In this document: one piece after another, positions 1 to 52,342 of the stretch
Layout: each line of letters opens with the position of its first letter
How positions within the stretch are numbered: the stretch's first letter is position 1
Source of the DNA: Giesbergeria sp.
Lineage (GTDB): Bacteria; Pseudomonadota; Gammaproteobacteria; Burkholderiales; Burkholderiaceae_C
DNA length: 52,342 bases
Assembly: GCA_023150295.1 (NCBI GenBank)
Contig: JAKLLE010000020.1
Location: 1-52,342 of the forward strand
Reading direction: 5' to 3'
Translations under genes and position numbers: made by a program
The notes under the pieces: generated by a model
Database searches by the model: none
What the model saw: the letters and a program-made list of their open reading frames with translations, nothing else
Told to the model about the DNA's origin: nothing

Positions 1-3
1 GGG

Positions 4-138
4 TAGTATTCATGGGCGGGCACCAAGTTCAGACTTCGATACCCTGATCTTCCAGCCTTTTGGGCGGTGCCCGCAACTTTTTTTGCGCCTCACGCAGAGG
101 CAAATTCGGCTGGGTTGAGGAATTCTGCAAGTCCCTCT
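4..138. repeat. Left copy of 135-bp terminal inverted repeat
   Basis: Bases 4-138 are the exact reverse complement of 52208-52342 at the other end of the window. The identity stops at 138 on this side; the neighbouring gene's stop codon begins 5 bp further in. Inside are a small hairpin (GCCTC/GAGGC near 88-102) and an inverted pair GCGGGCACC/GGTGCCCGC (17-25 and 64-72). Read outward, the element begins AGAGGGACTTGCAG and reaches an ATG near the window edge, which would suit the end of an insertion sequence plus the start of its transposase. I could not assign an IS family. The identity is seen directly; the mobile-element reading is inference. Confidence 0.75.
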
Positions 139-142
139 AAAT

Positions 143-1048
143 TCAGACGGTTGGATTGGCGATGCCACTGCTCACATGCCCGGCGGGCACATGCTGCGCG
201 GCCGAGCGCACGTGGCCGGTCTGGTCGTCAAAGAAGAAATCGGGCTCGAATTCGCGCAGGAACTCGCCCTTGGGCAGCCCGCCCAGGAACATGGCTTCAT
301 CCACCGCGATGTTCCAGCTCATCAAGGTCTGGATGGCGCGCTCGTGCGCTGGGGCGCTGCGTGCCGTGACCAGTGCAGTGCGGATGCGCATGTCCCCCGC
401 GCCGCTGCGTTGCAGGCGGTGCAGGGCTGATAAAAAAGGCTTGAATGGGCCCGGCGGCAGTGGCAGGTGGGCTTTTTCCTGTTCGTGCGCCTGAAAGGCA
501 TCCAGCCCGGCGGACTGGAACACGCGCTCTGCCTCGTCGGAAAACAACACCGCATCGCCGTCGAAGGCTATGCGCACCTCGTGCGGGTGCGCAGCGCTGG
601 CCTGGGCCGACTGCGTGGCCACCTGGGCGGCCGGGTAGCCCATGACCAGAGCCTGGGCCACATCGGCCCCGTTGGCCGACAGGAACAGGTGCGCGCCCAA
701 CGGGCGCAGGTAGCGAAAGGGCGCTGCCCCCTGCGTGAACACACCGCGCTGCACGCTGGCCAGGCCGTGCGCACGGGCCGAGCGGAACACGCGCATGCCG
801 CTGGTGGGGTCGTTGCGCGACAGCACCACCACCTCCACCCGCTGCTGGTCTGGCGTGTTGAACGCCAGCAGCTTGCGCACCAGCGAAAAGGCCACGCCCG
901 GTGCTGCAGGCGCGTCCAGCCGCTCCAGTTGCAGCTGCATGTAGGCCTGGGCGTCGCCCTGGTCGAACAGGCGGTTCTCCGCTTCGAAGTCGAACAGGGC
1001 CCGCGAGGAAATCGCCACCACCAGCTTGTCGTCCAGCGTTTGCGCCAT
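143..1048 (-). CDS. Cytosolic 5'-nucleotidase (PF06189-type)
   Basis: This 301-residue protein resembles the bacterial cytosolic 5'-nucleotidase family, which removes phosphate from nucleoside monophosphates. It has an early DFEAEN stretch and a HAD-like AFDGDAVLFSDE motif near the middle, followed by a DDQTGH motif close to the C-terminus. There is no signal peptide. It lies 7 bp downstream of gspF on the same strand, so the two are probably co-transcribed. The stop codon is 5 bp from the terminal inverted repeat, so the last few residues may differ from those of an uninterrupted homologue. Family assignment is by motif recall. Confidence 0.8.
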   Translation of the reverse strand: MAQTLDDKLVVAISSRALFDFEAENRLFDQGDAQAYMQLQLERLDAPAAPGVAFSLVRKLLAFNTPDQQRVEVVVLSRNDPTSGMRVFRSARAHGLASVQRGVFTQGAAPFRYLRPLGAHLFLSANGADVAQALVMGYPAAQVATQSAQASAAHPHEVRIAFDGDAVLFSDEAERVFQSAGLDAFQAHEQEKAHLPLPPGPFKPFLSALHRLQRSGAGDMRIRTALVTARSAPAHERAIQTLMSWNIAVDEAMFLGGLPKGEFLREFEPDFFFDDQTGHVRSAAQHVPAGHVSSGIANPTV

Positions 1049-1055
1049 GGGCGGC

Positions 1056-2276
1056 CTACTTCATGAATTGGTTGAGTTCGATGATGGGCTGCAGCACCGC
1101 CAGCACGATCAGCAGCACCACCAGGCCCATGGTCACAATCAGCAGCGGCTCCAACAGGGTGGCCAATTGCATGGAGCGGCGCTGTACCTCGGCGGAAAAC
1201 TGGTTGGCGGCACGTTGCAGCATCAGGGGCAACTGGCCCGTCTGTTCGCCCAGGCGGGCAAACATGGGCAGCAGGCTGGGGAAGCGTTTCTTTTGCGCCA
1301 GGGCCGAGGCCAGGGGTGCGCCTTCGCGCACCATCACCAGGGCGTCGAGTGCGTCCGCGCGCAGTGCGCGGTTGTTCAGCGTTTCGGCGGCGGCCTGCAA
1401 GGCCTTGAGGATGGGTACCCCCGCACCTGCCAGCATGGCCAGCGTGCCTGCAAAACGTGCCGCGTTGTAGCCCCGCGCCAGGCGGCCCAGCAGCGGCAGG
1501 CGCAGCACGGCGGCATCGAACCGGGTGCGCACGCTCTGCGCACGCAAGGCCCAGCGCCCGCCCAGCAGGCCCAGCGCCAGCAGCGCGCCCATCCACAGCC
1601 CATGGTTTCGCACAAAGGCACTGATGGCCAGCATGGCCACCGTCAGCATGGGAAGCTGGCGCTTGGTGCCCGCAAACACGCCCGCCACCTGCGGCACTAC
1701 GTAGGTGACCAGGAACAGCACGATGACGATGGCCACCACCGTAACGATGGCGGGGTACAGCGCCGCGCCCAGCAACTTGGCCTGCAGTGCCTGGCGTTCC
1801 TCCAGGTCGTCGGCCAGACGCTCCAGCACCTGGGCCAGGTGGCCGCTGTGCTCGCCCGCGCTGATGACGGCGCAATAGATGTCGGAGAACTCGCGCGGGT
1901 GCTGTTGCAGCGCGCGTGCAAAGGTGGAGCCTGCGTTCACCTCGGCGCGCAGCCCCGCCACCAGGTTGCGCTGGGCTTCGTGCTCGGCTTCGTCGGCCAG
2001 GGCGGTCAGCGCGCGTTCCAGCGGCAGGCCCGAGGACACCAGCCCTGCGAGCTGGCGCGTCCAGATGGCCAGGGCTGTGGCGTTGAACACGGGGCGTGTG
2101 AACCAACTGCTGCGGGCCGGGCCACTGGCACTGCCCTCGCCCACGGCCTGTACTGCCAGCGGCACCAGCGCCTGGGCACGCAACTGGCTGCGCGCGGCCT
2201 TGGCGGTGTCCGCTTCGAGCACACCCTTGCGGGTCTGGCCCTGGTCGTCCAGGGCTTCAAAGGAAAAAGCAGGCAT
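1056..2276 (-). CDS. gspF: Type II secretion inner-membrane protein GspF
   Basis: The 406-residue protein has the two repeated T2SSF domains (roughly 70-195 and 270-395) and three hydrophobic segments (about 170-195, 220-240 and 375-400). GspF is the polytopic platform protein of type II secretion and works with the ATPase GspE at the inner membrane. The start MPAFSFEALD matches the usual GspF N-terminus, so I chose the ATG at 2276 over an upstream in-frame ATG at 2462. PilC of type IV pili is the paralogue, but the N-terminus favours GspF. No other gsp genes are adjacent: the gene sits alone between miaB and the 5'-nucleotidase. Confidence 0.88.
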   Translation of the reverse strand: MPAFSFEALDDQGQTRKGVLEADTAKAARSQLRAQALVPLAVQAVGEGSASGPARSSWFTRPVFNATALAIWTRQLAGLVSSGLPLERALTALADEAEHEAQRNLVAGLRAEVNAGSTFARALQQHPREFSDIYCAVISAGEHSGHLAQVLERLADDLEERQALQAKLLGAALYPAIVTVVAIVIVLFLVTYVVPQVAGVFAGTKRQLPMLTVAMLAISAFVRNHGLWMGALLALGLLGGRWALRAQSVRTRFDAAVLRLPLLGRLARGYNAARFAGTLAMLAGAGVPILKALQAAAETLNNRALRADALDALVMVREGAPLASALAQKKRFPSLLPMFARLGEQTGQLPLMLQRAANQFSAEVQRRSMQLATLLEPLLIVTMGLVVLLIVLAVLQPIIELNQFMK

Positions 2277-2555
2277 GGGGTGGTTGGCCGCAGACAGCCA
2301 GTGGAAAACGGCGATGGTAGCCGCTGATTGTGCCTGCGCGAGGCGGGCGTGTGGCATGCATGCCCCAAGGGCAGCGCGCTGACGTGTCGTAGGCATGCCC
2401 ACAGGGCCGGGGATAGCGGAGTTGCTTTCCTCGAAAGGCGGGACAACCCCAGTCCATTCCAAATGAGGTTTGAGTCTGGTGCAACCTGAGATCGGCGACG
2501 CGAAGCGAGTCGATCAGCTCTAAGCCACGATGAAATCACCTCGAAAGTTTGCTAC
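2277..2555. other. Intergenic stretch upstream of gspF
   Basis: With the terminator at 2556-2593, this makes up the 338-bp gap between gspF and miaB. I see no convincing gene here. Open frames on both strands are low-complexity or extend gspF upstream. A gspF promoter would be expected but none stands out. Confidence 0.5.
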
Positions 2556-2593
2556 AAAAATAATAGCAAAACCGGTATGATGCCGGTTTTGCT
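2556..2593 (-). terminator. Rho-independent terminator of miaB
   Basis: On the minus strand, 21 bp after the miaB stop, an 11-bp perfect stem (AGCAAAACCGG / CCGGTTTTGCT, loop 7 nt, 2565-2593) is followed by ATTATTTTTG. This is a standard intrinsic terminator. The outer flank TTTGCTAC...AATAATAGC also resembles the first arm of repeat family R1 found elsewhere in the window, so the terminator may derive from a decayed R1 copy. Confidence 0.8.
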
Positions 2594-2614
2594 CTAGGCA
2601 TCAGGCGCCGGGAC

Positions 2615-3949
2615 TCAGGCGCGTTCGCGTGTGGCTGCCTCGCCCCGCAGCGTGTAGGTTTTGGCCTCGGTGATGGTCACGTCCACCATTTGCCCCACCA
2701 GGCGCTGGCCCCCGGCGAAGTTGACCACGCGGTTGCATTCGGTGCGGCCCATCAACTCGCTGCCATCGCGCTTGGAGGCGCCCTCGACCAGGATGCGCTG
2801 CACCTTGCCCACCAGGCTTTCGCTGATCGACTTGATGTTGCCGTTGATGACGGCCTGCAACTCCTGCAGGCGGCGCAGCTTGACTTCGTGCGGCGTGTCG
2901 TCGTGCAGGTTGGCGGCGGGCGTGCCGGGGCGCGGGCTGAAGATGAAGCTGAACGAGTTGTCGAAATGGATGTCGTCGATCAGCTTCATCATCTTGGCAA
3001 AGTCTTCTTCCGTCTCGCCGGGGAAGCCGACGATGAAGTCGCTGCTCATGGCCAGGTCGGGGCGGATGGCGCGGAGCTTGCGCACCGTGCTCTTGTATTC
3101 CATGGCGGTGTAGCCGCGCTTCATGGCCATGAGGATGCGGTCGCTGCCGTGCTGCACCGGCAGGTGCAGGTGGTTGGCCAATTTTGGGATGCGCGCGTAG
3201 GCGTCGATCAGGCGTGGCGTGAACTCGTTGGGGTGGCTGGTGGTGAAGCGCAGGCGCTCGATGCCGGGGATGTCAGCCACGTATTCAAGCAGCAGCGCCA
3301 GGTCGGCCACCTCGCTGGTGCCGCCCATGGGGCCGCGGTAGGCGTTCACGTTCTGGCCCAGCAGGGTGATTTCCTTCACGCCCTGGTCGGCCAGGCCCGC
3401 CACTTCCACCAGCACGTCGTCGAACGGGCGGCTCATCTCTTCGCCGCGCGTGTAGGGCACCACGCAGTAGCTGCAGTATTTGCTGCAACCTTCCATGATG
3501 GAAACGAAAGCGCTGGCGCCTTCGACGCGCGCCGGGGGCAGGTGGTCGAACTTTTCGATCTCGGGGAAGCTGATGTCCACCTGGGGGCGATCCTGCTGCA
3601 CGCGGGCGCTGAGCAGTTCGGGCAGGCGGTGCAGGGTCTGCGGGCCGAAGACGATGTCCACGTAGGGCGCGCGCTTGATGATCTCCTCGCCCTCCTGGCT
3701 GGCGACGCAGCCGCCCACGCCGATCTTCACGCCGCGCTCCTTGAGGTGCTTGACGCGGCCCAGGTCGGAAAACACTTTTTCTTGCGCTTTTTCTCGCACC
3801 GAGCAGGTGTTGAACAGGATCAGGTCGGCCTCTTCAGGGTCCTGCGTGGTTTCGTAGCCCTCGGCTGCGTGCATCACGTCCACCATCTTGTCCGAGTCGT
3901 ACTCGTTCATCTGGCAGCCGAAGGTCTTGATGTAGATTTTTTTAGCCAT
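2615..3949 (-). CDS. miaB: tRNA-2-methylthio-N6-dimethylallyladenosine synthase
   Basis: MiaB is a radical-SAM methylthiotransferase that converts i6A37 to ms2i6A37 in tRNAs. The 444-residue protein has the three N-terminal cluster cysteines (C12, C49, C81), the radical-SAM motif CSKYCSYC at 155-162, and a C-terminal TRAM domain of about 60 residues. The start [19 protein letters not shown] is the conserved family N-terminus, so the in-frame ATG 66 bp upstream was rejected. A terminator follows at 2556-2593, so the transcript probably ends with miaB. Confidence 0.97.
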
Positions 3950-4027
3950 GGCGGATCTCGCAGGGGCTGGAGCAATGGCGCGGCGGGCGGTGAATTGGTG
4001 CACCGCCTGCAGCACGGGGGAAAGGGG

Positions 4028-4447
4028 TCACTGGCTGGCGCCGCCAGAGGTGTAGTTGACGGTGTTGGCCACACCACCCGCACGGGCTTGCGCGGCCTCG
4101 GCCTTGCTCAGAATCCAGGCGGTCAGCAGCATGCCGGTGCTGTTTTCAATGAGGTAGTTGGCCGTGAACTCCTGCCCCACCACGGTGTGCAGCATCACCA
4201 AGCCGTTTTCAGGGTTGAGCAGGCGCATGCCGGGTGCCATGCGGATGGGGTTGCCATTGATGGTCGCCGTGGTGGCCGAGGTGACCACCAGGGTGCCGCG
4301 CAGGGCCGCTTCCGGGAAGTTGCGGTGTCCGGTCAGTGCGGTGGGCTGGGTGTTCTGTGCCGTGGCGGGGGCTGCCGCCATCCAGGCGCTGGCGCCCAGG
4401 GCCAGGGTGGTTGCCAGGTGGCGCAGCAAAGGAGTACAGCGGGGCAT
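4028..4447 (-). CDS. Small exported protein of unknown function
   Basis: A 139-residue product with a clear signal peptide: MPRCTPLLR, then a hydrophobic core ending in AAAPATAQN, with likely cleavage after ATA. The mature part is about 110 residues, has no cysteines, and carries a short repeated-Thr stretch (VVTSATTATING) and a conserved-looking core around GMRLLNPENGLV. I do not recognise a domain. The start at 4447 was chosen because it opens the signal peptide. It lies 78 bp upstream of miaB on the same strand and downstream of the tRNA-Met terminator, so it may share a transcript with miaB. It is probably periplasmic. Confidence 0.7.
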   Translation of the reverse strand: MPRCTPLLRHLATTLALGASAWMAAAPATAQNTQPTALTGHRNFPEAALRGTLVVTSATTATINGNPIRMAPGMRLLNPENGLVMLHTVVGQEFTANYLIENSTGMLLTAWILSKAEAAQARAGGVANTVNYTSGGASQ

Positions 4448-4490
4448 GGTGTCTATCCAGGGGCTGAAAAGTGCGATTCTACGGCGCAAG

Positions 4491-4523
4491 AAAAAAGCCA
4501 CCAGCTCTTGCGAGCCAGTGGCT
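4491..4523 (-). terminator. Terminator after tRNA-Met
   Basis: A 12-bp stem with two G-U pairs (AGCCACTGGCTC / GAGCTGGTGGCT, loop GCAA; 4496-4523) followed by six T on the minus strand, starting 7 bp after the tRNA 3' end. Confidence 0.85.
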
Positions 4524-4530
4524 TGGAGTT

Positions 4531-4607
4531 TGGTGGTGGTACCGGGACTTGAACCTGGGACATCAGCATTATGAATGCTGCGCTCTAACCAACTGAGCTA
4601 TACCACC
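4531..4607 (-). tRNA. tRNA-Met (anticodon CAT), elongator type
   Basis: A 77-nt cloverleaf on the minus strand: acceptor GGTGGTA pairs with TACCACC, D-arm AGCTCAGTTGGTTAGAGC, anticodon stem CAGCA/TGCTG with loop TTCATAA (anticodon CAT), T-arm with GGTTCAAGTCC, discriminator A, and CCA encoded in the DNA. The perfectly paired first acceptor base pair indicates elongator rather than initiator tRNA. It has its own promoter (4618-4645) and terminator (4491-4523). Confidence 0.97.
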
Positions 4608-4617
4608 GAAGACCAAA

Positions 4618-4645
4618 ATTATAGAACAAAAAAATTGGCGGTGAA
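4618..4645 (-). promoter_or_regulatory. Sigma-70 promoter of tRNA-Met
   Basis: On the minus strand a perfect TATAAT (4618-4623) lies 10 bp upstream of the tRNA 5' end. TTCACC (4640-4645) sits 16 bp further up as a 4/6 match to the -35 box. The -35 falls inside the terminator hairpin of the upstream enoyl-CoA hydratase gene. Confidence 0.6.
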
Positions 4646-4655
4646 TCAAGCCGCC
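4628..4655 (-). terminator. Terminator of enoyl-CoA hydratase gene
   Basis: GGCGG / CCGCC stem with a 9-nt loop (4637-4655), then AATTTTTTT on the minus strand, 10 bp after the hydratase stop. It overlaps the tRNA-Met promoter. Confidence 0.75.
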
Positions 4656-4665
4656 GCGAAATTTT

Positions 4666-5445
4666 TTAGATGTGCTGGAACTGTGCCTTGCGCTTGTTCA
4701 CGAAGGCGTCCATGCCTTCCTTCTGATCCTGGGTGGCGAACAGGGCGTGGAACAGGCGGCGCTCGAACATTAGCCCGTCGGACAGCGTGCTTTCGTAGGC
4801 GCGGTTCACGGCCTCCTTGGCGGCCATCACGGCGATCTGCGAGAAGTCGCTGATGACCAGGGCCGCGCCCAGGGCCTCGTCCATGAGCTTGTCATAAGAC
4901 ACCACGCGGCTGACCAGCCCGGCGCGTTCGGCCTCCTGGGCGTCCATCATGCGCGCGGTCAGGCACATGTCCATGGCCTTGGACTTGCCCACGGCGCGTG
5001 GCAGGCGCTGCGTGCCGCCAGCGCCGGGAATCACGCCCAGCTTGATCTCCGGCTGGCCGAATTTGGCATTGTCGGCGGCGATGATGAAGTCGCACATCAT
5101 CGCCAGTTCGCAGCCGCCACCCAGGGCGAAGCCGCTGACGGCGGCAATCACGGGCTTGCGGATGGAGCGAATGGTTTCCCAGTTGCGTGTGATGAAGTCG
5201 CCCTTGTAGGCGTCGGCAAAGCTGAATTTGGCCATGGCGGTGATGTCGGCACCGGCGGCAAAGGCTTTTTCGCTGCCGGTCACGATGATGCAGCCGATCT
5301 TTTCGTCCGCATCAAAGGCCTTGAGCGCCTGGCCCAGCTCGTCCATGAGCTGGTCGTTGAGCGCGTTGAGCTGCTTGGGGCGGTTGAGCTGGATGATGCC
5401 GACCTTGTCGGCTTCGGTGCGGACTTCGATGCATTCGTACGTCAT
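4666..5445 (-). CDS. Enoyl-CoA hydratase
   Basis: A 259-residue crotonase-fold protein that hydrates trans-2-enoyl-CoA in fatty-acid beta-oxidation. The oxyanion-hole segment AAGADI is at 64-69. Both catalytic glutamates are present: E113 in [11 protein letters not shown] and E133 in [16 protein letters not shown], matching Glu144 and Glu164 of rat crotonase. The start has a good Shine-Dalgarno (GGAG, 7-nt spacing). It is monocistronic, with its own terminator. Which acyl-CoA it prefers cannot be read from the sequence; FadB1/PaaF-like roles are possible. Confidence 0.93.
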
Positions 5446-5539
5446 GGGGGTCTCCGTTCAGGTTCCTGGACAAGCCTTGGGACTATACCCAAGCACCGCG
5501 CCCAAATGCCCTCTGGGGGCTGTGCATTCCTGCGCTGCA

Positions 5540-5559
5540 GGTCTGCGCAATTGCAGACC
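5540..5559. other. 7-bp hairpin downstream of the M61 gene
   Basis: GGTCTGC / GCAGACC with a 6-nt loop lies 9 bp after the stop of the minus-strand M61 gene. There is no T-run, so it may be a Rho-dependent 3' end or an mRNA-stabilising hairpin. The remaining ~90 bp of the gap holds the leader of the hydratase gene, with a possible -10 TATAGT at 5482-5487 on the minus strand. Confidence 0.35.
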
Positions 5560-5568
5560 CGCGGTGTG

Positions 5569-7377
5569 TCAGTGGCCGTCCAGCCAGCGCGCGGCACGCG
5601 CTGCGTCGGTGATGGCCAGCGTCACCGTGTCGGGCTGTTCGGGCGCGCTGGCCTTGCGCTTGTTGCCGGTGGGGCGCTGCAGGGCCAGCGGCAGGCGCAG
5701 CAGGCGGCGGTCTCGTGACACCAGGGCCGTCACCTGGGTGGCTTTGCCTGCGTACAAGGCCAAGTCGTCCAGCTGGGTGATGCGCCAGCCCTGGCCTTGC
5801 ACCTCAATGCCCAGCCATTCGTCGCCCGGCGCCATGCCCGCCTGCTCGGCCAGGCCGCCGCGCAGCACGGTCTTGACCAGCACGGCGCTGCCCTCCGTCA
5901 CGCGCAGGCCCAGGCGCTGGGCCGGTTGCGGGATATCGCTTTGCAGGGCCATGCCGTGGGCCTGCAGCAGCTCGGCCAGCGGCAGCTCGGCGGTGGAATG
6001 CACCCAGGCGTCCAGCTCGGCGTCGAAGCTGCGCCCGCCCAGGGCCTGCAGTACCTCGCGCAGCAGGGCTTCGTCCATGGGGCCGCCCGCGCTGCGCTGC
6101 CACAGCATGCGCAGCACGTCGTCCAGGGTGGTGCGGCCTTCGCGGCGCAGGCACAGGTCCAGGCACAGGGCCACCAGCGCGCCTTTGGTGTAGTAGCTCA
6201 CCGTGCTGTTGGGCGTGTGGGCGTCGGGCCGGTAATAGCGAATCCAGGCGTCAAAACTGGCCTGCGCCACGGTTTGCGCTGCGCGCCCTGGTGTCTGCAG
6301 CACCTGCTGCACGGTCTTGGTCAGCAGCTTGAGGTAGCTGGCGTGGTCGATCAGCCCGGCGCGGCGCAGCAGCAGGTCGTCGTAGTAGCTGGTGAAGCCT
6401 TCAAAGAACCACAGCATCTGCGTGTAGTTCTCTTGCGTGTAGTCGTACTGCGTGAATTCGGCCGGGCGCAGGCGCTTGACGTTCCAGGCGTGGAAGTATT
6501 CGTGGCTCACCAGGCCCAGCAGCGTGGTGTAGCCCTCGGTCAGCTTGGCTTCGCCCTGGCGCGGCAGGTCGCGCCGACCGCAGATGAGTGCGGTGCTGTT
6601 GCGGTGCTCCAGGCCGCCAAAGCCTTCGTTCACCACGTTGAGCAGGAACAGGTAGTTGTTGAAGGGCGCGGCGCCCTCGCCGTGCCAGAAGCGGATGCTG
6701 GTTTCGCAGATGCGGCGCATGTCCTGCACCAGCCGCTGGCCGTCAAACGAGGCGGGCGCCCCCGCCACGACGATGCGGTGCGGCACGCCGCAGGCCGTGA
6801 AGCGCGCGCTCCAGAAGGGCCCCATTTCCACCGGGCAGTCCACCAGGTGGTCGTAGTCCTGGGCGCCGTAGCGGCCAAAGCCACGGGCGTTGATTTTTTG
6901 AGGAAAAAGGGCTGTAGCGCAATGCCAATCAGCGCTATCAGCTATCAATTCAGGAGCGTCAATGTCAATGCTGCACGGCTGTGCGCTCTGGCCTTCGACC
7001 CGCAGGCACAGGCTGGTGCCGTTGAAAAAGGCGCGCGTGCTGTCCAGCCAGGCGGTGCGCACCGAATCGTCGTGGGCAAGCACGGCGTAGCGCAGTTCCA
7101 GCGGTTTGCCCGGCTGGCAGTCCACGCGCCAGCGGTGCTTGTCGATCTGCGTGATCGCACAGGCCTTGCGGCCCTGGCGCGCCTGCAGCCCTTGCAGGTG
7201 GCGCGCAAACTCGCGTACCAGGTAGCTGCCCGGAATCCAGACCGGTAGCACCAGCTCTTGCGCTGCCACAGGCTGGGCCACGGTCAACGTGACCTGGAAC
7301 AGGTGGTTGCGCGGATCCGGCGCCTCGATGCGGTAGTGCACCCCGGCCGGGGCGGTGGTGGACTGGGCGCGTGCCAT
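5569..7377 (-). CDS. M61-family (glycyl-aminopeptidase-like) metallopeptidase with PDZ domain
   Basis: The 602-residue protein has the zinc site HEYFH at 292-296 with the third ligand E326 in EGFTSYYDD, as in M61 aminopeptidases that prefer N-terminal Gly/Ala. A C-terminal PDZ-like region (about 480-560) follows. The first codon directly abuts the dsbC stop (TAAATG), so translation is probably coupled to dsbC. Residues 143-163 are encoded by an R1 intergenic repeat (6890-6950) lying in frame between the N-terminal beta domain and the catalytic domain, where family members are variable. No obvious signal peptide, so it is probably cytoplasmic. Confidence 0.9.
   Translation of the reverse strand: MARAQSTTAPAGVHYRIEAPDPRNHLFQVTLTVAQPVAAQELVLPVWIPGSYLVREFARHLQGLQARQGRKACAITQIDKHRWRVDCQPGKPLELRYAVLAHDDSVRTAWLDSTRAFFNGTSLCLRVEGQSAQPCSIDIDAPELIADSADWHCATALFPQKINARGFGRYGAQDYDHLVDCPVEMGPFWSARFTACGVPHRIVVAGAPASFDGQRLVQDMRRICETSIRFWHGEGAAPFNNYLFLLNVVNEGFGGLEHRNSTALICGRRDLPRQGEAKLTEGYTTLLGLVSHEYFHAWNVKRLRPAEFTQYDYTQENYTQMLWFFEGFTSYYDDLLLRRAGLIDHASYLKLLTKTVQQVLQTPGRAAQTVAQASFDAWIRYYRPDAHTPNSTVSYYTKGALVALCLDLCLRREGRTTLDDVLRMLWQRSAGGPMDEALLREVLQALGGRSFDAELDAWVHSTAELPLAELLQAHGMALQSDIPQPAQRLGLRVTEGSAVLVKTVLRGGLAEQAGMAPGDEWLGIEVQGQGWRITQLDDLALYAGKATQVTALVSRDRRLLRLPLALQRPTGNKRKASAPEQPDTVTLAITDAARAARWLDGH
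6890..6950 (-). repeat. R1 repeat inside the M61 coding sequence
   Basis: On the minus strand this reads AATTGATAGCT, then AGCGCT...GCATTGCGCTA, then a T-rich tail ending in AAAATCAA. It matches the R1 copy at 51482-51542 block for block. It is 61 bp long and stays open in the host frame, coding for residues 143-163 of the peptidase. Confidence 0.7.
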
Positions 7378-8088
7378 TTACTGCGCGGCCTCGGCCAGGC
7401 GCTTTTCCACGTCCTTGGCGCCGATGGCACCGGGCACGCGCGCGCCGTCGGCGAAGATCAGCGTGGGCGTGCCCGTGATCTTGTGCTTGCGCCCGAAGGC
7501 CAGGTTGCGCTGGAGTGCGCCGGTGTCGCAGGTGGCGGCGGCTGGGGCCTTGTCACGCACCATGTAGTCCTGCCAGGCGGCCACGCGGTCGGAGGCGCAC
7601 CAGATGTTGCGCGACTTTTCGGCCGAGTCGGGGCTCAGGATGGGGTAGAGGAACAGGTAGATGGTGATGTTGTCCACGTTCTGCAGATCGCGTTCAAAGC
7701 GCTTGCAGTAGCCGCAGTTGGGGTCTTCGAACACGGCCAGCTTGCGCTTGCCGTCACCGCGCACGATGGTGAAGGCATCGTTCAGGGGCAGTGCCGAGAA
7801 ATCCACGGCCGTGAGCTTGTTGATGCGGTCTTCGGTCAGGTTGCGCTTGGCACGGGTGTCGAACAGCTCGCCCTGGATCAGGTAGTTGCCCTTGGCATCG
7901 GTATAGAACAGGTCGGTGCCTACGCGCACTTCGTACAGCCCGGGCATGGCGGTGGGCTGGACCTCGTCGATGGATTTGAGCTGTGGCAGGCGCTCGCCCA
8001 GGGATTTGCGGATCGTGGCTTCCTGCGCGGCAGCGGGCAGGCCCAGGGTCAGGGCGGCGGCGGCCAGCAGGGGAAACAGTGCGTGCAT
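7378..8088 (-). CDS. dsbC: Periplasmic disulfide isomerase DsbC
   Basis: The 236-residue protein has a signal peptide (MHALFPLLAAAALTLG, cleavage after PAAA), a dimerisation domain (about 22-95) and a thioredoxin-like domain with the active site CGYC at 125-128. A second cysteine pair further on matches the structural disulfide of DsbC. It rearranges wrong disulfides in periplasmic proteins. The ATG at 8088 starts the signal peptide, so the longer in-frame start was rejected. It is probably in an operon with the downstream M61 peptidase and the upstream hydroxylase gene (68 bp gap). Confidence 0.93.
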   Translation of the reverse strand: MHALFPLLAAAALTLGLPAAAQEATIRKSLGERLPQLKSIDEVQPTAMPGLYEVRVGTDLFYTDAKGNYLIQGELFDTRAKRNLTEDRINKLTAVDFSALPLNDAFTIVRGDGKRKLAVFEDPNCGYCKRFERDLQNVDNITIYLFLYPILSPDSAEKSRNIWCASDRVAAWQDYMVRDKAPAAATCDTGALQRNLAFGRKHKITGTPTLIFADGARVPGAIGAKDVEKRLAEAAQ

Positions 8089-8156
8089 GGAACAGGTCTT
8101 TCCGTGAGAAGTAGGAGGGATGCCCAGGGCGGCATGGGCATTGGAGTGTTTTGGCG

Positions 8157-9284
8157 TCAGCGCGTTCCCATGGCCTGGCGGGCCATCCATTCCTTGAGCG
8201 GGCCGCTGCGGTCAAAGCCCAGCATGCCCCAGTTGCGCAGCAGTTGCCACGGTGGCTGGGGCAGGGAGAACAGGCGCTGCAAGCCGTCGGTGGTCAGGCC
8301 CATGGGCAGCAGGGCGGTTTTGCGTTGGCGTTCGTAGCGCCGCAGCAAGCGCAGGTCGCCGGTGCTGCGCCAGGTTTCGCGCTGGGCCAGCACCTGGGCC
8401 AGGGCCTGCACGTCGCCCAGGCCCAGATTCAGGCCCTGGCCGGTGAGGGGGTGTACGTTGTGCGCGGCGTCTCCCGCCAGGGCCCAACTGGCGCCGTGCT
8501 GGCCGGCCAGCGCGCCGCACCAATGCCGCGCCTGGGCGTATTGCAGTGGCCAGGTCACACGTGCGCCACGGGTGTGCAGGGCGCCCAGCGTGCCCTGGCT
8601 GGCGGCCAGCAGGCGGCGGGCAAAGGATTCGTCGTCCAGGGCCTGCAGTTCCTGCGCTAGCGCGGGCTGCACCGACCAGACGACCGCCACGCCATGGCCC
8701 CGGGGGCCGTCGAGCGGCAGGAACGCCAGAATGCTGCCGTCTGGCGCAAACCACTGGCGCGCCACCTGCCCGTGGGGGTGTTCGCACTCCAGCCGTGTGG
8801 CAATGGCGTGGTGGGGATAGGGGGTCATGTCGAACTGCGCGCCGAATTCCTCGCGCGTGCGGCTGGCGCGGCCTTCGCAGACCACGGTCAGCGGCGCGGC
8901 CACGGGCTCGGACACCATTTCCACCAGGGGCTGAAAGCGCACAGCGTCCTGCAGGCGCGCTTCCAGTGCGGGCACATCGACGATCCAGGCCAGGGCGTCT
9001 GTGCCCTGGGTGGCGGCATCAAACACCACGCGCCCGTCCTGGTCACCCGCCACTTCCATGCGCGCGACCGGGGTCGCGTGGTGTGCGTCGGGCCAGGTAC
9101 GCAAGCCTTCCAGCAGGCTGCGCGAAGCCGCGTTCAGGGCATAGGCCCGTACATCGGAGCCCGTGGCCGGGCCGGCCGGGTGGGCCACCAGGGCGACCGA
9201 GAGTCGCTCGCGGGCCAGCAGCAGCGCCAGTGTGCGGCCCACCACGCCTGCGCCGCGGATACAAATATCGAAGGATTGCGCCAT
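8157..9284 (-). CDS. UbiH/UbiF/COQ6-family FAD-dependent hydroxylase
   Basis: A 375-residue flavoprotein monooxygenase of the kind that hydroxylates the ubiquinone ring. It has an N-terminal Rossmann motif GAGVVG (11-16), a DVRAYALN segment, and the C-terminal FAD motif GDAAHNVHPLTGQGLN. The start ATG at 9284 immediately precedes the Rossmann fold; the frame extends far upstream but without sense. Ubiquinone synthesis is inferred from the family. Which ring position it modifies cannot be told, and several paralogues usually exist in one genome. It is divergent from the MOSC gene, 66 bp apart. Confidence 0.87.
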   Translation of the reverse strand: MAQSFDICIRGAGVVGRTLALLLARERLSVALVAHPAGPATGSDVRAYALNAASRSLLEGLRTWPDAHHATPVARMEVAGDQDGRVVFDAATQGTDALAWIVDVPALEARLQDAVRFQPLVEMVSEPVAAPLTVVCEGRASRTREEFGAQFDMTPYPHHAIATRLECEHPHGQVARQWFAPDGSILAFLPLDGPRGHGVAVVWSVQPALAQELQALDDESFARRLLAASQGTLGALHTRGARVTWPLQYAQARHWCGALAGQHGASWALAGDAAHNVHPLTGQGLNLGLGDVQALAQVLAQRETWRSTGDLRLLRRYERQRKTALLPMGLTTDGLQRLFSLPQPPWQLLRNWGMLGFDRSGPLKEWMARQAMGTR

Positions 9285-9350
9285 GCCGGGGATTGTAGGA
9301 GCGCCGCCCTGGCCCTGTGGCGCGCAGGTACTCTGAGGGGAGAGGGCGCT

Positions 9351-10283
9351 ATGCTTGCGTCTTTTGTGGCCGCTGCGCCACTTGTCTTGCCGGGCCCTGT
9401 GATGACCTTTGACTCCGAAGCCGACCTGGGCGGTGCCGTGGCACGCCTGTTTGTGTACCCCGTCAAGTCCTGCGCGGGCGTGGAGGTGCAGGAGGCCGTG
9501 CTGACCGAGGCGGGCCTGGAATACGACCGGGCCTGGATGCTCGTCGATGACCGTTACCGCTTCCTGACCCAGCGCAGCCTGCCGCGCATGGCGCTGGTGC
9601 GCCCGCACATCGACCGCGCACGCGGCCTGCTGGTGCTGCAGGCCCCTGGCCAGGACGATCTGGCCGTGCCACTGGCGCCTGTGCAGGGCGCGCCAACCCT
9701 GGTGGTGGAGGTCTGGCAAGACCAAGTGAACGCGTGGGACATGGGCGACACGGCGGCGCACTGGTTCAGCACCTTCTTGGGCCAGCCCTGCCGCATGGTG
9801 CGCTTTGACCCGGCGCAGCGCCGCTTGTCCAGTCTGCGCTGGACGCAGGGTCGTGCAGTGCCCAACCAGTTCAGCGACGGCTTTCCGGTGCTGCTGACCA
9901 GCATGGCGTCGTTGGACGATCTCAACGCCCGGCTCCAGGCGGCAGGCCATGGCGCCGTGGGCATGGAGCGCTTTCGGCCCAACGTGGTGATTGACGGCGT
10001 GCAGTCCCATGACGAAGACCGCATCGACCTGCTGCGCATCGACGCGCAGCCGGGGCCCATCCACCTGCAGCCGGTCAAGCCCTGCGCCCGCTGCCCCATT
10101 CCCAACATCGACCCTGCCACGGCACACAGCGACCCGGCCGTGGGGGACACCTTGCGCAGCTACCGCCAGGATCGGCGCCTGGACGGCGCAGTGACCTTTG
10201 GCATGAACGCCATGGTGCTGCAGGGTGCGGGCCAGGTACTGCGCGTGGGCCAGCGCATTGCCGCCGACCTGTCTTTCGATTGA
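9351..10283 (+). CDS. MOSC-domain protein
   Basis: The 310-residue product has an N-terminal MOSC_N beta-barrel region (VARLFVYPVKSCAGVEVQEA) and a C-terminal MOSC domain with the conserved cysteine motif KPCARCPIPNID, the presumed Mo/S carrier site seen in molybdenum cofactor sulfurases and YcbX-like reductase partners. The start at 9351 has a Shine-Dalgarno (GGAG, 8 nt). The alternative ATG at 9402 fits the usual family length (293 residues) better but lacks one. The substrate is unknown. Confidence 0.82.
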   Translation: MLASFVAAAPLVLPGPVMTFDSEADLGGAVARLFVYPVKSCAGVEVQEAVLTEAGLEYDRAWMLVDDRYRFLTQRSLPRMALVRPHIDRARGLLVLQAPGQDDLAVPLAPVQGAPTLVVEVWQDQVNAWDMGDTAAHWFSTFLGQPCRMVRFDPAQRRLSSLRWTQGRAVPNQFSDGFPVLLTSMASLDDLNARLQAAGHGAVGMERFRPNVVIDGVQSHDEDRIDLLRIDAQPGPIHLQPVKPCARCPIPNIDPATAHSDPAVGDTLRSYRQDRRLDGAVTFGMNAMVLQGAGQVLRVGQRIAADLSFD

Positions 10284-10310
10284 GCGGCTGGGTTCACGGG
10301 GCGCGGGCCG

Positions 10311-10316
10311 TAAAAT
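10311..10316 (+). promoter_or_regulatory. Possible -10 box for ychF
   Basis: TAAAAT in the 70-bp gap before ychF, in the GTAAAAT context that recurs before other genes here (for example 45812-45817 before secA). No good -35 box is visible. Confidence 0.3.
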
Positions 10317-10353
10317 GCCCGGTTTTCCCCGATAGACACCAGAAAGCCCTGCC

Positions 10354-11448
10354 ATGAGCCTGAAATGCGGCATCGTGGGCCTGCCCAATGTGGGCAAGTC
10401 CACCCTCTTCAACGCGCTGACCAAGGCTGGCATTGCCGCCGAGAACTACCCGTTCTGCACCATCGAGCCCAACACGGGTGTGGTGGAAGTGCCCGATCCG
10501 CGCCTGCAACAGTTGGCCGAGATCATCCAGCCCGAACGCATCGTGCCCGCCATCGTAGAGTTCGTGGACATTGCGGGCCTGGTGGCTGGCGCCAGCAAGG
10601 GCGAGGGCCTGGGCAACCAGTTCCTGGCGCACATCCGCGAGACCGACGCCATCGTCAACGTGGTGCGCTGCTTTGAAGACCCCAACGTGATCCACGTCGC
10701 AGGCCGTGTGGACCCGATTGCCGACATCGAGGTCATCCAGACCGAGCTGTGCCTGGCCGACCTGGGCACCGTGGAAAAGAGCCTGCAGCGCTACACCAAG
10801 GCGGCCAAGAGCGGCAACGACAAGGAAGCCGCCAAGCTGGTGCAGGTGCTCACGCGCGTGCAGGCCGCGCTGGACCAGGGCACGCCCGTGCGCGCGCTCG
10901 AATTCACCGACGAGGAAAGCGCGCTGCTCAAGCCGCTGTGCCTCATCACGGCCAAGCGCGCCATGTTTGTGGGCAACGTGGCCGAGGACGGATTTGACAA
11001 CAACCCGCTGCTCGACCGCCTGAAGGAATACGCAGACAAGCAGAATGCGCCCGTGGTCGCCATCTGCGCCAAGATCGAAGCCGAACTGGCCGAAATGGAC
11101 GACGCCGACCGGCTGGAATTCCTCAAGGAGCTGGGCCAGGACGAACCCGGCCTGAACCGCCTGATCCGCGCAGGCTTCAAGCTGCTGGGCCTGCAGACCT
11201 ACTTCACTGCTGGCGTCAAGGAAGTGCGCGCCTGGACCATCCACATCGGCGACACCGCGCCCATGGCGGCCGGGGTGATCCACGGCGACTTCGAGCGCGG
11301 CTTCATCCGCGCCCAGACCATCGCGTTCGAGGACTTCATCCAGTACAAGGGTGAGCAGGGCGCCAAGGATGCCGGCAAGATGCGCGCCGAGGGCAAGGAC
11401 TACGTCGTCAAGGATGGCGACGTGATGAACTTCCTGTTCAACGTGTGA
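10354..11448 (+). CDS. ychF: Redox-responsive ATPase/GTPase YchF
   Basis: A 364-residue Obg-family P-loop protein. It has the G1 motif GLPNVGKST near residues 8-16, the G3 region [17 protein letters not shown], a coiled-coil insertion in the middle and the C-terminal TGS domain ending in the conserved [17 protein letters not shown]. In E. coli YchF binds ribosomes and hydrolyses ATP rather than GTP. Its stop overlaps the GTG of rarD, so the two are translationally coupled. Confidence 0.97.
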
Positions 11449-12323
11449 GTCCGGGCCTGCTCTACGCGGCCCTGGCCTACCTGTCCTGGGGGCTGTTCCC
11501 GCTGTATTTCCACCAGGTGGCCAGCGTGCCCGCGCTGGAGGTGGTGCTGCACCGCACGCTGTGGTCGCTGGTGTTTGTGCTCGGCGTCTTGGTGCTGCGC
11601 AGGCAGTGGGCCTGGGTGCGCGAGGTGCTGCGCCAGCCCCGGGTGCTGGGTGCGTTTGCACTGTCGGCGCTCTTGCTCGCGGCCAACTGGGTGACCTACG
11701 TGTGGGCGGTGCACCACGGGCATGTGGTGGATTCCAGCCTGGGCTACTTCATCCTGCCCCTGGTCAATGTGGGGCTGGGTTTTGTGTTTCTGCACGAGCG
11801 TCCGCGCCCAGGGCAGTGGGCGGCAGTGGCCGTGGCGGCCTGCGGGGTGCTGTGGCTCACGGTGCAGGCCGGGCGGGTGCCGTGGATTGCGCTCATCCTG
11901 GCGGTGACCTTTGGCTTCTATGGGCTGTTGCGCAAGGTGGCGGTGCTGGGTGCGCTGGAGGGCCTGGCGCTGGAAACCATGGTGCTGGCCCCGGTCACGG
12001 TGGCGGTGCTGGGCTGGTGGGCGCTGCGGGGGCAGGGCGCCTTGGTGCAGGGCGATGCGTCCACCCTGGGCTGGCTCATGCTGGCTGGGCCGATCACGGC
12101 CATTCCTTTGCTGTGGTTTGCCGCAGGCGCGCGCCGCATCCCGCTGGCAACCATGGGCATCCTGCAGTACATCTCGCCCAGCATGCAATTGCTGCTGGGG
12201 GTGTGGTGGTTTGGCGAGCTGTTCGAGCAGGGGCGCATGCTGGGCTTTGGCTTGATCTGGGCGGCGCTGCTGCTGTACAGCCTGGAAGGCTGGGGTCACC
12301 TGCGCCGCGCTGCTCGGCGCTGA
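11445..12323 (+). CDS. rarD: RarD-type EamA-family transporter
   Basis: A 292-residue, very hydrophobic protein with about ten membrane segments in two EamA-like halves, matching RarD permeases. Motifs [11 protein letters not shown] near the N-terminus and [14 protein letters not shown] late in the second half are typical of RarD. The substrate is not established for the family. The GTG start overlaps the ychF stop by 4 bp (GTGA). Confidence 0.88.
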
Positions 12324-12469
12324 TGGGGTCTGACAGCAGGTGCTGCGCTACTGGTAAACACCGAGGCGGGGTGAAAGAGGGAACCGTAACATGCGCGGTT
12401 TACTTTCCACCGGGTGTGGTTTCATGGTTGCCACGGCGCCTTCAAAGGCCCTGTTTGTAACCAATGGTG

Positions 12470-12498
12470 TTGTTTTTGCCGGGCGCCGGCATGATACT
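12470..12498 (+). promoter_or_regulatory. Candidate sigma-70 promoter of the diguanylate cyclase gene
   Basis: TTGTTT (12470-12475), 17-bp spacer, GATACT (12493-12498), 100 bp upstream of the ATG. The 275-bp gap after rarD holds no other recognisable feature. Confidence 0.45.
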
Positions 12499-12598
12499 GT
12501 CGCTCAGTTGACTCGAACGCCGTCGCGAAGGTGGCGGCTTGGGTTGGCAGGGCTGTTTTTTCCCCTTCGTCCTCTGGGTACCGCCACCCCCTTGATCC

Positions 12599-13906
12599 AT
12601 GTTCGCCGCTCGCAGCAAACCGCAGTTCTCGACCACGGACGTCTTTCCATTGACCGACGCGATCATGGATTTCGACGATTCCGCGGCAGAGGTGGTGCGC
12701 CTTTCGCGGCGCGAGGTCGATGTGCGCCGCCTGCCCGGGCAGCGCACCCTATTCCAGAAATGGCTCATCGCCATCAGCCTGGTGAGCCTGTACCTCATGG
12801 TGGTGGTAGTGTTCCATGCCCTGGGCATGGTGCAGACGGAGACGATCATGGCACTGGGCGCCATGATCGGCGGTGGGCTGCTGCTGTTCCTGGCCGTTTT
12901 CAAGTCGGGCCTGAACCGCAAGTTTGCTGAAAAGCGCCTCAAGTTTCCCATCGTGGCTTGCGCCCTCGGCGGCCTGCTCGTGGTGTTTTATCTCGACCCC
13001 GTCACCCAGATTGCGCTGGCGCCATTTGCCTTTGTGGCGCTGGCCTATGGCATGTACCGCATCCAGCGCGTGCAGGCCTACCTGCTGGGCTTTCTTTTTC
13101 TGGCCGGGTACGCCACGGTGGTGGCGCTGCATTACTGGGAGCAGCAGAACGAGGCCTTGCTGCGCCTGGAACTGATGCACCTGCTGGCGCTGGGGGCCGC
13201 CTTCCCGGCCTTCCTGTTCCTGATTGCCAAGGTGCAGTTGCTGCACCACATCCTGCACCGCGCCAGCCGCAAGATCAAGAACATCCAGGAAGACGCGCAG
13301 CGCGACACCTTGCTGGGCTGCTTCAACCGCCGCTACATCGTGGCGGCCCTTGAAGAGCAGCGCCAGGTGGCCGACGAAACCGGCATTCCTCTGTGCCTGG
13401 CGGTCATCGACCTGGACCACTTCAAGCGCATCAACGACGAGCTGGGCCACCTGGGCGGCGACGAGGTGCTGCGCCACTTTGCCCGCGTGGCCCAGGACAA
13501 CGTGCGGGCCGGAGATATTTTCGGGCGCTACGGGGGCGAGGAATTTTTGCTGATCTTCCCTGCCACCTCGCTGCTGCCCGCGCTCAATACCTGCGAGCGC
13601 ATCCGCGCCCAGGTCGAGGCGCAGGCCTGGAAGGGGCTGTCGCGCGGCAAGGTGACAGTGTCGATTGGCGTGACCCAGTATGTGCCGGGCGAGTCGGTGC
13701 TCGAGTTCTTCTCGCGCGCCGACACGGCCACCTACATGGCCAAGGAAGGCGGGCGCAACCAGGTGGTGGTAGAGGAACCCACCCGCAAGGGCGATCCGTC
13801 CGTCACGATCGAGCGCATCCCGGACGAGGACGAAGACCTGGAGCCTGACGTGACGCAGCCTTCTCCGCTGGAGCCGGAGCGGCGCTTTGCTTCCAGCAGG
13901 GGCTGA
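12599..13906 (+). CDS. Membrane-bound diguanylate cyclase (GGDEF)
   Basis: A 435-residue protein with six hydrophobic segments (about 54-74, 84-101, 115-132, 136-152, 158-178, 192-212), a short linker and a GGDEF domain. The active site reads GGEEF (312-316). The product-inhibition I-site RAGD (303-306) is placed exactly five residues upstream, so the enzyme should make c-di-GMP and be feedback-inhibited. An acidic 40-residue tail follows. ATG 12599 gives a 50-residue N-terminal extension; the in-frame ATG at 12665 is a plausible alternative. The 3' end overlaps the start of the kinase gene by 20 bp. Confidence 0.93.
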   Translation: MFAARSKPQFSTTDVFPLTDAIMDFDDSAAEVVRLSRREVDVRRLPGQRTLFQKWLIAISLVSLYLMVVVVFHALGMVQTETIMALGAMIGGGLLLFLAVFKSGLNRKFAEKRLKFPIVACALGGLLVVFYLDPVTQIALAPFAFVALAYGMYRIQRVQAYLLGFLFLAGYATVVALHYWEQQNEALLRLELMHLLALGAAFPAFLFLIAKVQLLHHILHRASRKIKNIQEDAQRDTLLGCFNRRYIVAALEEQRQVADETGIPLCLAVIDLDHFKRINDELGHLGGDEVLRHFARVAQDNVRAGDIFGRYGGEEFLLIFPATSLLPALNTCERIRAQVEAQAWKGLSRGKVTVSIGVTQYVPGESVLEFFSRADTATYMAKEGGRNQVVVEEPTRKGDPSVTIERIPDEDEDLEPDVTQPSPLEPERRFASSRG

Positions 13907-15494
13907 TGGGCCCACGGGGTCGCAGGCCGAACAGCGCCTGCGCGCCTTGCAGGGCCAGCCTGCCGCCTTTGGCCCCGGCGTGGCTGCGGTGGACTGGATC
14001 GAAACCCACATCTCCTGGCTGCTGCTGGCCGGAGACCGGGTGTACAAGTTCAAGAAGCCCCTGAAGCTCGATTTCCTTGACTTCAGTACCCGCGCCCTGC
14101 GCCGCGCCGCGTGTGAGGAAGAGCTGCGCATCAACCGCCGCACCGCGCCCGCCCTCTACCTGGGGCTGGTGGGGTTGGCGGGAACGGCTGCCCAGGGCCC
14201 GCGCTTGCAGCCGCTGGAGCAGGCCCCTCAAGACGCCGAGCCGGCCGTCTGCATGCACCGCTTTGCGCAGGAAGATGTGCTTTTGCAGCGCCTGCAGGCC
14301 GGGCAACTGGACGGTGCGCACATGGATGCCCTGGCGCGCGAAGTTACCCGTTTCCATGGCGCGTCTTGCGTGGCCAGCCCTGCGCAGGGCTGGGGCACAC
14401 CCCAGGCGGTGCAGGCGCCGGTGCGCGACTGTCTTGCTGCCCTGCAGGCTCTGGCCGATGGCGGGTGGGATGCGCTGCTGCCCGCGCTGCAGCCACTGGG
14501 CCCCTGGTGCCAGCAGCAGGGCAATGCCCTGGCGCCCGTGTTCGAGGCGCGGCGCCTGGCTGGGCGGGTGCGCGAATGCCATGGCGACCTGCACCTGGGC
14601 AACCTGGTGCTGCTGGACGGGCAGCCGCAGGCCTTTGATGCCATCGAGTTCAATCCCGCACTGCGCTGGATCGATGTGGTGGCCGACATTGCGTTTTTGG
14701 CCATGGATCTGCAGGCGCGTGGCCGGGCTGATCTGGCCTGGCGCTTTCTGGACGCCTGGCTGGCGCAGGAGGGTGACTTTGCCGGGATGGCTGTGCTGCG
14801 CTACTACACCGTGTACCGCGCCCTGGTACGCGCGCGGGTGGCGGGCCTGCGCGCCACCCAGGCCTTGCCTGCGTCGGCCCAAGCCATGGCACGCGCCGAA
14901 TGCGCGCAGTACCTGGCGCTCGCCCGCCAGTGCATGCAGCCCCACAGCGCAGAGCTGTGGCTCACCCATGGCCTGTCGGGCTCGGGCAAAAGCACGCAGG
15001 CCCTGGCCCTGGTGCAGGCACGCGGTGGGGTACGCCTGCGCGCCGATGTGGAGCGCAAGCGCCTTTTCGGCCTGGCGCCTGGGGCGGGCAGCGCGGCCAT
15101 CGAGGGCGGCATCTACACCGCGCAGGCCACCCAGCGCACCTACGAACACCTGCGCCAGCAGGCGCGTCTGGTGCTGCAGTCGGGCTACACCGTGCTGGTG
15201 GACGCGAGCTTTCTGGACCCGGCCATGCGCGCGCCGTTTCTGGCCTTGGCGCAAGAGCTGGGCGTGGTCTGCCGCATCCTGGCTTTCGAGGCGCCGCTGG
15301 CCGTGCTGCGCGAGCGTGTGCGTGCGCGCCAGCAGGCGGGCGGCGATCCGTCCGAAGCCGATGAGGCGGTGCTGTTGGCGCAATGGGCTGCGCGCCAGCC
15401 GTTTTCTGCCGCAGAGCAAGGCCATGTGTTGCGGGTGGACACCACGCGGGCGGTCGATTGGAACCGCCTGCTGCCTATGGTTCAGACGAAGTAA
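13887..15494 (+). CDS. APH-like phosphotransferase fused to P-loop kinase
   Basis: The 535-residue protein has an N-terminal aminoglycoside-phosphotransferase-like domain (about 1-345) with the catalytic-loop motif CHGDLHLGNL and the metal motif FDAIEFN. A C-terminal AAA_33-type kinase domain follows, with Walker A GLSGSGKST near residue 365. Fusions of this type are widespread; I know no proven substrate. The TTG start is chosen because GGAG lies 7 nt upstream and the protein would otherwise lack its first helix. It overlaps the cyclase gene by 20 bp, so the two are probably coupled. Its 3' end overlaps yqaA on the other strand by 13 bp. Confidence 0.85.
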   Translation: MLPAGADGPTGSQAEQRLRALQGQPAAFGPGVAAVDWIETHISWLLLAGDRVYKFKKPLKLDFLDFSTRALRRAACEEELRINRRTAPALYLGLVGLAGTAAQGPRLQPLEQAPQDAEPAVCMHRFAQEDVLLQRLQAGQLDGAHMDALAREVTRFHGASCVASPAQGWGTPQAVQAPVRDCLAALQALADGGWDALLPALQPLGPWCQQQGNALAPVFEARRLAGRVRECHGDLHLGNLVLLDGQPQAFDAIEFNPALRWIDVVADIAFLAMDLQARGRADLAWRFLDAWLAQEGDFAGMAVLRYYTVYRALVRARVAGLRATQALPASAQAMARAECAQYLALARQCMQPHSAELWLTHGLSGSGKSTQALALVQARGGVRLRADVERKRLFGLAPGAGSAAIEGGIYTAQATQRTYEHLRQQARLVLQSGYTVLVDASFLDPAMRAPFLALAQELGVVCRILAFEAPLAVLRERVRARQQAGGDPSEADEAVLLAQWAARQPFSAAEQGHVLRVDTTRAVDWNRLLPMVQTK

Positions 15495-15946
15495 AGCAGC
15501 GCCGAGGTCATGACCAGGTAGCGCAGAAATTTGCCCACCGCCATGTAGGCCATGCAAGGCCAGAACGGCAGCTTGAGCCAGCCTGCCACGGCGCACAGCG
15601 GGTCGCCCACCACGGGCAACCAGCTCAGCAGGCAGGCCTTGGCGCCAAACTTTTGCAGCCAGGCCAGGGCGCGGGATTCGCGGCGGTAGCCCCGCGCCCG
15701 GTCCACCACCTTGTGCGCGCCCAGGCCTACCCACCAGCTGATGCCGCCACCCAGCGTGTTGCCCACCGTGGCCACCAGGATGGCGGGCCAGAACAGGTCG
15801 GGGTTGAGTTTGATGAGCCCGAACACCGCGGGCTCCGAGCCCACGGGCAACAGCGTGGCCGACACCAAAGCCACCACGAACACGGTGCTCAGACCGAATT
15901 GCGGCAGGGCCAGCCACTGCATCAAGGCATGCATCCAGGGTTCCAT
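15482..15946 (-). CDS. YqaA-family membrane protein (DedA/SNARE-like)
   Basis: The 154-residue integral membrane protein carries the family's ATLLPVGSEP segment and the re-entrant region around ATVGNTLGG, as in YqaA and DedA relatives implicated in lipid or ion transport. The ATG at 15946 was chosen; upstream in-frame sequence is Arg- and Pro-rich and not protein-like for this family. Convergent with the kinase gene (13-bp overlap) and divergent from dusB (145 bp). Confidence 0.85.
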   Translation of the reverse strand: MEPWMHALMQWLALPQFGLSTVFVVALVSATLLPVGSEPAVFGLIKLNPDLFWPAILVATVGNTLGGGISWWVGLGAHKVVDRARGYRRESRALAWLQKFGAKACLLSWLPVVGDPLCAVAGWLKLPFWPCMAYMAVGKFLRYLVMTSALLYFV

Positions 15947-16091
15947 GGGGGGCGAGTGTAGGGGCTGCGCAGCCGCTGCTGGCGGGGCCGGCGCAAATCC
16001 CCGGCGGGGCATGCGCCTGTGCTTCGTGGTGCTGAAAGTTTCAGCAGCTACAATCCTGCCTCCTTTTTCAGCACCCGCCATTTTCCCCACC

Positions 16092-17141
16092 ATGCGCATC
16101 GGCCCCCACCTCCTGGCGAACCGCTTGTTCGTCGCGCCGATGGCCGGGGTCACGGACCGCCCGTTCCGGCGCCTGTGCAAGCAGTGGGGGGCGGGCTACG
16201 CGGTCAGCGAAATGGTGACCTCGCGCCCCGATCTGTGGAACAGCCTCAAGACCTCGCGCCGCGCCGACCACACCGGCGAGCCCGGCCCCATTGCCGTGCA
16301 GATTGCAGGCACAGAGCCCGGCATGATGGCCGATGCGGCGCGCTACAACGTGGACCGCGGCGCACAGATCATCGACATCAACATGGGCTGCCCGGCCAAG
16401 AAGGTGTGCAACAAATGGGCTGGCTCTGCGCTGATGCAGGACGAGGCCCTGGCCGTGGCCATTGCCCAGGCCGTGGTGCAGGCCTGCGCGCCGCTGAATG
16501 TGCCCGTCACGCTCAAGATGCGCACCGGCTGGAGCGCGCAGCAGCGCAATGCGGTGGCGCTGGCGCGCCGGTTCGAGGACGTGGGCGTGCAGATGCTCAC
16601 CGTGCACGGGCGCACGCGCGAGCAGGGCTACCAGGGCCAGGCCGAATACGACACCATCGCCGCCGTGAAGGCGCAGGTCGCCATTCCCGTGGTGGCCAAT
16701 GGCGACATCACCAGCCCGCACAAGGCGCGCGAGGTGCTGGCCTGCACCGGGGCCGACGCCATCATGGTGGGCCGCGCAGCCCAGGGTAGGCCCTGGATCT
16801 TCCGCGAGATCGGCCACTTCCTGGCCACGGGCGAGCAGTTGGCGCCGCCGCTGGTGGCCGAGGTGCGGCGCCTGCTGCTGGATCACCTGCTGGACCACTA
16901 CCAGCTCTATGGCGAAGCCAGCGGTGTGCGCAGTGCGCGCAAGCACATTGGCTGGTACGTGCGGGGTCTGCCGGGGGGCGACGATTTTCGACAACACATC
17001 AACACCATCACCGACAGCCGTGTGCAATGGGAGGCGGTGGCAGGTTTCTTCGACGCCCTGGGCGAGCGCATGGACCGCCTGCCTGCCCCCGACCACGGTG
17101 TGCACGGTGAGCCACAAGAACAAGAGGGATTGGCTGCATGA
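16092..17141 (+). CDS. dusB: tRNA-dihydrouridine synthase B
   Basis: A 349-residue FMN-dependent TIM barrel that reduces uridine in tRNA (position 17 in E. coli). It has the N-terminal APMAGVTDRPFR motif, the active-site cysteine C106 in NMGCPAKKVCNK, and the phosphate-binding VGRAAQGRPW. It overlaps fis by 4 bp (ATGA). The dusB-fis operon is the standard arrangement in proteobacteria and supports the B subtype. A possible -10 TACAAT lies at 16049-16054. Confidence 0.96.
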   Translation: MRIGPHLLANRLFVAPMAGVTDRPFRRLCKQWGAGYAVSEMVTSRPDLWNSLKTSRRADHTGEPGPIAVQIAGTEPGMMADAARYNVDRGAQIIDINMGCPAKKVCNKWAGSALMQDEALAVAIAQAVVQACAPLNVPVTLKMRTGWSAQQRNAVALARRFEDVGVQMLTVHGRTREQGYQGQAEYDTIAAVKAQVAIPVVANGDITSPHKAREVLACTGADAIMVGRAAQGRPWIFREIGHFLATGEQLAPPLVAEVRRLLLDHLLDHYQLYGEASGVRSARKHIGWYVRGLPGGDDFRQHINTITDSRVQWEAVAGFFDALGERMDRLPAPDHGVHGEPQEQEGLAA

Positions 17142-17371
17142 GCAAGAAACACATCGAGGAATGCGTGCGCGAGAGCCTGCAGGGCTACTTTCGCGACTTG
17201 GGCGGCGAGACGCCCGACGGCATGTACGACATGCTGGTGCGCGTGGTCGAGAAGCCGTTGCTGGAAGTGGTGATGAGCCACGCCGACCACAACCAGTCGC
17301 GCGCGGCAGAATGGCTGGGCCTGAACCGCAACACGCTGCGCAAGAAGCTGGTCGAACACAAGTTGTTGTGA
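17138..17371 (+). CDS. fis: Fis-family nucleoid/transcription regulator
   Basis: A 77-residue protein, shorter at the N-terminus than E. coli Fis (98). It is nearly all the helical core plus the C-terminal helix-turn-helix NQSRAAEWLGLNRNTLRKKL. It is expected to bend DNA and regulate growth-linked genes. The ATG overlaps the dusB stop. The stop codon is followed at once by an R1 repeat. Confidence 0.95.
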   Translation: MSKKHIEECVRESLQGYFRDLGGETPDGMYDMLVRVVEKPLLEVVMSHADHNQSRAAEWLGLNRNTLRKKLVEHKLL

Positions 17372-17436
17372 TTTGCTATCAAAATAATAGCTGCTTGCGC
17401 ATGATGGATAAGCGCTAGAGCCCGATTTCATTTAAA
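17372..17436 (+). repeat. R1 repeat between fis and purH
   Basis: The fullest R1 copy. An AT-rich inverted pair TTTGCTAT...AATAATAGC is followed by GCGC...TGATGGATAAGCGC, then CTAGAGCC and a T/A-rich tail ending TCATTTAAA. It fills most of the 80-bp fis-purH gap and lies 15 bp from the purH ATG. Confidence 0.8.
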
Positions 17437-17451
17437 CCCACCACCTCCACC

Positions 17452-19050
17452 ATGAACGCACTTCTTTCTGTCTCGGACAAGACCGGCATCGTCGAATTCG
17501 CGCGTGCCCTGCACGCCCTGGGCATCCAGCTGCTCTCCACCGGCGGCACCGCCCAACTGCTGGCTTCGGCCGGCCTGCCCGTGACCGAGGTGGCCGAGGT
17601 CACCCAGTTCCCCGAGATGCTGGACGGCCGCGTCAAAACCCTGCACCCCAAGGTGCACGGCGGCCTGCTGGCGCGCCGCGATGTGCCTGCGCACATGGCG
17701 GCTTTGAAGCAGCACGGCATCGACACCATCGACCTGCTGGTGGTCAACCTCTACCCGTTCGAGGCCACCGTGGCCAAGGCCGGCTGCACGCTGGCCGACG
17801 CGATCGAGAACATCGACATCGGCGGCCCCGCCATGGTGCGCAGCGCCGCGAAGAACTGGAAGGACGTGGGCGTCATCACCTCGGCCGACCAGTACGAGGC
17901 CGTGCTGGCGGAACTCAAGGCGGGCGGCAAGCTGTCCGACAAGCTGCGCTTTGCGCTGTCGGTGGCTGCGTTCAACCGCATCGCGCAGTACGACGGCGCC
18001 ATCAGCGACTACCTCTCGTCCGTCACGTTAGAGGCAGAGAAGCTGTCCGAGTCCTACGTGCCCCAGCGTGCGCTGTTCCCCGGCCAGAGCAACGGCATTT
18101 TCACCAAGGTGCAGGATCTGCGCTACGGCGAGAACAGCCACCAGCAGGCCGCGCTGTACCGCGACCTGCACCCCGCGCCCGGCTCGCTGGTCACCGGCGT
18201 GCAGCTGCAGGGCAAGGAGCTGAGCTACAACAACATCGCCGATGCCGACGCCGCCTGGGAATGCGTCAAGAGCTTTGAGGCGCCCGCCTGCGTGATCGTC
18301 AAGCACGCCAACCCCTGCGGCGTGGCCGTGGGCAAGGATGCGCTGGAGTCTTACAGCAAGGCTTTCCAGACCGACCCCACCAGCGCGTTCGGCGGCATCA
18401 TCGCCTTCAACCGCACGGTGGACAAGGCAGCGGCCGAGGCCGTGGTCAAGCAGTTCGTCGAAGTGCTGATGGCGCCCGACTTCACGCCCGAGGCGCTGGA
18501 GGTCTTCAAACCCAAGGTCAACGTGCGCCTGATGAAAATTGCCTTGCCCCAGGGCGGCGCGTCCGCCTGGGACCAGGGCCGCAACGCCATGGACGCCAAG
18601 CGCGTGGGCTCGGGCCTGCTGCTGCAAACGGCAGACAACCACGAACTGGCGCTGGCCGACCTCAAGGTCGTCACCGTCAAGCAGCCTACGCCCGAAGAAC
18701 TGAACGACCTGCTGTTCGCCTGGAAGGTGGCCAAGTACGTCAAGTCCAACGCCATCGTGTTCTGCAAGAACGGCATGACCATGGGCGTGGGCGCGGGCCA
18801 GATGAGCCGCCTGGATTCAGCGCGCATTGCCAGCATCAAGGCCGAGGCGGCCCAGCTGAGCCTGCAGGGCACGGTGGTCGCCAGCGATGCCTTCTTCCCG
18901 TTCCGCGACGGGCTGGACGTGGTGGTCGATGCGGGCGCCACCTGCGTGGCCCAGCCCGGCGGCTCCATGCGCGACCAGGAAGTGATTGACGCCGCCAACG
19001 AGCGCGGCGTGGCCATGGTGTTCACGGGCGTGCGCCACTTCCGGCATTGA
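17452..19050 (+). CDS. purH: Bifunctional AICAR transformylase/IMP cyclohydrolase
   Basis: The 532-residue enzyme catalyses the last two steps of IMP synthesis. The N-terminal MGS-like cyclohydrolase domain (about 1-150) has [11 protein letters not shown] and [16 protein letters not shown]. The C-terminal AICARFT domain contains [10 protein letters not shown] and ends in the conserved region [18 protein letters not shown]. Standard length. It is followed directly by an R2 repeat rather than purD. Confidence 0.98.
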
Positions 19051-19180
19051 TGGGGGGGGCACCCCCCTGAGTCGCCTTCGGCGCCTTCCCCCCTCTCTGC
19101 TTCGCTTCGCTCGCGGAGGGGGGACGCCCCCAGCGCGGCGGGGCGGCCCTTGCGCGGGGGCGCTGGTCTGGGTTGCGCCC
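19051..19180 (+). repeat. R2 repeat, copy A (after purH)
   Basis: A GC-rich block starting right after the purH stop: CCCCCCTGAGTCGCC, a C/T-rich run, then the conserved core GGGGGGACGCC...GCGGCGGGGCGGCCCTTGC...GGCGCTGG. It shares about 60 bp of closely matching core with copies at 36.7, 38.3, 48.8 and 52.1 kb. The rest of the 198-bp gap holds nothing recognisable. Confidence 0.8.
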
Positions 19181-19248
19181 TGGTCTGAGGGCAGGGGGAA
19201 AGCAAAGGACTCAGCACGCGGCCCGACCGCCATGAGCCCTCTTGTGGC

Positions 19249-20106
19249 TCAAGGAGCGGGGGGCATCGCCTTGATCTGATCGATCAGGGCGTCCTTGGAT
19301 TGCCACACGCCGTCGAGCCAGCTTTGCAACTGGGCGCGCTGGCGCGCGCCGTTCTTGAACAGGTCGGGCGGGATGGGTTGCTGGCGCACGACCACCACCA
19401 CATCCCCCAGGCGCCCCGACATGGCGTCCACAAAGCTGGGGGTGCCGTTGGGGTACACCAGGGTCACGTCCACCAGGCCGGTGAACAGATCGCCGATGGT
19501 GTTCAGCGCCATGCCCAGGCCGCCGCTCTTGGGCTGCAGCAGGTGCTGGTAGGGCGATTGTTGGTCGGCGTGCTTGGCGGCCGTGAAGCGCGTGCCCTCG
19601 GCAAAGCTCATCACCGAAGTCGGCAGCAGGCGGAATTTCTCGCAGGCCTCGCGTGCGGCCTTGAGGTCCCTGCGCGCGTTGGCTCCACCGCCACGGCGCA
19701 TGAACGGGAAGTCCAGTGCCCACCAGGCCAGGCCCAGCACGGGTACATAGATCAGCTCGTACTTGAGGAAGAACTTGAGCATGGGAATGCGGCGGTTGAG
19801 CACGCGCTGCAGCACCAGGATGTCCACCCAGCTCAGGTGGTTGCTGGTCACCAGGTACCAGCCGTCAGGCCGCAGGCCTTCCAGGCCACTGACCTTCCAG
19901 TGGGAACGGTTCACCGCCATCAGCCAGAAGTTGTTGACGCTGATCCACAACTGCGGGATGAAGTTGAGCACCCGGTCGGTGGCGCGCCGCACCGGGGCAT
20001 ACGGCAACAGCAGTTTGATGAGCGCAAAGGGCGTCATCGAGGCGCAGAACAGCAAGGTGTTGAGCGTCAGCACGATGGCTGAAAAAACGAGCTTCAGGGC
20101 CGACAT
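19249..20106 (-). CDS. Acyltransferase (PlsC/YihG-like)
   Basis: The 285-residue membrane-associated acyltransferase has the catalytic NHLSWVD (HX4D) motif near residue 89 and an EGTRF glycerolipid-binding motif near 169, preceded by one or two hydrophobic N-terminal segments. It probably acylates lysophosphatidic acid or another lysophospholipid. Length and N-terminus resemble E. coli YihG more than PlsC. Last gene of thiD-hemL-acyltransferase, 33 bp after hemL. Confidence 0.87.
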   Translation of the reverse strand: MSALKLVFSAIVLTLNTLLFCASMTPFALIKLLLPYAPVRRATDRVLNFIPQLWISVNNFWLMAVNRSHWKVSGLEGLRPDGWYLVTSNHLSWVDILVLQRVLNRRIPMLKFFLKYELIYVPVLGLAWWALDFPFMRRGGGANARRDLKAAREACEKFRLLPTSVMSFAEGTRFTAAKHADQQSPYQHLLQPKSGGLGMALNTIGDLFTGLVDVTLVYPNGTPSFVDAMSGRLGDVVVVVRQQPIPPDLFKNGARQRAQLQSWLDGVWQSKDALIDQIKAMPPAP

Positions 20107-20139
20107 TCGCAGGACAGGCAGTGGGCGTTGCGCCGGACT

Positions 20140-21447
20140 TCAGCGCAGGGACTGGAAGACTGCGCGGGCGGCGTCCACCGTGGCGGCGATGTCCTGTGCC
20201 GTGTGCGCGGCGCTGACGAACCCGGCCTCGTACAGTGCCGGTGCGATGTACACGCCCCGGTCGAGCAGGCCGTGGAACAGTTGGTTGAAGCGGGCACCAT
20301 CGGTGCGCATGACCTGGGGGTAGTTCTGCGGCAGCTCGGGCAACAGGAAAAAGCCGAACATGCCGCCTTCGCAGTCGGCGCTGAAAGGAACGCCCTCGGC
20401 GGCGGCGGCGGCCTTGAGACCGTCGACCAGCGAGCGTGTGGAGGCCGAGAGCGCCTCGTAGAAACCGGGCTTGCGGATCTCGCGCAGCGTGGCCAGACCG
20501 CAGGCCGTGGCCACGGGGTTGCCCGACAGCGTACCCGCCTGGTACACGCCGCCCAGCGGTGCCAGGTGCTCCATGACCGCACGCTTGCCGCCGAAGGCTG
20601 CCAGCGGCATGCCCCCGCCGATGACCTTGCCCATCACGGTGAGGTCGGGCTCGAAGCCGGGGATGGCCTGGGCATAGACGCTCTGCGCGCCTCCCAGCGC
20701 GACGCGAAAGCCCGTCATCACCTCGTCGTACACCAGCAGCGCGCCGTACTGCGTGCACAGCTCGCGGCAGCGGCGCGTGAACTCGACGCTGGCGCGCACG
20801 AAGTTCATGTTGCCCGCGATGGGCTCGATCATCAGGCAGGCCACTTCCTTGCCGTGCAGCGCGAAGGCTTCTTCGAGCTGCTGCACGTTGTTGTATTCGA
20901 GCACCAGTGTGTGCTGCACCACTTCGGGCGGCACGCCCGCGCTGGTGGCGTTGCCGAAGGTGGCCAGGCCCGAGCCAGCCTTGACCAGCAGGGCGTCGGC
21001 ATGGCCGTGGTAGCAGCCCTCGAACTTGATGATCTTGCTGCGGCCCGTGGCGCCGCGCGCCAGGCGGATGGCACTCATGCCGGCTTCGGTGCCCGAGCTG
21101 ACCAGGCGCACCATGTCCATGGAGGGCACGATGGAGAGGATTTCCTCGGCCAGCTCGACCTCGCGCTCGGTGGGTGCGCCGAACGAGAAGCCTTCGAGCA
21201 CGGCCTTCTGCACGGCTTCTAGCACCGCCGGGTGGCCGTGGCCCAGGATCATCGGGCCCCAGGAGCCGATGTAGTCGATGTACTGCTTGCCGTTCGCGTC
21301 CCAGAAATAGGCGCCCTGGGCGCGTTTGACGAAACGCGGCGTGCCGCCGACGGCGCGGAAGGCGCGCACGGGCGAGTTGACGCCGCCGGGGATCACGGCC
21401 TTGGCGCGTTCGAACAGGGAAATATTGAGGTCAGTGCTTGGTGTCAT
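20140..21447 (-). CDS. hemL: Glutamate-1-semialdehyde 2,1-aminomutase
   Basis: The 435-residue PLP enzyme of the C5 pathway makes 5-aminolevulinate for heme. PLP lysine K273 is in [21 protein letters not shown] (21-30) and [15 protein letters not shown] are family signatures. The start [15 protein letters not shown] at 21447 overlaps the thiD stop by 17 bp on the same strand; the longer in-frame start at 21522 would run deep into thiD and was rejected. Confidence 0.97.
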
Positions 21448-22378
21448 GGGAAGGAAAGCCATAGCCTTCAAGGCTGGGCTGGTCGTCTTTGTCGTCTTCG
21501 TCGGAGGTGGGATTGTCCGCATCTTCGGGCTCGGCCCAGAACATGCGGTCAGGGATCACGTGGCCCATGCCGGGACGAAAGCCTGCGTCCAGGCAGCGGT
21601 CCAGGTAGTCCAGCGCCTCGGTGCAGGCTGTGGCCAGATCGCTCCCGCAGGCCAGCAGCGCGGCCAAGGCGGTGGTCAGCGTGTCGCCCGCGCCGGTGAA
21701 GGTGGCGTCGAACAGCTCGAAGCGTGCGTGGCAGAGCACGGTTTCGGGGCTGGCGAGCACGTTCTCAATTTGCTGGTCGGGCAGGGGAATGCCGGTCACC
21801 AGCGTGTAGGGCACACCCATCTCGGCGGCGGCCGCTGCCAGATCGCGCGCCGAGGGGCTGCGCTCGCTGCCCCAGTCGGGAAGCAGCCAGCGCCACAGGG
21901 TGCTGTGGTTTCCAACCAACACTGAGGTTTGCGGCAGCAGCAGCTCGCGGAAAGCGTCCAGGTACTGGTCGATCTGGTCTTCTTGCCACCAGGAGAGGTC
22001 GGGCATGTAGCTGATCAGGGGCAGTTCGGAGTAGTCGTTGGACAACTCCGCAATGGCACTGATGTTCTCGGCGCTGCCCACAAAACCGACCTTGATCACC
22101 TGCACCGGCAGGTCCTCCAGAGCGGTGCGGGCTTGCTCCGTCACCGCCTCGTCGTCGAGGCAGAAATGCTCGTAGATGCGGGCCGTATCACGGGCATAGG
22201 CCCCTGTGGCCACGGCCACCGGGTGCCCCCCCACCGAAGCAATGGTGGCGATGTCGGCGGTCAGCCCACCGGCGCCGCTGGGGTCGCAGGCATTGAACAC
22301 CATCACGCAGGCGGGATGGGCAGGTACGTCGTCGGAGTGGTCTTCTTCGGCGGATGGGGGTAGCGGCTGGTGAGACAT
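21431..22378 (-). CDS. thiD: Hydroxymethylpyrimidine/phosphomethylpyrimidine kinase
   Basis: The 315-residue ribokinase-fold enzyme phosphorylates HMP twice for thiamine synthesis. It has [15 protein letters not shown] at the substrate site (29-43) and the anion-hole motif FTGAGDT late in the protein. Compared with typical ThiD (about 270) it carries an acidic, Asp-rich C-terminal tail of about 35 residues and a short charged N-terminal extension. First gene of thiD-hemL-acyltransferase. No TPP riboswitch was recognised upstream. Confidence 0.93.
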
Positions 22379-22704
22379 GGCCCAGTGCGTTAGGAGGGGG
22401 TCGCAAAAGCAAAAAACCAGCGCAAACCAGCGCAGATGGCTAGATACAATCGTTGCATTCTATGTGAAGGCCCCTTAAGCTGTGACCGACACTTGGGCGT
22501 GCCCGCGCCGACGGTATGCGTTGTATGCAAGCCGGTTTGCAGGGTTAACACGGGCTCGGCATGCACCAAGAATGACCAAGGGTTTGGGATACTTGCTGCC
22601 ATGGCGGGGAGGATCGCAAGGCGACGGAGGATTCCGCTATGACGGGACATGCATGCGCGGCTCTTGCCAGCGTTGTTTATTTTGCCCATCGGGAGCAGTG
22701 ACAA
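22379..22704 (+). other. Long leader upstream of the Pil-Chp operon
   Basis: The 326-bp divergent gap between thiD and pilG. A -10-like TACAAT lies at 22445-22450 in the plus direction without a clear -35. If used, the pilG mRNA would have a leader of about 250 nt. I tested it by eye for rubredoxin (often found here in relatives, by recall) and for c-di-GMP riboswitch signatures and saw neither. Short open frames here look random. Confidence 0.4.
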
Positions 22705-23103
22705 TTGACTACAACTGGCGCACCTTTCAAAGTGCTCGTGGTGGATGACAGCAACACCATCCGACGCAGCGCGGAGATCTTTCTCAAGCAGGGCGGGCAT
22801 GAGGTCGTTCTTGCGGACGACGGCTTCGATGCTTTGGCAAAAATCAACGATTACCATCCGCAGTTGATCTTCTGCGACATCCTGATGCCCAAGCTCGATG
22901 GCTACCAGACGGTCGCCATCATCAAGCGCAACGCCCGCTTTGCCAACACACCGGTGGTCATGCTGTCCTCCAAGGATGGCGTGTTCGACAAGGCGCGCGG
23001 GCGCATGGTGGGATGCCAGGACTACCTCACCAAACCGTTTACCAAAGACCAGTTGCTGCAGGCCGTGCAGCAGTATGGCAACCCAGATCAAGGAGCGATG
23101 TGA
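22705..23103 (+). CDS. pilG: Twitching-motility response regulator PilG
   Basis: A 132-residue single-domain CheY-like receiver. It has VLVVDDSNTIRR at the acidic pocket, the phosphoacceptor Asp in FCDILMPKLDGY, the Thr/Ser position in MLSSKDG and the invariant Lys in YLTKPFTK. In the Pil-Chp system PilG is phosphorylated by ChpA/PilL and promotes pilus extension. The start is TTG, supported by GGGAG 8 nt upstream. Its stop overlaps the pilH ATG (TGATG). Confidence 0.9.
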   Translation: MTTTGAPFKVLVVDDSNTIRRSAEIFLKQGGHEVVLADDGFDALAKINDYHPQLIFCDILMPKLDGYQTVAIIKRNARFANTPVVMLSSKDGVFDKARGRMVGCQDYLTKPFTKDQLLQAVQQYGNPDQGAM

Positions 23104-23468
23104 TGCCTATTCAAAAAGTGCTTGTCGTGGACGATTCCAAGACGGAGTTGATGTTTCTCACCGACCTGCTGCAGAAAAAAGGCATGCAGGTGCGCACTGC
23201 AGAGAACGCCGATGAGGCGTTCCGCCGCCTGGCCGAGGAAAAGCCCGACCTGATCCTCATGGACGTGGTGATGCCGGGGCAAAACGGCTTCCAGCTGACG
23301 CGCGCCATCAGCCGCGATCCGCAGTATGCCGATGTGCCCATCATCATGTGCACCAGCAAGAACCAAGAGACCGATCGGGTCTGGGGCATGCGACAAGGCG
23401 CACGCGGCTACATCACCAAACCGGTCGATCCAGCCGAACTCCAGGCCAAGATCGACGCGCTGAACTGA
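23103..23468 (+). CDS. pilH: Twitching-motility response regulator PilH
   Basis: A 121-residue receiver-only protein with VLVVDDSKTE, phosphoacceptor Asp in LMDVVMPGQNGF, MCTSKNQETD and the Lys of YITKPVD. PilH is the second regulator of the Pil-Chp pathway, linked to pilus retraction or to draining phosphate from ChpA. Its ATG overlaps the pilG stop. Confidence 0.92.
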   Translation: MPIQKVLVVDDSKTELMFLTDLLQKKGMQVRTAENADEAFRRLAEEKPDLILMDVVMPGQNGFQLTRAISRDPQYADVPIIMCTSKNQETDRVWGMRQGARGYITKPVDPAELQAKIDALN

Positions 23469-23487
23469 AGAAGCCCACGCACCTGAT

Positions 23488-24015
23488 ATGGCCAATCGCG
23501 AAGCACTACGAGAACTTCAGATCCGACTCGCCAGCCGCCTGCAGGCGGCGCGCACCGAGGGCTTGTCCGTTTCTTCCTGGCTGGCCGTCGAGGCAGCCGG
23601 TAGCAAATACCTTCTGCCCCTGGGTCACGCGGGAGAGATCTTCCCCTGGACCGTGGTGCAGGCGGTGCCTTACACGCAAAGCTGGTTCATGGGCGTGGCC
23701 AACCTGCGTGGCGGTCTGACCGGCGTCGTCGATCTGGCGGGCTTGCTCGGGCAGGCGCCTGTCCGCACAGAGCAGGCGTTGTCCGAAGCGAGCTTGCTGG
23801 CCTTCAATCCGGCCCTGGAAGTCAATGCTGCGCTCCTGGTGGATCGCCTCGCGGGTCTGCGCGGAACCGATGCTTTCGTGGCATCGGAGCCGCCATCCGA
23901 GGATGCCCCTTCTTTTTTTGGTTCGACCTACATCGATGCTGAAGGTCAACGCTGGCAGGAGCTGAATTTGCAGGCCCTGTCGCAAAACAACGCTTTTCTG
24001 AGCATCAGTGCTTGA
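23488..24015 (+). CDS. pilI: CheW-like adaptor PilI
   Basis: A 175-residue CheW-domain protein (LPLGHAGEIFPW, MGVANLRGGLTGVVDLAG) that should couple the receptor PilJ to the kinase ChpA. It sits between pilH and pilJ as in other Pil-Chp clusters. Confidence 0.9.
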   Translation: MANREALRELQIRLASRLQAARTEGLSVSSWLAVEAAGSKYLLPLGHAGEIFPWTVVQAVPYTQSWFMGVANLRGGLTGVVDLAGLLGQAPVRTEQALSEASLLAFNPALEVNAALLVDRLAGLRGTDAFVASEPPSEDAPSFFGSTYIDAEGQRWQELNLQALSQNNAFLSISA

Positions 24016-24036
24016 GTTCTTCTGTAAGGCTGTCCC

Positions 24037-26298
24037 ATGTCTGTTGTCAACAAAATTGGAAATCTGTTCAACCGCAAGTCGGATGCCCCGCAGACCGATG
24101 CAGGCCCCGCCTCAGATCAGGATTTACTCGTCTCTGACGAGCTCAAGCCTTACCAGGCAGATGCGCTCAACAGCGTGCAGGGGGATCCGGATTCGCCCGT
24201 CAGTGAAATGCCATCCGCAGAGGCGGATGCAGATCTGATTGCGCTTCCCGTGCTGGGCCAGGCGACGGCGGCAGTCCACCAGCGTCGCTTGCTGATGCTG
24301 CTGGCCTTGGGTGTGGTGTTGCTGGCGTTGATTGCTGGTTGGGTGCTCCAGCAGGAAGATCGGGCAGTCCAGCAGCTGGCGTCCACGGGTCAGTCCTTGA
24401 TGCAGTCGCAGCGACTGGCCAAGTCTGTGTCTCAGGCCTTGGTGGGTAGCCCCCAGGCATTTCCTGACGTGGTGGAAAGTTCGGGCGTGTTGGCGCGCAA
24501 CGTGCGCGCACTCAACAGCGGTGACGACGAGCTGGGGGTGCAGTCCCTGGGTGAGCCCTACAAGCCGGAACTGGAGGCCGTGACGCCGCTGATGGAGCGC
24601 GCCGAGCGCAATGCCGCTGTCGTGATGGGCCAGCAAAAGATCCTGACGCAGGTGGGTGACGCCTTGCGGACCATCAACCGCCAATCCTCTGATCTGCTGG
24701 AAATCGCCGAAACGATTTCTTCGCTCAAGCTGCAGCAAAACGCCCCTGCGTCCGAGATCTCTGCGGCAGGTCAGTTGGTGATGTTGACGCAGCGTATCGG
24801 CAAGTCGGCCAACGAATTCCAGACCTCCGAAGGCGTGAGCCCCGAAGCCGTGTTCCTGTTGGGCAAGGACTTGAACTCGTTCAAGGAAATTGCCCAGGGC
24901 CTGCTGGACGGTAGTCCTGAGCTGCGCCTGGCCGCCACCAAGGATGCGCAAACCCGTGAGCAGCTGGCTGCACTGATCAAGCTGTATGAAGACACCCGCA
25001 ACCAGGCGGGCGCTATCCTGGGCAACCTGCAAGGTCTGGTGTCGGCCCGCGAGGCACAAACCGCCATCATTGGTGACAGCGAGCCGCTGCGGCGCCAACT
25101 GGAAAGCCTGCAGAACAAACTGTCTGCACAGACCGGTGTGGGCGCGGGCCAGTTGGGTGCGCTGGTGCTGGCAGGCTTGTTCGTGCTGTTGTGCGGGGTG
25201 GGCATTTCCCGCGTGCAGCTGCTGGACAGCCGCCACCGCCAGCAAATGGCCGAAGGGCAGCAGCGCGATGCACGCCGCCAGGAGCAAGAGGCCAAGCGCA
25301 TCAACGACGCCAACCAGGCGGCCATTTTGCGTTTGATGAACGAACTGCAGCAGGTTGCTGAAGGTGACCTGACCCAGGAAGCCACGGTGACCGAGGACAT
25401 TACCGGCGCCATCGCCGACTCGGTGAACTACACGGTGGAAGAGCTGCGCCAGCTGGTGGGCAGTGTGCAGAAGACGGCGACCCGCGTGGCGCAGACAACC
25501 GCCATGGTGGACAACACGTCGACCGAACTGCTGGCTGCATCCACAGAGCAGCTGCGCGAGATCCGCGAAACCGGCCAGTCCGTTCTGGACATGGCAGGCC
25601 GAATCAACAACGTGTCCGTCCAGGCCGAAGAGTCGGCCCAGGTGGCGCGCCAGTCGCTGCAAGCGGCAGACTCGGGTCTTCAGGCCGTGCAGAACGCCAT
25701 CGGTGGTATGAACTCCATCCGTGACCAGATCCAGGAAACCTCCAAGCGTATCAAGCGCCTGGGCGAATCCTCGCAGGAGATCGGTGAAATCACCGAGCTG
25801 ATTTCCGACATTACCGAACAGACGAACGTGCTGGCCCTGAACGCCGCCATCCAGGCCGCGTCTGCCGGTGAAGCCGGTCGAGGCTTCTCGGTGGTGGCCG
25901 AGGAAGTGCAGCGACTGGCTGAACGTTCCGCAGATGCCACGCGCCAGATTTCGGCGCTGGTGAAAGCCATTCAGACCGACACCCAGGACGCTGTGGCCGC
26001 CATGGAGCGCTCCACGCAGGGTGTGGTGGAAGGAGCCCGTCTGTCTGACAGCGCAGGTACGGCGCTGACCGAAATCGACCGTGTGTCGCGCCGTCTGGCG
26101 GATCTGATCGAACAGATCTCGTCCTCGACCTCCCGCGAAGCCTCGCTCGCCAACGAAGTGGCCGAGAACATCCAGCACATCTTTGCCGTGACCGAACAAA
26201 CCGGTGAGGGTACGCGGGCCACGGCGCAGCAGGTGCGAGAGCTTTCCACCATGGCCGAAGAACTGCGCCAGTCCGTGTCGCGATTCAAGATTGCCTGA
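24037..26298 (+). CDS. pilJ: Pil-Chp methyl-accepting chemoreceptor PilJ
   Basis: The 753-residue receptor has a charged cytoplasmic N-terminus of about 80 residues, TM1 (about 84-106), a periplasmic helical sensor region (about 107-370, PilJ type, Gln/Leu-rich), TM2 (about 371-392), a HAMP-like linker and the signalling domain. The hairpin tip contains EQTNVLALNAAIQAASAGEAGRGF. It is thought to sense pilin or surface contact. The cytoplasmic N-terminal extension before TM1 is longer than usual for PilJ. No methyltransferase (pilK) or methylesterase (chpB) gene is in the cluster. Confidence 0.95.
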   Translation: MSVVNKIGNLFNRKSDAPQTDAGPASDQDLLVSDELKPYQADALNSVQGDPDSPVSEMPSAEADADLIALPVLGQATAAVHQRRLLMLLALGVVLLALIAGWVLQQEDRAVQQLASTGQSLMQSQRLAKSVSQALVGSPQAFPDVVESSGVLARNVRALNSGDDELGVQSLGEPYKPELEAVTPLMERAERNAAVVMGQQKILTQVGDALRTINRQSSDLLEIAETISSLKLQQNAPASEISAAGQLVMLTQRIGKSANEFQTSEGVSPEAVFLLGKDLNSFKEIAQGLLDGSPELRLAATKDAQTREQLAALIKLYEDTRNQAGAILGNLQGLVSAREAQTAIIGDSEPLRRQLESLQNKLSAQTGVGAGQLGALVLAGLFVLLCGVGISRVQLLDSRHRQQMAEGQQRDARRQEQEAKRINDANQAAILRLMNELQQVAEGDLTQEATVTEDITGAIADSVNYTVEELRQLVGSVQKTATRVAQTTAMVDNTSTELLAASTEQLREIRETGQSVLDMAGRINNVSVQAEESAQVARQSLQAADSGLQAVQNAIGGMNSIRDQIQETSKRIKRLGESSQEIGEITELISDITEQTNVLALNAAIQAASAGEAGRGFSVVAEEVQRLAERSADATRQISALVKAIQTDTQDAVAAMERSTQGVVEGARLSDSAGTALTEIDRVSRRLADLIEQISSSTSREASLANEVAENIQHIFAVTEQTGEGTRATAQQVRELSTMAEELRQSVSRFKIA

Positions 26299-26340
26299 CG
26301 ACAAACCAACTTCGGGCTCTGAGCAGCCGGGAACCAATCC

Positions 26341-29300
26341 ATGTCATCTCTCGACGCCGTCAACGCTCCGCAGGCCGAAGGATCCTCGTCCGAACAGGAC
26401 TTGGGGCCCTTGGCGTGGGTGCTGGAAGAACTGCGCAAATCCTTGGATGGCGCTGTCAAAGCCTTGCGCCGGTTTGTCCATGAGGCCGAGTTGGCCCGCG
26501 AGTCCGACCTGGCAAGCCTGGATGTTTCCAGTTTGCGCATGGCTCGTCAGTTGCTTCACCAGTCCGGCGGTGCGCTGGAGATGGTCGGCATGGCCTCGCC
26601 GGCCTTGGTGTTGCGTGCCATGGAATCGGCCGTCCAGCGTTTCGTCCAGCGCCCGGAGCTTTGCACCGATGACGCTGCAGGCGCCATCGAGCGTTCCAGC
26701 TTCGCATTGAGTGAATACCTGGAAAGTGTGCTGGCGGGCAAGCCCGTCTCCCCTGTGGCGCTGTTTCCCCAGTACCGGGATGTGCAGTCCTTGACCGGTG
26801 TAGAGCGCGTCCATCCGGCCGACCTCTGGCCGGTGGAGCGCCGGTTCAGGGAGCCCGATGTGGCCCTGCCCGCCACCGCCGTCCCCTACGATGCGGCTGC
26901 GCGTGCGCGCCTCGACCATGCGGTGCTGCGCATCGTGAAGGACGGTGATTTCCGTGCAGCGCGCGATTTGCGTGATCTCTCTCTGGGTTTGGCCGCAGGG
27001 CAGACGGATCGCCAGGTGCGTGCCTTCTGGAAGATTTGCGCGGGTTATTTCGAAGGTTTCGCCCGTGGCTTGATTGGCGCCGATGTGTATGCCAAGCGCG
27101 TGGCCTCCCGCATCCTGATCCAGTACGCCACTTTGGCGCGCGGTGACATGGGCGTGGCCGACCGCTTGGTGCAAGATTTGCTGTTCTTCTGCGGGCAGGG
27201 AAAGCCGCCAGAGGGTGAAGACCTGCCATGCCTTACGGCGGTGCGCAAGGCCTTCGGTTTGGATCGGTCTGTGCCTGTCGACTATGAGGCACGGCGTTTT
27301 GGCCGCTTCGATCCCGCAGTTTTGGCGCAGGCCCGCAAGCGCATTGCCGCAGCGGCCGAAACCTGGTCTGCCTTTGCAGGTGGAGACCGCAACAAGCTCA
27401 AACCTTCGTCCGACCAGTTCTCGTTGGTGTGCGACTCCTTGCGCAAGCTGCACCGTAGCAGTGAACCCTTGGCGCAGGCCTTGACGCGTGCGGTCGAGCA
27501 AACAGCGCGCAGCGGAGAGCCCCCGGCGCCTGCACTGGCCATGGAGGTCGCCACCTCCGTGCTCTACCTGCAGGCTGCGCTGGAGGAAACTGACACCCCC
27601 GAAGAACAGTTGCTGGAGCGTTCGACGCGCCTTGCCGACCGGCTGGGCGCCGTGTGCGGTGGCGCAGAGCCTGAGCCGCTGGAACCCTGGATGGAGGATC
27701 TTTACCGCAGGGTCAGCGACAACCAAACCATGGGTAGCGTGGTAGACGAGCTGCGTGCGACGCTGGGCGAAGCAGAGCGGTCGATGGATCAGTTCTTCCG
27801 CAACCCCGACGATGCCTCTCCCCTCTCCAGCGTGCCTGGGCGCCTTGCGCAGATGCGCGGCGTGCTGTCGGTGCTGGGCCTGGATCAGGCGTCCATCGCC
27901 GTGCTGCGCATGCGTGAGGCCGTTGAGCGTTTGATGGTCGATGCACCCACAGACGAGGCGCAGCGCAAACAGACTTTTGAAAAACTGGGCAACAGTCTGG
28001 GTGCTCTGGGCTTCCTCATCGACATGTTGAGCTACCAGCGCGCCATGGCGCGCAAGCTCTTTGTCTATGACGAAGAGCTTGGTGAGCTGCGCCTGTTGAT
28101 GGGGCGGTCGCGTCCACGCGCCTCCGATCCGGACGACAGCACCGATGAACTGGCCCACAAGATCGAGGAGCGCGCGCCGGTTCCGCTGCCCGATGTGGTG
28201 CCCCGTTCCAGTTTGTACCAGCCACCCACGCTGCCGACGAGTCCCGAGGTCGTCGCCGATCTGGCTGCATCACCTCCCGCAGCGCTCATGGATGAGTTGC
28301 TGCCCCATGCACCAGAGCCGGAAGCTGCGCCTGAACAGGCTCCCGCGCTGGACACCGAAGTCCAGTTGGCCGCAGCGCCTGCGTTTGACGCGTTGGCCAC
28401 GATCCCCGTGTCGGTGCCGGTGGCTGCATCCGCACCGCCTGCATCGCTCGCCGAAGAAGACGATGAACTCCTGGGCATCTTCCTGGAGGAAGCCCGGGAG
28501 GTGGTCACCAACGGACTGGCCGCCATCCAGACACTGCGCTCCGAGCCCGGCGATTTGAGCGAACAAACCACCTTGCGTCGTGCCTTCCACACGCTCAAGG
28601 GCAGTTCGCGCATGGTGGGACTGAACGAATTTGGCGAAGCCGCCTGGTCCATGGAGCAGCTGCTCAATGCCTGGCTGGCCGAGCAAAAGCCCATGCAGCC
28701 TCCGCTGTTGGATCTTTCTGACCAGGCCTTGCACGCTTTTGCCCGCTGGGCAGACGATATCGCCAAGGGCCAGGCCGATGCCTGGCAGGCCTCGGCCTTT
28801 TCTGCCGCAGCCGACGCCTTGCGCCTGCGTGGTGAGCAGGTCGGACTGGCTCTTCCGGGCCAGGCGCCGGTCGGCGCAGTGCCAGCGAGCATGGAGGCGA
28901 CGCAGCCTTTGGAGCTCCCTGTTGCCGAGCATGTGCCCGAGGAAGACTCTTTGCACATGCCCGATTTTTCAGACACTGTTCCGCTGGAGTTCCCCGAGCT
29001 CGGGGAAGCGGCTGCGGCACCGGCGCCTGCTTCGGTAGCGTTGGCAGAGGACATCGATTTTTCCGAGTTTTCAGCGGCCCTGGGTGCGCAGACCGCCGCA
29101 GCGACCGAGGCGTCGGCATCCATTCAGGCCGTCGTTTTGTTGCTCGATGTGCCGGAGGTGGTTTCCCCGCCGGAAGGGTCTGTGGACATGCCCGTGGCGG
29201 AAGAACTCCCGGTCTTGGAGGCACTGCCGAACCTCGCTTCCGACGTGCTGGAGGAACCTGATACCTTGCCACCGGCCTTCGAAGAGGAGCCGCAAGCCCA

Positions 29301-32300
29301 GGACGCCCAGGCCCTTGTCCCAGTGCAGGAGTTGGCGCCAGAGGACATCCCTGCAGAAGCATCCGTGCAGGCCGAGGGTGCTTCGGCGCCCGTGCCTCTG
29401 GACGAATCCGTCAAGGTCATCGGCGATCTGCGCATCAGTATCCCGCTCTACAACGTCTATCTCAACGAAGCCGATGAGTGGTCGCGTCGTTTGGTCACCT
29501 GCCTGCAAGAGTGGTCGATGGAGTTGCAGGAGCCCTTGCCTGACACGGCGGTGGCGCTGGCACACTCGCTTGCGGGCAGCTCGGCCACGGTAGGATTCAA
29601 CGCCTTGTCGGATGCAGCCCGCCTGCTGGAGCACGCGCTGGAGCATGTGCAATTGCAGGCCCGTGGCACCGCCGAAGATGCGCAAACCTTCCTGGAGGCA
29701 GCGGAAGACATTCGTCGGCTGCTGCACCAGTTCGCGGCGGGTTTCCTCAAGGAGGCCCAGCCTGAGGTGCTGGAAGCCCTGCGCCGGATTCTCGAAACCG
29801 AGGTGGTCAGCACCCAATCGCCGCCGGTGGAAGATGCCGAGCAGGCCATGGAGGCTTGGCGTATCGAGAACGCCCAGGCACTGCTGGCGCAGGAGGCAGC
29901 CCAGGCCGAGGAGCCTGTGGCCGATACGGCCTCTTTCGTCCCTGAAGAAACTACACCTGCGACGCCAGCGCCGGTGGTTCATGCCCCCGTGGCACCGCCC
30001 CTCTCGGTGGTGGCGCCAGTCCAGGCGGCTGCACCGGCCCCGGAGCCAGCAGGTGTGGCGCTGGACATCGACGACGACATCGACGCGGTGGACGTGATCG
30101 ACCCCGATCTGTTCCCCATTTTCGAGGAAGAGGCTGCAGAACTGTTGCCTGCCCTGGGCGGAGCATTGCGCCAATGGGCGGCCCGACCCGACAACATGGG
30201 TGCGCGCACCGAGGTGCTGCGCGCGCTGCACACGCTCAAGGGAAGTGCCCGCCTGGCGGGTGCCATGCGACTGGGCGAAATGGCCCACCGGCTGGAGTCC
30301 GCCATCGAGCAGATCGATGTGGAAACCGTGCAGTCTGGCGATGTCGAGCCCTTGTTGGGTAGCTTTGACGGACTGCAGGCCAACTTCGGTGCGCTGCGGG
30401 CCATCAGTGCCCAGGCGCCCACAGAGGCCTTGGTAGTTACCCCGGCGCGCGGCGACGAAGTGTCCGCCGTCCCCTTGTCGGCAGAGCCTGCGGGCGAGAT
30501 GGCTGCCGGCACGACAGCACCAGCGGTGCCTGTCCAGGCACGCCCGGTGCTGGCCCGGCCGCAGACACTGGACATTGCTCCCGCACGTCCTGCCGCGGCG
30601 CATTCGGTGCGGGTGCGTGCCCAGTTGCTGGACCGCCTGGTCAACCAGGCGGGCGAGGTGATGATCACCCGCTCGCGCATGGAAGCGCGTTTGGCACAGC
30701 TCCGCAGTTCCATGGCCGACCTGACCGGCAACCTCGAACGCTTGCGCCAGCAACTGCGCGACATCGAACTCCAGTCCGAGTCGCAGATGCAGTCCCGCCT
30801 GGCCCAGTCCAAGGACACGGCGGCGGGTTTCGATCCGCTCGAATTCGACCGCTTCACGCGCGTGCAGGAACTCACCCGCATGATGGCCGAGTCGGTCAAC
30901 GACGTGGCCACCATCCAGCGCAACCTGCTGCGCGCCATGGAAGGTACCGAGGACGATCTCATAGCTCAAGGACGCCAAGCGCGTGAACTGCAGCGTGACC
31001 TGCTGCGCACCCGCATGGTGGAGTTCGAGGGCATCTCCGAGCGCCTGTACGCCGTGGTGCGCCAGGCCGCCAAAGAGACGGGCAAGCAGATCAAGCTGGA
31101 CATCACTGGCGGCTCCATTGAGATGGATCGTGGCGTGCTGGACCGCATGACCCCTGCGTTCGAGCACCTGCTGCGCAACTGTGTCGCACACGGCATTGAG
31201 ATGCCGGACCAGCGCACGGGCAAAGGCAAGCCCGCGTCGGGAACCATCACCATTGACCTGCAGCACGAAGGCAACGACGTGTCGGTTGCGTTCCGTGACG
31301 ATGGCGCGGGCCTCAACCTGCCTGCCATCCGCTCCAAGGCGGTGGCGCAGGGGCTTGTCGCTGCCGATGCATCCATCAGCGATGCCGAGGCTGCCAACCT
31401 AATCTTCACGCCGGGTTTCTCGACCGCATCGGAGGTGTCCAGTCTGGCTGGGCGTGGCATCGGCATGGATGTGGTGCGCGCCGAGGTGAATGCGCTCGGT
31501 GGGCGCATCGAGACCCAGACCGAGGCAGACAAGGGCACCTCCTTCCGCATGGTGCTGCCCTTGACCACGGCTGTGACGCAGGTGGTGATGTTGCGCGCAG
31601 GCGATCTGGCAGTCGGCATCCCCGCCAACCTGGTGGAAATCGTGCGCCGCGTGCCCTCGGTCGAGCTTGAGGCGGCCTACCGCAGCGGCGTGTTCGAGAT
31701 GGCTGGCGAAAGCCTGCCCTTCTTCTGGTGCGGTGCGCTCTTGCAGGCATCCCAGCACAGCACCGAGCCTGCCGTGGGCAAGACCCGCCCCGTGGTCATT
31801 CTGCGCAGTGCGGCGCAGCGCATCGCCATGCATGTGGACGAAGTGCTCGGCAACCGCGAAGTGGTGGTCAAGAACCTGGGGCCACAGCTCTCGCGACTGC
31901 CGGGTCTGGCAGGCATGTCGGTGCTGGCGTCCGGTGCCGTGGTGCTGATTTACAACCCCGTGGCGCTGGCCACGGTGTATGGCGAACAGATCCGCGCAAC
32001 GGCCAGCAGCCTGCCGCTGGGTGCTGTGTCGGTCACGGTCATGTCGGATGCCGGTACGGCGCTCCCTGTATCTGCCGCGCCTGCCGCAGGGCAGGTGCCA
32101 CTGGTGCTGGTGGTGGACGACTCCATCACCGTGCGCCGCGTCACGCAGCGTTTGTTGCAGCGCGAGGGCTACCGCGTGGCCCTGGCCGCCGACGGCTTGC
32201 AGGCCCTGGAGAAGCTCCAGGAAGAGCGGCCCACGGTGGTGCTGTCGGACATCGAAATGCCACGCATGGACGGCTTCGACCTGGCGCGCAATATCCGTGC

Positions 32301-32481
32301 AGACGCCAGACTGCACGACCTGCCGATCATCATGATCACCTCGCGCATCGCCCAGAAGCACCGCGAGCACGCCATGGAACTGGGTGTGAACCACTACCTG
32401 GGCAAGCCCTACTCGGACGACGAGCTGCTGGGCCTGATCCAGCACTACGCCCAGCAGGCGCAGGCGGCTGCGCCGGCGTGA
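26341..32481 (+). CDS. chpA: Hybrid chemotaxis histidine kinase ChpA/PilL
   Basis: The 2046-residue CheA-type kinase is the hub of the Pil-Chp system. The N-terminal ~600 residues are helical without a recognised phosphosite. Three HPt modules follow, with candidate phospho-histidines H750 (HTLKGSS), H1075 (HSLAGSS) and H1297 (HTLKGSA), separated by long Ala/Pro/Glu-rich linkers. Then come the dimerisation region, the ATPase (N-box HLLRNCVAHGIE near 1610, GRGIGMDVVR), a CheW-like domain and a C-terminal receiver (VLVVDDSITVRR, phosphoacceptor D1970 in LSDIEMPRMDGFD). P. aeruginosa ChpA has eight potential phosphotransfer sites; I count three intact ones here. Last gene of the operon, convergent with phr. 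Confidence 0.95.
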   Translation: MSSLDAVNAPQAEGSSSEQDLGPLAWVLEELRKSLDGAVKALRRFVHEAELARESDLASLDVSSLRMARQLLHQSGGALEMVGMASPALVLRAMESAVQRFVQRPELCTDDAAGAIERSSFALSEYLESVLAGKPVSPVALFPQYRDVQSLTGVERVHPADLWPVERRFREPDVALPATAVPYDAAARARLDHAVLRIVKDGDFRAARDLRDLSLGLAAGQTDRQVRAFWKICAGYFEGFARGLIGADVYAKRVASRILIQYATLARGDMGVADRLVQDLLFFCGQGKPPEGEDLPCLTAVRKAFGLDRSVPVDYEARRFGRFDPAVLAQARKRIAAAAETWSAFAGGDRNKLKPSSDQFSLVCDSLRKLHRSSEPLAQALTRAVEQTARSGEPPAPALAMEVATSVLYLQAALEETDTPEEQLLERSTRLADRLGAVCGGAEPEPLEPWMEDLYRRVSDNQTMGSVVDELRATLGEAERSMDQFFRNPDDASPLSSVPGRLAQMRGVLSVLGLDQASIAVLRMREAVERLMVDAPTDEAQRKQTFEKLGNSLGALGFLIDMLSYQRAMARKLFVYDEELGELRLLMGRSRPRASDPDDSTDELAHKIEERAPVPLPDVVPRSSLYQPPTLPTSPEVVADLAASPPAALMDELLPHAPEPEAAPEQAPALDTEVQLAAAPAFDALATIPVSVPVAASAPPASLAEEDDELLGIFLEEAREVVTNGLAAIQTLRSEPGDLSEQTTLRRAFHTLKGSSRMVGLNEFGEAAWSMEQLLNAWLAEQKPMQPPLLDLSDQALHAFARWADDIAKGQADAWQASAFSAAADALRLRGEQVGLALPGQAPVGAVPASMEATQPLELPVAEHVPEEDSLHMPDFSDTVPLEFPELGEAAAAPAPASVALAEDIDFSEFSAALGAQTAAATEASASIQAVVLLLDVPEVVSPPEGSVDMPVAEELPVLEALPNLASDVLEEPDTLPPAFEEEPQAQDAQALVPVQELAPEDIPAEASVQAEGASAPVPLDESVKVIGDLRISIPLYNVYLNEADEWSRRLVTCLQEWSMELQEPLPDTAVALAHSLAGSSATVGFNALSDAARLLEHALEHVQLQARGTAEDAQTFLEAAEDIRRLLHQFAAGFLKEAQPEVLEALRRILETEVVSTQSPPVEDAEQAMEAWRIENAQALLAQEAAQAEEPVADTASFVPEETTPATPAPVVHAPVAPPLSVVAPVQAAAPAPEPAGVALDIDDDIDAVDVIDPDLFPIFEEEAAELLPALGGALRQWAARPDNMGARTEVLRALHTLKGSARLAGAMRLGEMAHRLESAIEQIDVETVQSGDVEPLLGSFDGLQANFGALRAISAQAPTEALVVTPARGDEVSAVPLSAEPAGEMAAGTTAPAVPVQARPVLARPQTLDIAPARPAAAHSVRVRAQLLDRLVNQAGEVMITRSRMEARLAQLRSSMADLTGNLERLRQQLRDIELQSESQMQSRLAQSKDTAAGFDPLEFDRFTRVQELTRMMAESVNDVATIQRNLLRAMEGTEDDLIAQGRQARELQRDLLRTRMVEFEGISERLYAVVRQAAKETGKQIKLDITGGSIEMDRGVLDRMTPAFEHLLRNCVAHGIEMPDQRTGKGKPASGTITIDLQHEGNDVSVAFRDDGAGLNLPAIRSKAVAQGLVAADASISDAEAANLIFTPGFSTASEVSSLAGRGIGMDVVRAEVNALGGRIETQTEADKGTSFRMVLPLTTAVTQVVMLRAGDLAVGIPANLVEIVRRVPSVELEAAYRSGVFEMAGESLPFFWCGALLQASQHSTEPAVGKTRPVVILRSAAQRIAMHVDEVLGNREVVVKNLGPQLSRLPGLAGMSVLASGAVVLIYNPVALATVYGEQIRATASSLPLGAVSVTVMSDAGTALPVSAAPAAGQVPLVLVVDDSITVRRVTQRLLQREGYRVALAADGLQALEKLQEERPTVVLSDIEMPRMDGFDLARNIRADARLHDLPIIMITSRIAQKHREHAMELGVNHYLGKPYSDDELLGLIQHYAQQAQAAAPA

Positions 32482-32524
32482 TCGGGGCCTGTCGGTGTTG
32501 GGCGACTTCCAGCAGGTGTGGTGA

Positions 32525-33994
32525 CTAGCTCGCCGCCTTGACCACCGCATAGCGCTGCAGGGTGCGCTCGCGCGCTTGCGCATGGTCCACGATGGGGAGG
32601 GGGTAGTCGCGCCCCAGCACCACGCCCGCAGCCTGCAGTTCCAGGGGGGACGCCTCCCAGGGTGCATGGAGCGCAGCGTCGGGCAATGCGGCCAGCGCAG
32701 GCAGGTAGCGGCGTATGAAGCGGCCCTGGGGATCGAAGCGGCGGCTTTGCGTGACTGGGTGGAAGATGCGGAAATAGGGCTGTGCATCGCAGCCACTGGA
32801 GCTGGCCCACTGCCAGCCACCATTGTTCGCCGCAAGGTCGTAGTCGTTGAGGTGCTGCGCAAAAAAGCGCTCGCCCCAGCGCCAGTCGATGCCCAGGTCC
32901 TTGGTCAGAAAACTCGCCACCACCATGCGCAGGCGATTGTGCATGTAGCCCGTGCGCAGAATTTGGGCCATGGCCGCGTCCACCAGGGGGAAGCCGGTGC
33001 GCCCCTCGCACCAGGCGGCAAAATGCGCTTGGGCTTGCGTGCCGGTTTCCCAGGCGATGGCGTCGTAGGCGGGCTTGAAACTGCGCTCCACCACATGCGG
33101 TTGGTGGTGCAGGATCTGGAAGTAGAAATCGCGCCAGACCAGCTCGCTGAGCCATACATCGGCCCCGGCACTGCCCTGGCGGGAGCGTTCCAGCGCCATG
33201 CGCGCCAGGCTGCGCACCGACACTGTGCCAAAGCGCAGGTGGGTGCTGAGGTAGCTGGGGCCCTTGACGGCGGGGAAATCGCGCGCCTGGTCATAGCGGT
33301 CGATGCGGCCTGCAAAGTCCTGCAACAGCTGCTGCGCGCCCTGGCTGCCTGCGGGCAGCACGCGCAGGTCCAGGTCGCTGGGTTCAAAACCCAGGTCTTG
33401 CAGCGTGGGCACGGGGCGGCAGTGTTCGGCAGGCCGTGGCGCCAGCCTTGCGGCGTGTGGTTCCACTGGCCACGGGGCCAGCCTGGCATCGTCGATGCGT
33501 GCCAGCCAGGCCTTTTTGTAGGGGGTGAACACCGTGTAGGGGCTGCCGGTGCGGGTGAGCAGCTCGCTGCGCTCGAACACCGTGTGGTCCTGATAGGTGT
33601 GCAGGGCCTGCCGTTGCCGTGCCAACTGCGTGCGCACCCGTGCGTCGCGTGCGAGGGCAGCCGGTTCGTCGTCATGGTGGGTGAATACGGCGTCTGTACC
33701 CAGCGCCTGGGCCAGGTTCGGAATGAGGCTGTCGGCCGGCCCTTGCAGCACGATCAGGCCCGCCTGGGGGTGCTCCGCCAGGGCGCGCAGGCGGCCGTCC
33801 AGTTCCACCAGCGACTCACGGATGAATTCCACGCGCCGGTCCTTGCGTGGCAGGGGGGCGAGGATGGCGCTGTCAAAGACGAATACGCAGTGCACCTGCT
33901 GGCATTGCAGCAGGGCGTGGTGCAGGGCGGCGTGGTCCTCGGCGCGCAGGTCGCGGCGGAACCAGACCAGCCCCGTGCGGTAGGGTGCAGACAT
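32525..33994 (-). CDS. phr: Deoxyribodipyrimidine (CPD) photolyase
   Basis: The 489-residue class I photolyase repairs cyclobutane pyrimidine dimers using blue light. The N-terminal antenna domain begins LVWFRRDLRAEDHAAL. The FAD domain contains LSTHLRFGTVS, ELVWRDFYFQIL, GFPLVDAAMAQL-like sequence and the NDYDLAANNGGWQW signature with the electron-transfer Trp. The ATG at 33994 is chosen from the conserved N-terminus. Only 17 bp separate it from the divergent yqgE. Confidence 0.96.
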   Translation of the reverse strand: MSAPYRTGLVWFRRDLRAEDHAALHHALLQCQQVHCVFVFDSAILAPLPRKDRRVEFIRESLVELDGRLRALAEHPQAGLIVLQGPADSLIPNLAQALGTDAVFTHHDDEPAALARDARVRTQLARQRQALHTYQDHTVFERSELLTRTGSPYTVFTPYKKAWLARIDDARLAPWPVEPHAARLAPRPAEHCRPVPTLQDLGFEPSDLDLRVLPAGSQGAQQLLQDFAGRIDRYDQARDFPAVKGPSYLSTHLRFGTVSVRSLARMALERSRQGSAGADVWLSELVWRDFYFQILHHQPHVVERSFKPAYDAIAWETGTQAQAHFAAWCEGRTGFPLVDAAMAQILRTGYMHNRLRMVVASFLTKDLGIDWRWGERFFAQHLNDYDLAANNGGWQWASSSGCDAQPYFRIFHPVTQSRRFDPQGRFIRRYLPALAALPDAALHAPWEASPLELQAAGVVLGRDYPLPIVDHAQARERTLQRYAVVKAAS

Positions 33995-34011
33995 GTTGAC
34001 CGTAAAATTCA

Positions 34012-34617
34012 ATGATGCCCGCCCATTCTGCGCCCATGAATCTGACACACCATTTCCTCATTGCCATGCCCGGACTGGAGGATGTGTCTTTTGCAGGCAG
34101 CGTGGTGTACCTGTGCGAACACAGCGAACGCGGCGCGTTGGGGCTGATCATCAACAAACCCACCGACATCAAGCTCCAGGGCTTGTTCGAGAAAGTCGAT
34201 CTTCCGCTGGGGCGGCCAGACCTGAGCGATGCGCCGGTGTTTCTGGGCGGGCCGGTGCAGACCGAGCGCGGCTTTGTGCTGCACGAACCCATGCAGGCCC
34301 AGGGCGAACAGGGCGAGGAATCTGCCTATGCCTCGACCATGGTCATACCGGGCGGCGGGCTGGAGATGACCACCTCCAAGGACGTATTGGAAGCCCTGGC
34401 CACGGGCGCAGGCCCCCGGCGTGTACTGGTCACGCTGGGCTATTCGGCCTGGGGCGAGGGTCAGCTGGAATCCGAACTGGCCGAGAACACCTGGTTGACC
34501 GTGGGCGCCGACCTGGGGGTGATTTTTGACACCCCCATCGACAAGCGCTACGACAGCGCACTCGGCTTGCTGGGCCTGCAGGCGTGGCAACTTTCTCCAG
34601 GGGCGGGACACGCATGA
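34012..34617 (+). CDS. YqgE/AlgH family protein
   Basis: A 201-residue DUF179 protein with the family's NLTHHFLIAMPGL start, GLIINKP, FLGGPVQ and GYSAWGEGQLE motifs. The function is not firmly established. It is next to ruvX in most proteobacteria, which is the case here apart from two inserted mini-ORFs. Start choice is uncertain between 34012, 34015 and 34036; none has a good Shine-Dalgarno. Its stop TGA overlaps the ATG of the first mini-ORF. Confidence 0.92.
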   Translation: MMPAHSAPMNLTHHFLIAMPGLEDVSFAGSVVYLCEHSERGALGLIINKPTDIKLQGLFEKVDLPLGRPDLSDAPVFLGGPVQTERGFVLHEPMQAQGEQGEESAYASTMVIPGGGLEMTTSKDVLEALATGAGPRRVLVTLGYSAWGEGQLESELAENTWLTVGADLGVIFDTPIDKRYDSALGLLGLQAWQLSPGAGHA

Positions 34618-34682
34618 GCGCGCGCCGGGCCGCTCCCAAGCAAGCTCGCACCGCAGTGCGCAGCACGGAGGTTTTCCAATGA
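34614..34682 (+). CDS. Mini-ORF 1 of the R3 cassette (22 codons)
   Basis: ATG overlaps the yqgE stop as ATGA, and the TGA stop overlaps the ATG of mini-ORF 2. The predicted basic peptide starts MSARRAAPKQAR and ends TEVFQ. Translation is supported only by the overlaps and by repetition in the second copy. It may be translated for coupling rather than for the peptide itself. Confidence 0.5.
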   Translation: MSARRAAPKQARTAVRSTEVFQ

Positions 34683-34743
34683 GCGCGCGCCGGGCCGCTC
34701 CCAAGCAAGCGCGCACCGCAGTGCGCAGCACGGAGGTTCCACA
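34614..34743 (+). repeat. R3: 65-bp unit, two tandem copies
   Basis: 34614-34678 and 34679-34743 are exact-length tandem copies differing at one internal base (T at 34646, G at 34711) and in the last few bases. Each starts ATGAGCGCGCGCCGGGC, contains a small hairpin (CGCAC CGCA GTGCG) and ends in GGAGG plus 7 nt, directly followed by the next start codon. A third TGAGCGC begins ruvX. Confidence 0.95.
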
Positions 34744-34747
34744 GTGA
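34679..34747 (+). CDS. Mini-ORF 2 of the R3 cassette (22 codons)
   Basis: The near-identical second copy starts MSARRAAPKQAR and ends TEVPQ. GGAGG at 34667-34671 is 7 nt before its ATG. Its TGA overlaps the GTG of ruvX, and its own GGAGG (34732-34736) is the Shine-Dalgarno of ruvX. It is either a relay in a coupled chain or a fossil of a repeat insertion. Confidence 0.5.
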   Translation: MSARRAAPKQARTAVRSTEVPQ

Positions 34748-35169
34748 GCGCACCGGCCCCGTCCGCCTCCGCTGCCGTTCCCGCGCATTTCCAGACCTTT
34801 CTCGCTTTCGATTTTGGGCTGCGCCGCACCGGCGTGGCCTTTGGTACGCGCATGCTGGGCACGGCCTCGCCCCGGCCCACCATCCAGGCCGAGGGCGACG
34901 CGCGCTTTGCCCCGGTGGCGCGGGCCATTGCCGAGTGGCAACCCGATGCCCTGGTGGTGGGCGTGCCCTACCACCCCGACGGCGCGAGCCACGACAACAC
35001 CCGCCGCGCGCAGCGCTTTGCGCGCCAGTTGCGCGGGCGTTTTGGTTTGCCGGTGTATGAGGTGGACGAGCGCTACAGCACCACCGAGGCACTGGCCGCC
35101 AACGCGCGCGATGCCGATGCTGCATCGGCTTGCATCATTCTCGAACAATTTTTGAGGAGTCTTTCATGA
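34744..35169 (+). CDS. ruvX: RuvX/YqgF Holliday-junction resolvase family
   Basis: A 141-residue RNase H-fold protein (FLAFDFGLRRTGVAFG, VVGVPYHPDG, DERYSTTEA) implicated in pre-16S rRNA 5' processing and, in some reports, Holliday-junction cleavage. The GTG start is set by GGAGG 7 nt upstream within the R3 unit. The N-terminus has a 15-residue Ala/Pro/Ser extension. Its stop overlaps the pyrR ATG. Confidence 0.93.
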   Translation: MSAPAPSASAAVPAHFQTFLAFDFGLRRTGVAFGTRMLGTASPRPTIQAEGDARFAPVARAIAEWQPDALVVGVPYHPDGASHDNTRRAQRFARQLRGRFGLPVYEVDERYSTTEALAANARDADAASACIILEQFLRSLS

Positions 35170-35687
35170 CTACAGCTTCTTCGGGCGCGCAGGGCAGCCT
35201 GGTGCTCGACGCCGAGGCCCTGTACCGCGAACTGCTGCGCGGCGTGCGCAGCCTGCGCGAGCCGCACACGCGCCTGGCGGGTATTGCCTCCGGCGGTGCC
35301 TGGCTGGCGCAGCGCCTGCAGCAGGACCTGGGTCTGGAGGGTGCGCCGGGCGTGCTCTCTTCGGCCATGCACCGCGACGATTTTGCCCAGCGCGGCCTGG
35401 CGTCGAGTGCACACACCGCGCTGCCCTTCGATGTGAACGGCGCCGACATCCTGGTGCTGGACGATGTGCTCTACACCGGCCGCACCGTGCGCGCCGTGCT
35501 CAACGAGCTGTACGACTACGGTCGCCCCGCGCGCGTGCGCCTGGCCGTGTTGGTGGACCGCGGCGGGCGTGAGCTGCCCGTGCAACCCGACTTTGCCGCC
35601 GCGCGCGTCACGCTGCCCGCGAGCCAGTCGCTGGCGCTGGCGCGCAACGACGGCGGCAGCTTTGTGTTCCAGGTCAAGGAGGCGTGA
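35166..35687 (+). CDS. pyrR: PyrR-type uracil phosphoribosyltransferase/regulator
   Basis: A 173-residue PRTase-fold protein with the PRPP motif [16 protein letters not shown] and [18 protein letters not shown], as in PyrR. In Gram-positives PyrR attenuates pyr operons by binding RNA; in proteobacteria with the pyrR-pyrB-pyrC' order its regulatory role is less clear. ATG overlaps the ruvX stop, with GAGGAG upstream. The stop overlaps the GTG of pyrB. Confidence 0.92.
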
Positions 35688-36655
35688 ATCCCGTGCGACA
35701 CCACCGCAACCCCCAACTCAACCGCAACGGCGAACTGATCCACCTGCTGTCCGTCGAGGGCCTGCCGCGCGACATCGTCACGCACATCCTAGACACGGCG
35801 GCCAACTTCGTCAGCGTGCACGAGCGCGAAGTCAAGAAGGTGCCGCTGCTGCGCGGCAAGAGCGTGTTCAACCTGTTCTTCGAGAACAGTACGCGCACGC
35901 GCACCACATTCGAGATCGCGGCCAAGCGCCTGTCGGCCGACGTGTTCAACCTCGACATCGCGCGCAGCTCGGCGAGCAAGGGCGAGTCGCTGCTGGACAC
36001 CATTGCCAACCTCTCGGCCATGGCGGCCGACCTGTTCGTGGTGCGGCACAGCGAATCGGGTGCGCCCTACCTCATCGCCCAGCATGTGGCGCCGCATGTG
36101 CACGTGATCAATGCCGGCGACGGGCGCCACGCCCACCCCACGCAGGGCCTGCTGGACATGTACACCATCCGGCACTACAAGAAGGACTTTTCCAACCTCA
36201 CCGTGGCCATCGTGGGCGACGTGCTGCACTCGCGCGTGGCGCGCTCGGACATCCACGGCCTGACCACCCTGGGCTGCGCCGAAGTGCGCGTGGTGGGGCC
36301 GCGCACGCTGGTGCCATCCAACCTGGCCGACATGGGTGTGCGCGTATTCCATACGCTCGAAGAAGGCATCAAGGACGCCGACGTGGTCATCGCGCTGCGC
36401 CTGCAGAATGAGCGCATGAGCGGCGCGTTGTTGCCGTCGAGCCAGGAATACTTCAAGAGCTTCGGTCTCACGCCCGAGCGGCTGCGCTGGGCCAAGCCGG
36501 ACGCCATCGTCATGCATCCCGGCCCCATCAACCGGGGGGTGGAGATCGACTCCGCCGTGGTCGATGGGCCGCAAAGCGTGATCCTGCCGCAGGTGACCTT
36601 CGGCATTGCCGTGCGCATGGCCGTCATGTCCATCGTCGCCGGGAATGAAGCATGA
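35684..36655 (+). CDS. pyrB: Aspartate carbamoyltransferase catalytic subunit
   Basis: The 323-residue ATCase chain makes carbamoyl-aspartate, the first committed pyrimidine step. It has the carbamoyl-phosphate motif [13 protein letters not shown] and [12 protein letters not shown]. The GTG start overlaps the pyrR stop. No pyrI regulatory subunit is nearby; the downstream inactive dihydroorotase fits the class A dodecameric ATCase found in pseudomonads. Confidence 0.97.
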
Positions 36656-36790
36656 CTCCCCTGTGGCGCTGCGCGCCTTCCCCCCGCTCTCGCAGCGCTG
36701 CGCGCTGCGGGCAGGGGGACGCCGCCCGTTCGGCGGGGCGGTTCTTGCACGGCGTCCCTGGCGTGGGTTGTGCCGGGTTCATGCGGCATG
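36656..36790 (+). repeat. R2 repeat, copy B (after pyrB)
   Basis: Begins directly after the pyrB stop: CTCCCCTGTGGCGC, a C-rich run, then core GGGGGACGCCGCCCG...CGGCGGGGCGGTTCTTGC...CCCTGG. It is the most divergent copy in the core. Confidence 0.75.
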
Positions 36791-36807
36791 CCCATGCAGC
36801 CAGTTTG

Positions 36808-36875
36808 TATGCTATAAATTTAATAGCTACTAGCGCTTATTCCATAAGCGGTAGCGGCCAATTTGGCTTGAAATC
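36808..36875 (+). repeat. R1 repeat between pyrB and pyrC'
   Basis: TATGCTATAAATTTAATAGC, then TAGCGCTTATTCCATAAGC, then a tail ending in GGCTTGAAATC, directly abutting the pyrC' ATG. Together with R2 copy B it occupies nearly the whole 220-bp pyrB-pyrC' gap. Confidence 0.8.
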
Positions 36876-38171
36876 ATGAGAATTCTGATCCAGAACGGTC
36901 GGGTGATCGATCCCGCCTCGGGCCTTGACCAGACCTGTGACATTGCCCTGGCGGCGGGGCGCATTGTGGGCGTCAACCGTGTGCCGCCCGACTTTGCGCC
37001 CCACCGCAGCATCGACGCATCGGGTTGTCTCGTGTTGCCGGGCCTGGTGGACCTGGCAGCGCGCCTGCGTGAGCCAGGGCATGAGCACGAAGGCATGCTC
37101 GAATCCGAAATGGCCGCTGCTGTGGCCGGTGGCGTCACCAGCCTGGTCTGCCCGCCGGACACCGACCCGGTGCTTGACGAGCCCGGTCTGGTGGAGATGC
37201 TCAAGTTCCGAGCGGAAAAACTCCACCAGGCGCGCCTGTTCCCCCTGGGCGCCCTCACGCGCGGCCTGGCGGGCGAGGTGCTCACCGAAATGGCCGAGCT
37301 CACCGAATCGGGCTGCGTGGGCTTCAGCCAGGCCGATGTGGCGCTGACCAGCACCCAGGTGTTGCAGCGTGCGCTGCAGTACGCCGCCACCTACGGCTAC
37401 ACCGTGTGGCTGCGCCCGCAGGAGCTGTACCTGGGCAAGGGCGTGGCCGCCAGCGGCCCGCTGGCCACGCGCCTGGGCCTGAGCGGCGTGCCCGTGGCGG
37501 CCGAGACCATTGCCTTGCACACCATTTTTGAGCTGCTCAAGGCCACCGACGCGCGCGTGCACCTGTGCCGCCTCTCCAGTGCTGCCGGGGTCGAGCTGGT
37601 GCGTCAGGCCAAGGCCGAAGGGCTCAAGGTGAGCTGCGATGTGAGTATCAACTCGCTGCACCTCACGGACCTCGACATCGGCTTCTTCGACAGCCGTGCT
37701 CGCCTCACTCCGCCGCTGCGCCAGCAGCGCGACCGCGATGCCCTGCGCGCCGCGCTGCGCGACGGCACCATCGACGCCCTGGTGTCCGACCACACCCCGG
37801 TCGAGCAGGACGCCAAGACCCTGCCCTTTGCCGAGGCCGAACCCGGCGCCACCGGGCTGGAGCTACTGCTGAGCCTGGCGCTCAAGTGGGCGCAGGACGA
37901 CAGCGTGCCGCTGCAGCGCGCGCTGGCCGTGGTCACCAGTGCGCCTGCTGCGGTGCTGGGCACGGCGCTGGGCACCCTGCAGGCCAGTGTGGGCCGTTTG
38001 GTCGAGGGTGGGGTGGGCGATGTGTGCATCGTCGATCCTGGCGCGCACTGGCTGGCCGAGCCCGCTGCGCTGCGCAGCCAGGGCAAGCACACGCCGTTCT
38101 CGGGCTACGAACTGCCCGCGCGGGTGCGCTGCACTCTGGTGGGTGGACAGGTGGTCTTTGAGCGGGAATGA
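36876..38171 (+). CDS. pyrC': Non-catalytic dihydroorotase homologue (PyrC')
   Basis: The 431-residue amidohydrolase-fold protein has the overall DHOase type I sequence, but the metal-binding HxH is replaced: PGLVDLAARLREPG has A61 and R63 where active enzymes have His. The later His pair is also altered (SINSLHLTD), and the usual His/Cys-Glu-Asp motif reads RPQE. It should therefore lack dihydroorotase activity and act as a structural partner of PyrB, as shown for pseudomonad pyrC'. An active pyrC must exist elsewhere. It is followed at once by an R2 repeat. Confidence 0.93.
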   Translation: MRILIQNGRVIDPASGLDQTCDIALAAGRIVGVNRVPPDFAPHRSIDASGCLVLPGLVDLAARLREPGHEHEGMLESEMAAAVAGGVTSLVCPPDTDPVLDEPGLVEMLKFRAEKLHQARLFPLGALTRGLAGEVLTEMAELTESGCVGFSQADVALTSTQVLQRALQYAATYGYTVWLRPQELYLGKGVAASGPLATRLGLSGVPVAAETIALHTIFELLKATDARVHLCRLSSAAGVELVRQAKAEGLKVSCDVSINSLHLTDLDIGFFDSRARLTPPLRQQRDRDALRAALRDGTIDALVSDHTPVEQDAKTLPFAEAEPGATGLELLLSLALKWAQDDSVPLQRALAVVTSAPAAVLGTALGTLQASVGRLVEGGVGDVCIVDPGAHWLAEPAALRSQGKHTPFSGYELPARVRCTLVGGQVVFERE

Positions 38172-38366
38172 AGTGAAACACCCCCTTTGTCGCCTTTGGC
38201 GCCCCCTCTCCCCCGACCCCTCCCCCGCGAGAGGAGAGGGGAGGTGTTACCCCCTCTCCCCTGGTGGGAGAGGGGCAGGGGGAGAGGGGACGCCACCAGC
38301 GCGGCGGGGCGGCCCTTGCGCGGGAGCCCTGGCCTGGGGCGCGCCGGTTTCATGCGCTGCGGGTGC
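38172..38366 (+). repeat. R2 repeat, copy C with G-rich insertion (after pyrC')
   Basis: The longest R2 copy: after CCCCCTTTGTCGCC it holds about 60 bp more C/T- and G/A-rich sequence than the other copies, including a 10-bp hairpin CCCCTCTCCC / GGGAGAGGGG. The shared core then follows (GAGGGGACGCCACCAGCGC...GGCGGCCCTTGCGCGG). With ~80 bp of plain sequence it fills the 274-bp pyrC'-plsC gap. Confidence 0.8.
38266..38289 (+). other. G-quadruplex-type motif in R2 copy C
   Basis: Four G-runs of 3, 4, 5 and 4 separated by AGA, CA and AGA on the plus strand, which is also the transcribed sense of pyrC'-plsC. It fits the G3+N1-7 consensus. Folding has not been shown. Confidence 0.5.
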
Positions 38367-38445
38367 CGCGTTCGCGGAATGGATAACGGATAACTGATAT
38401 GCAGCCTCGCGCCTGCCAGCGCCAGACACCTTGCCCTTTTTCACC

Positions 38446-39183
38446 ATGCGAAGCCTAGTCGCCTGCTGGCGCGTTCTGCGCATCATCGTGCACCTGCTGC
38501 ACGGCCTGATGGTCGTGGCGCTGCGCTTTCCCTCGCTTTCGCCCGCGCAGCAGCAGGCGCGCGTGCAGGCCTGGTCGCTGGCGCTGCTGGGCCATGCGGG
38601 CATTCGGCTGGTGGTGCAGGGTCAGCCTGCGGTGCAGGGGCCGGTGATGCTGGTGGCCAACCACATCTCCTGGCTCGACATTCCGGTGCTGCACGCGGCG
38701 CGCTATTGCCGCTTCATTTCCAAGTCGGACGTGCAGGGCTGGCCCCTCATCGGTGCCCTGGCCACGGCGGCGGGCACTTTGTACATCGAGCGCGGCTCGC
38801 GGCGCGACGCCATGCGCATGGTGCGCGCCCTGCAACAGTCGCTGGAGGATGGCGAGGTGCTGGCGGTGTTTCCCGAAGGCACCACGGGCGACGGCCGCAC
38901 GCTGCTGCCCTTCCACGCCAACCTGCTGCAGGCGGCGCTGGAGGCCCAGGCGCCCGTGCAGCCCGTGGGCCTGCGCTTTGTGGAGCGCGCCACGGGCGAA
39001 ATCTGCTTCTACCCCAGCTACCAGGGCGATGAGACGCTGGTGGGCTCGGTCTGGCGCACCCTGTCGTGCCCGGCCATCGATGCCGTGCTGCACTTTGGCA
39101 GCCCCGAACTGGCAGGCGAGCGCGACCGCCGCGCCTGGGCGCAGCACCTGCACCAGGTGGTGGACGCGCTGCGCCAGGGCTAG
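38446..39183 (+). CDS. 1-acyl-sn-glycerol-3-phosphate acyltransferase family
   Basis: The 245-residue PlsC-type protein has NHISWLD (HX4D) near residue 73 and FPEGTTGDG near 144, with a hydrophobic N-terminal anchor (about 10-30). It probably makes phosphatidic acid. ATG 38446 opens the basic-hydrophobic N-terminus; a TTG 15 bp upstream is possible. Last gene of the yqgE-ruvX-pyr series; convergent with siaC (4 bp between stops). Confidence 0.87.
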   Translation: MRSLVACWRVLRIIVHLLHGLMVVALRFPSLSPAQQQARVQAWSLALLGHAGIRLVVQGQPAVQGPVMLVANHISWLDIPVLHAARYCRFISKSDVQGWPLIGALATAAGTLYIERGSRRDAMRMVRALQQSLEDGEVLAVFPEGTTGDGRTLLPFHANLLQAALEAQAPVQPVGLRFVERATGEICFYPSYQGDETLVGSVWRTLSCPAIDAVLHFGSPELAGERDRRAWAQHLHQVVDALRQG

Positions 39184-39187
39184 AGAA

Positions 39188-39577
39188 TCAGGCCAGGCTC
39201 AGCGGCTGGCGTTCCAGTTGGATGTGGTGGTAGTCCTCCACCAGATCCATGCCCAGTTCCTCGATGGCGTCGTCCTCGGCGTCATAGACCCAGAGGATGC
39301 GGATGTCCGTGCCCTGGTGGCCGGCGCGGTCGAGCAGCCCAAACAGCGCGCGCAGACCCATGGTCGAGGCGCTGTTGATGTACTGCAACTGCATGTGGGC
39401 CTCAAAGCGCGTGGGGCGCTGTTGCTCGAAGTACTGCTGCAGCGTGTGCAGCAGCGGCTGGAAGAGGGGCAGGGGGTTCTCGGGGTAGCACTCGCCCGCG
39501 ATTTCCATGCGCTGCGATGCAGGCAGGAACAGGATTTCAGGCGTGACGTTGCTGCGTTCGATGTGCAGGTTGTGCAT
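39188..39577 (-). CDS. siaC: SiaC-family (DUF1987) regulatory phosphoprotein
   Basis: A 129-residue protein with the DUF1987 pattern TPEIxFxP...GECYPENPLPLFQPLL and a Ser/Thr cluster (S69, S71, T72) where SiaC of P. aeruginosa carries its phosphorylated Thr. In that system unphosphorylated SiaC activates the diguanylate cyclase SiaD; kinase SiaB and phosphatase SiaA set its state. The start has GAGGAG 6 nt upstream. It is 46 bp after siaB. No siaD is adjacent. Confidence 0.85.
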   Translation of the reverse strand: MHNLHIERSNVTPEILFLPASQRMEIAGECYPENPLPLFQPLLHTLQQYFEQQRPTRFEAHMQLQYINSASTMGLRALFGLLDRAGHQGTDIRILWVYDAEDDAIEELGMDLVEDYHHIQLERQPLSLA

Positions 39578-39623
39578 GGTGGACTCCTCAGGAACAAGAT
39601 GACGAAAATGGTTTGAACAGGCC

Positions 39624-40205
39624 CTAGACCAGCGCCTTGACGTAAAACTGCGCGGTGCGGGAGCGGGGGTCTGCGGTCGAGGCAAAGCTGTATTCGAGCG
39701 GCGCGCTGGCGTCGCGCGCAATGGTCAGCAGCCCCAGGCCCGCGCCTTTGCTGATGGCGTCGGTGTCCGAATGCTCGGCATTGCGCAACTGCGCGCGGTA
39801 GCTTTCCTTGATCTCGGCCAGGCTCATGGACTGCAGGGCATTGAGCTTCTCGGTCAGGCGCGCGATGTGCTCCACATGCACCGGGTTGCTGCACACCAGC
39901 CAGTAATGGCCCGCATCGCCCTCGCTGGCGTCGCGCCCCACGGCAATGGCACCGCTGGCCGGTGGCTGCGGCAGGCCGGGTTCGGCATTGGCGGCGGCGT
40001 AGTGCAGCACGTTCTGCGCCATTTCAATGAAGGTGGAAAACACCTTGCGCTTGGCGGCAGAGCCTGCTTCCTCGCTGGCCAGGCGGCCTTTGAGGGAGTC
40101 GGCCGCTGCGGCGATCATGGCGGGCGTGAATTCGCCTGCGTAGTACAACAGCACGCCGCAGTCCTGCGAGTTGTGCTGAAAGCGTTCGAAGTCCTGCGGT
40201 GTCAT
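39624..40205 (-). CDS. siaB: SiaB-family protein kinase
   Basis: A 193-residue protein of the SiaB family (DUF6272), a GHKL-like kinase that phosphorylates SiaC. Visible features are FIEMAQNVLHYA (an N-box-like helix), HYWLVCSNPV and GAGLGLLTIARDA (a G-box-like glycine stretch). The ATG overlaps the phosphatase stop, indicating tight coupling. Confidence 0.85.
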   Translation of the reverse strand: MTPQDFERFQHNSQDCGVLLYYAGEFTPAMIAAAADSLKGRLASEEAGSAAKRKVFSTFIEMAQNVLHYAAANAEPGLPQPPASGAIAVGRDASEGDAGHYWLVCSNPVHVEHIARLTEKLNALQSMSLAEIKESYRAQLRNAEHSDTDAISKGAGLGLLTIARDASAPLEYSFASTADPRSRTAQFYVKALV

Positions 40206-41506
40206 GCCTGCTCCTGCACGGCTGCGCCGCAGCGAAAGGCCAGCAGCGACACATCGTCGCGGCGCCGCTCCAGGCCCTGCCATTGGCTGAAATGCTCGGC
40301 AAACTCCGCGCACAGGGCGCGTGCGCTCACGCCGCGCCGCTGCTCCATGAACTGCACCAAACGCCGCTTGCCGTGGGCGATCTGGCGTGGCCCGCCGATC
40401 TGGTCGATCACGCCGTCGGTGGGAATCACCAGCAGGCTGGGGCCGCTCAGCGCCACCTGCTGCGTGGTCCAGGTCTGGTCGTCGGCCGTGTCGGCGTAGC
40501 CAATGCCGTCGCGGTCGCCGTCGATGGTGCGCAGCGCGCCGCCATCGTCGGGGGCAATCAGCAGGTGCAGCCGGGCCGAGGCGAACTGCAGCGACGCACC
40601 ATCGGGCGCCAGCAGGAACAGCGCGGCGTCCAGCCCATCGTTGGACGGACGGCTGCCGCTGCCGTAGCTGCTGTCGCCCTCGCGTTGGCGCTGCTGCAGC
40701 ACGCGCTTGATGTAGCGGTTCATGGCGCCCAGCGTGGCGCCGGGGTCCAGGTGATCGCTCTCCGGTGTGATGGTCTGCTCCAGGAAGGACAGCGCAATCA
40801 GCGTCATGAACGCGCCCGGTACACCGTGGCCCGTGCAGTCGAACACGCAGCCGACCAGGCCGGCGGCGGTGTGGCGGAAGAAATAGGCATCGCCGCCGAC
40901 CACATCGCGTGGCTGCCACAGCAGGGCGTGGTCGGGCAGCCCATCGCGCAGGGCCAGGTCGGACTCGGCCAGGTGCGAGCGCTGGATCAGGCTGGCGTAG
41001 CCGATGCTGGAGAGCAGCTGGCGCGTCTTTTCTGCCTCGATGTCGGACATGGCCTTCATCAGTGCATAGCCCGTGCCCAGGCCCAGGTACTGGCCCTCGG
41101 CGGTGGTGATGAAGCCGTCCTTGAGCACGCGCGTGCCTGCTTCGACGGCAGTCTTGACCAGCGTCTCGATGGGCAGGCCCCGGTCCACGATCACCGGGCT
41201 TTTGTCCATGAAGGCGATGCAGCTCTTGCGCCCGAACACATCGCGCGCAAACGGGCGGGCGTATTGCTCCATGAAAATGTGGCGGTTGATGAGCCCGATG
41301 GGCTGGCCGTTCTCCACCACGGCCAGGGTTTCCTGCACCTCATTCTGGGCAAAGCGCTGGCGTACGTCGTCGTTGGTGTGCTCGGGGGTGACGGGTTCGG
41401 CGTGCGCCGTCAAATGCTCGGCACGCGTGGCCAGGGCAGTGTGCGCATGCCGCTTGTCGGCCGCACCTGCAGCCAGCGATTCATAAAGGCGATCCAGAGA
41501 ATTCAT
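40202..41506 (-). CDS. SpoIIE-type PP2C phosphatase with N-terminal CBS-like module (SiaA-like)
   Basis: The 434-residue protein has a C-terminal PP2C-like SpoIIE domain with metal-binding aspartates in DVVGGDAYFF (201-210), DCTGHGVPGAFM (near 223), PTDGVID and RRDDVSLL. Residues about 40-150 look like a CBS-pair module (LAVVENGQPIGLINR, RPFARDVFGRKS, FMDKSPVIVDRGLP). P. aeruginosa SiaA instead has membrane segments and HAMP. I therefore infer the same job (dephosphorylating SiaC) with a cytosolic ligand input. First gene of the siaABC-like operon. The start MNSLDRLYES is chosen over longer in-frame starts. Confidence 0.85.
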   Translation of the reverse strand: MNSLDRLYESLAAGAADKRHAHTALATRAEHLTAHAEPVTPEHTNDDVRQRFAQNEVQETLAVVENGQPIGLINRHIFMEQYARPFARDVFGRKSCIAFMDKSPVIVDRGLPIETLVKTAVEAGTRVLKDGFITTAEGQYLGLGTGYALMKAMSDIEAEKTRQLLSSIGYASLIQRSHLAESDLALRDGLPDHALLWQPRDVVGGDAYFFRHTAAGLVGCVFDCTGHGVPGAFMTLIALSFLEQTITPESDHLDPGATLGAMNRYIKRVLQQRQREGDSSYGSGSRPSNDGLDAALFLLAPDGASLQFASARLHLLIAPDDGGALRTIDGDRDGIGYADTADDQTWTTQQVALSGPSLLVIPTDGVIDQIGGPRQIAHGKRRLVQFMEQRRGVSARALCAEFAEHFSQWQGLERRRDDVSLLAFRCGAAVQEQA

Positions 41507-41621
41507 GGTGGCAACCTGTAACCAGATGCAATTCATTCTGGACAGGTGCCGTGACGCCGGCATGACGCCCCCGCTGGCCGTGGGGGTGCCCACGCTGCGG
41601 GCAGATGCAGCAGGGGCTATG

Positions 41622-41688
41622 TGCTATAAAAAATATAGCACTTTGCGCTTGCTGCATAAGCGCTGGAGCCGATTTTCGCTATGAAATT
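41622..41688 (+). repeat. R1 repeat at the 3' end of the ABC ATPase gene
   Basis: TGCTATAAAAAATATAGCA, then GCGCTTGCTGCATAAGCGC, then GGAGCCGATTTTCGCTATGAAA. It overlaps the last codons of the minus-strand ATPase gene and supplies its TAG stop (41679-41681). It makes up about 60 bp of the 172-bp gap to the phosphatase gene; nothing else is recognised there. Confidence 0.8.
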
Positions 41689-42749
41689 CCGCGCTCGAAG
41701 GTCACCACATGGTCCACCTGGGGGCGGATGCCGATCCACTCGCCGATGGCGTGGTCGTGGTGGCTGGGCACATGGGCCAGCAGCAACTGGCCGTTGTCCA
41801 TGCGCAGCGTGTACAGGAACTCCGAGCCGCGAAAGGCCTTGCGTACGATCTGTGCCTGCGCAGGGGCTGCGTCGTCGTGCACGATGTCGTCGGCGCGCAG
41901 CAGCACGTCGCAGGCGCCGCCGGGGTAGCGCGAGGGCAGGGGGCAGTCGGTCAGGTTGGCCAGGTCGCCCAGGGGGGTGCGCACGACCACGCTGCTGCCT
42001 TGCTGCACCAGCGTGGCCGGGGCAAACACGCCGTGGCCGATGAAGTCGGCCACAAAGCGCGTGGCCGGACGGTGGTAGAGGGTGTAGGCGTCGTCCCACT
42101 GGTGCAGGTGGCCCTGGTGCATTACGCCGATCACGTCGCCAATGGCAAAGGCTTCGAGCTGGTCGTGGGTGACGAACAGCGCCGTGGCGCCAGCCTGCTT
42201 GAGGATGGTGCGCACCTCGTGGGCCAGGCGCTCGCGCAGGTCCACGTCGAGGTTGGAGAAGGGCTCGTCCAGCAGCATGAGCTGGGGGCGTGGGGCCAGT
42301 GCGCGGGCCAGGGCCACGCGCTGCTGCTGGCCACCCGAGAGTTCGTGCGGGTAGCGCTGGGCGCTGCCTTCCAGGCCCACCAGTTGCAGCACCTCGGCCA
42401 CTCGCAGGCTGCGCTCGGCGGTGGGCAGGTGCTCTATGCCAAAGGCCACGTTGCGGCCCACGCTCAGGTGCGGAAACAGTGCGTAGTCCTGAAACACCAT
42501 GCCGATGCGCCGCTGCTCGGGCGGCACGCTGTGGCCGGGGCTGCCCACCACCTGCGTCCCCAGTCGGATGGAGCCCGCCGCCAAGGGCTCCAGCCCGGCC
42601 ACGCTGCGCAGCAAGGTGGTCTTGCCGCAGCCCGAGGGGCCGATGAGCACGCCGATCTGGCCTGCTGCCAGGCCCAGGGACACGTCCTGCACTGCGGCCA
42701 CCGTCTGTCCGGCGTAGCGCACCTGCAGTTGGGAGACTTCCAGAAACAT
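41679..42749 (-). CDS. ABC transporter ATPase, ferric-iron/polyamine type
   Basis: A 356-residue ATPase with Walker A GPSGCGKTT (36-44), Q-loop VFQDYALFPHL, signature LSGGQQQR, Walker B LMLLDEP and the switch His in FVTHD. A C-terminal TOBE-like regulatory domain of about 110 residues follows. It resembles FbpC/PotA. It is divergent from a two-domain permease gene 60 bp away, with which it should form one transporter. No substrate-binding protein gene lies within the window. The final codons lie in an R1 repeat. Confidence 0.9.
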   Translation of the reverse strand: MFLEVSQLQVRYAGQTVAAVQDVSLGLAAGQIGVLIGPSGCGKTTLLRSVAGLEPLAAGSIRLGTQVVGSPGHSVPPEQRRIGMVFQDYALFPHLSVGRNVAFGIEHLPTAERSLRVAEVLQLVGLEGSAQRYPHELSGGQQQRVALARALAPRPQLMLLDEPFSNLDVDLRERLAHEVRTILKQAGATALFVTHDQLEAFAIGDVIGVMHQGHLHQWDDAYTLYHRPATRFVADFIGHGVFAPATLVQQGSSVVVRTPLGDLANLTDCPLPSRYPGGACDVLLRADDIVHDDAAPAQAQIVRKAFRGSEFLYTLRMDNGQLLLAHVPSHHDHAIGEWIGIRPQVDHVVTFERGIS

Positions 42750-42769
42750 GCCCGCATTGTAGGAGGGTC

Positions 42770-42790
42770 GAATGCGTAGAATTCGCATTC
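42770..42790. promoter_or_regulatory. Inverted repeat in divergent ABC promoter, possible Fur box
   Basis: GAATGCG TAGAATT CGCATTC, a 7-7-7 inverted repeat centred between the two divergent ABC genes. It is A/T-richer than its surroundings and overlaps where both promoters must lie. It only partly matches the GATAATGATAATCATTATC Fur consensus, so the regulator is a guess. Confidence 0.45.
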
Positions 42791-42809
42791 CTCTCGGCCG
42801 TGCTGGCCG

Positions 42810-44480
42810 ATGCCCCTGCCCGCCGCCCTTCGAGACGCTCTCTTGCCACGCCTGTCCGCTGTTTTGCGCCCCCTTCCCTTGCTGCTGCTGGCGGGTGTGC
42901 TGTCGCTGCCTGTGCTGGCCTTGCTGGGGGCCTGGCTGCCCTGGGGCGAGGGGGGCGCACCGGCCTGGGCCATCCTGCGCGGGATGGCGACCACCGTGCT
43001 GCCGGGCTATGTGGGTACCACGCTGTGGCTGTGCCTGTGGGTGGGCCTGGGCGCCGCGGCGGTGGGCAGCGCGGCGGCTGCGGCGGTTACCTTGTTCGAT
43101 TTTCCGGGGCGGCGGGCGTTCGAGTGGCTGCTGCTGTTGCCCCTGGCCATGCCCGCCTACGTGACGGCCTACGCTTATACCGATTTCCTGCAGTTCAGTG
43201 GCCCTCTGCAGGTGGGCCTGCGTGCGGCCTTTGGCTGGGAAGGGCGCCTGCTCCCCGAGGTGCGCAGCCTGTGGGGTGCGGTGCTGGTGTTTGTCGTGTC
43301 TTTGTACCCCTATGTGTACCTGCTGGCCCGCACCGCGCTGGGCGAGCGGGCCGCGCATCTGATGGAAGCAGCGCGTCTGCTGGGTGCTCCGCTGGGTCGG
43401 CGCATTGCCCGCATTGCCCTGCCGCTGGCGCGCCCTGCGGTGGCTGCCGGTGTGGCGCTGGTGCTGATGGAAACCCTGGCCGACTTTGGCGTGACCAGCT
43501 ACTTTGGCATCCAGAGCTTTACCACCGGCATCTACAAGGCCTGGCTGGCCATGGACAACCGCGTGGCGGCGGCGCAGCTGTCTACCTTGCTGCTGGCCTT
43601 GGTGCTGGTGGTGCTGGGGCTGGAGCAACGCGCGCAGCGGCGAATGCGCTTTGCGGCCTCGGGTGTGGGCCGGTGTGGGTCGGCCGAGGCCGCGCCGGTA
43701 CGCCTGCACGGCGGCCGTGCGGCCCTGGCCTGGGCGGTGTGCGCCCTGCCGGTGCTGCTGGGCTTTGTGGCGCCGGTGCTGTTCATGCTGCGGCCCTTGG
43801 CGGCCGACTGGTCGGTGCTGCCCTGGGACCGCTTTCTGGCCTGGGGCTGGAACAGCATGCGGCTGGGAGGCATCACCGCCCTGCTGTCGGTGGCGGTGGC
43901 GCTGGCGCTGGCGTTTGCTGTGCGGCGCGGCGCGGGCGTGCTGACGCGCGGCGTGGTGCGGCTGGCCAGCCTGGGCTACGCGGTGCCTGGGGCGGTGATC
44001 GTGGTGGGGCTGCTGCTGCCCGTGGGCTGGCTGCAGGCGCTGGCGCCGCAGTGGGGCGTGGGGGCGCTGGTCACCACCACGGCGCTGGGCATTGTGTGGG
44101 CCTACCTGGTGCGGTTTTGTGCTGTGGCGCTGCAATCGGTGCAGAGCGGGTATGCGCGCATCCCGGCCAGCCTGGACGATTCGGCGCGCATGCTGGGTGC
44201 GGGCAGCGCCCGGCTGCTGGCGCGGGTGCACTGGCCTTTGCTGCGCCGCTCCACGGCGGCGGCGGCGCTGCTGGTGTTTGTGGATGTGATGAAGGAGCTG
44301 CCCGCCACCCTGGTGCTGCGCCCTTTCAACAGCGACACGCTGGCCGTGGTGGCCTACCAGTTGGCGCGTGACGAGCGCCTGGGCGAGGCGGCGCTGCCCT
44401 CGCTGGCACTGGTGCTGGTGGGACTGGTGCCGGTGGTGCTGCTGAGCCGGGCTTTGCGCAGCCGTGAATCGGGTGGTTGA
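42810..44480 (+). CDS. ABC transporter permease, two-domain FbpB/ThiP type
   Basis: The 556-residue permease has about twelve membrane segments and two EAA loops: EAARLLGAPLGRRIARIALP in the first half and DSARMLGAGSARLLARVHWP in the second. This is the fused architecture of ferric-iron (FbpB) and thiamine (ThiP) permeases. Iron is favoured by similarity of both subunits to Fbp systems and the putative Fur-like site. Convergent with dciA, 28 bp apart. Confidence 0.88.
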   Translation: MPLPAALRDALLPRLSAVLRPLPLLLLAGVLSLPVLALLGAWLPWGEGGAPAWAILRGMATTVLPGYVGTTLWLCLWVGLGAAAVGSAAAAAVTLFDFPGRRAFEWLLLLPLAMPAYVTAYAYTDFLQFSGPLQVGLRAAFGWEGRLLPEVRSLWGAVLVFVVSLYPYVYLLARTALGERAAHLMEAARLLGAPLGRRIARIALPLARPAVAAGVALVLMETLADFGVTSYFGIQSFTTGIYKAWLAMDNRVAAAQLSTLLLALVLVVLGLEQRAQRRMRFAASGVGRCGSAEAAPVRLHGGRAALAWAVCALPVLLGFVAPVLFMLRPLAADWSVLPWDRFLAWGWNSMRLGGITALLSVAVALALAFAVRRGAGVLTRGVVRLASLGYAVPGAVIVVGLLLPVGWLQALAPQWGVGALVTTTALGIVWAYLVRFCAVALQSVQSGYARIPASLDDSARMLGAGSARLLARVHWPLLRRSTAAAALLVFVDVMKELPATLVLRPFNSDTLAVVAYQLARDERLGEAALPSLALVLVGLVPVVLLSRALRSRESGG

Positions 44481-44508
44481 TCAGGGAAAACCCTGATATT
44501 GCAAGCCC

Positions 44509-44808
44509 TCAGGTTTGGATTTTCAGCCGAATGGCGTTAACCTGCCAGCCCTTGCTGCGCAGGTGGGCCTGCAGGGAAGGCAGCAGTTGGCGCAATTTGG
44601 CGGCGGCTGCGTTGCTTTTGACCACCAGGCACCAGGTGTCGCCCTCAATGGGCCCCGCCTGCAGTGCGCCGCGCAGCGCCGGTGGAACCAGCGGTTCCAC
44701 CGCCTTGAGGCGTTCGCTGGACTCGCGCGTGAGCGCAGCCAGCTTGGCCAATGTGGGTGACTCATCGGCAGCCTGCTGCAGCGAGATGGCGTGGTGGCGG
44801 CGGAGCAT
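44509..44808 (-). CDS. DciA-like protein (DUF721)
   Basis: A small 99-residue DUF721 protein. DciA loads the replicative helicase DnaB in bacteria lacking DnaC/DnaI. Visible are the N-terminal helical part and the KH-like C-terminal fold (LVVKSNAAAAKLRQLLPSL). It is shorter than typical DciA (about 150). Position next to the M23 peptidase and secA is the conserved betaproteobacterial context and the main support. It is divergent from the peptidase gene by 27 bp. Confidence 0.75.
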   Translation of the reverse strand: MLRRHHAISLQQAADESPTLAKLAALTRESSERLKAVEPLVPPALRGALQAGPIEGDTWCLVVKSNAAAAKLRQLLPSLQAHLRSKGWQVNAIRLKIQT

Positions 44809-44835
44809 GTTCGGTCAAGGACACAGGAAGCAGGA

Positions 44836-45813
44836 ATGCAGTTGATTATCATGGACTCGCGGCTGTGCCGCAGCCGCACCATCCACCTGACGGGCTCGCG
44901 GCTGATGGCGGCAATGCTGGCCGCGTCGCTGGTACTGATGGCCGTGGCAGCGCTGCTGTACCACCTGGTGTTTCTCAAAGGCGCGCGCGAGGGTTGGCCC
45001 GTGGTGGGCTCGCTGGTGCGCCTGGTGGTGGAGGATGAATTTGCACAGCGCGACCGCTTCATGCGCCAGAACCTCGACGCCATGGCGCGCAAGCTGGGCG
45101 AAATGCAGGCACGCATGGTCGAGCTGGAATCCCTGGGTGAGCGCGTGTCCGGGCTGGCAGGCATTGAGCCCGCGACCGCCAAGCCAGCAGACCGTGCGCC
45201 AGGACTGGGCGGGGCGCTGATGGCGGGGCGCTCGCTGAGCATGGAAGAACTCGACGCGACCTTGCAGGAGCTGGACCAGATCAGCGGCCAGCGCATCGAC
45301 CTGCTCACGGTGCTGGAGTCCCGCCTGTTCGACGAGCACATCCGCAAGCACATGGTGCCCACCGAGTCGCCCGCACCAGGCAAGGACGTGGGTTCGCGCT
45401 TTGGCTGGCGCATCGACCCCATCACCGGGCAGTCGGCGCTGCATGCGGGGCTGGATTTCAAGGCCGATACGGGCGCTCCCATCGTGGCTGCGGCCGGGGG
45501 CATGGTGGTCACCCAGGAATACCATGCGCAATTTGGCAATATGGTCGAAATCGACCATGGCAACCAGCTGGTCACCCGCTATGCCCATGCCTCCAAGGTG
45601 CTGGTCAAGCGCGGCGACCTGGTGCGCAGAGGCCAGAAGATTGCCGAGGTGGGCAGCACCGGGCGCTCCACCGGGTCGCACCTGCACTTCGAAGTGCTGG
45701 TGCAGGGCGTGCCCCAGGATCCGCAGAAATTTCTCACCGCTGGCCAGCAGGCAACGCAGAAGCTGGCGGCCCTGCCCCAACGCAACGGCGGTGCGCCCAC
45801 GGCGGGCAGGTAA
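44836..45813 (+). CDS. Membrane-anchored M23 (LytM) peptidase
   Basis: The 325-residue protein has one N-terminal membrane segment (about 23-46), a helical/coiled region (about 65-160) and a C-terminal M23 domain with the zinc motif HAGLDFKAD and the catalytic HLHFE. The zinc ligands look intact, so it could cut peptidoglycan crosslinks rather than only activate amidases. The ATG at 44836 has AGGA 6 nt upstream. The dciA/M23/secA order is usual for the group. Confidence 0.9.
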   Translation: MQLIIMDSRLCRSRTIHLTGSRLMAAMLAASLVLMAVAALLYHLVFLKGAREGWPVVGSLVRLVVEDEFAQRDRFMRQNLDAMARKLGEMQARMVELESLGERVSGLAGIEPATAKPADRAPGLGGALMAGRSLSMEELDATLQELDQISGQRIDLLTVLESRLFDEHIRKHMVPTESPAPGKDVGSRFGWRIDPITGQSALHAGLDFKADTGAPIVAAAGGMVVTQEYHAQFGNMVEIDHGNQLVTRYAHASKVLVKRGDLVRRGQKIAEVGSTGRSTGSHLHFEVLVQGVPQDPQKFLTAGQQATQKLAALPQRNGGAPTAGR

Positions 45814-45838
45814 AATCCGCGCTGTTCGGCGCTGCCGC

Positions 45839-45865
45839 GCCGTTTGTCGATGCTTGACAAACGGC
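45839..45865 (+). other. 10-bp hairpin between the M23 gene and secA
   Basis: GCCGTTTGTC / GACAAACGGC with a 7-nt loop and no T-run on either strand, 26 bp after the M23 stop. It could be a Rho-dependent 3' end or part of the secA leader. The right arm also contains TTGACA (45854-45859), but no -10 follows at the right distance. Confidence 0.4.
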
Positions 45866-45905
45866 TGGGCACCCCCACCTGAGTCCCTTTCCATCAAGCT
45901 TCTGG

Positions 45906-45937
45906 CCGTCCGGTGTGCCTTCGGGCGCACGGGGCGG
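45906..45937 (+). promoter_or_regulatory. UUCG-capped hairpin over the secA ribosome-binding region
   Basis: A stem of 7 bp (GTGTGCC / GGCGCAC, one G-U) closed by the tetraloop TTCG, extended after one G-G mismatch by six more pairs (CCGTCC / GGGCGG). It ends 10 nt before the secA ATG and would sequester the only G-rich candidate Shine-Dalgarno (GGGGCGGA). Suggests translational control of secA. Confidence 0.5.
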
Positions 45938-45947
45938 ATCTGTTCGC

Positions 45948-48707
45948 ATGGCCACCAACTTCCTCACCAAAATTTTCGGCAGCCGCAATGACCGGCTTCT
46001 CAAGCAATACCGCAAGACGGTGGCCCGCATCAATGCGCTGGAGCCCCAGTTCGAAGCCCTGAGCGACGAAGACCTGCGGGCCAAGACGCAGGAGTTCCGC
46101 CAGCGCCTGGAGCAGGGCAGCACCTTGGACGACCTGTTGCCCGAGGCCTTTGCCGTGGTGCGCGAGGGCTCCAAGCGCATCATGAAGATGCGCCACTTCG
46201 ACGTGCAGTTGCTGGGCGGCATGGCGCTGCACTACGGCAAGATCGCCGAAATGCGCACGGGCGAGGGCAAGACGCTGACCGCCACACTGCCCGTGTACCT
46301 CAATGCCCTTTCCGGGCACGGGGTGCATGTGGTCACGGTGAACGATTACCTGGCCAACCGCGATGCCCAGTGGATGGGGCGGCTGTACAACTTCCTGGGT
46401 CTGACGGTGGGCATCAACCTGCCGCAGATGCCGCGCGAGCAAAAGCAGGCTGCCTATGCCAGCGACATCACCTACGGCACCAACAATGAGTACGGGTTTG
46501 ACTACCTGCGCGACAACATGGTCTATGAGGTGCAGGACCGGGTGCAGCGCAAGCTCAACTACGCCATCGTGGACGAGGTGGACTCCATCCTCATCGACGA
46601 GGCCCGTACTCCGCTGATCATCAGCGGCCAGGCCGAAGACCACACCGCCACCTACCTGGCCATGAACAAGGTGGTTCCGCTGCTGGTGCGCCAGGAGGGC
46701 GAGGCCGACCCGCGCACGGGCGAGGGCGTGACCAAGCCCGGCGACTTCACGGTGGATGAAAAATCGCACCAGGTCTTCCTGACGGAGCAGGGCCACGAGA
46801 ACGCCGAGCGCATCCTGGCCAGCCAGGGCCTGATTGCCGAGGGCGCATCGCTCTACGACCCGGCCAACATCACGCTCATGCACCACCTGTATGCGGCGCT
46901 GCGGGCCAATCACCTGTACCACCGCGACCAGCATTACGTGGTGCAGAACGGCGAAATCGTCATCGTCGATGAATTCACCGGCCGCCTGATGTCGGGCCGC
47001 CGCTGGAGCGATGGCCTGCACCAGGCCGTGGAGGCCAAGGAGGGCGTGCAGATCCAGGCCGAGAACCAGACGCTGGCTTCCATCACCTTCCAGAACTACT
47101 TCCGTCTGTACAACAAGCTCTCGGGCATGACCGGCACGGCAGACACCGAGGCCTACGAGTTCCAGGAAATCTACGGCCTGGAAACCGTGGTCATCCCGCC
47201 CAACCGCCCCAGCAAGCGCGACGACCAGCTCGACCGCGTGTACAAGACCACGCGCGAGAAGTACGAAGCCGCCATTGCCGACATCCGCGAGTGCCACGAG
47301 CGCGGCCAGCCGGTGCTGGTGGGCACGACCTCGATCGAGAACTCCGAAATCATCGACCAGTTGCTGACCCAGGCGGGCCTGCCGCACCAGGTGCTCAACG
47401 CCAAGCAGCACGCCCGCGAGGCCGACATCGTGGCCCAGGCGGGTCGCGAGGGCATGATTACCATTGCCACCAACATGGCGGGCCGCGGCACTGACATCGT
47501 GCTGGGCGGCAACATCGAGAAAGACGTGGGTGTCATCGAGGCCGACGAGAGCCTGGACGAAGGCAGCAAGCAATCGCGCATTGCACAGTTGCGTGCGCAG
47601 TGGCAACAAGACCATGAAAAGGTCAAGGCGCTGGGCGGTTTGCGCATCATTGCCACCGAGCGCCACGAGTCGCGCCGTATCGACAACCAGTTGCGTGGCC
47701 GTTCGGGTCGCCAGGGTGACCCCGGCTCGTCGCGCTTTTACCTGAGCCTGGACGATGCACTGATGCGCATCTTCGCGGGCGACCGCGTCAAGGCCATCAT
47801 GGACCGGCTCAAGATGCCCGACGGCGAGGCCATCGAGGCGGGCATCGTCACGCGCAGCATCGAATCGGCCCAGCGCAAGGTGGAAGCCCGCAATTTCGAC
47901 ATTCGCAAGCAGTTGCTCGAGTACGACGACGTGGCCAACGACCAGCGCAAGGTCATCTACCAGCAACGCAACGACATCCTGGACGCCTCCGAACTGTCCG
48001 AAATCATCATGGGCATGCGTGAAAGCTGCTTCATGGACTTGGTGCGCCAGCATGTGCCTGCCGAGTCGCTGGAGGAGCAGTGGAACCTGCCCGCGCTGGA
48101 GAAGGCCCTGGCCGATGAGTGGCAGTTGAGCCTGCCGCTGCAGCAAATGGTGGAAGGCTCGAACTCGGTCACCGACGACGACATTCTCGAAAAAGTGCTG
48201 GCGGCGGTGCACGGCGCCTACGAGGCCAAGGTCGAACAGGTGGGCAAGGAAAACTTCACCCAGTTCGAGCGCATGGTGCTGCTGCAGAACATCGACACCC
48301 ACTGGCGCGACCACCTCAGCGCGCTGGACTACCTGCGCCAGGGCATCCACCTGCGCGGCTATGCACAAAAGCAGCCCAAGCAGGAATACAAGCGTGAGGC
48401 TTTCGAGCTGTTCCGCCAGTTGCTCGACGTGGTCAAGAACGAGGTGACCCGCGTGCTGATGACGGTGCAGGTGCAGTCCCCCGCACAGATCGACCAGGCC
48501 GCCGAGGACTTGGAAGCCCGCGCCGAACGCATCGCCAACGTCACCTACACCGCGCCCACCGAAACCGGCGAGGTGGAAACCACGGTGGACGAGCGCACAC
48601 TCAGCGTGCAGCAAAAGGTGGCTGCGGGTGGCCGTGTGGGCCGCAACGATCCCTGCCCCTGCGGCAGTGGGAAAAAATACAAGCAGTGCCACGGCCAACT
48701 TGCTTGA
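45948..48707 (+). CDS. secA: Preprotein translocase ATPase SecA
   Basis: The 919-residue motor drives preproteins through SecYEG. It has Walker A MRTGEGKT near 102, the DEAD-like segment [34 protein letters not shown] of NBD2, and the C-terminal zinc-binding tail [14 protein letters not shown] used for SecB and phospholipid contact. [16 protein letters not shown] is the standard N-terminus; an earlier in-frame ATG lies inside the leader hairpin and was rejected. No secM-like gene precedes it. A possible -10 (TAAAAT) is at 45812-45817. Confidence 0.98.
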
Positions 48708-48709
48708 CT

Positions 48710-48856
48710 TAGGAGCAACCCCCTGAGCGGCTTCGCCGCCTCCCCCTTCTCTCACCTCGCTGCGCGAGCCGGGAAGGGGGACGCCACCGGTGCTACGGGG
48801 CGGCCCTTGCACGGTGGCCCTGGCATGGATCGCGCCAGTGGCATGTGCCGCACCCA
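48710..48856 (+). repeat. R2 repeat, copy D (after secA)
   Basis: Starts a few bases after the secA stop: CCCCCTGAGCGGCTTCGCC, C/T-run, a hairpin-forming middle, then core GGGGGACGCCACCGG...ACGGGGCGGCCCTTGCACGG...CCCTGG. It ends about 50 bp before argJ and fills most of the 202-bp gap. Confidence 0.8.
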
Positions 48857-48909
48857 TAATTGTGATGGGGCGTCCTATCATCGCCCTGCTTTTGGAAGGA
48901 TCACCCCCC

Positions 48910-50139
48910 ATGCCCGTTCATCTCTCCGCTCCCAACCCTGACGATCTGCACCCTGTGGCTGGCGTGCGCATTGGCGTTGCCGAAGCTGGCGTGCGCAAGG
49001 CCAACCGCAAGGACTTGACCGTTTTTCTGCTCGATGAAGGCGCGAGTGTGGCGGGCGTGTTCACGCAGAACCGCTTTTGCGCCGCGCCGGTGCAGGTCTG
49101 CCGCGAGCACCTGGCAGCGGGGCATTCCATCCGCGCACTCGTGGTGAACACGGGCAACGCCAATGCGGGCACGGGCGCCGAGGGCCTGGCCCGCGCGCGT
49201 GCGACCAGCGCTGCGTTGGCACGCCTTCTGCAGGTGGATGCGGCGCAGGTGTTGCCCTTCTCCACCGGCGTCATCATGGAGCCGCTGCCCGTGGATCGTA
49301 TCGAAGCCGGGTTGCCTGCCGCCATCGCCGATGCGCAACCCGCCCACTGGGCGCGGGCGGCCGAGGGCATCATGACCACCGACACCGTGCCCAAGGCCTT
49401 CAGCCGCCAAGTGCAGATCGGTGGCGCCACCGTCACGGTGACCGGCATTGCCAAGGGCGCGGGCATGATCCGCCCGAACATGGCGACCATGCTGGGCTTC
49501 GTGGCCACCGACGCGCGCATCGCCCCCGGCCTGCTGCAGGGTCTGGTGCGTGAGCTGGCAGACCAGTCGTTCAACCGCATCACCATCGACGGCGATACCT
49601 CCACCAACGACTGTTTCATGCTCGTCGCCACGCACAAGGCTGCGCACGCCGCCATCGAATCGCTGTCCAGCGCCGAGGGCCAGGCGCTCAAGGCCGCGCT
49701 GCTGGACGTGGCGCAGAAGCTCGCCCAGGCCATCGTGCGCGACGGCGAGGGCGCGACCAAGTTCATCACCGTGCGCGTGGAGGGCGGCACGACAGGCGAA
49801 GAATGCCGCAAGGTGGCCTACGCCATCGCCCATTCTCCGCTGGTCAAGACGGCGTTCTTCGCCAGCGACCCGAACCTGGGCCGCATCCTGGCGGCCGTGG
49901 GCTATGCGGGCATCGAGGACCTGGACCAGACCGGCATCGACCTCTACCTCGACGACGTGCACGTGGCCGTGCAGGGCGGGCGCAACCCCCAGTACCGCGA
50001 GGAGGACGGCCAGCGCGTGATGAAGCAGAGCGAGATCACCGTGCGCGTGTTGCTGGGCCGTGGTACGGCGCAGGACACGGTCTGGACCTGCGACCTGAGC
50101 CACGATTACGTGACTATCAACGCCGACTATCGCTCCTGA
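48910..50139 (+). CDS. argJ: Bifunctional ornithine acetyltransferase/N-acetylglutamate synthase
   Basis: The 409-residue ArgJ makes ornithine from N-acetylornithine and recycles the acetyl group onto glutamate. The self-cleavage site is A-T193 in [16 protein letters not shown], with T193 the nucleophile of the beta chain. NTGNANAGTG and [10 protein letters not shown] are family motifs. The ATG at 48910 fits the conserved [15 protein letters not shown] start. The stop codon is inside the first base of an R1 repeat. Confidence 0.97.
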
Positions 50140-50187
50140 TTTGATAGCTGCTTGCGCTTGATGGATAAGCGCTAGATGCCAAAATGA
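50139..50187 (+). repeat. R1 repeat between argJ and the ATPase gene
   Basis: A shortened copy: TTTGATAGC, then TGCGCTTGATGGATAAGCGC, then TAGATGCCAAAATGAATGA. The first AT-rich arm is missing. It fills the 44-bp gap, and its tail includes the ATG of the next gene. Confidence 0.75.
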
Positions 50188-51056
50188 ATGAAAAATTCGA
50201 ACATCTGATCGAACGCGCAGAGCAGCTCATCGCGCGCATCGAATCCGTGCTGCCGCAGCCGCTGGCCGCGCCCGACTGGTCGGCAGCCATCGCATGGCGT
50301 TACCGCAAGCGCAGCAGCGGCCACGGCACGCTCGAACCCGTGCGCCATGTGGCGGCGATGGGCCTGGAAGATCTGAAGGAAATCGACGGCCAGAAGGAAA
50401 AGATCCAGCGCAACACCGAGCAGTTCGTGCGCGGCGTTCCGGCCAACAATGTGCTGCTCACGGGCGCGCGCGGCACGGGCAAGTCCTCGCTCATCAAGGC
50501 CTGCCTGAATGCCTACGCACCGCAGGGCCTGCGCCTGATCGAGGTGGACAAGGCCGACCTGACCGATTTGCCCGACATCGTGGACGTGGTGGCAGGCAGG
50601 CCGGAATACTTCATCGTGTTCTGCGACGACCTGAGCTTCGAGGATGGCGAGCCTGGCTACAAGGCGCTCAAGTCCATCCTCGACGGTTCGGTGGCCGCAG
50701 CCACGCCCAACGTGCTGATCTACGCCACGAGCAACCGGCGCCATCTGCTGCCCGAGTACATGCGCGAGAACCTCACGTACACCCATACCGACGATGGCGA
50801 GGTGCACCCGGGCGAGGGCGTGGAGGAGAAGATTTCACTGTCCGAGCGCTTCGGCCTGTGGGTAAGCTTCTACCCGTTCAGCCAGGACGAGTACCTGGCC
50901 ATTGCGGGGCAGTGGTTGGCATCGTTTGGGCTCGGCAGCGAAGCCATTGCTGCGGCGCGCCCCGAGGCGCTGGTCTGGGCGCTGGAGCGCGGCTCGCGCA
51001 GCGGTCGTGTGGCCTACCAGTTTGCGCGCGATTACGCGGGGCGGCGCGGTGGCTGA
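50184..51056 (+). CDS. DUF815-family AAA+ ATPase
   Basis: A 290-residue P-loop ATPase with Walker A GARGTGKSS near 95, a Walker B-like FCDDLSFE and sensor motif YATSNRRHLLP. Its specific role is unknown; the argJ-ATPase-NUDIX-yacG order is conserved in betaproteobacteria. The start codon lies in the R1 tail and there is no separate Shine-Dalgarno, so coupling to argJ through the short R1 is possible. The 3' end overlaps the NUDIX gene by 8 bp. Confidence 0.9.
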   Translation: MNEKFEHLIERAEQLIARIESVLPQPLAAPDWSAAIAWRYRKRSSGHGTLEPVRHVAAMGLEDLKEIDGQKEKIQRNTEQFVRGVPANNVLLTGARGTGKSSLIKACLNAYAPQGLRLIEVDKADLTDLPDIVDVVAGRPEYFIVFCDDLSFEDGEPGYKALKSILDGSVAAATPNVLIYATSNRRHLLPEYMRENLTYTHTDDGEVHPGEGVEEKISLSERFGLWVSFYPFSQDEYLAIAGQWLASFGLGSEAIAAARPEALVWALERGSRSGRVAYQFARDYAGRRGG

Positions 51057-51495
51057 GGCGGTACCCGTGCAGCGCAAGCACACCGAGGTCGCGGTGGGCA
51101 TCCTCATCCGCGCGGACGGCGCACTGCTCTTGAGCACGCGGCCGCCGGACAAGGTTTATGCGGGCTATTGGGAATTCCCCGGCGGCAAGATCGAGGCGGG
51201 CGAGACCGTGGAGCAGGCGCTGCGCCGCGAACTGCACGAGGAGCTGGGCATCACCATCGGCCCAGCGGCGGTCTGGAAGGTGACTGAACACGACTACCCC
51301 CACGCCCTGGTGCGGTTGCACTGGTGCAAGGTGCACGACTGGACGGGGGAGTTCGAGATGCGCGAGGGCCAGACCATGGCCTGGCAGCACTGGCCCATCG
51401 AGGTGCGCCCGGTGCTGCCGGGAGCACTGCCGGTGCTGGGCTGGCTGGCCGAAGAGCGCGGCGTGCCGTTCGATCCGTCAATACTATTAAATTGA
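51049..51495 (+). CDS. NUDIX hydrolase, MutT-like
   Basis: The 148-residue NUDIX protein has a complete box GX5EX7REUXEEXGU (GGKIEAGETVEQALRREL followed by HEELGI). It is probably an 8-oxo-dGTP diphosphatase by similarity to MutT, or a related nucleotide-pool cleaner. The GTG start overlaps the ATPase stop. The last residues and the TGA stop come from an R1 repeat, so the native C-terminus may have been replaced. Confidence 0.9.
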   Translation: MAEAVPVQRKHTEVAVGILIRADGALLLSTRPPDKVYAGYWEFPGGKIEAGETVEQALRRELHEELGITIGPAAVWKVTEHDYPHALVRLHWCKVHDWTGEFEMREGQTMAWQHWPIEVRPVLPGALPVLGWLAEERGVPFDPSILLN

Positions 51496-51542
51496 TAGCT
51501 TCTGGCGCTTGTCCCATAAGCGCCAGCGCCGTTTTCAATCAA
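51482..51542 (+). repeat. R1 repeat between the NUDIX gene and yacG
   Basis: ACTATTAAATTGATAGCT, then GGCGCTTGTCCCATAAGCGCC, then AGCGCCGTTTTCAATCAA. It overlaps the 3' ends of both convergent genes: the NUDIX TGA and, on the other strand, the yacG stop. Its central stem may serve as a bidirectional terminator. Confidence 0.8.
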
Positions 51543-51757
51543 CGCTGGTACGGGGATCGCCATAGGTGGCGTCCGAAGGGGGGGGCTTCGGCGGGCACGC
51601 GAAAACCTTCGCTGGCCCAGGCGCCCAGATCCATCTGCTTGCAGCGCTCACTGCAAAACGGGCGCCAGGGATTGGCGGGGCTGAACAGGCTCCAGCCCTG
51701 GCAGGCCGGACAGCGCACCTTGCGCGGTGCCGTGGATGCTGATTTGTCTGGATGCAT
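51539..51757 (-). CDS. yacG: YacG zinc-finger gyrase inhibitor, probable C-terminal frameshift
   Basis: A 72-residue protein with the four zinc cysteines in CPACQGWS...FCSERC and the following [22 protein letters not shown], as in YacG, which binds GyrB and inhibits gyrase. After a run of eight C (G on the plus strand, 51578-51585) the frame gives an unusual [12 protein letters not shown] end. With seven C it would read [13 protein letters not shown] and stop at 51535, which looks more like a YacG tail. Its ATG lies 3 bp from the MITE end, so the native upstream region is lost. Confidence 0.85.
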
Positions 51758-51760
51758 TTA

Positions 51761-52029
51761 GAACTTGTCCGTAAATTATTTGATGCCACGTTGGGGCGCA
51801 ATCGGGATGAGTTCGAGGTCTTGGCGCGCCGCATGGGCTGGCGGCCCATGCAAGCGGCAAGGGCGCGAAATCGCCCGATTTCGCCCCAACCCGAAGGGCA
51901 GTGCTCTTTTCGGGCGGTCTGCGGCGTTGCGGCGCTCGCCCATAGCCCGGGCTATGGGCCGCGCACCGCGCCTTGCATCCCATCCCGAAAAGAGCGCTGC
52001 GTGGCATCAAATAATTTACGGACAAGTTC
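51761..52029. mobile_element. 269-bp MITE with 30-bp perfect inverted ends, TA-flanked
   Basis: 51761-51790 (GAACTTGTCCGTAAATTATT...) is exactly repeated in inverse at 52000-52029, and TA flanks each side. Inside are three strong palindromes: GCATGGGC/GCCCATGC (51831-51851), GCGAAATCG/CGATTTCGC (51865-51884) and a perfect 22-bp palindrome (51938-51959), plus CTCTTTTCGGG/CCCGAAAAGAG. There is no transposase. TA duplication suggests mobilisation by an IS630/Tc1-type enzyme (inference). Open frames through it are by-products of the palindrome. Confidence 0.85.
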
Positions 52030-52061
52030 TAAGTGATTCATTGTGCGCAGGCAACTTCCAG

Positions 52062-52206
52062 GGTGCATGAGACTGGCGCGGGGCCAGCGCCAGGGCTCCC
52101 GCGCAAGGGCCGCCCCGCCGTGCCGGGAGCGTCCCCCCTCCCGAATCGCGCAGCGATTGGAGAGAGGGGGGAAGCCGCGCAGCGGCTCAGGGGGGAGTTG
52201 TTTCAT
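52062..52206 (-). repeat. R2 repeat, copy E (minus orientation)
   Basis: Read on the minus strand: TGAAACAACTCCCCCCTGAG, CCGCTGCGCGGC, C/T-run, then core GGGGGGACGCTCCCGG...CGGCGGGGCGGCCCTTGCGCGGGAGCCCTGG. Its upstream side, where the other copies meet a stop codon, is cut by the terminal inverted repeat at 52208. The 30 bp between it and the MITE hold nothing recognisable. Confidence 0.8.
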
Positions 52207-52207
52207 C

Positions 52208-52342
52208 AGAGGGACTTGCAGAATTCCTCAACCCAGCCGAATTTGCCTCTGCGTGAGGCGCAAAAAAAGTTGCGGGCACCGCCCAAAAGGCTGGAAGATC
52301 AGGGTATCGAAGTCTGAACTTGGTGCCCGCCCATGAATACTA
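52208..52342. repeat. Right copy of 135-bp terminal inverted repeat
   Basis: Exact reverse complement of 4-138 with no mismatch that I could find. It lies directly next to R2 copy E. Both window ends point the same element end inward, as expected if two copies of one insertion sequence flank the segment or if an assembly stopped in a shared repeat. Confidence 0.75.

Follow-up and report, generated by a model that had tools for sequence, protein, structure and literature searches.

Termination-reinitiation at ATGA overlaps couples the translation of adjacent genes, and an insertion between genes coupled in this way is usually regarded as polar. What, then, are the two short repeats that lie between yqgE and ruvX in the window (the whole 52,342-nt stretch of Giesbergeria DNA analyzed here), and how could such a gene pair accommodate them? 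A first-pass annotation had suggested that they belong to a small repeat able to insert where genes are coupled while leaving the coupling intact. Placement, reading frame, and empty sites in relatives support this proposal for most copies. We favor, with a probability of roughly 0.6, a reading in which a small mobile repeat has adapted to stop/start junctions, would be translated as a relay, and would supply the Shine-Dalgarno sequence (SD).

Two tandem units join yqgE to ruvX

The tandem 65-bp cassette annotated between yqgE and ruvX consists of two head-to-tail units (Table 1) that are 94% identical to each other; its TRF score is 243, versus 51 to 52 for the window's four other tandems. 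We propose the name relay element for the dispersed repeat that both units represent. Each unit holds, as annotated, a mini-ORF of 22 codons plus stop and a GGAGG 7 nt ahead of the next start. The three successive stop/start relays are also present, but the overlaps measure 4 nt (ATGA, ATGA, and GTGA) and not the single base first claimed. Pfam matches identify window genes as AlgH-like (YqgE), RuvX, and a phosphoribosyltransferase (PyrR-like). The ruvX-pyrR junction (35166-35169) and that between pyrR and the next gene (35684-35687), which we take to be pyrB, are ATGA and GTGA overlaps too; thus, the run from yqgE onward looks coupled.

Table 1. Features of the yqgE-ruvX junction in the window and further loci of the same genome that hold the unit
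Feature	Position	Strand	Basis or remark
yqgE (AlgH-like, PF02622), upstream coupled gene	34036..34617	+	TGA 34615-34617 within ATGA 34614-34617
Relay element unit 1, 65 bp	34614..34678	+	Tandem detection and homologues
Mini-ORF 1, 22 codons (MSARRAAPKQARTAVRSTEVFQ)	34614..34682	+	Start overlaps yqgE stop; stop overlaps unit 2 start
Hairpin 1, unit 1: GAGC 34616-34619 / GCTC 34644-34647 around conserved GCCGGGCCGCTCCCAAG loop	34616..34647	+	By eye
Hairpin 2, unit 1: GTGC-GCA-GCAC, immediately 5' of SD	34656..34666	+	Covariation
SD GGAGG for unit 2, 7-nt spacer	34667..34671	+	Sequence, spacing statistics
Relay element unit 2, 65 bp	34679..34743	+	Tandem detection
Mini-ORF 2, 22 codons (MSARRAAPKQARTAVRSTEVPQ)	34679..34747	+	TGA 34745-34747 overlaps ruvX GTG
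Hairpin 2, unit 2: GTGC-GCA-GCAC	34721..34731	+	Sequence, covariation
SD GGAGG for ruvX	34732..34736	+	7 nt before ruvX start
ruvX (PF03652), downstream coupled gene, GTG start	34744..35169	+	Pfam; empty site in relatives
Own-genome locus: two lipid A acyltransferase-type genes	Two units between	Sense strand	
Own-genome locus: DUF4139 gene / pgpA	One unit between	Sense strand	
Own-genome locus: DUF934 gene / cysH	One unit between	Sense strand	

Copies in the genome, the family, and beyond

Three further loci of the same genome hold the unit (Table 1), all at stop/start overlaps, which places the yqgE-ruvX feature beyond chance. At all four loci, the unit begins at the terminal ATGA of the upstream gene and ends just before the downstream start codon. 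A local tandem duplication and nothing else is ruled out by these loci and by the copies in other genomes.

A search of 26 genomes of the genus gave matches in 14, full-length in 11; G009, G013, and G023 match over 30 to 43 nt only and were left out of the genus carrier count. In the GTDB family, with two places scored per genome, matches were obtained in about 215 of the 399 genomes and in 93 of the 141 genera, the genome figure being rough since some weak matches are to a related ~84-bp repeat. With a different unit as the query, 6 of 200 sampled genomes of the order matched, three from the same family over at least 60 nt and three from other families over 28 to 30 nt. Carriers among the matches listed include Variovorax, Xenophilus, Acidovorax, Hydrogenophaga, Rhodoferax, Curvibacter, Aquabacterium, Rubrivivax, Ramlibacter, Methylibium, Pelomonas, Albitalea, Simplicispira (e.g., L246 from Simplicispira hankyongi), Pseudorhodoferax, one Paraburkholderia, and others. 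Copies in Acidovorax, which the first-pass annotation had mentioned, are among them (L178, L201, L211, L229, and L282). Five plasmid records carry the relay element, and the phage records searched do not. One draft genome (2017_B01_C_4) has tandem arrays of five (L205) and four (L199) units, in which one 66-nt unit stands amid 65-nt ones.

Variants were also observed. In one genus (G055; L073 to L087), units have a different second hairpin followed by GAAGGGTGCACCA or a similar stretch ahead of the start; some of them end instead in a long palindromic tail (GCCCGGACATGGGATGCCC...). The conserved loop GCGCCGGGCCGCTCCC(A/T)AGC also occurs in hairpins of another kind (GGGCCG...CGGCCC), which begin elsewhere than at an NTGA (L088 to L092 and L111), pointing to a putative larger repeat superfamily.

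Placement at stop/start junctions

Placement was read from a scan with the pattern GCTCGCACCGCAGTGCGNAGCACGGAGG, which covers hairpin 2 and GGAGG and demands nothing further to the left or right. It returned at least 119 stretches with at least 137 copies. Among the matches listed, 116 of 137 copies have [AG]TGA at +12 from the first G of GGAGG, and any other single position from +6 to +21 has it in at most 3 copies. The 21 exceptions comprise 7 copies with another start codon at +12 and 14 with none, the latter including starts shifted by one or two bases as well as cases with no start nearby. Copies that ignore reading frame and junctions had been named beforehand as counter-evidence to a junction-seeking repeat; these 21 listed copies break the start rule, and the other 116 follow it.

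At the left end, setting aside 11 copies near a locus end and 11 inner tandem units leaves 115 leftmost units among the 137 listed copies. The upstream stop, in the upstream frame best by GC3, overlaps the unit start exactly in 84 of these 115; in 5 it lies at most 20 nt before the unit start, and 26 were classed as "other." At least five of the 26 are overlaps whose unit start was mis-chosen by the script (L177, one in L191, L223, L224, and L277), and in some (e.g., L189 and L264) the upstream frame reads through the unit to the next start. Genes were called here by open length and GC3 and not by a gene finder; both neighbors were called for 77 of the 110 listed single copies, and 64 of these 77 have a mini-ORF whose stop overlaps the start that follows. 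NTGA on the left with SD and start on the right is found in 100 of 125 listed relay copies (12 of the 137 lie too near a locus end). A rough CDS classifier put 23 of these 125 "in CDS, same strand," placements that we ascribe to open frames running through the unit. The search across Comamonadaceae genomes that the first-pass annotation had called for thus finds most copies at NTGA junctions, with the frame kept and with relatives that have empty sites.

Among the plasmid records, the annotation of two has the upstream CDS ending at unit position 4 and the downstream CDS beginning at position 66, with no gene call for the mini-ORF. One plasmid copy (L427, L428) is off-junction, since the annotated upstream neighbors of the following gene are on the other strand, and a fifth record has no annotation at the relay element. 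In L427 (2004-2100), GGAGGTTGCCTTATGAGCGCC stands on both sides of the unit, with a gene for an IS110 transposase upstream.

Unit length and reading frame

A set of 174 distinct units, collected by a script that limited length to 51 to 70 nt and required the spacing and any start codon, comprised 108 units of 65 nt, 40 of 62 nt, 15 of 66 nt, 5 of 63 nt, 3 of 59 nt, and 1 each of 58, 64, and 56 nt, the 58 being a parsing artifact. Within the 77 listed single copies with both genes called, 44 units measure 65 nt and 21 measure 62 nt; only two are long (78 and 83 nt), one of them measured from an earlier unit. L073 holds a variant unit of 77 nt.

Dropping units with homologous neighbors reduced 159 units to 112 junctions. 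This set was selected on spacing and a right [AG]TGA, and what is evidential in it is the left end, the length (51 to 70 nt), and the A/G ratio. Over these 112 non-homologous junctions, length modulo 3 is 2 in 101, 0 in 10, and 1 in 1, a distribution whose raw significance is inflated by inheritance of a few length types. A remainder of 2 sets the mini-ORF stop within the overlap, and a remainder of 0 sets the mini-ORF in frame with the next gene, which 10 of the 112 units could extend. The frame rule fits translation, since the nearly missing class is the one that would be read out of frame into the next gene. Depending on the unit type, the mini-ORF reads hairpin 2 and the SD in any of three frames (e.g., ...TAVRSTEV.., ...HRSAQHGG.., and ...PKRAARR..). 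The relay frame is kept and the peptide sequence is not, which suggests that the mini-ORF counts as a path for translation and not for its product.

Hairpin covariation

Hairpin 1 starts inside the start codon (A-U-GAGC...GCUC) and has a conserved loop and a variable stem; hairpin 2, with variants GTGC-GCA-GCAC, GCGC/GCGC, and GCCC/GGGC, adjoins the SD. Pairing reached 94.6% versus 90.1% upon shuffling for hairpin 1 in one 65-nt class (21 distinct forms), 93.5% versus 84.6% for hairpin 1 in the 62-nt class (22 forms), and 92.4% versus 82.3% for hairpin 2 (23 distinct forms). None of 5,000 shuffles attained any of the three observed values, in a comparison that ignores relatedness and uses helices first drawn by eye on the same sequences. 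Four slid controls for hairpin 2 gave 8 to 53% pairing. The hairpin 1 test covered unit types other than that of the window, in which the outer stem of hairpin 1 comprises 4 bp, one of them mismatched in unit 2 (3' arm GCGC). RNA folding of single window units did no better than shuffles; the case for structure comes from covariation among copies. Either RNA or single-stranded DNA may be the form in which the structure acts. Rfam covariance models, run on the window stretch and 17 loci, gave one sub-threshold microRNA match each and nothing more. Sequestration of the SD by a loop CUCC was considered and dropped on paper because CCCC forms lack it.

Filled and empty sites

Removal of both units was predicted to leave yqgE overlapping ruvX directly, which is what relatives display: 22 orthologous loci from 21 genomes have a direct ATGA overlap at this junction, and 2 loci (G000 and G006) have two units. 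The closest empty locus (L133) has the same site, apart from a few substitutions at the end of yqgE and in the start of ruvX, which is ATG there and GTG in the window. Genome G011 encodes a RuvX 100% identical to that of the window and has an empty yqgE-ruvX site with an ATG start of ruvX; exact loss there is thus as possible as gain in G000/G006.

Empty sites were found at four junctions in all, with weaker protein matches dropped from the ortholog counts. The 15 orthologues of an ABC permease junction (at least 87% identity) divide into 4 with the unit, 8 with the direct overlap, and 3 with another insert. The unit is present at DUF934-cysH in 4 of 9 orthologues (at least 88% identity) and at the acyltransferase pair in 3 of 25. 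The other insert at the permease junction (L291, L296, and L297) is a different C/G-rich stretch of ~150 bp at the same ATGA, ~150 bp before the permease start. This junction may be a hot spot.

Element ends, target, and mover

At the left end, 106 of the 112 non-homologous junctions have ATGA and 6 have GTGA; the 113 coupled junctions of the same loci that lack the element comprise 65 ATGA, 37 GTGA, and 11 TTGA (P = 1e-8). The right start, with 78 ATGA and 34 GTGA, is like this baseline (P = 0.39). Given a near-constant left end and a baseline-like right start, the element most likely brings the left ATGA with it, and the right start is most likely native; from this we infer the exact boundaries of the unit. 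A C precedes the left ATGA in 83 of 112 junctions versus 51 of 113 element-free ones (P = 1e-5; position -1 was one of ten examined), which suggests a target preference for C before ATGA. The 7 nt preceding the start showed no sign of duplication (1.50 observed versus 1.45 shuffled matches). TGA at both ends of the relay element is compatible with a 3-nt duplication; MITE-type inverted ends were checked by eye only.

A Y1/RAYT transposase was considered as the mover and set aside, as it does not track with the element in nine genomes. Y1_Tnp is absent from G011, which has five full-length relay loci, and present in five genomes without a match. The surroundings of Y1_Tnp at 8 of 17 places contain no unit, and a loose 9-nt motif matched there only twice. 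The mover may still come from another Y1 family or a distant one.

Relation to known repeats

REPs are short dispersed hairpin repeats thought to be moved in trans by RAYTs (IS200/IS605-like Y1 transposases); they are extragenic and follow no SD or frame rule. The relay element shares with them the short hairpin repeats and the many dispersed copies. It differs in that its units start with ATGA and end at about CCA without a GTAG/CGTC end tag (by eye), and in the lack of a linked Y1 transposase in the genomes and places examined.

The first hairpin of the relay element recurs in the ~84-bp repeat, which, itself or as a similar stretch, occurs in 130 of 150 genomes of the family, often in tandem at about 84 bp. 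None of its 41 copies in fetched loci has NTGA on the left with SD and start on the right; 12 lie within a frame on their own strand, 5 within one on the opposite strand, and 24 outside such frames. Copies inside open coding frames were seen in L016 (1497-1590; a frame that looks like purK and that we presume to be so), L043, L379, and L380.

According to the available part of its description, BRE is a small G+C-rich repeat of Betaproteobacteria, including Comamonadaceae, with units of about 90 bp (75 to 91) and tandem copies separated by no or few nucleotides (Hot et al. 2011, PMC3110155). Some copies reach a few bases into the end of an ORF, convergent genes flank 4 of 13 Bordetella loci, some copies lie inside coding sequences, and one Bordetella locus adjoins lexA; in that text, mobility is suspected and the function is left open (PMC3110155). 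The relay element is likewise a small repeat with tandem copies without spacer (2 units in the window, 5 in L205, and 4 in L199), but its units, mostly 65 or 62 nt, fall outside the 75- to 91-bp range given there. BRE, so far as described in the available text, lies in intergenic regions of any orientation and inside coding sequences, whereas the relay element lies at junctions (the 100 of 125 listed copies); that text describes no SD, relay ORF, or junction rule, and the relay element has all three (PMC3110155). In length, tandem habit, and places, the ~84-bp repeat fits the part of the BRE description at hand, a likeness of description and not of sequence. The relay element is best seen as a putative junction-adapted relative within a wider BRE-like repeat family. 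We used LT.RQ, SMxxxGI, and VA[AS]GxP as presumed markers of LexA; near the ~84-bp repeat (30 loci, four genomes), LT.RQ and SMxxxGI were absent and three VA[AS]GxP strings were unconvincing.

Rickettsia palindromic elements (RPE), as portrayed in the available parts of the sources, measure 105 to 146 bp and occur as in-frame fusions in genes and also between genes (PMC2229807, PMC10969869). Small palindromic repeats with an open frame and a translation-compatible insertion, they are the nearest in manner to the relay element; unlike it, they are described in those parts as inserting in frame within protein genes, whereas the relay element sits between coupled genes and ends in a stop/start overlap. 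A full-text literature search, with subscription papers largely beyond reach, found no description of an SD-bearing junction repeat, and a word search of the available text of a paper on small repeats (PMC3733652) found none of the genera asked for.

Mechanism and alternatives

In the mechanism that we propose, a unit, usually of 65 or 62 nt, would bring its own ATGA, hairpin 1, hairpin 2, GGAGG or GAAGG, and a spacer mostly of 7 nt, and would insert immediately upstream of the start codon that opens the second gene in an NTGA-overlapping pair, this start staying native. Its left ATGA would replace the stop of the upstream gene and open a frame of ~22 codons, which would cross both hairpins and end in a TGA overlapping the downstream start, now with a well-spaced SD. 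Ribosomes that finish the upstream gene would begin again at the overlapping AUG, open the hairpins as they synthesize the 22-residue peptide, and terminate at the UGA overlapping the next start, where the SD would also permit new loading. Since ribosomes would restart and be handed on, the insertion need not uncouple the gene pair and may be neutral for expression. Movement would be driven by an enzyme acting in trans. Junction type and relay mode are those of termination-reinitiation; here, the coupling parts sit on an inserted repeat. We would give even odds to a fuller version of this reading: a mobile element that has its niche in the 4-nt stop/start overlap between coupled genes, prefers operon junctions of the form C-[AG]TGA, carries stop-plus-start, relay frame, and SD, and has spread over more than 100 unrelated operons of Comamonadaceae and near relatives with coupling kept.

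Among 20 downstream genes scanned out of 82 distinct candidates, 17 had a Pfam match and 8 of the 20 were ABC transporter parts; other types were FliG, SDR, PhoD, EamA, HlyD, FtsW, TctC, Mrp antiporter, and DctM, to which RuvX, PgpA, CysH, and LpxL add further kinds. No plain regulon emerged from these 20. This variety, read without a background rate, argues for a tolerated mobile repeat rather than a regulon. It also bears on a reading that we hold unlikely, though worth weighing, in which the relay element is a selected cis-regulatory module whose hairpins and relay ORF tune the ratio of downstream to upstream translation, kept because it is helpful and spread by ordinary recombination between genomes. 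The ABC transporter share, again without a background rate for coupled genes, would suit such a module, as would the conservation of frame and hairpins, an SD-to-start spacing that is fixed while the spacer sequence partly varies, and the copies of one junction, intact in four species at 79 to 93% identity to the window unit. The many kinds of the remaining downstream genes speak against it, as do the differing presence of units in close relatives and the -1 C bias, which suggests an insertion preference.

Indiscriminate insertion, with survival only where both genes stay preserved, would make the junction rule a matter of pure selection. Disruptive copies would indeed be lost, and the related ~84-bp repeat does occur in and between genes. 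On this account, however, neutral intergenic copies should abound: of the 539 [AG]TGA tetranucleotides on both strands of the window, 62 fall outside gene calls, versus 2 NTGA overlaps found by a simple gene caller that missed ruvX-pyrR. Just 14 of the 137 listed copies lack a start at +12, and neither the -1 C bias nor the near-constant left ATGA is expected, so we consider this explanation improbable. Selection for the 22-residue peptide as the conserved product, a small protein family, is most improbable, for although the C-terminal half TAVRSTEV recurs in the commonest 65- and 62-nt units, 66-nt units read HRSAQHGG from the same hairpin and continue into the gene that follows, PKRAARR or a similar string is read in another 62-nt type, internal compensating indels alter the N-terminal half, and conservation follows the hairpins.

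If the reading of a mobile repeat adapted to stop/start junctions is true, translation through operons can shape a mobile element, as in the frame modulo 3, SD spacing, and overlaps at 112 junctions. Its filled and empty sites would then offer a large natural collection of matched junctions at which termination-reinitiation could be measured. In annotations of Comamonadaceae, the small ORFs and start codons called at junctions of this type would merit re-examination.
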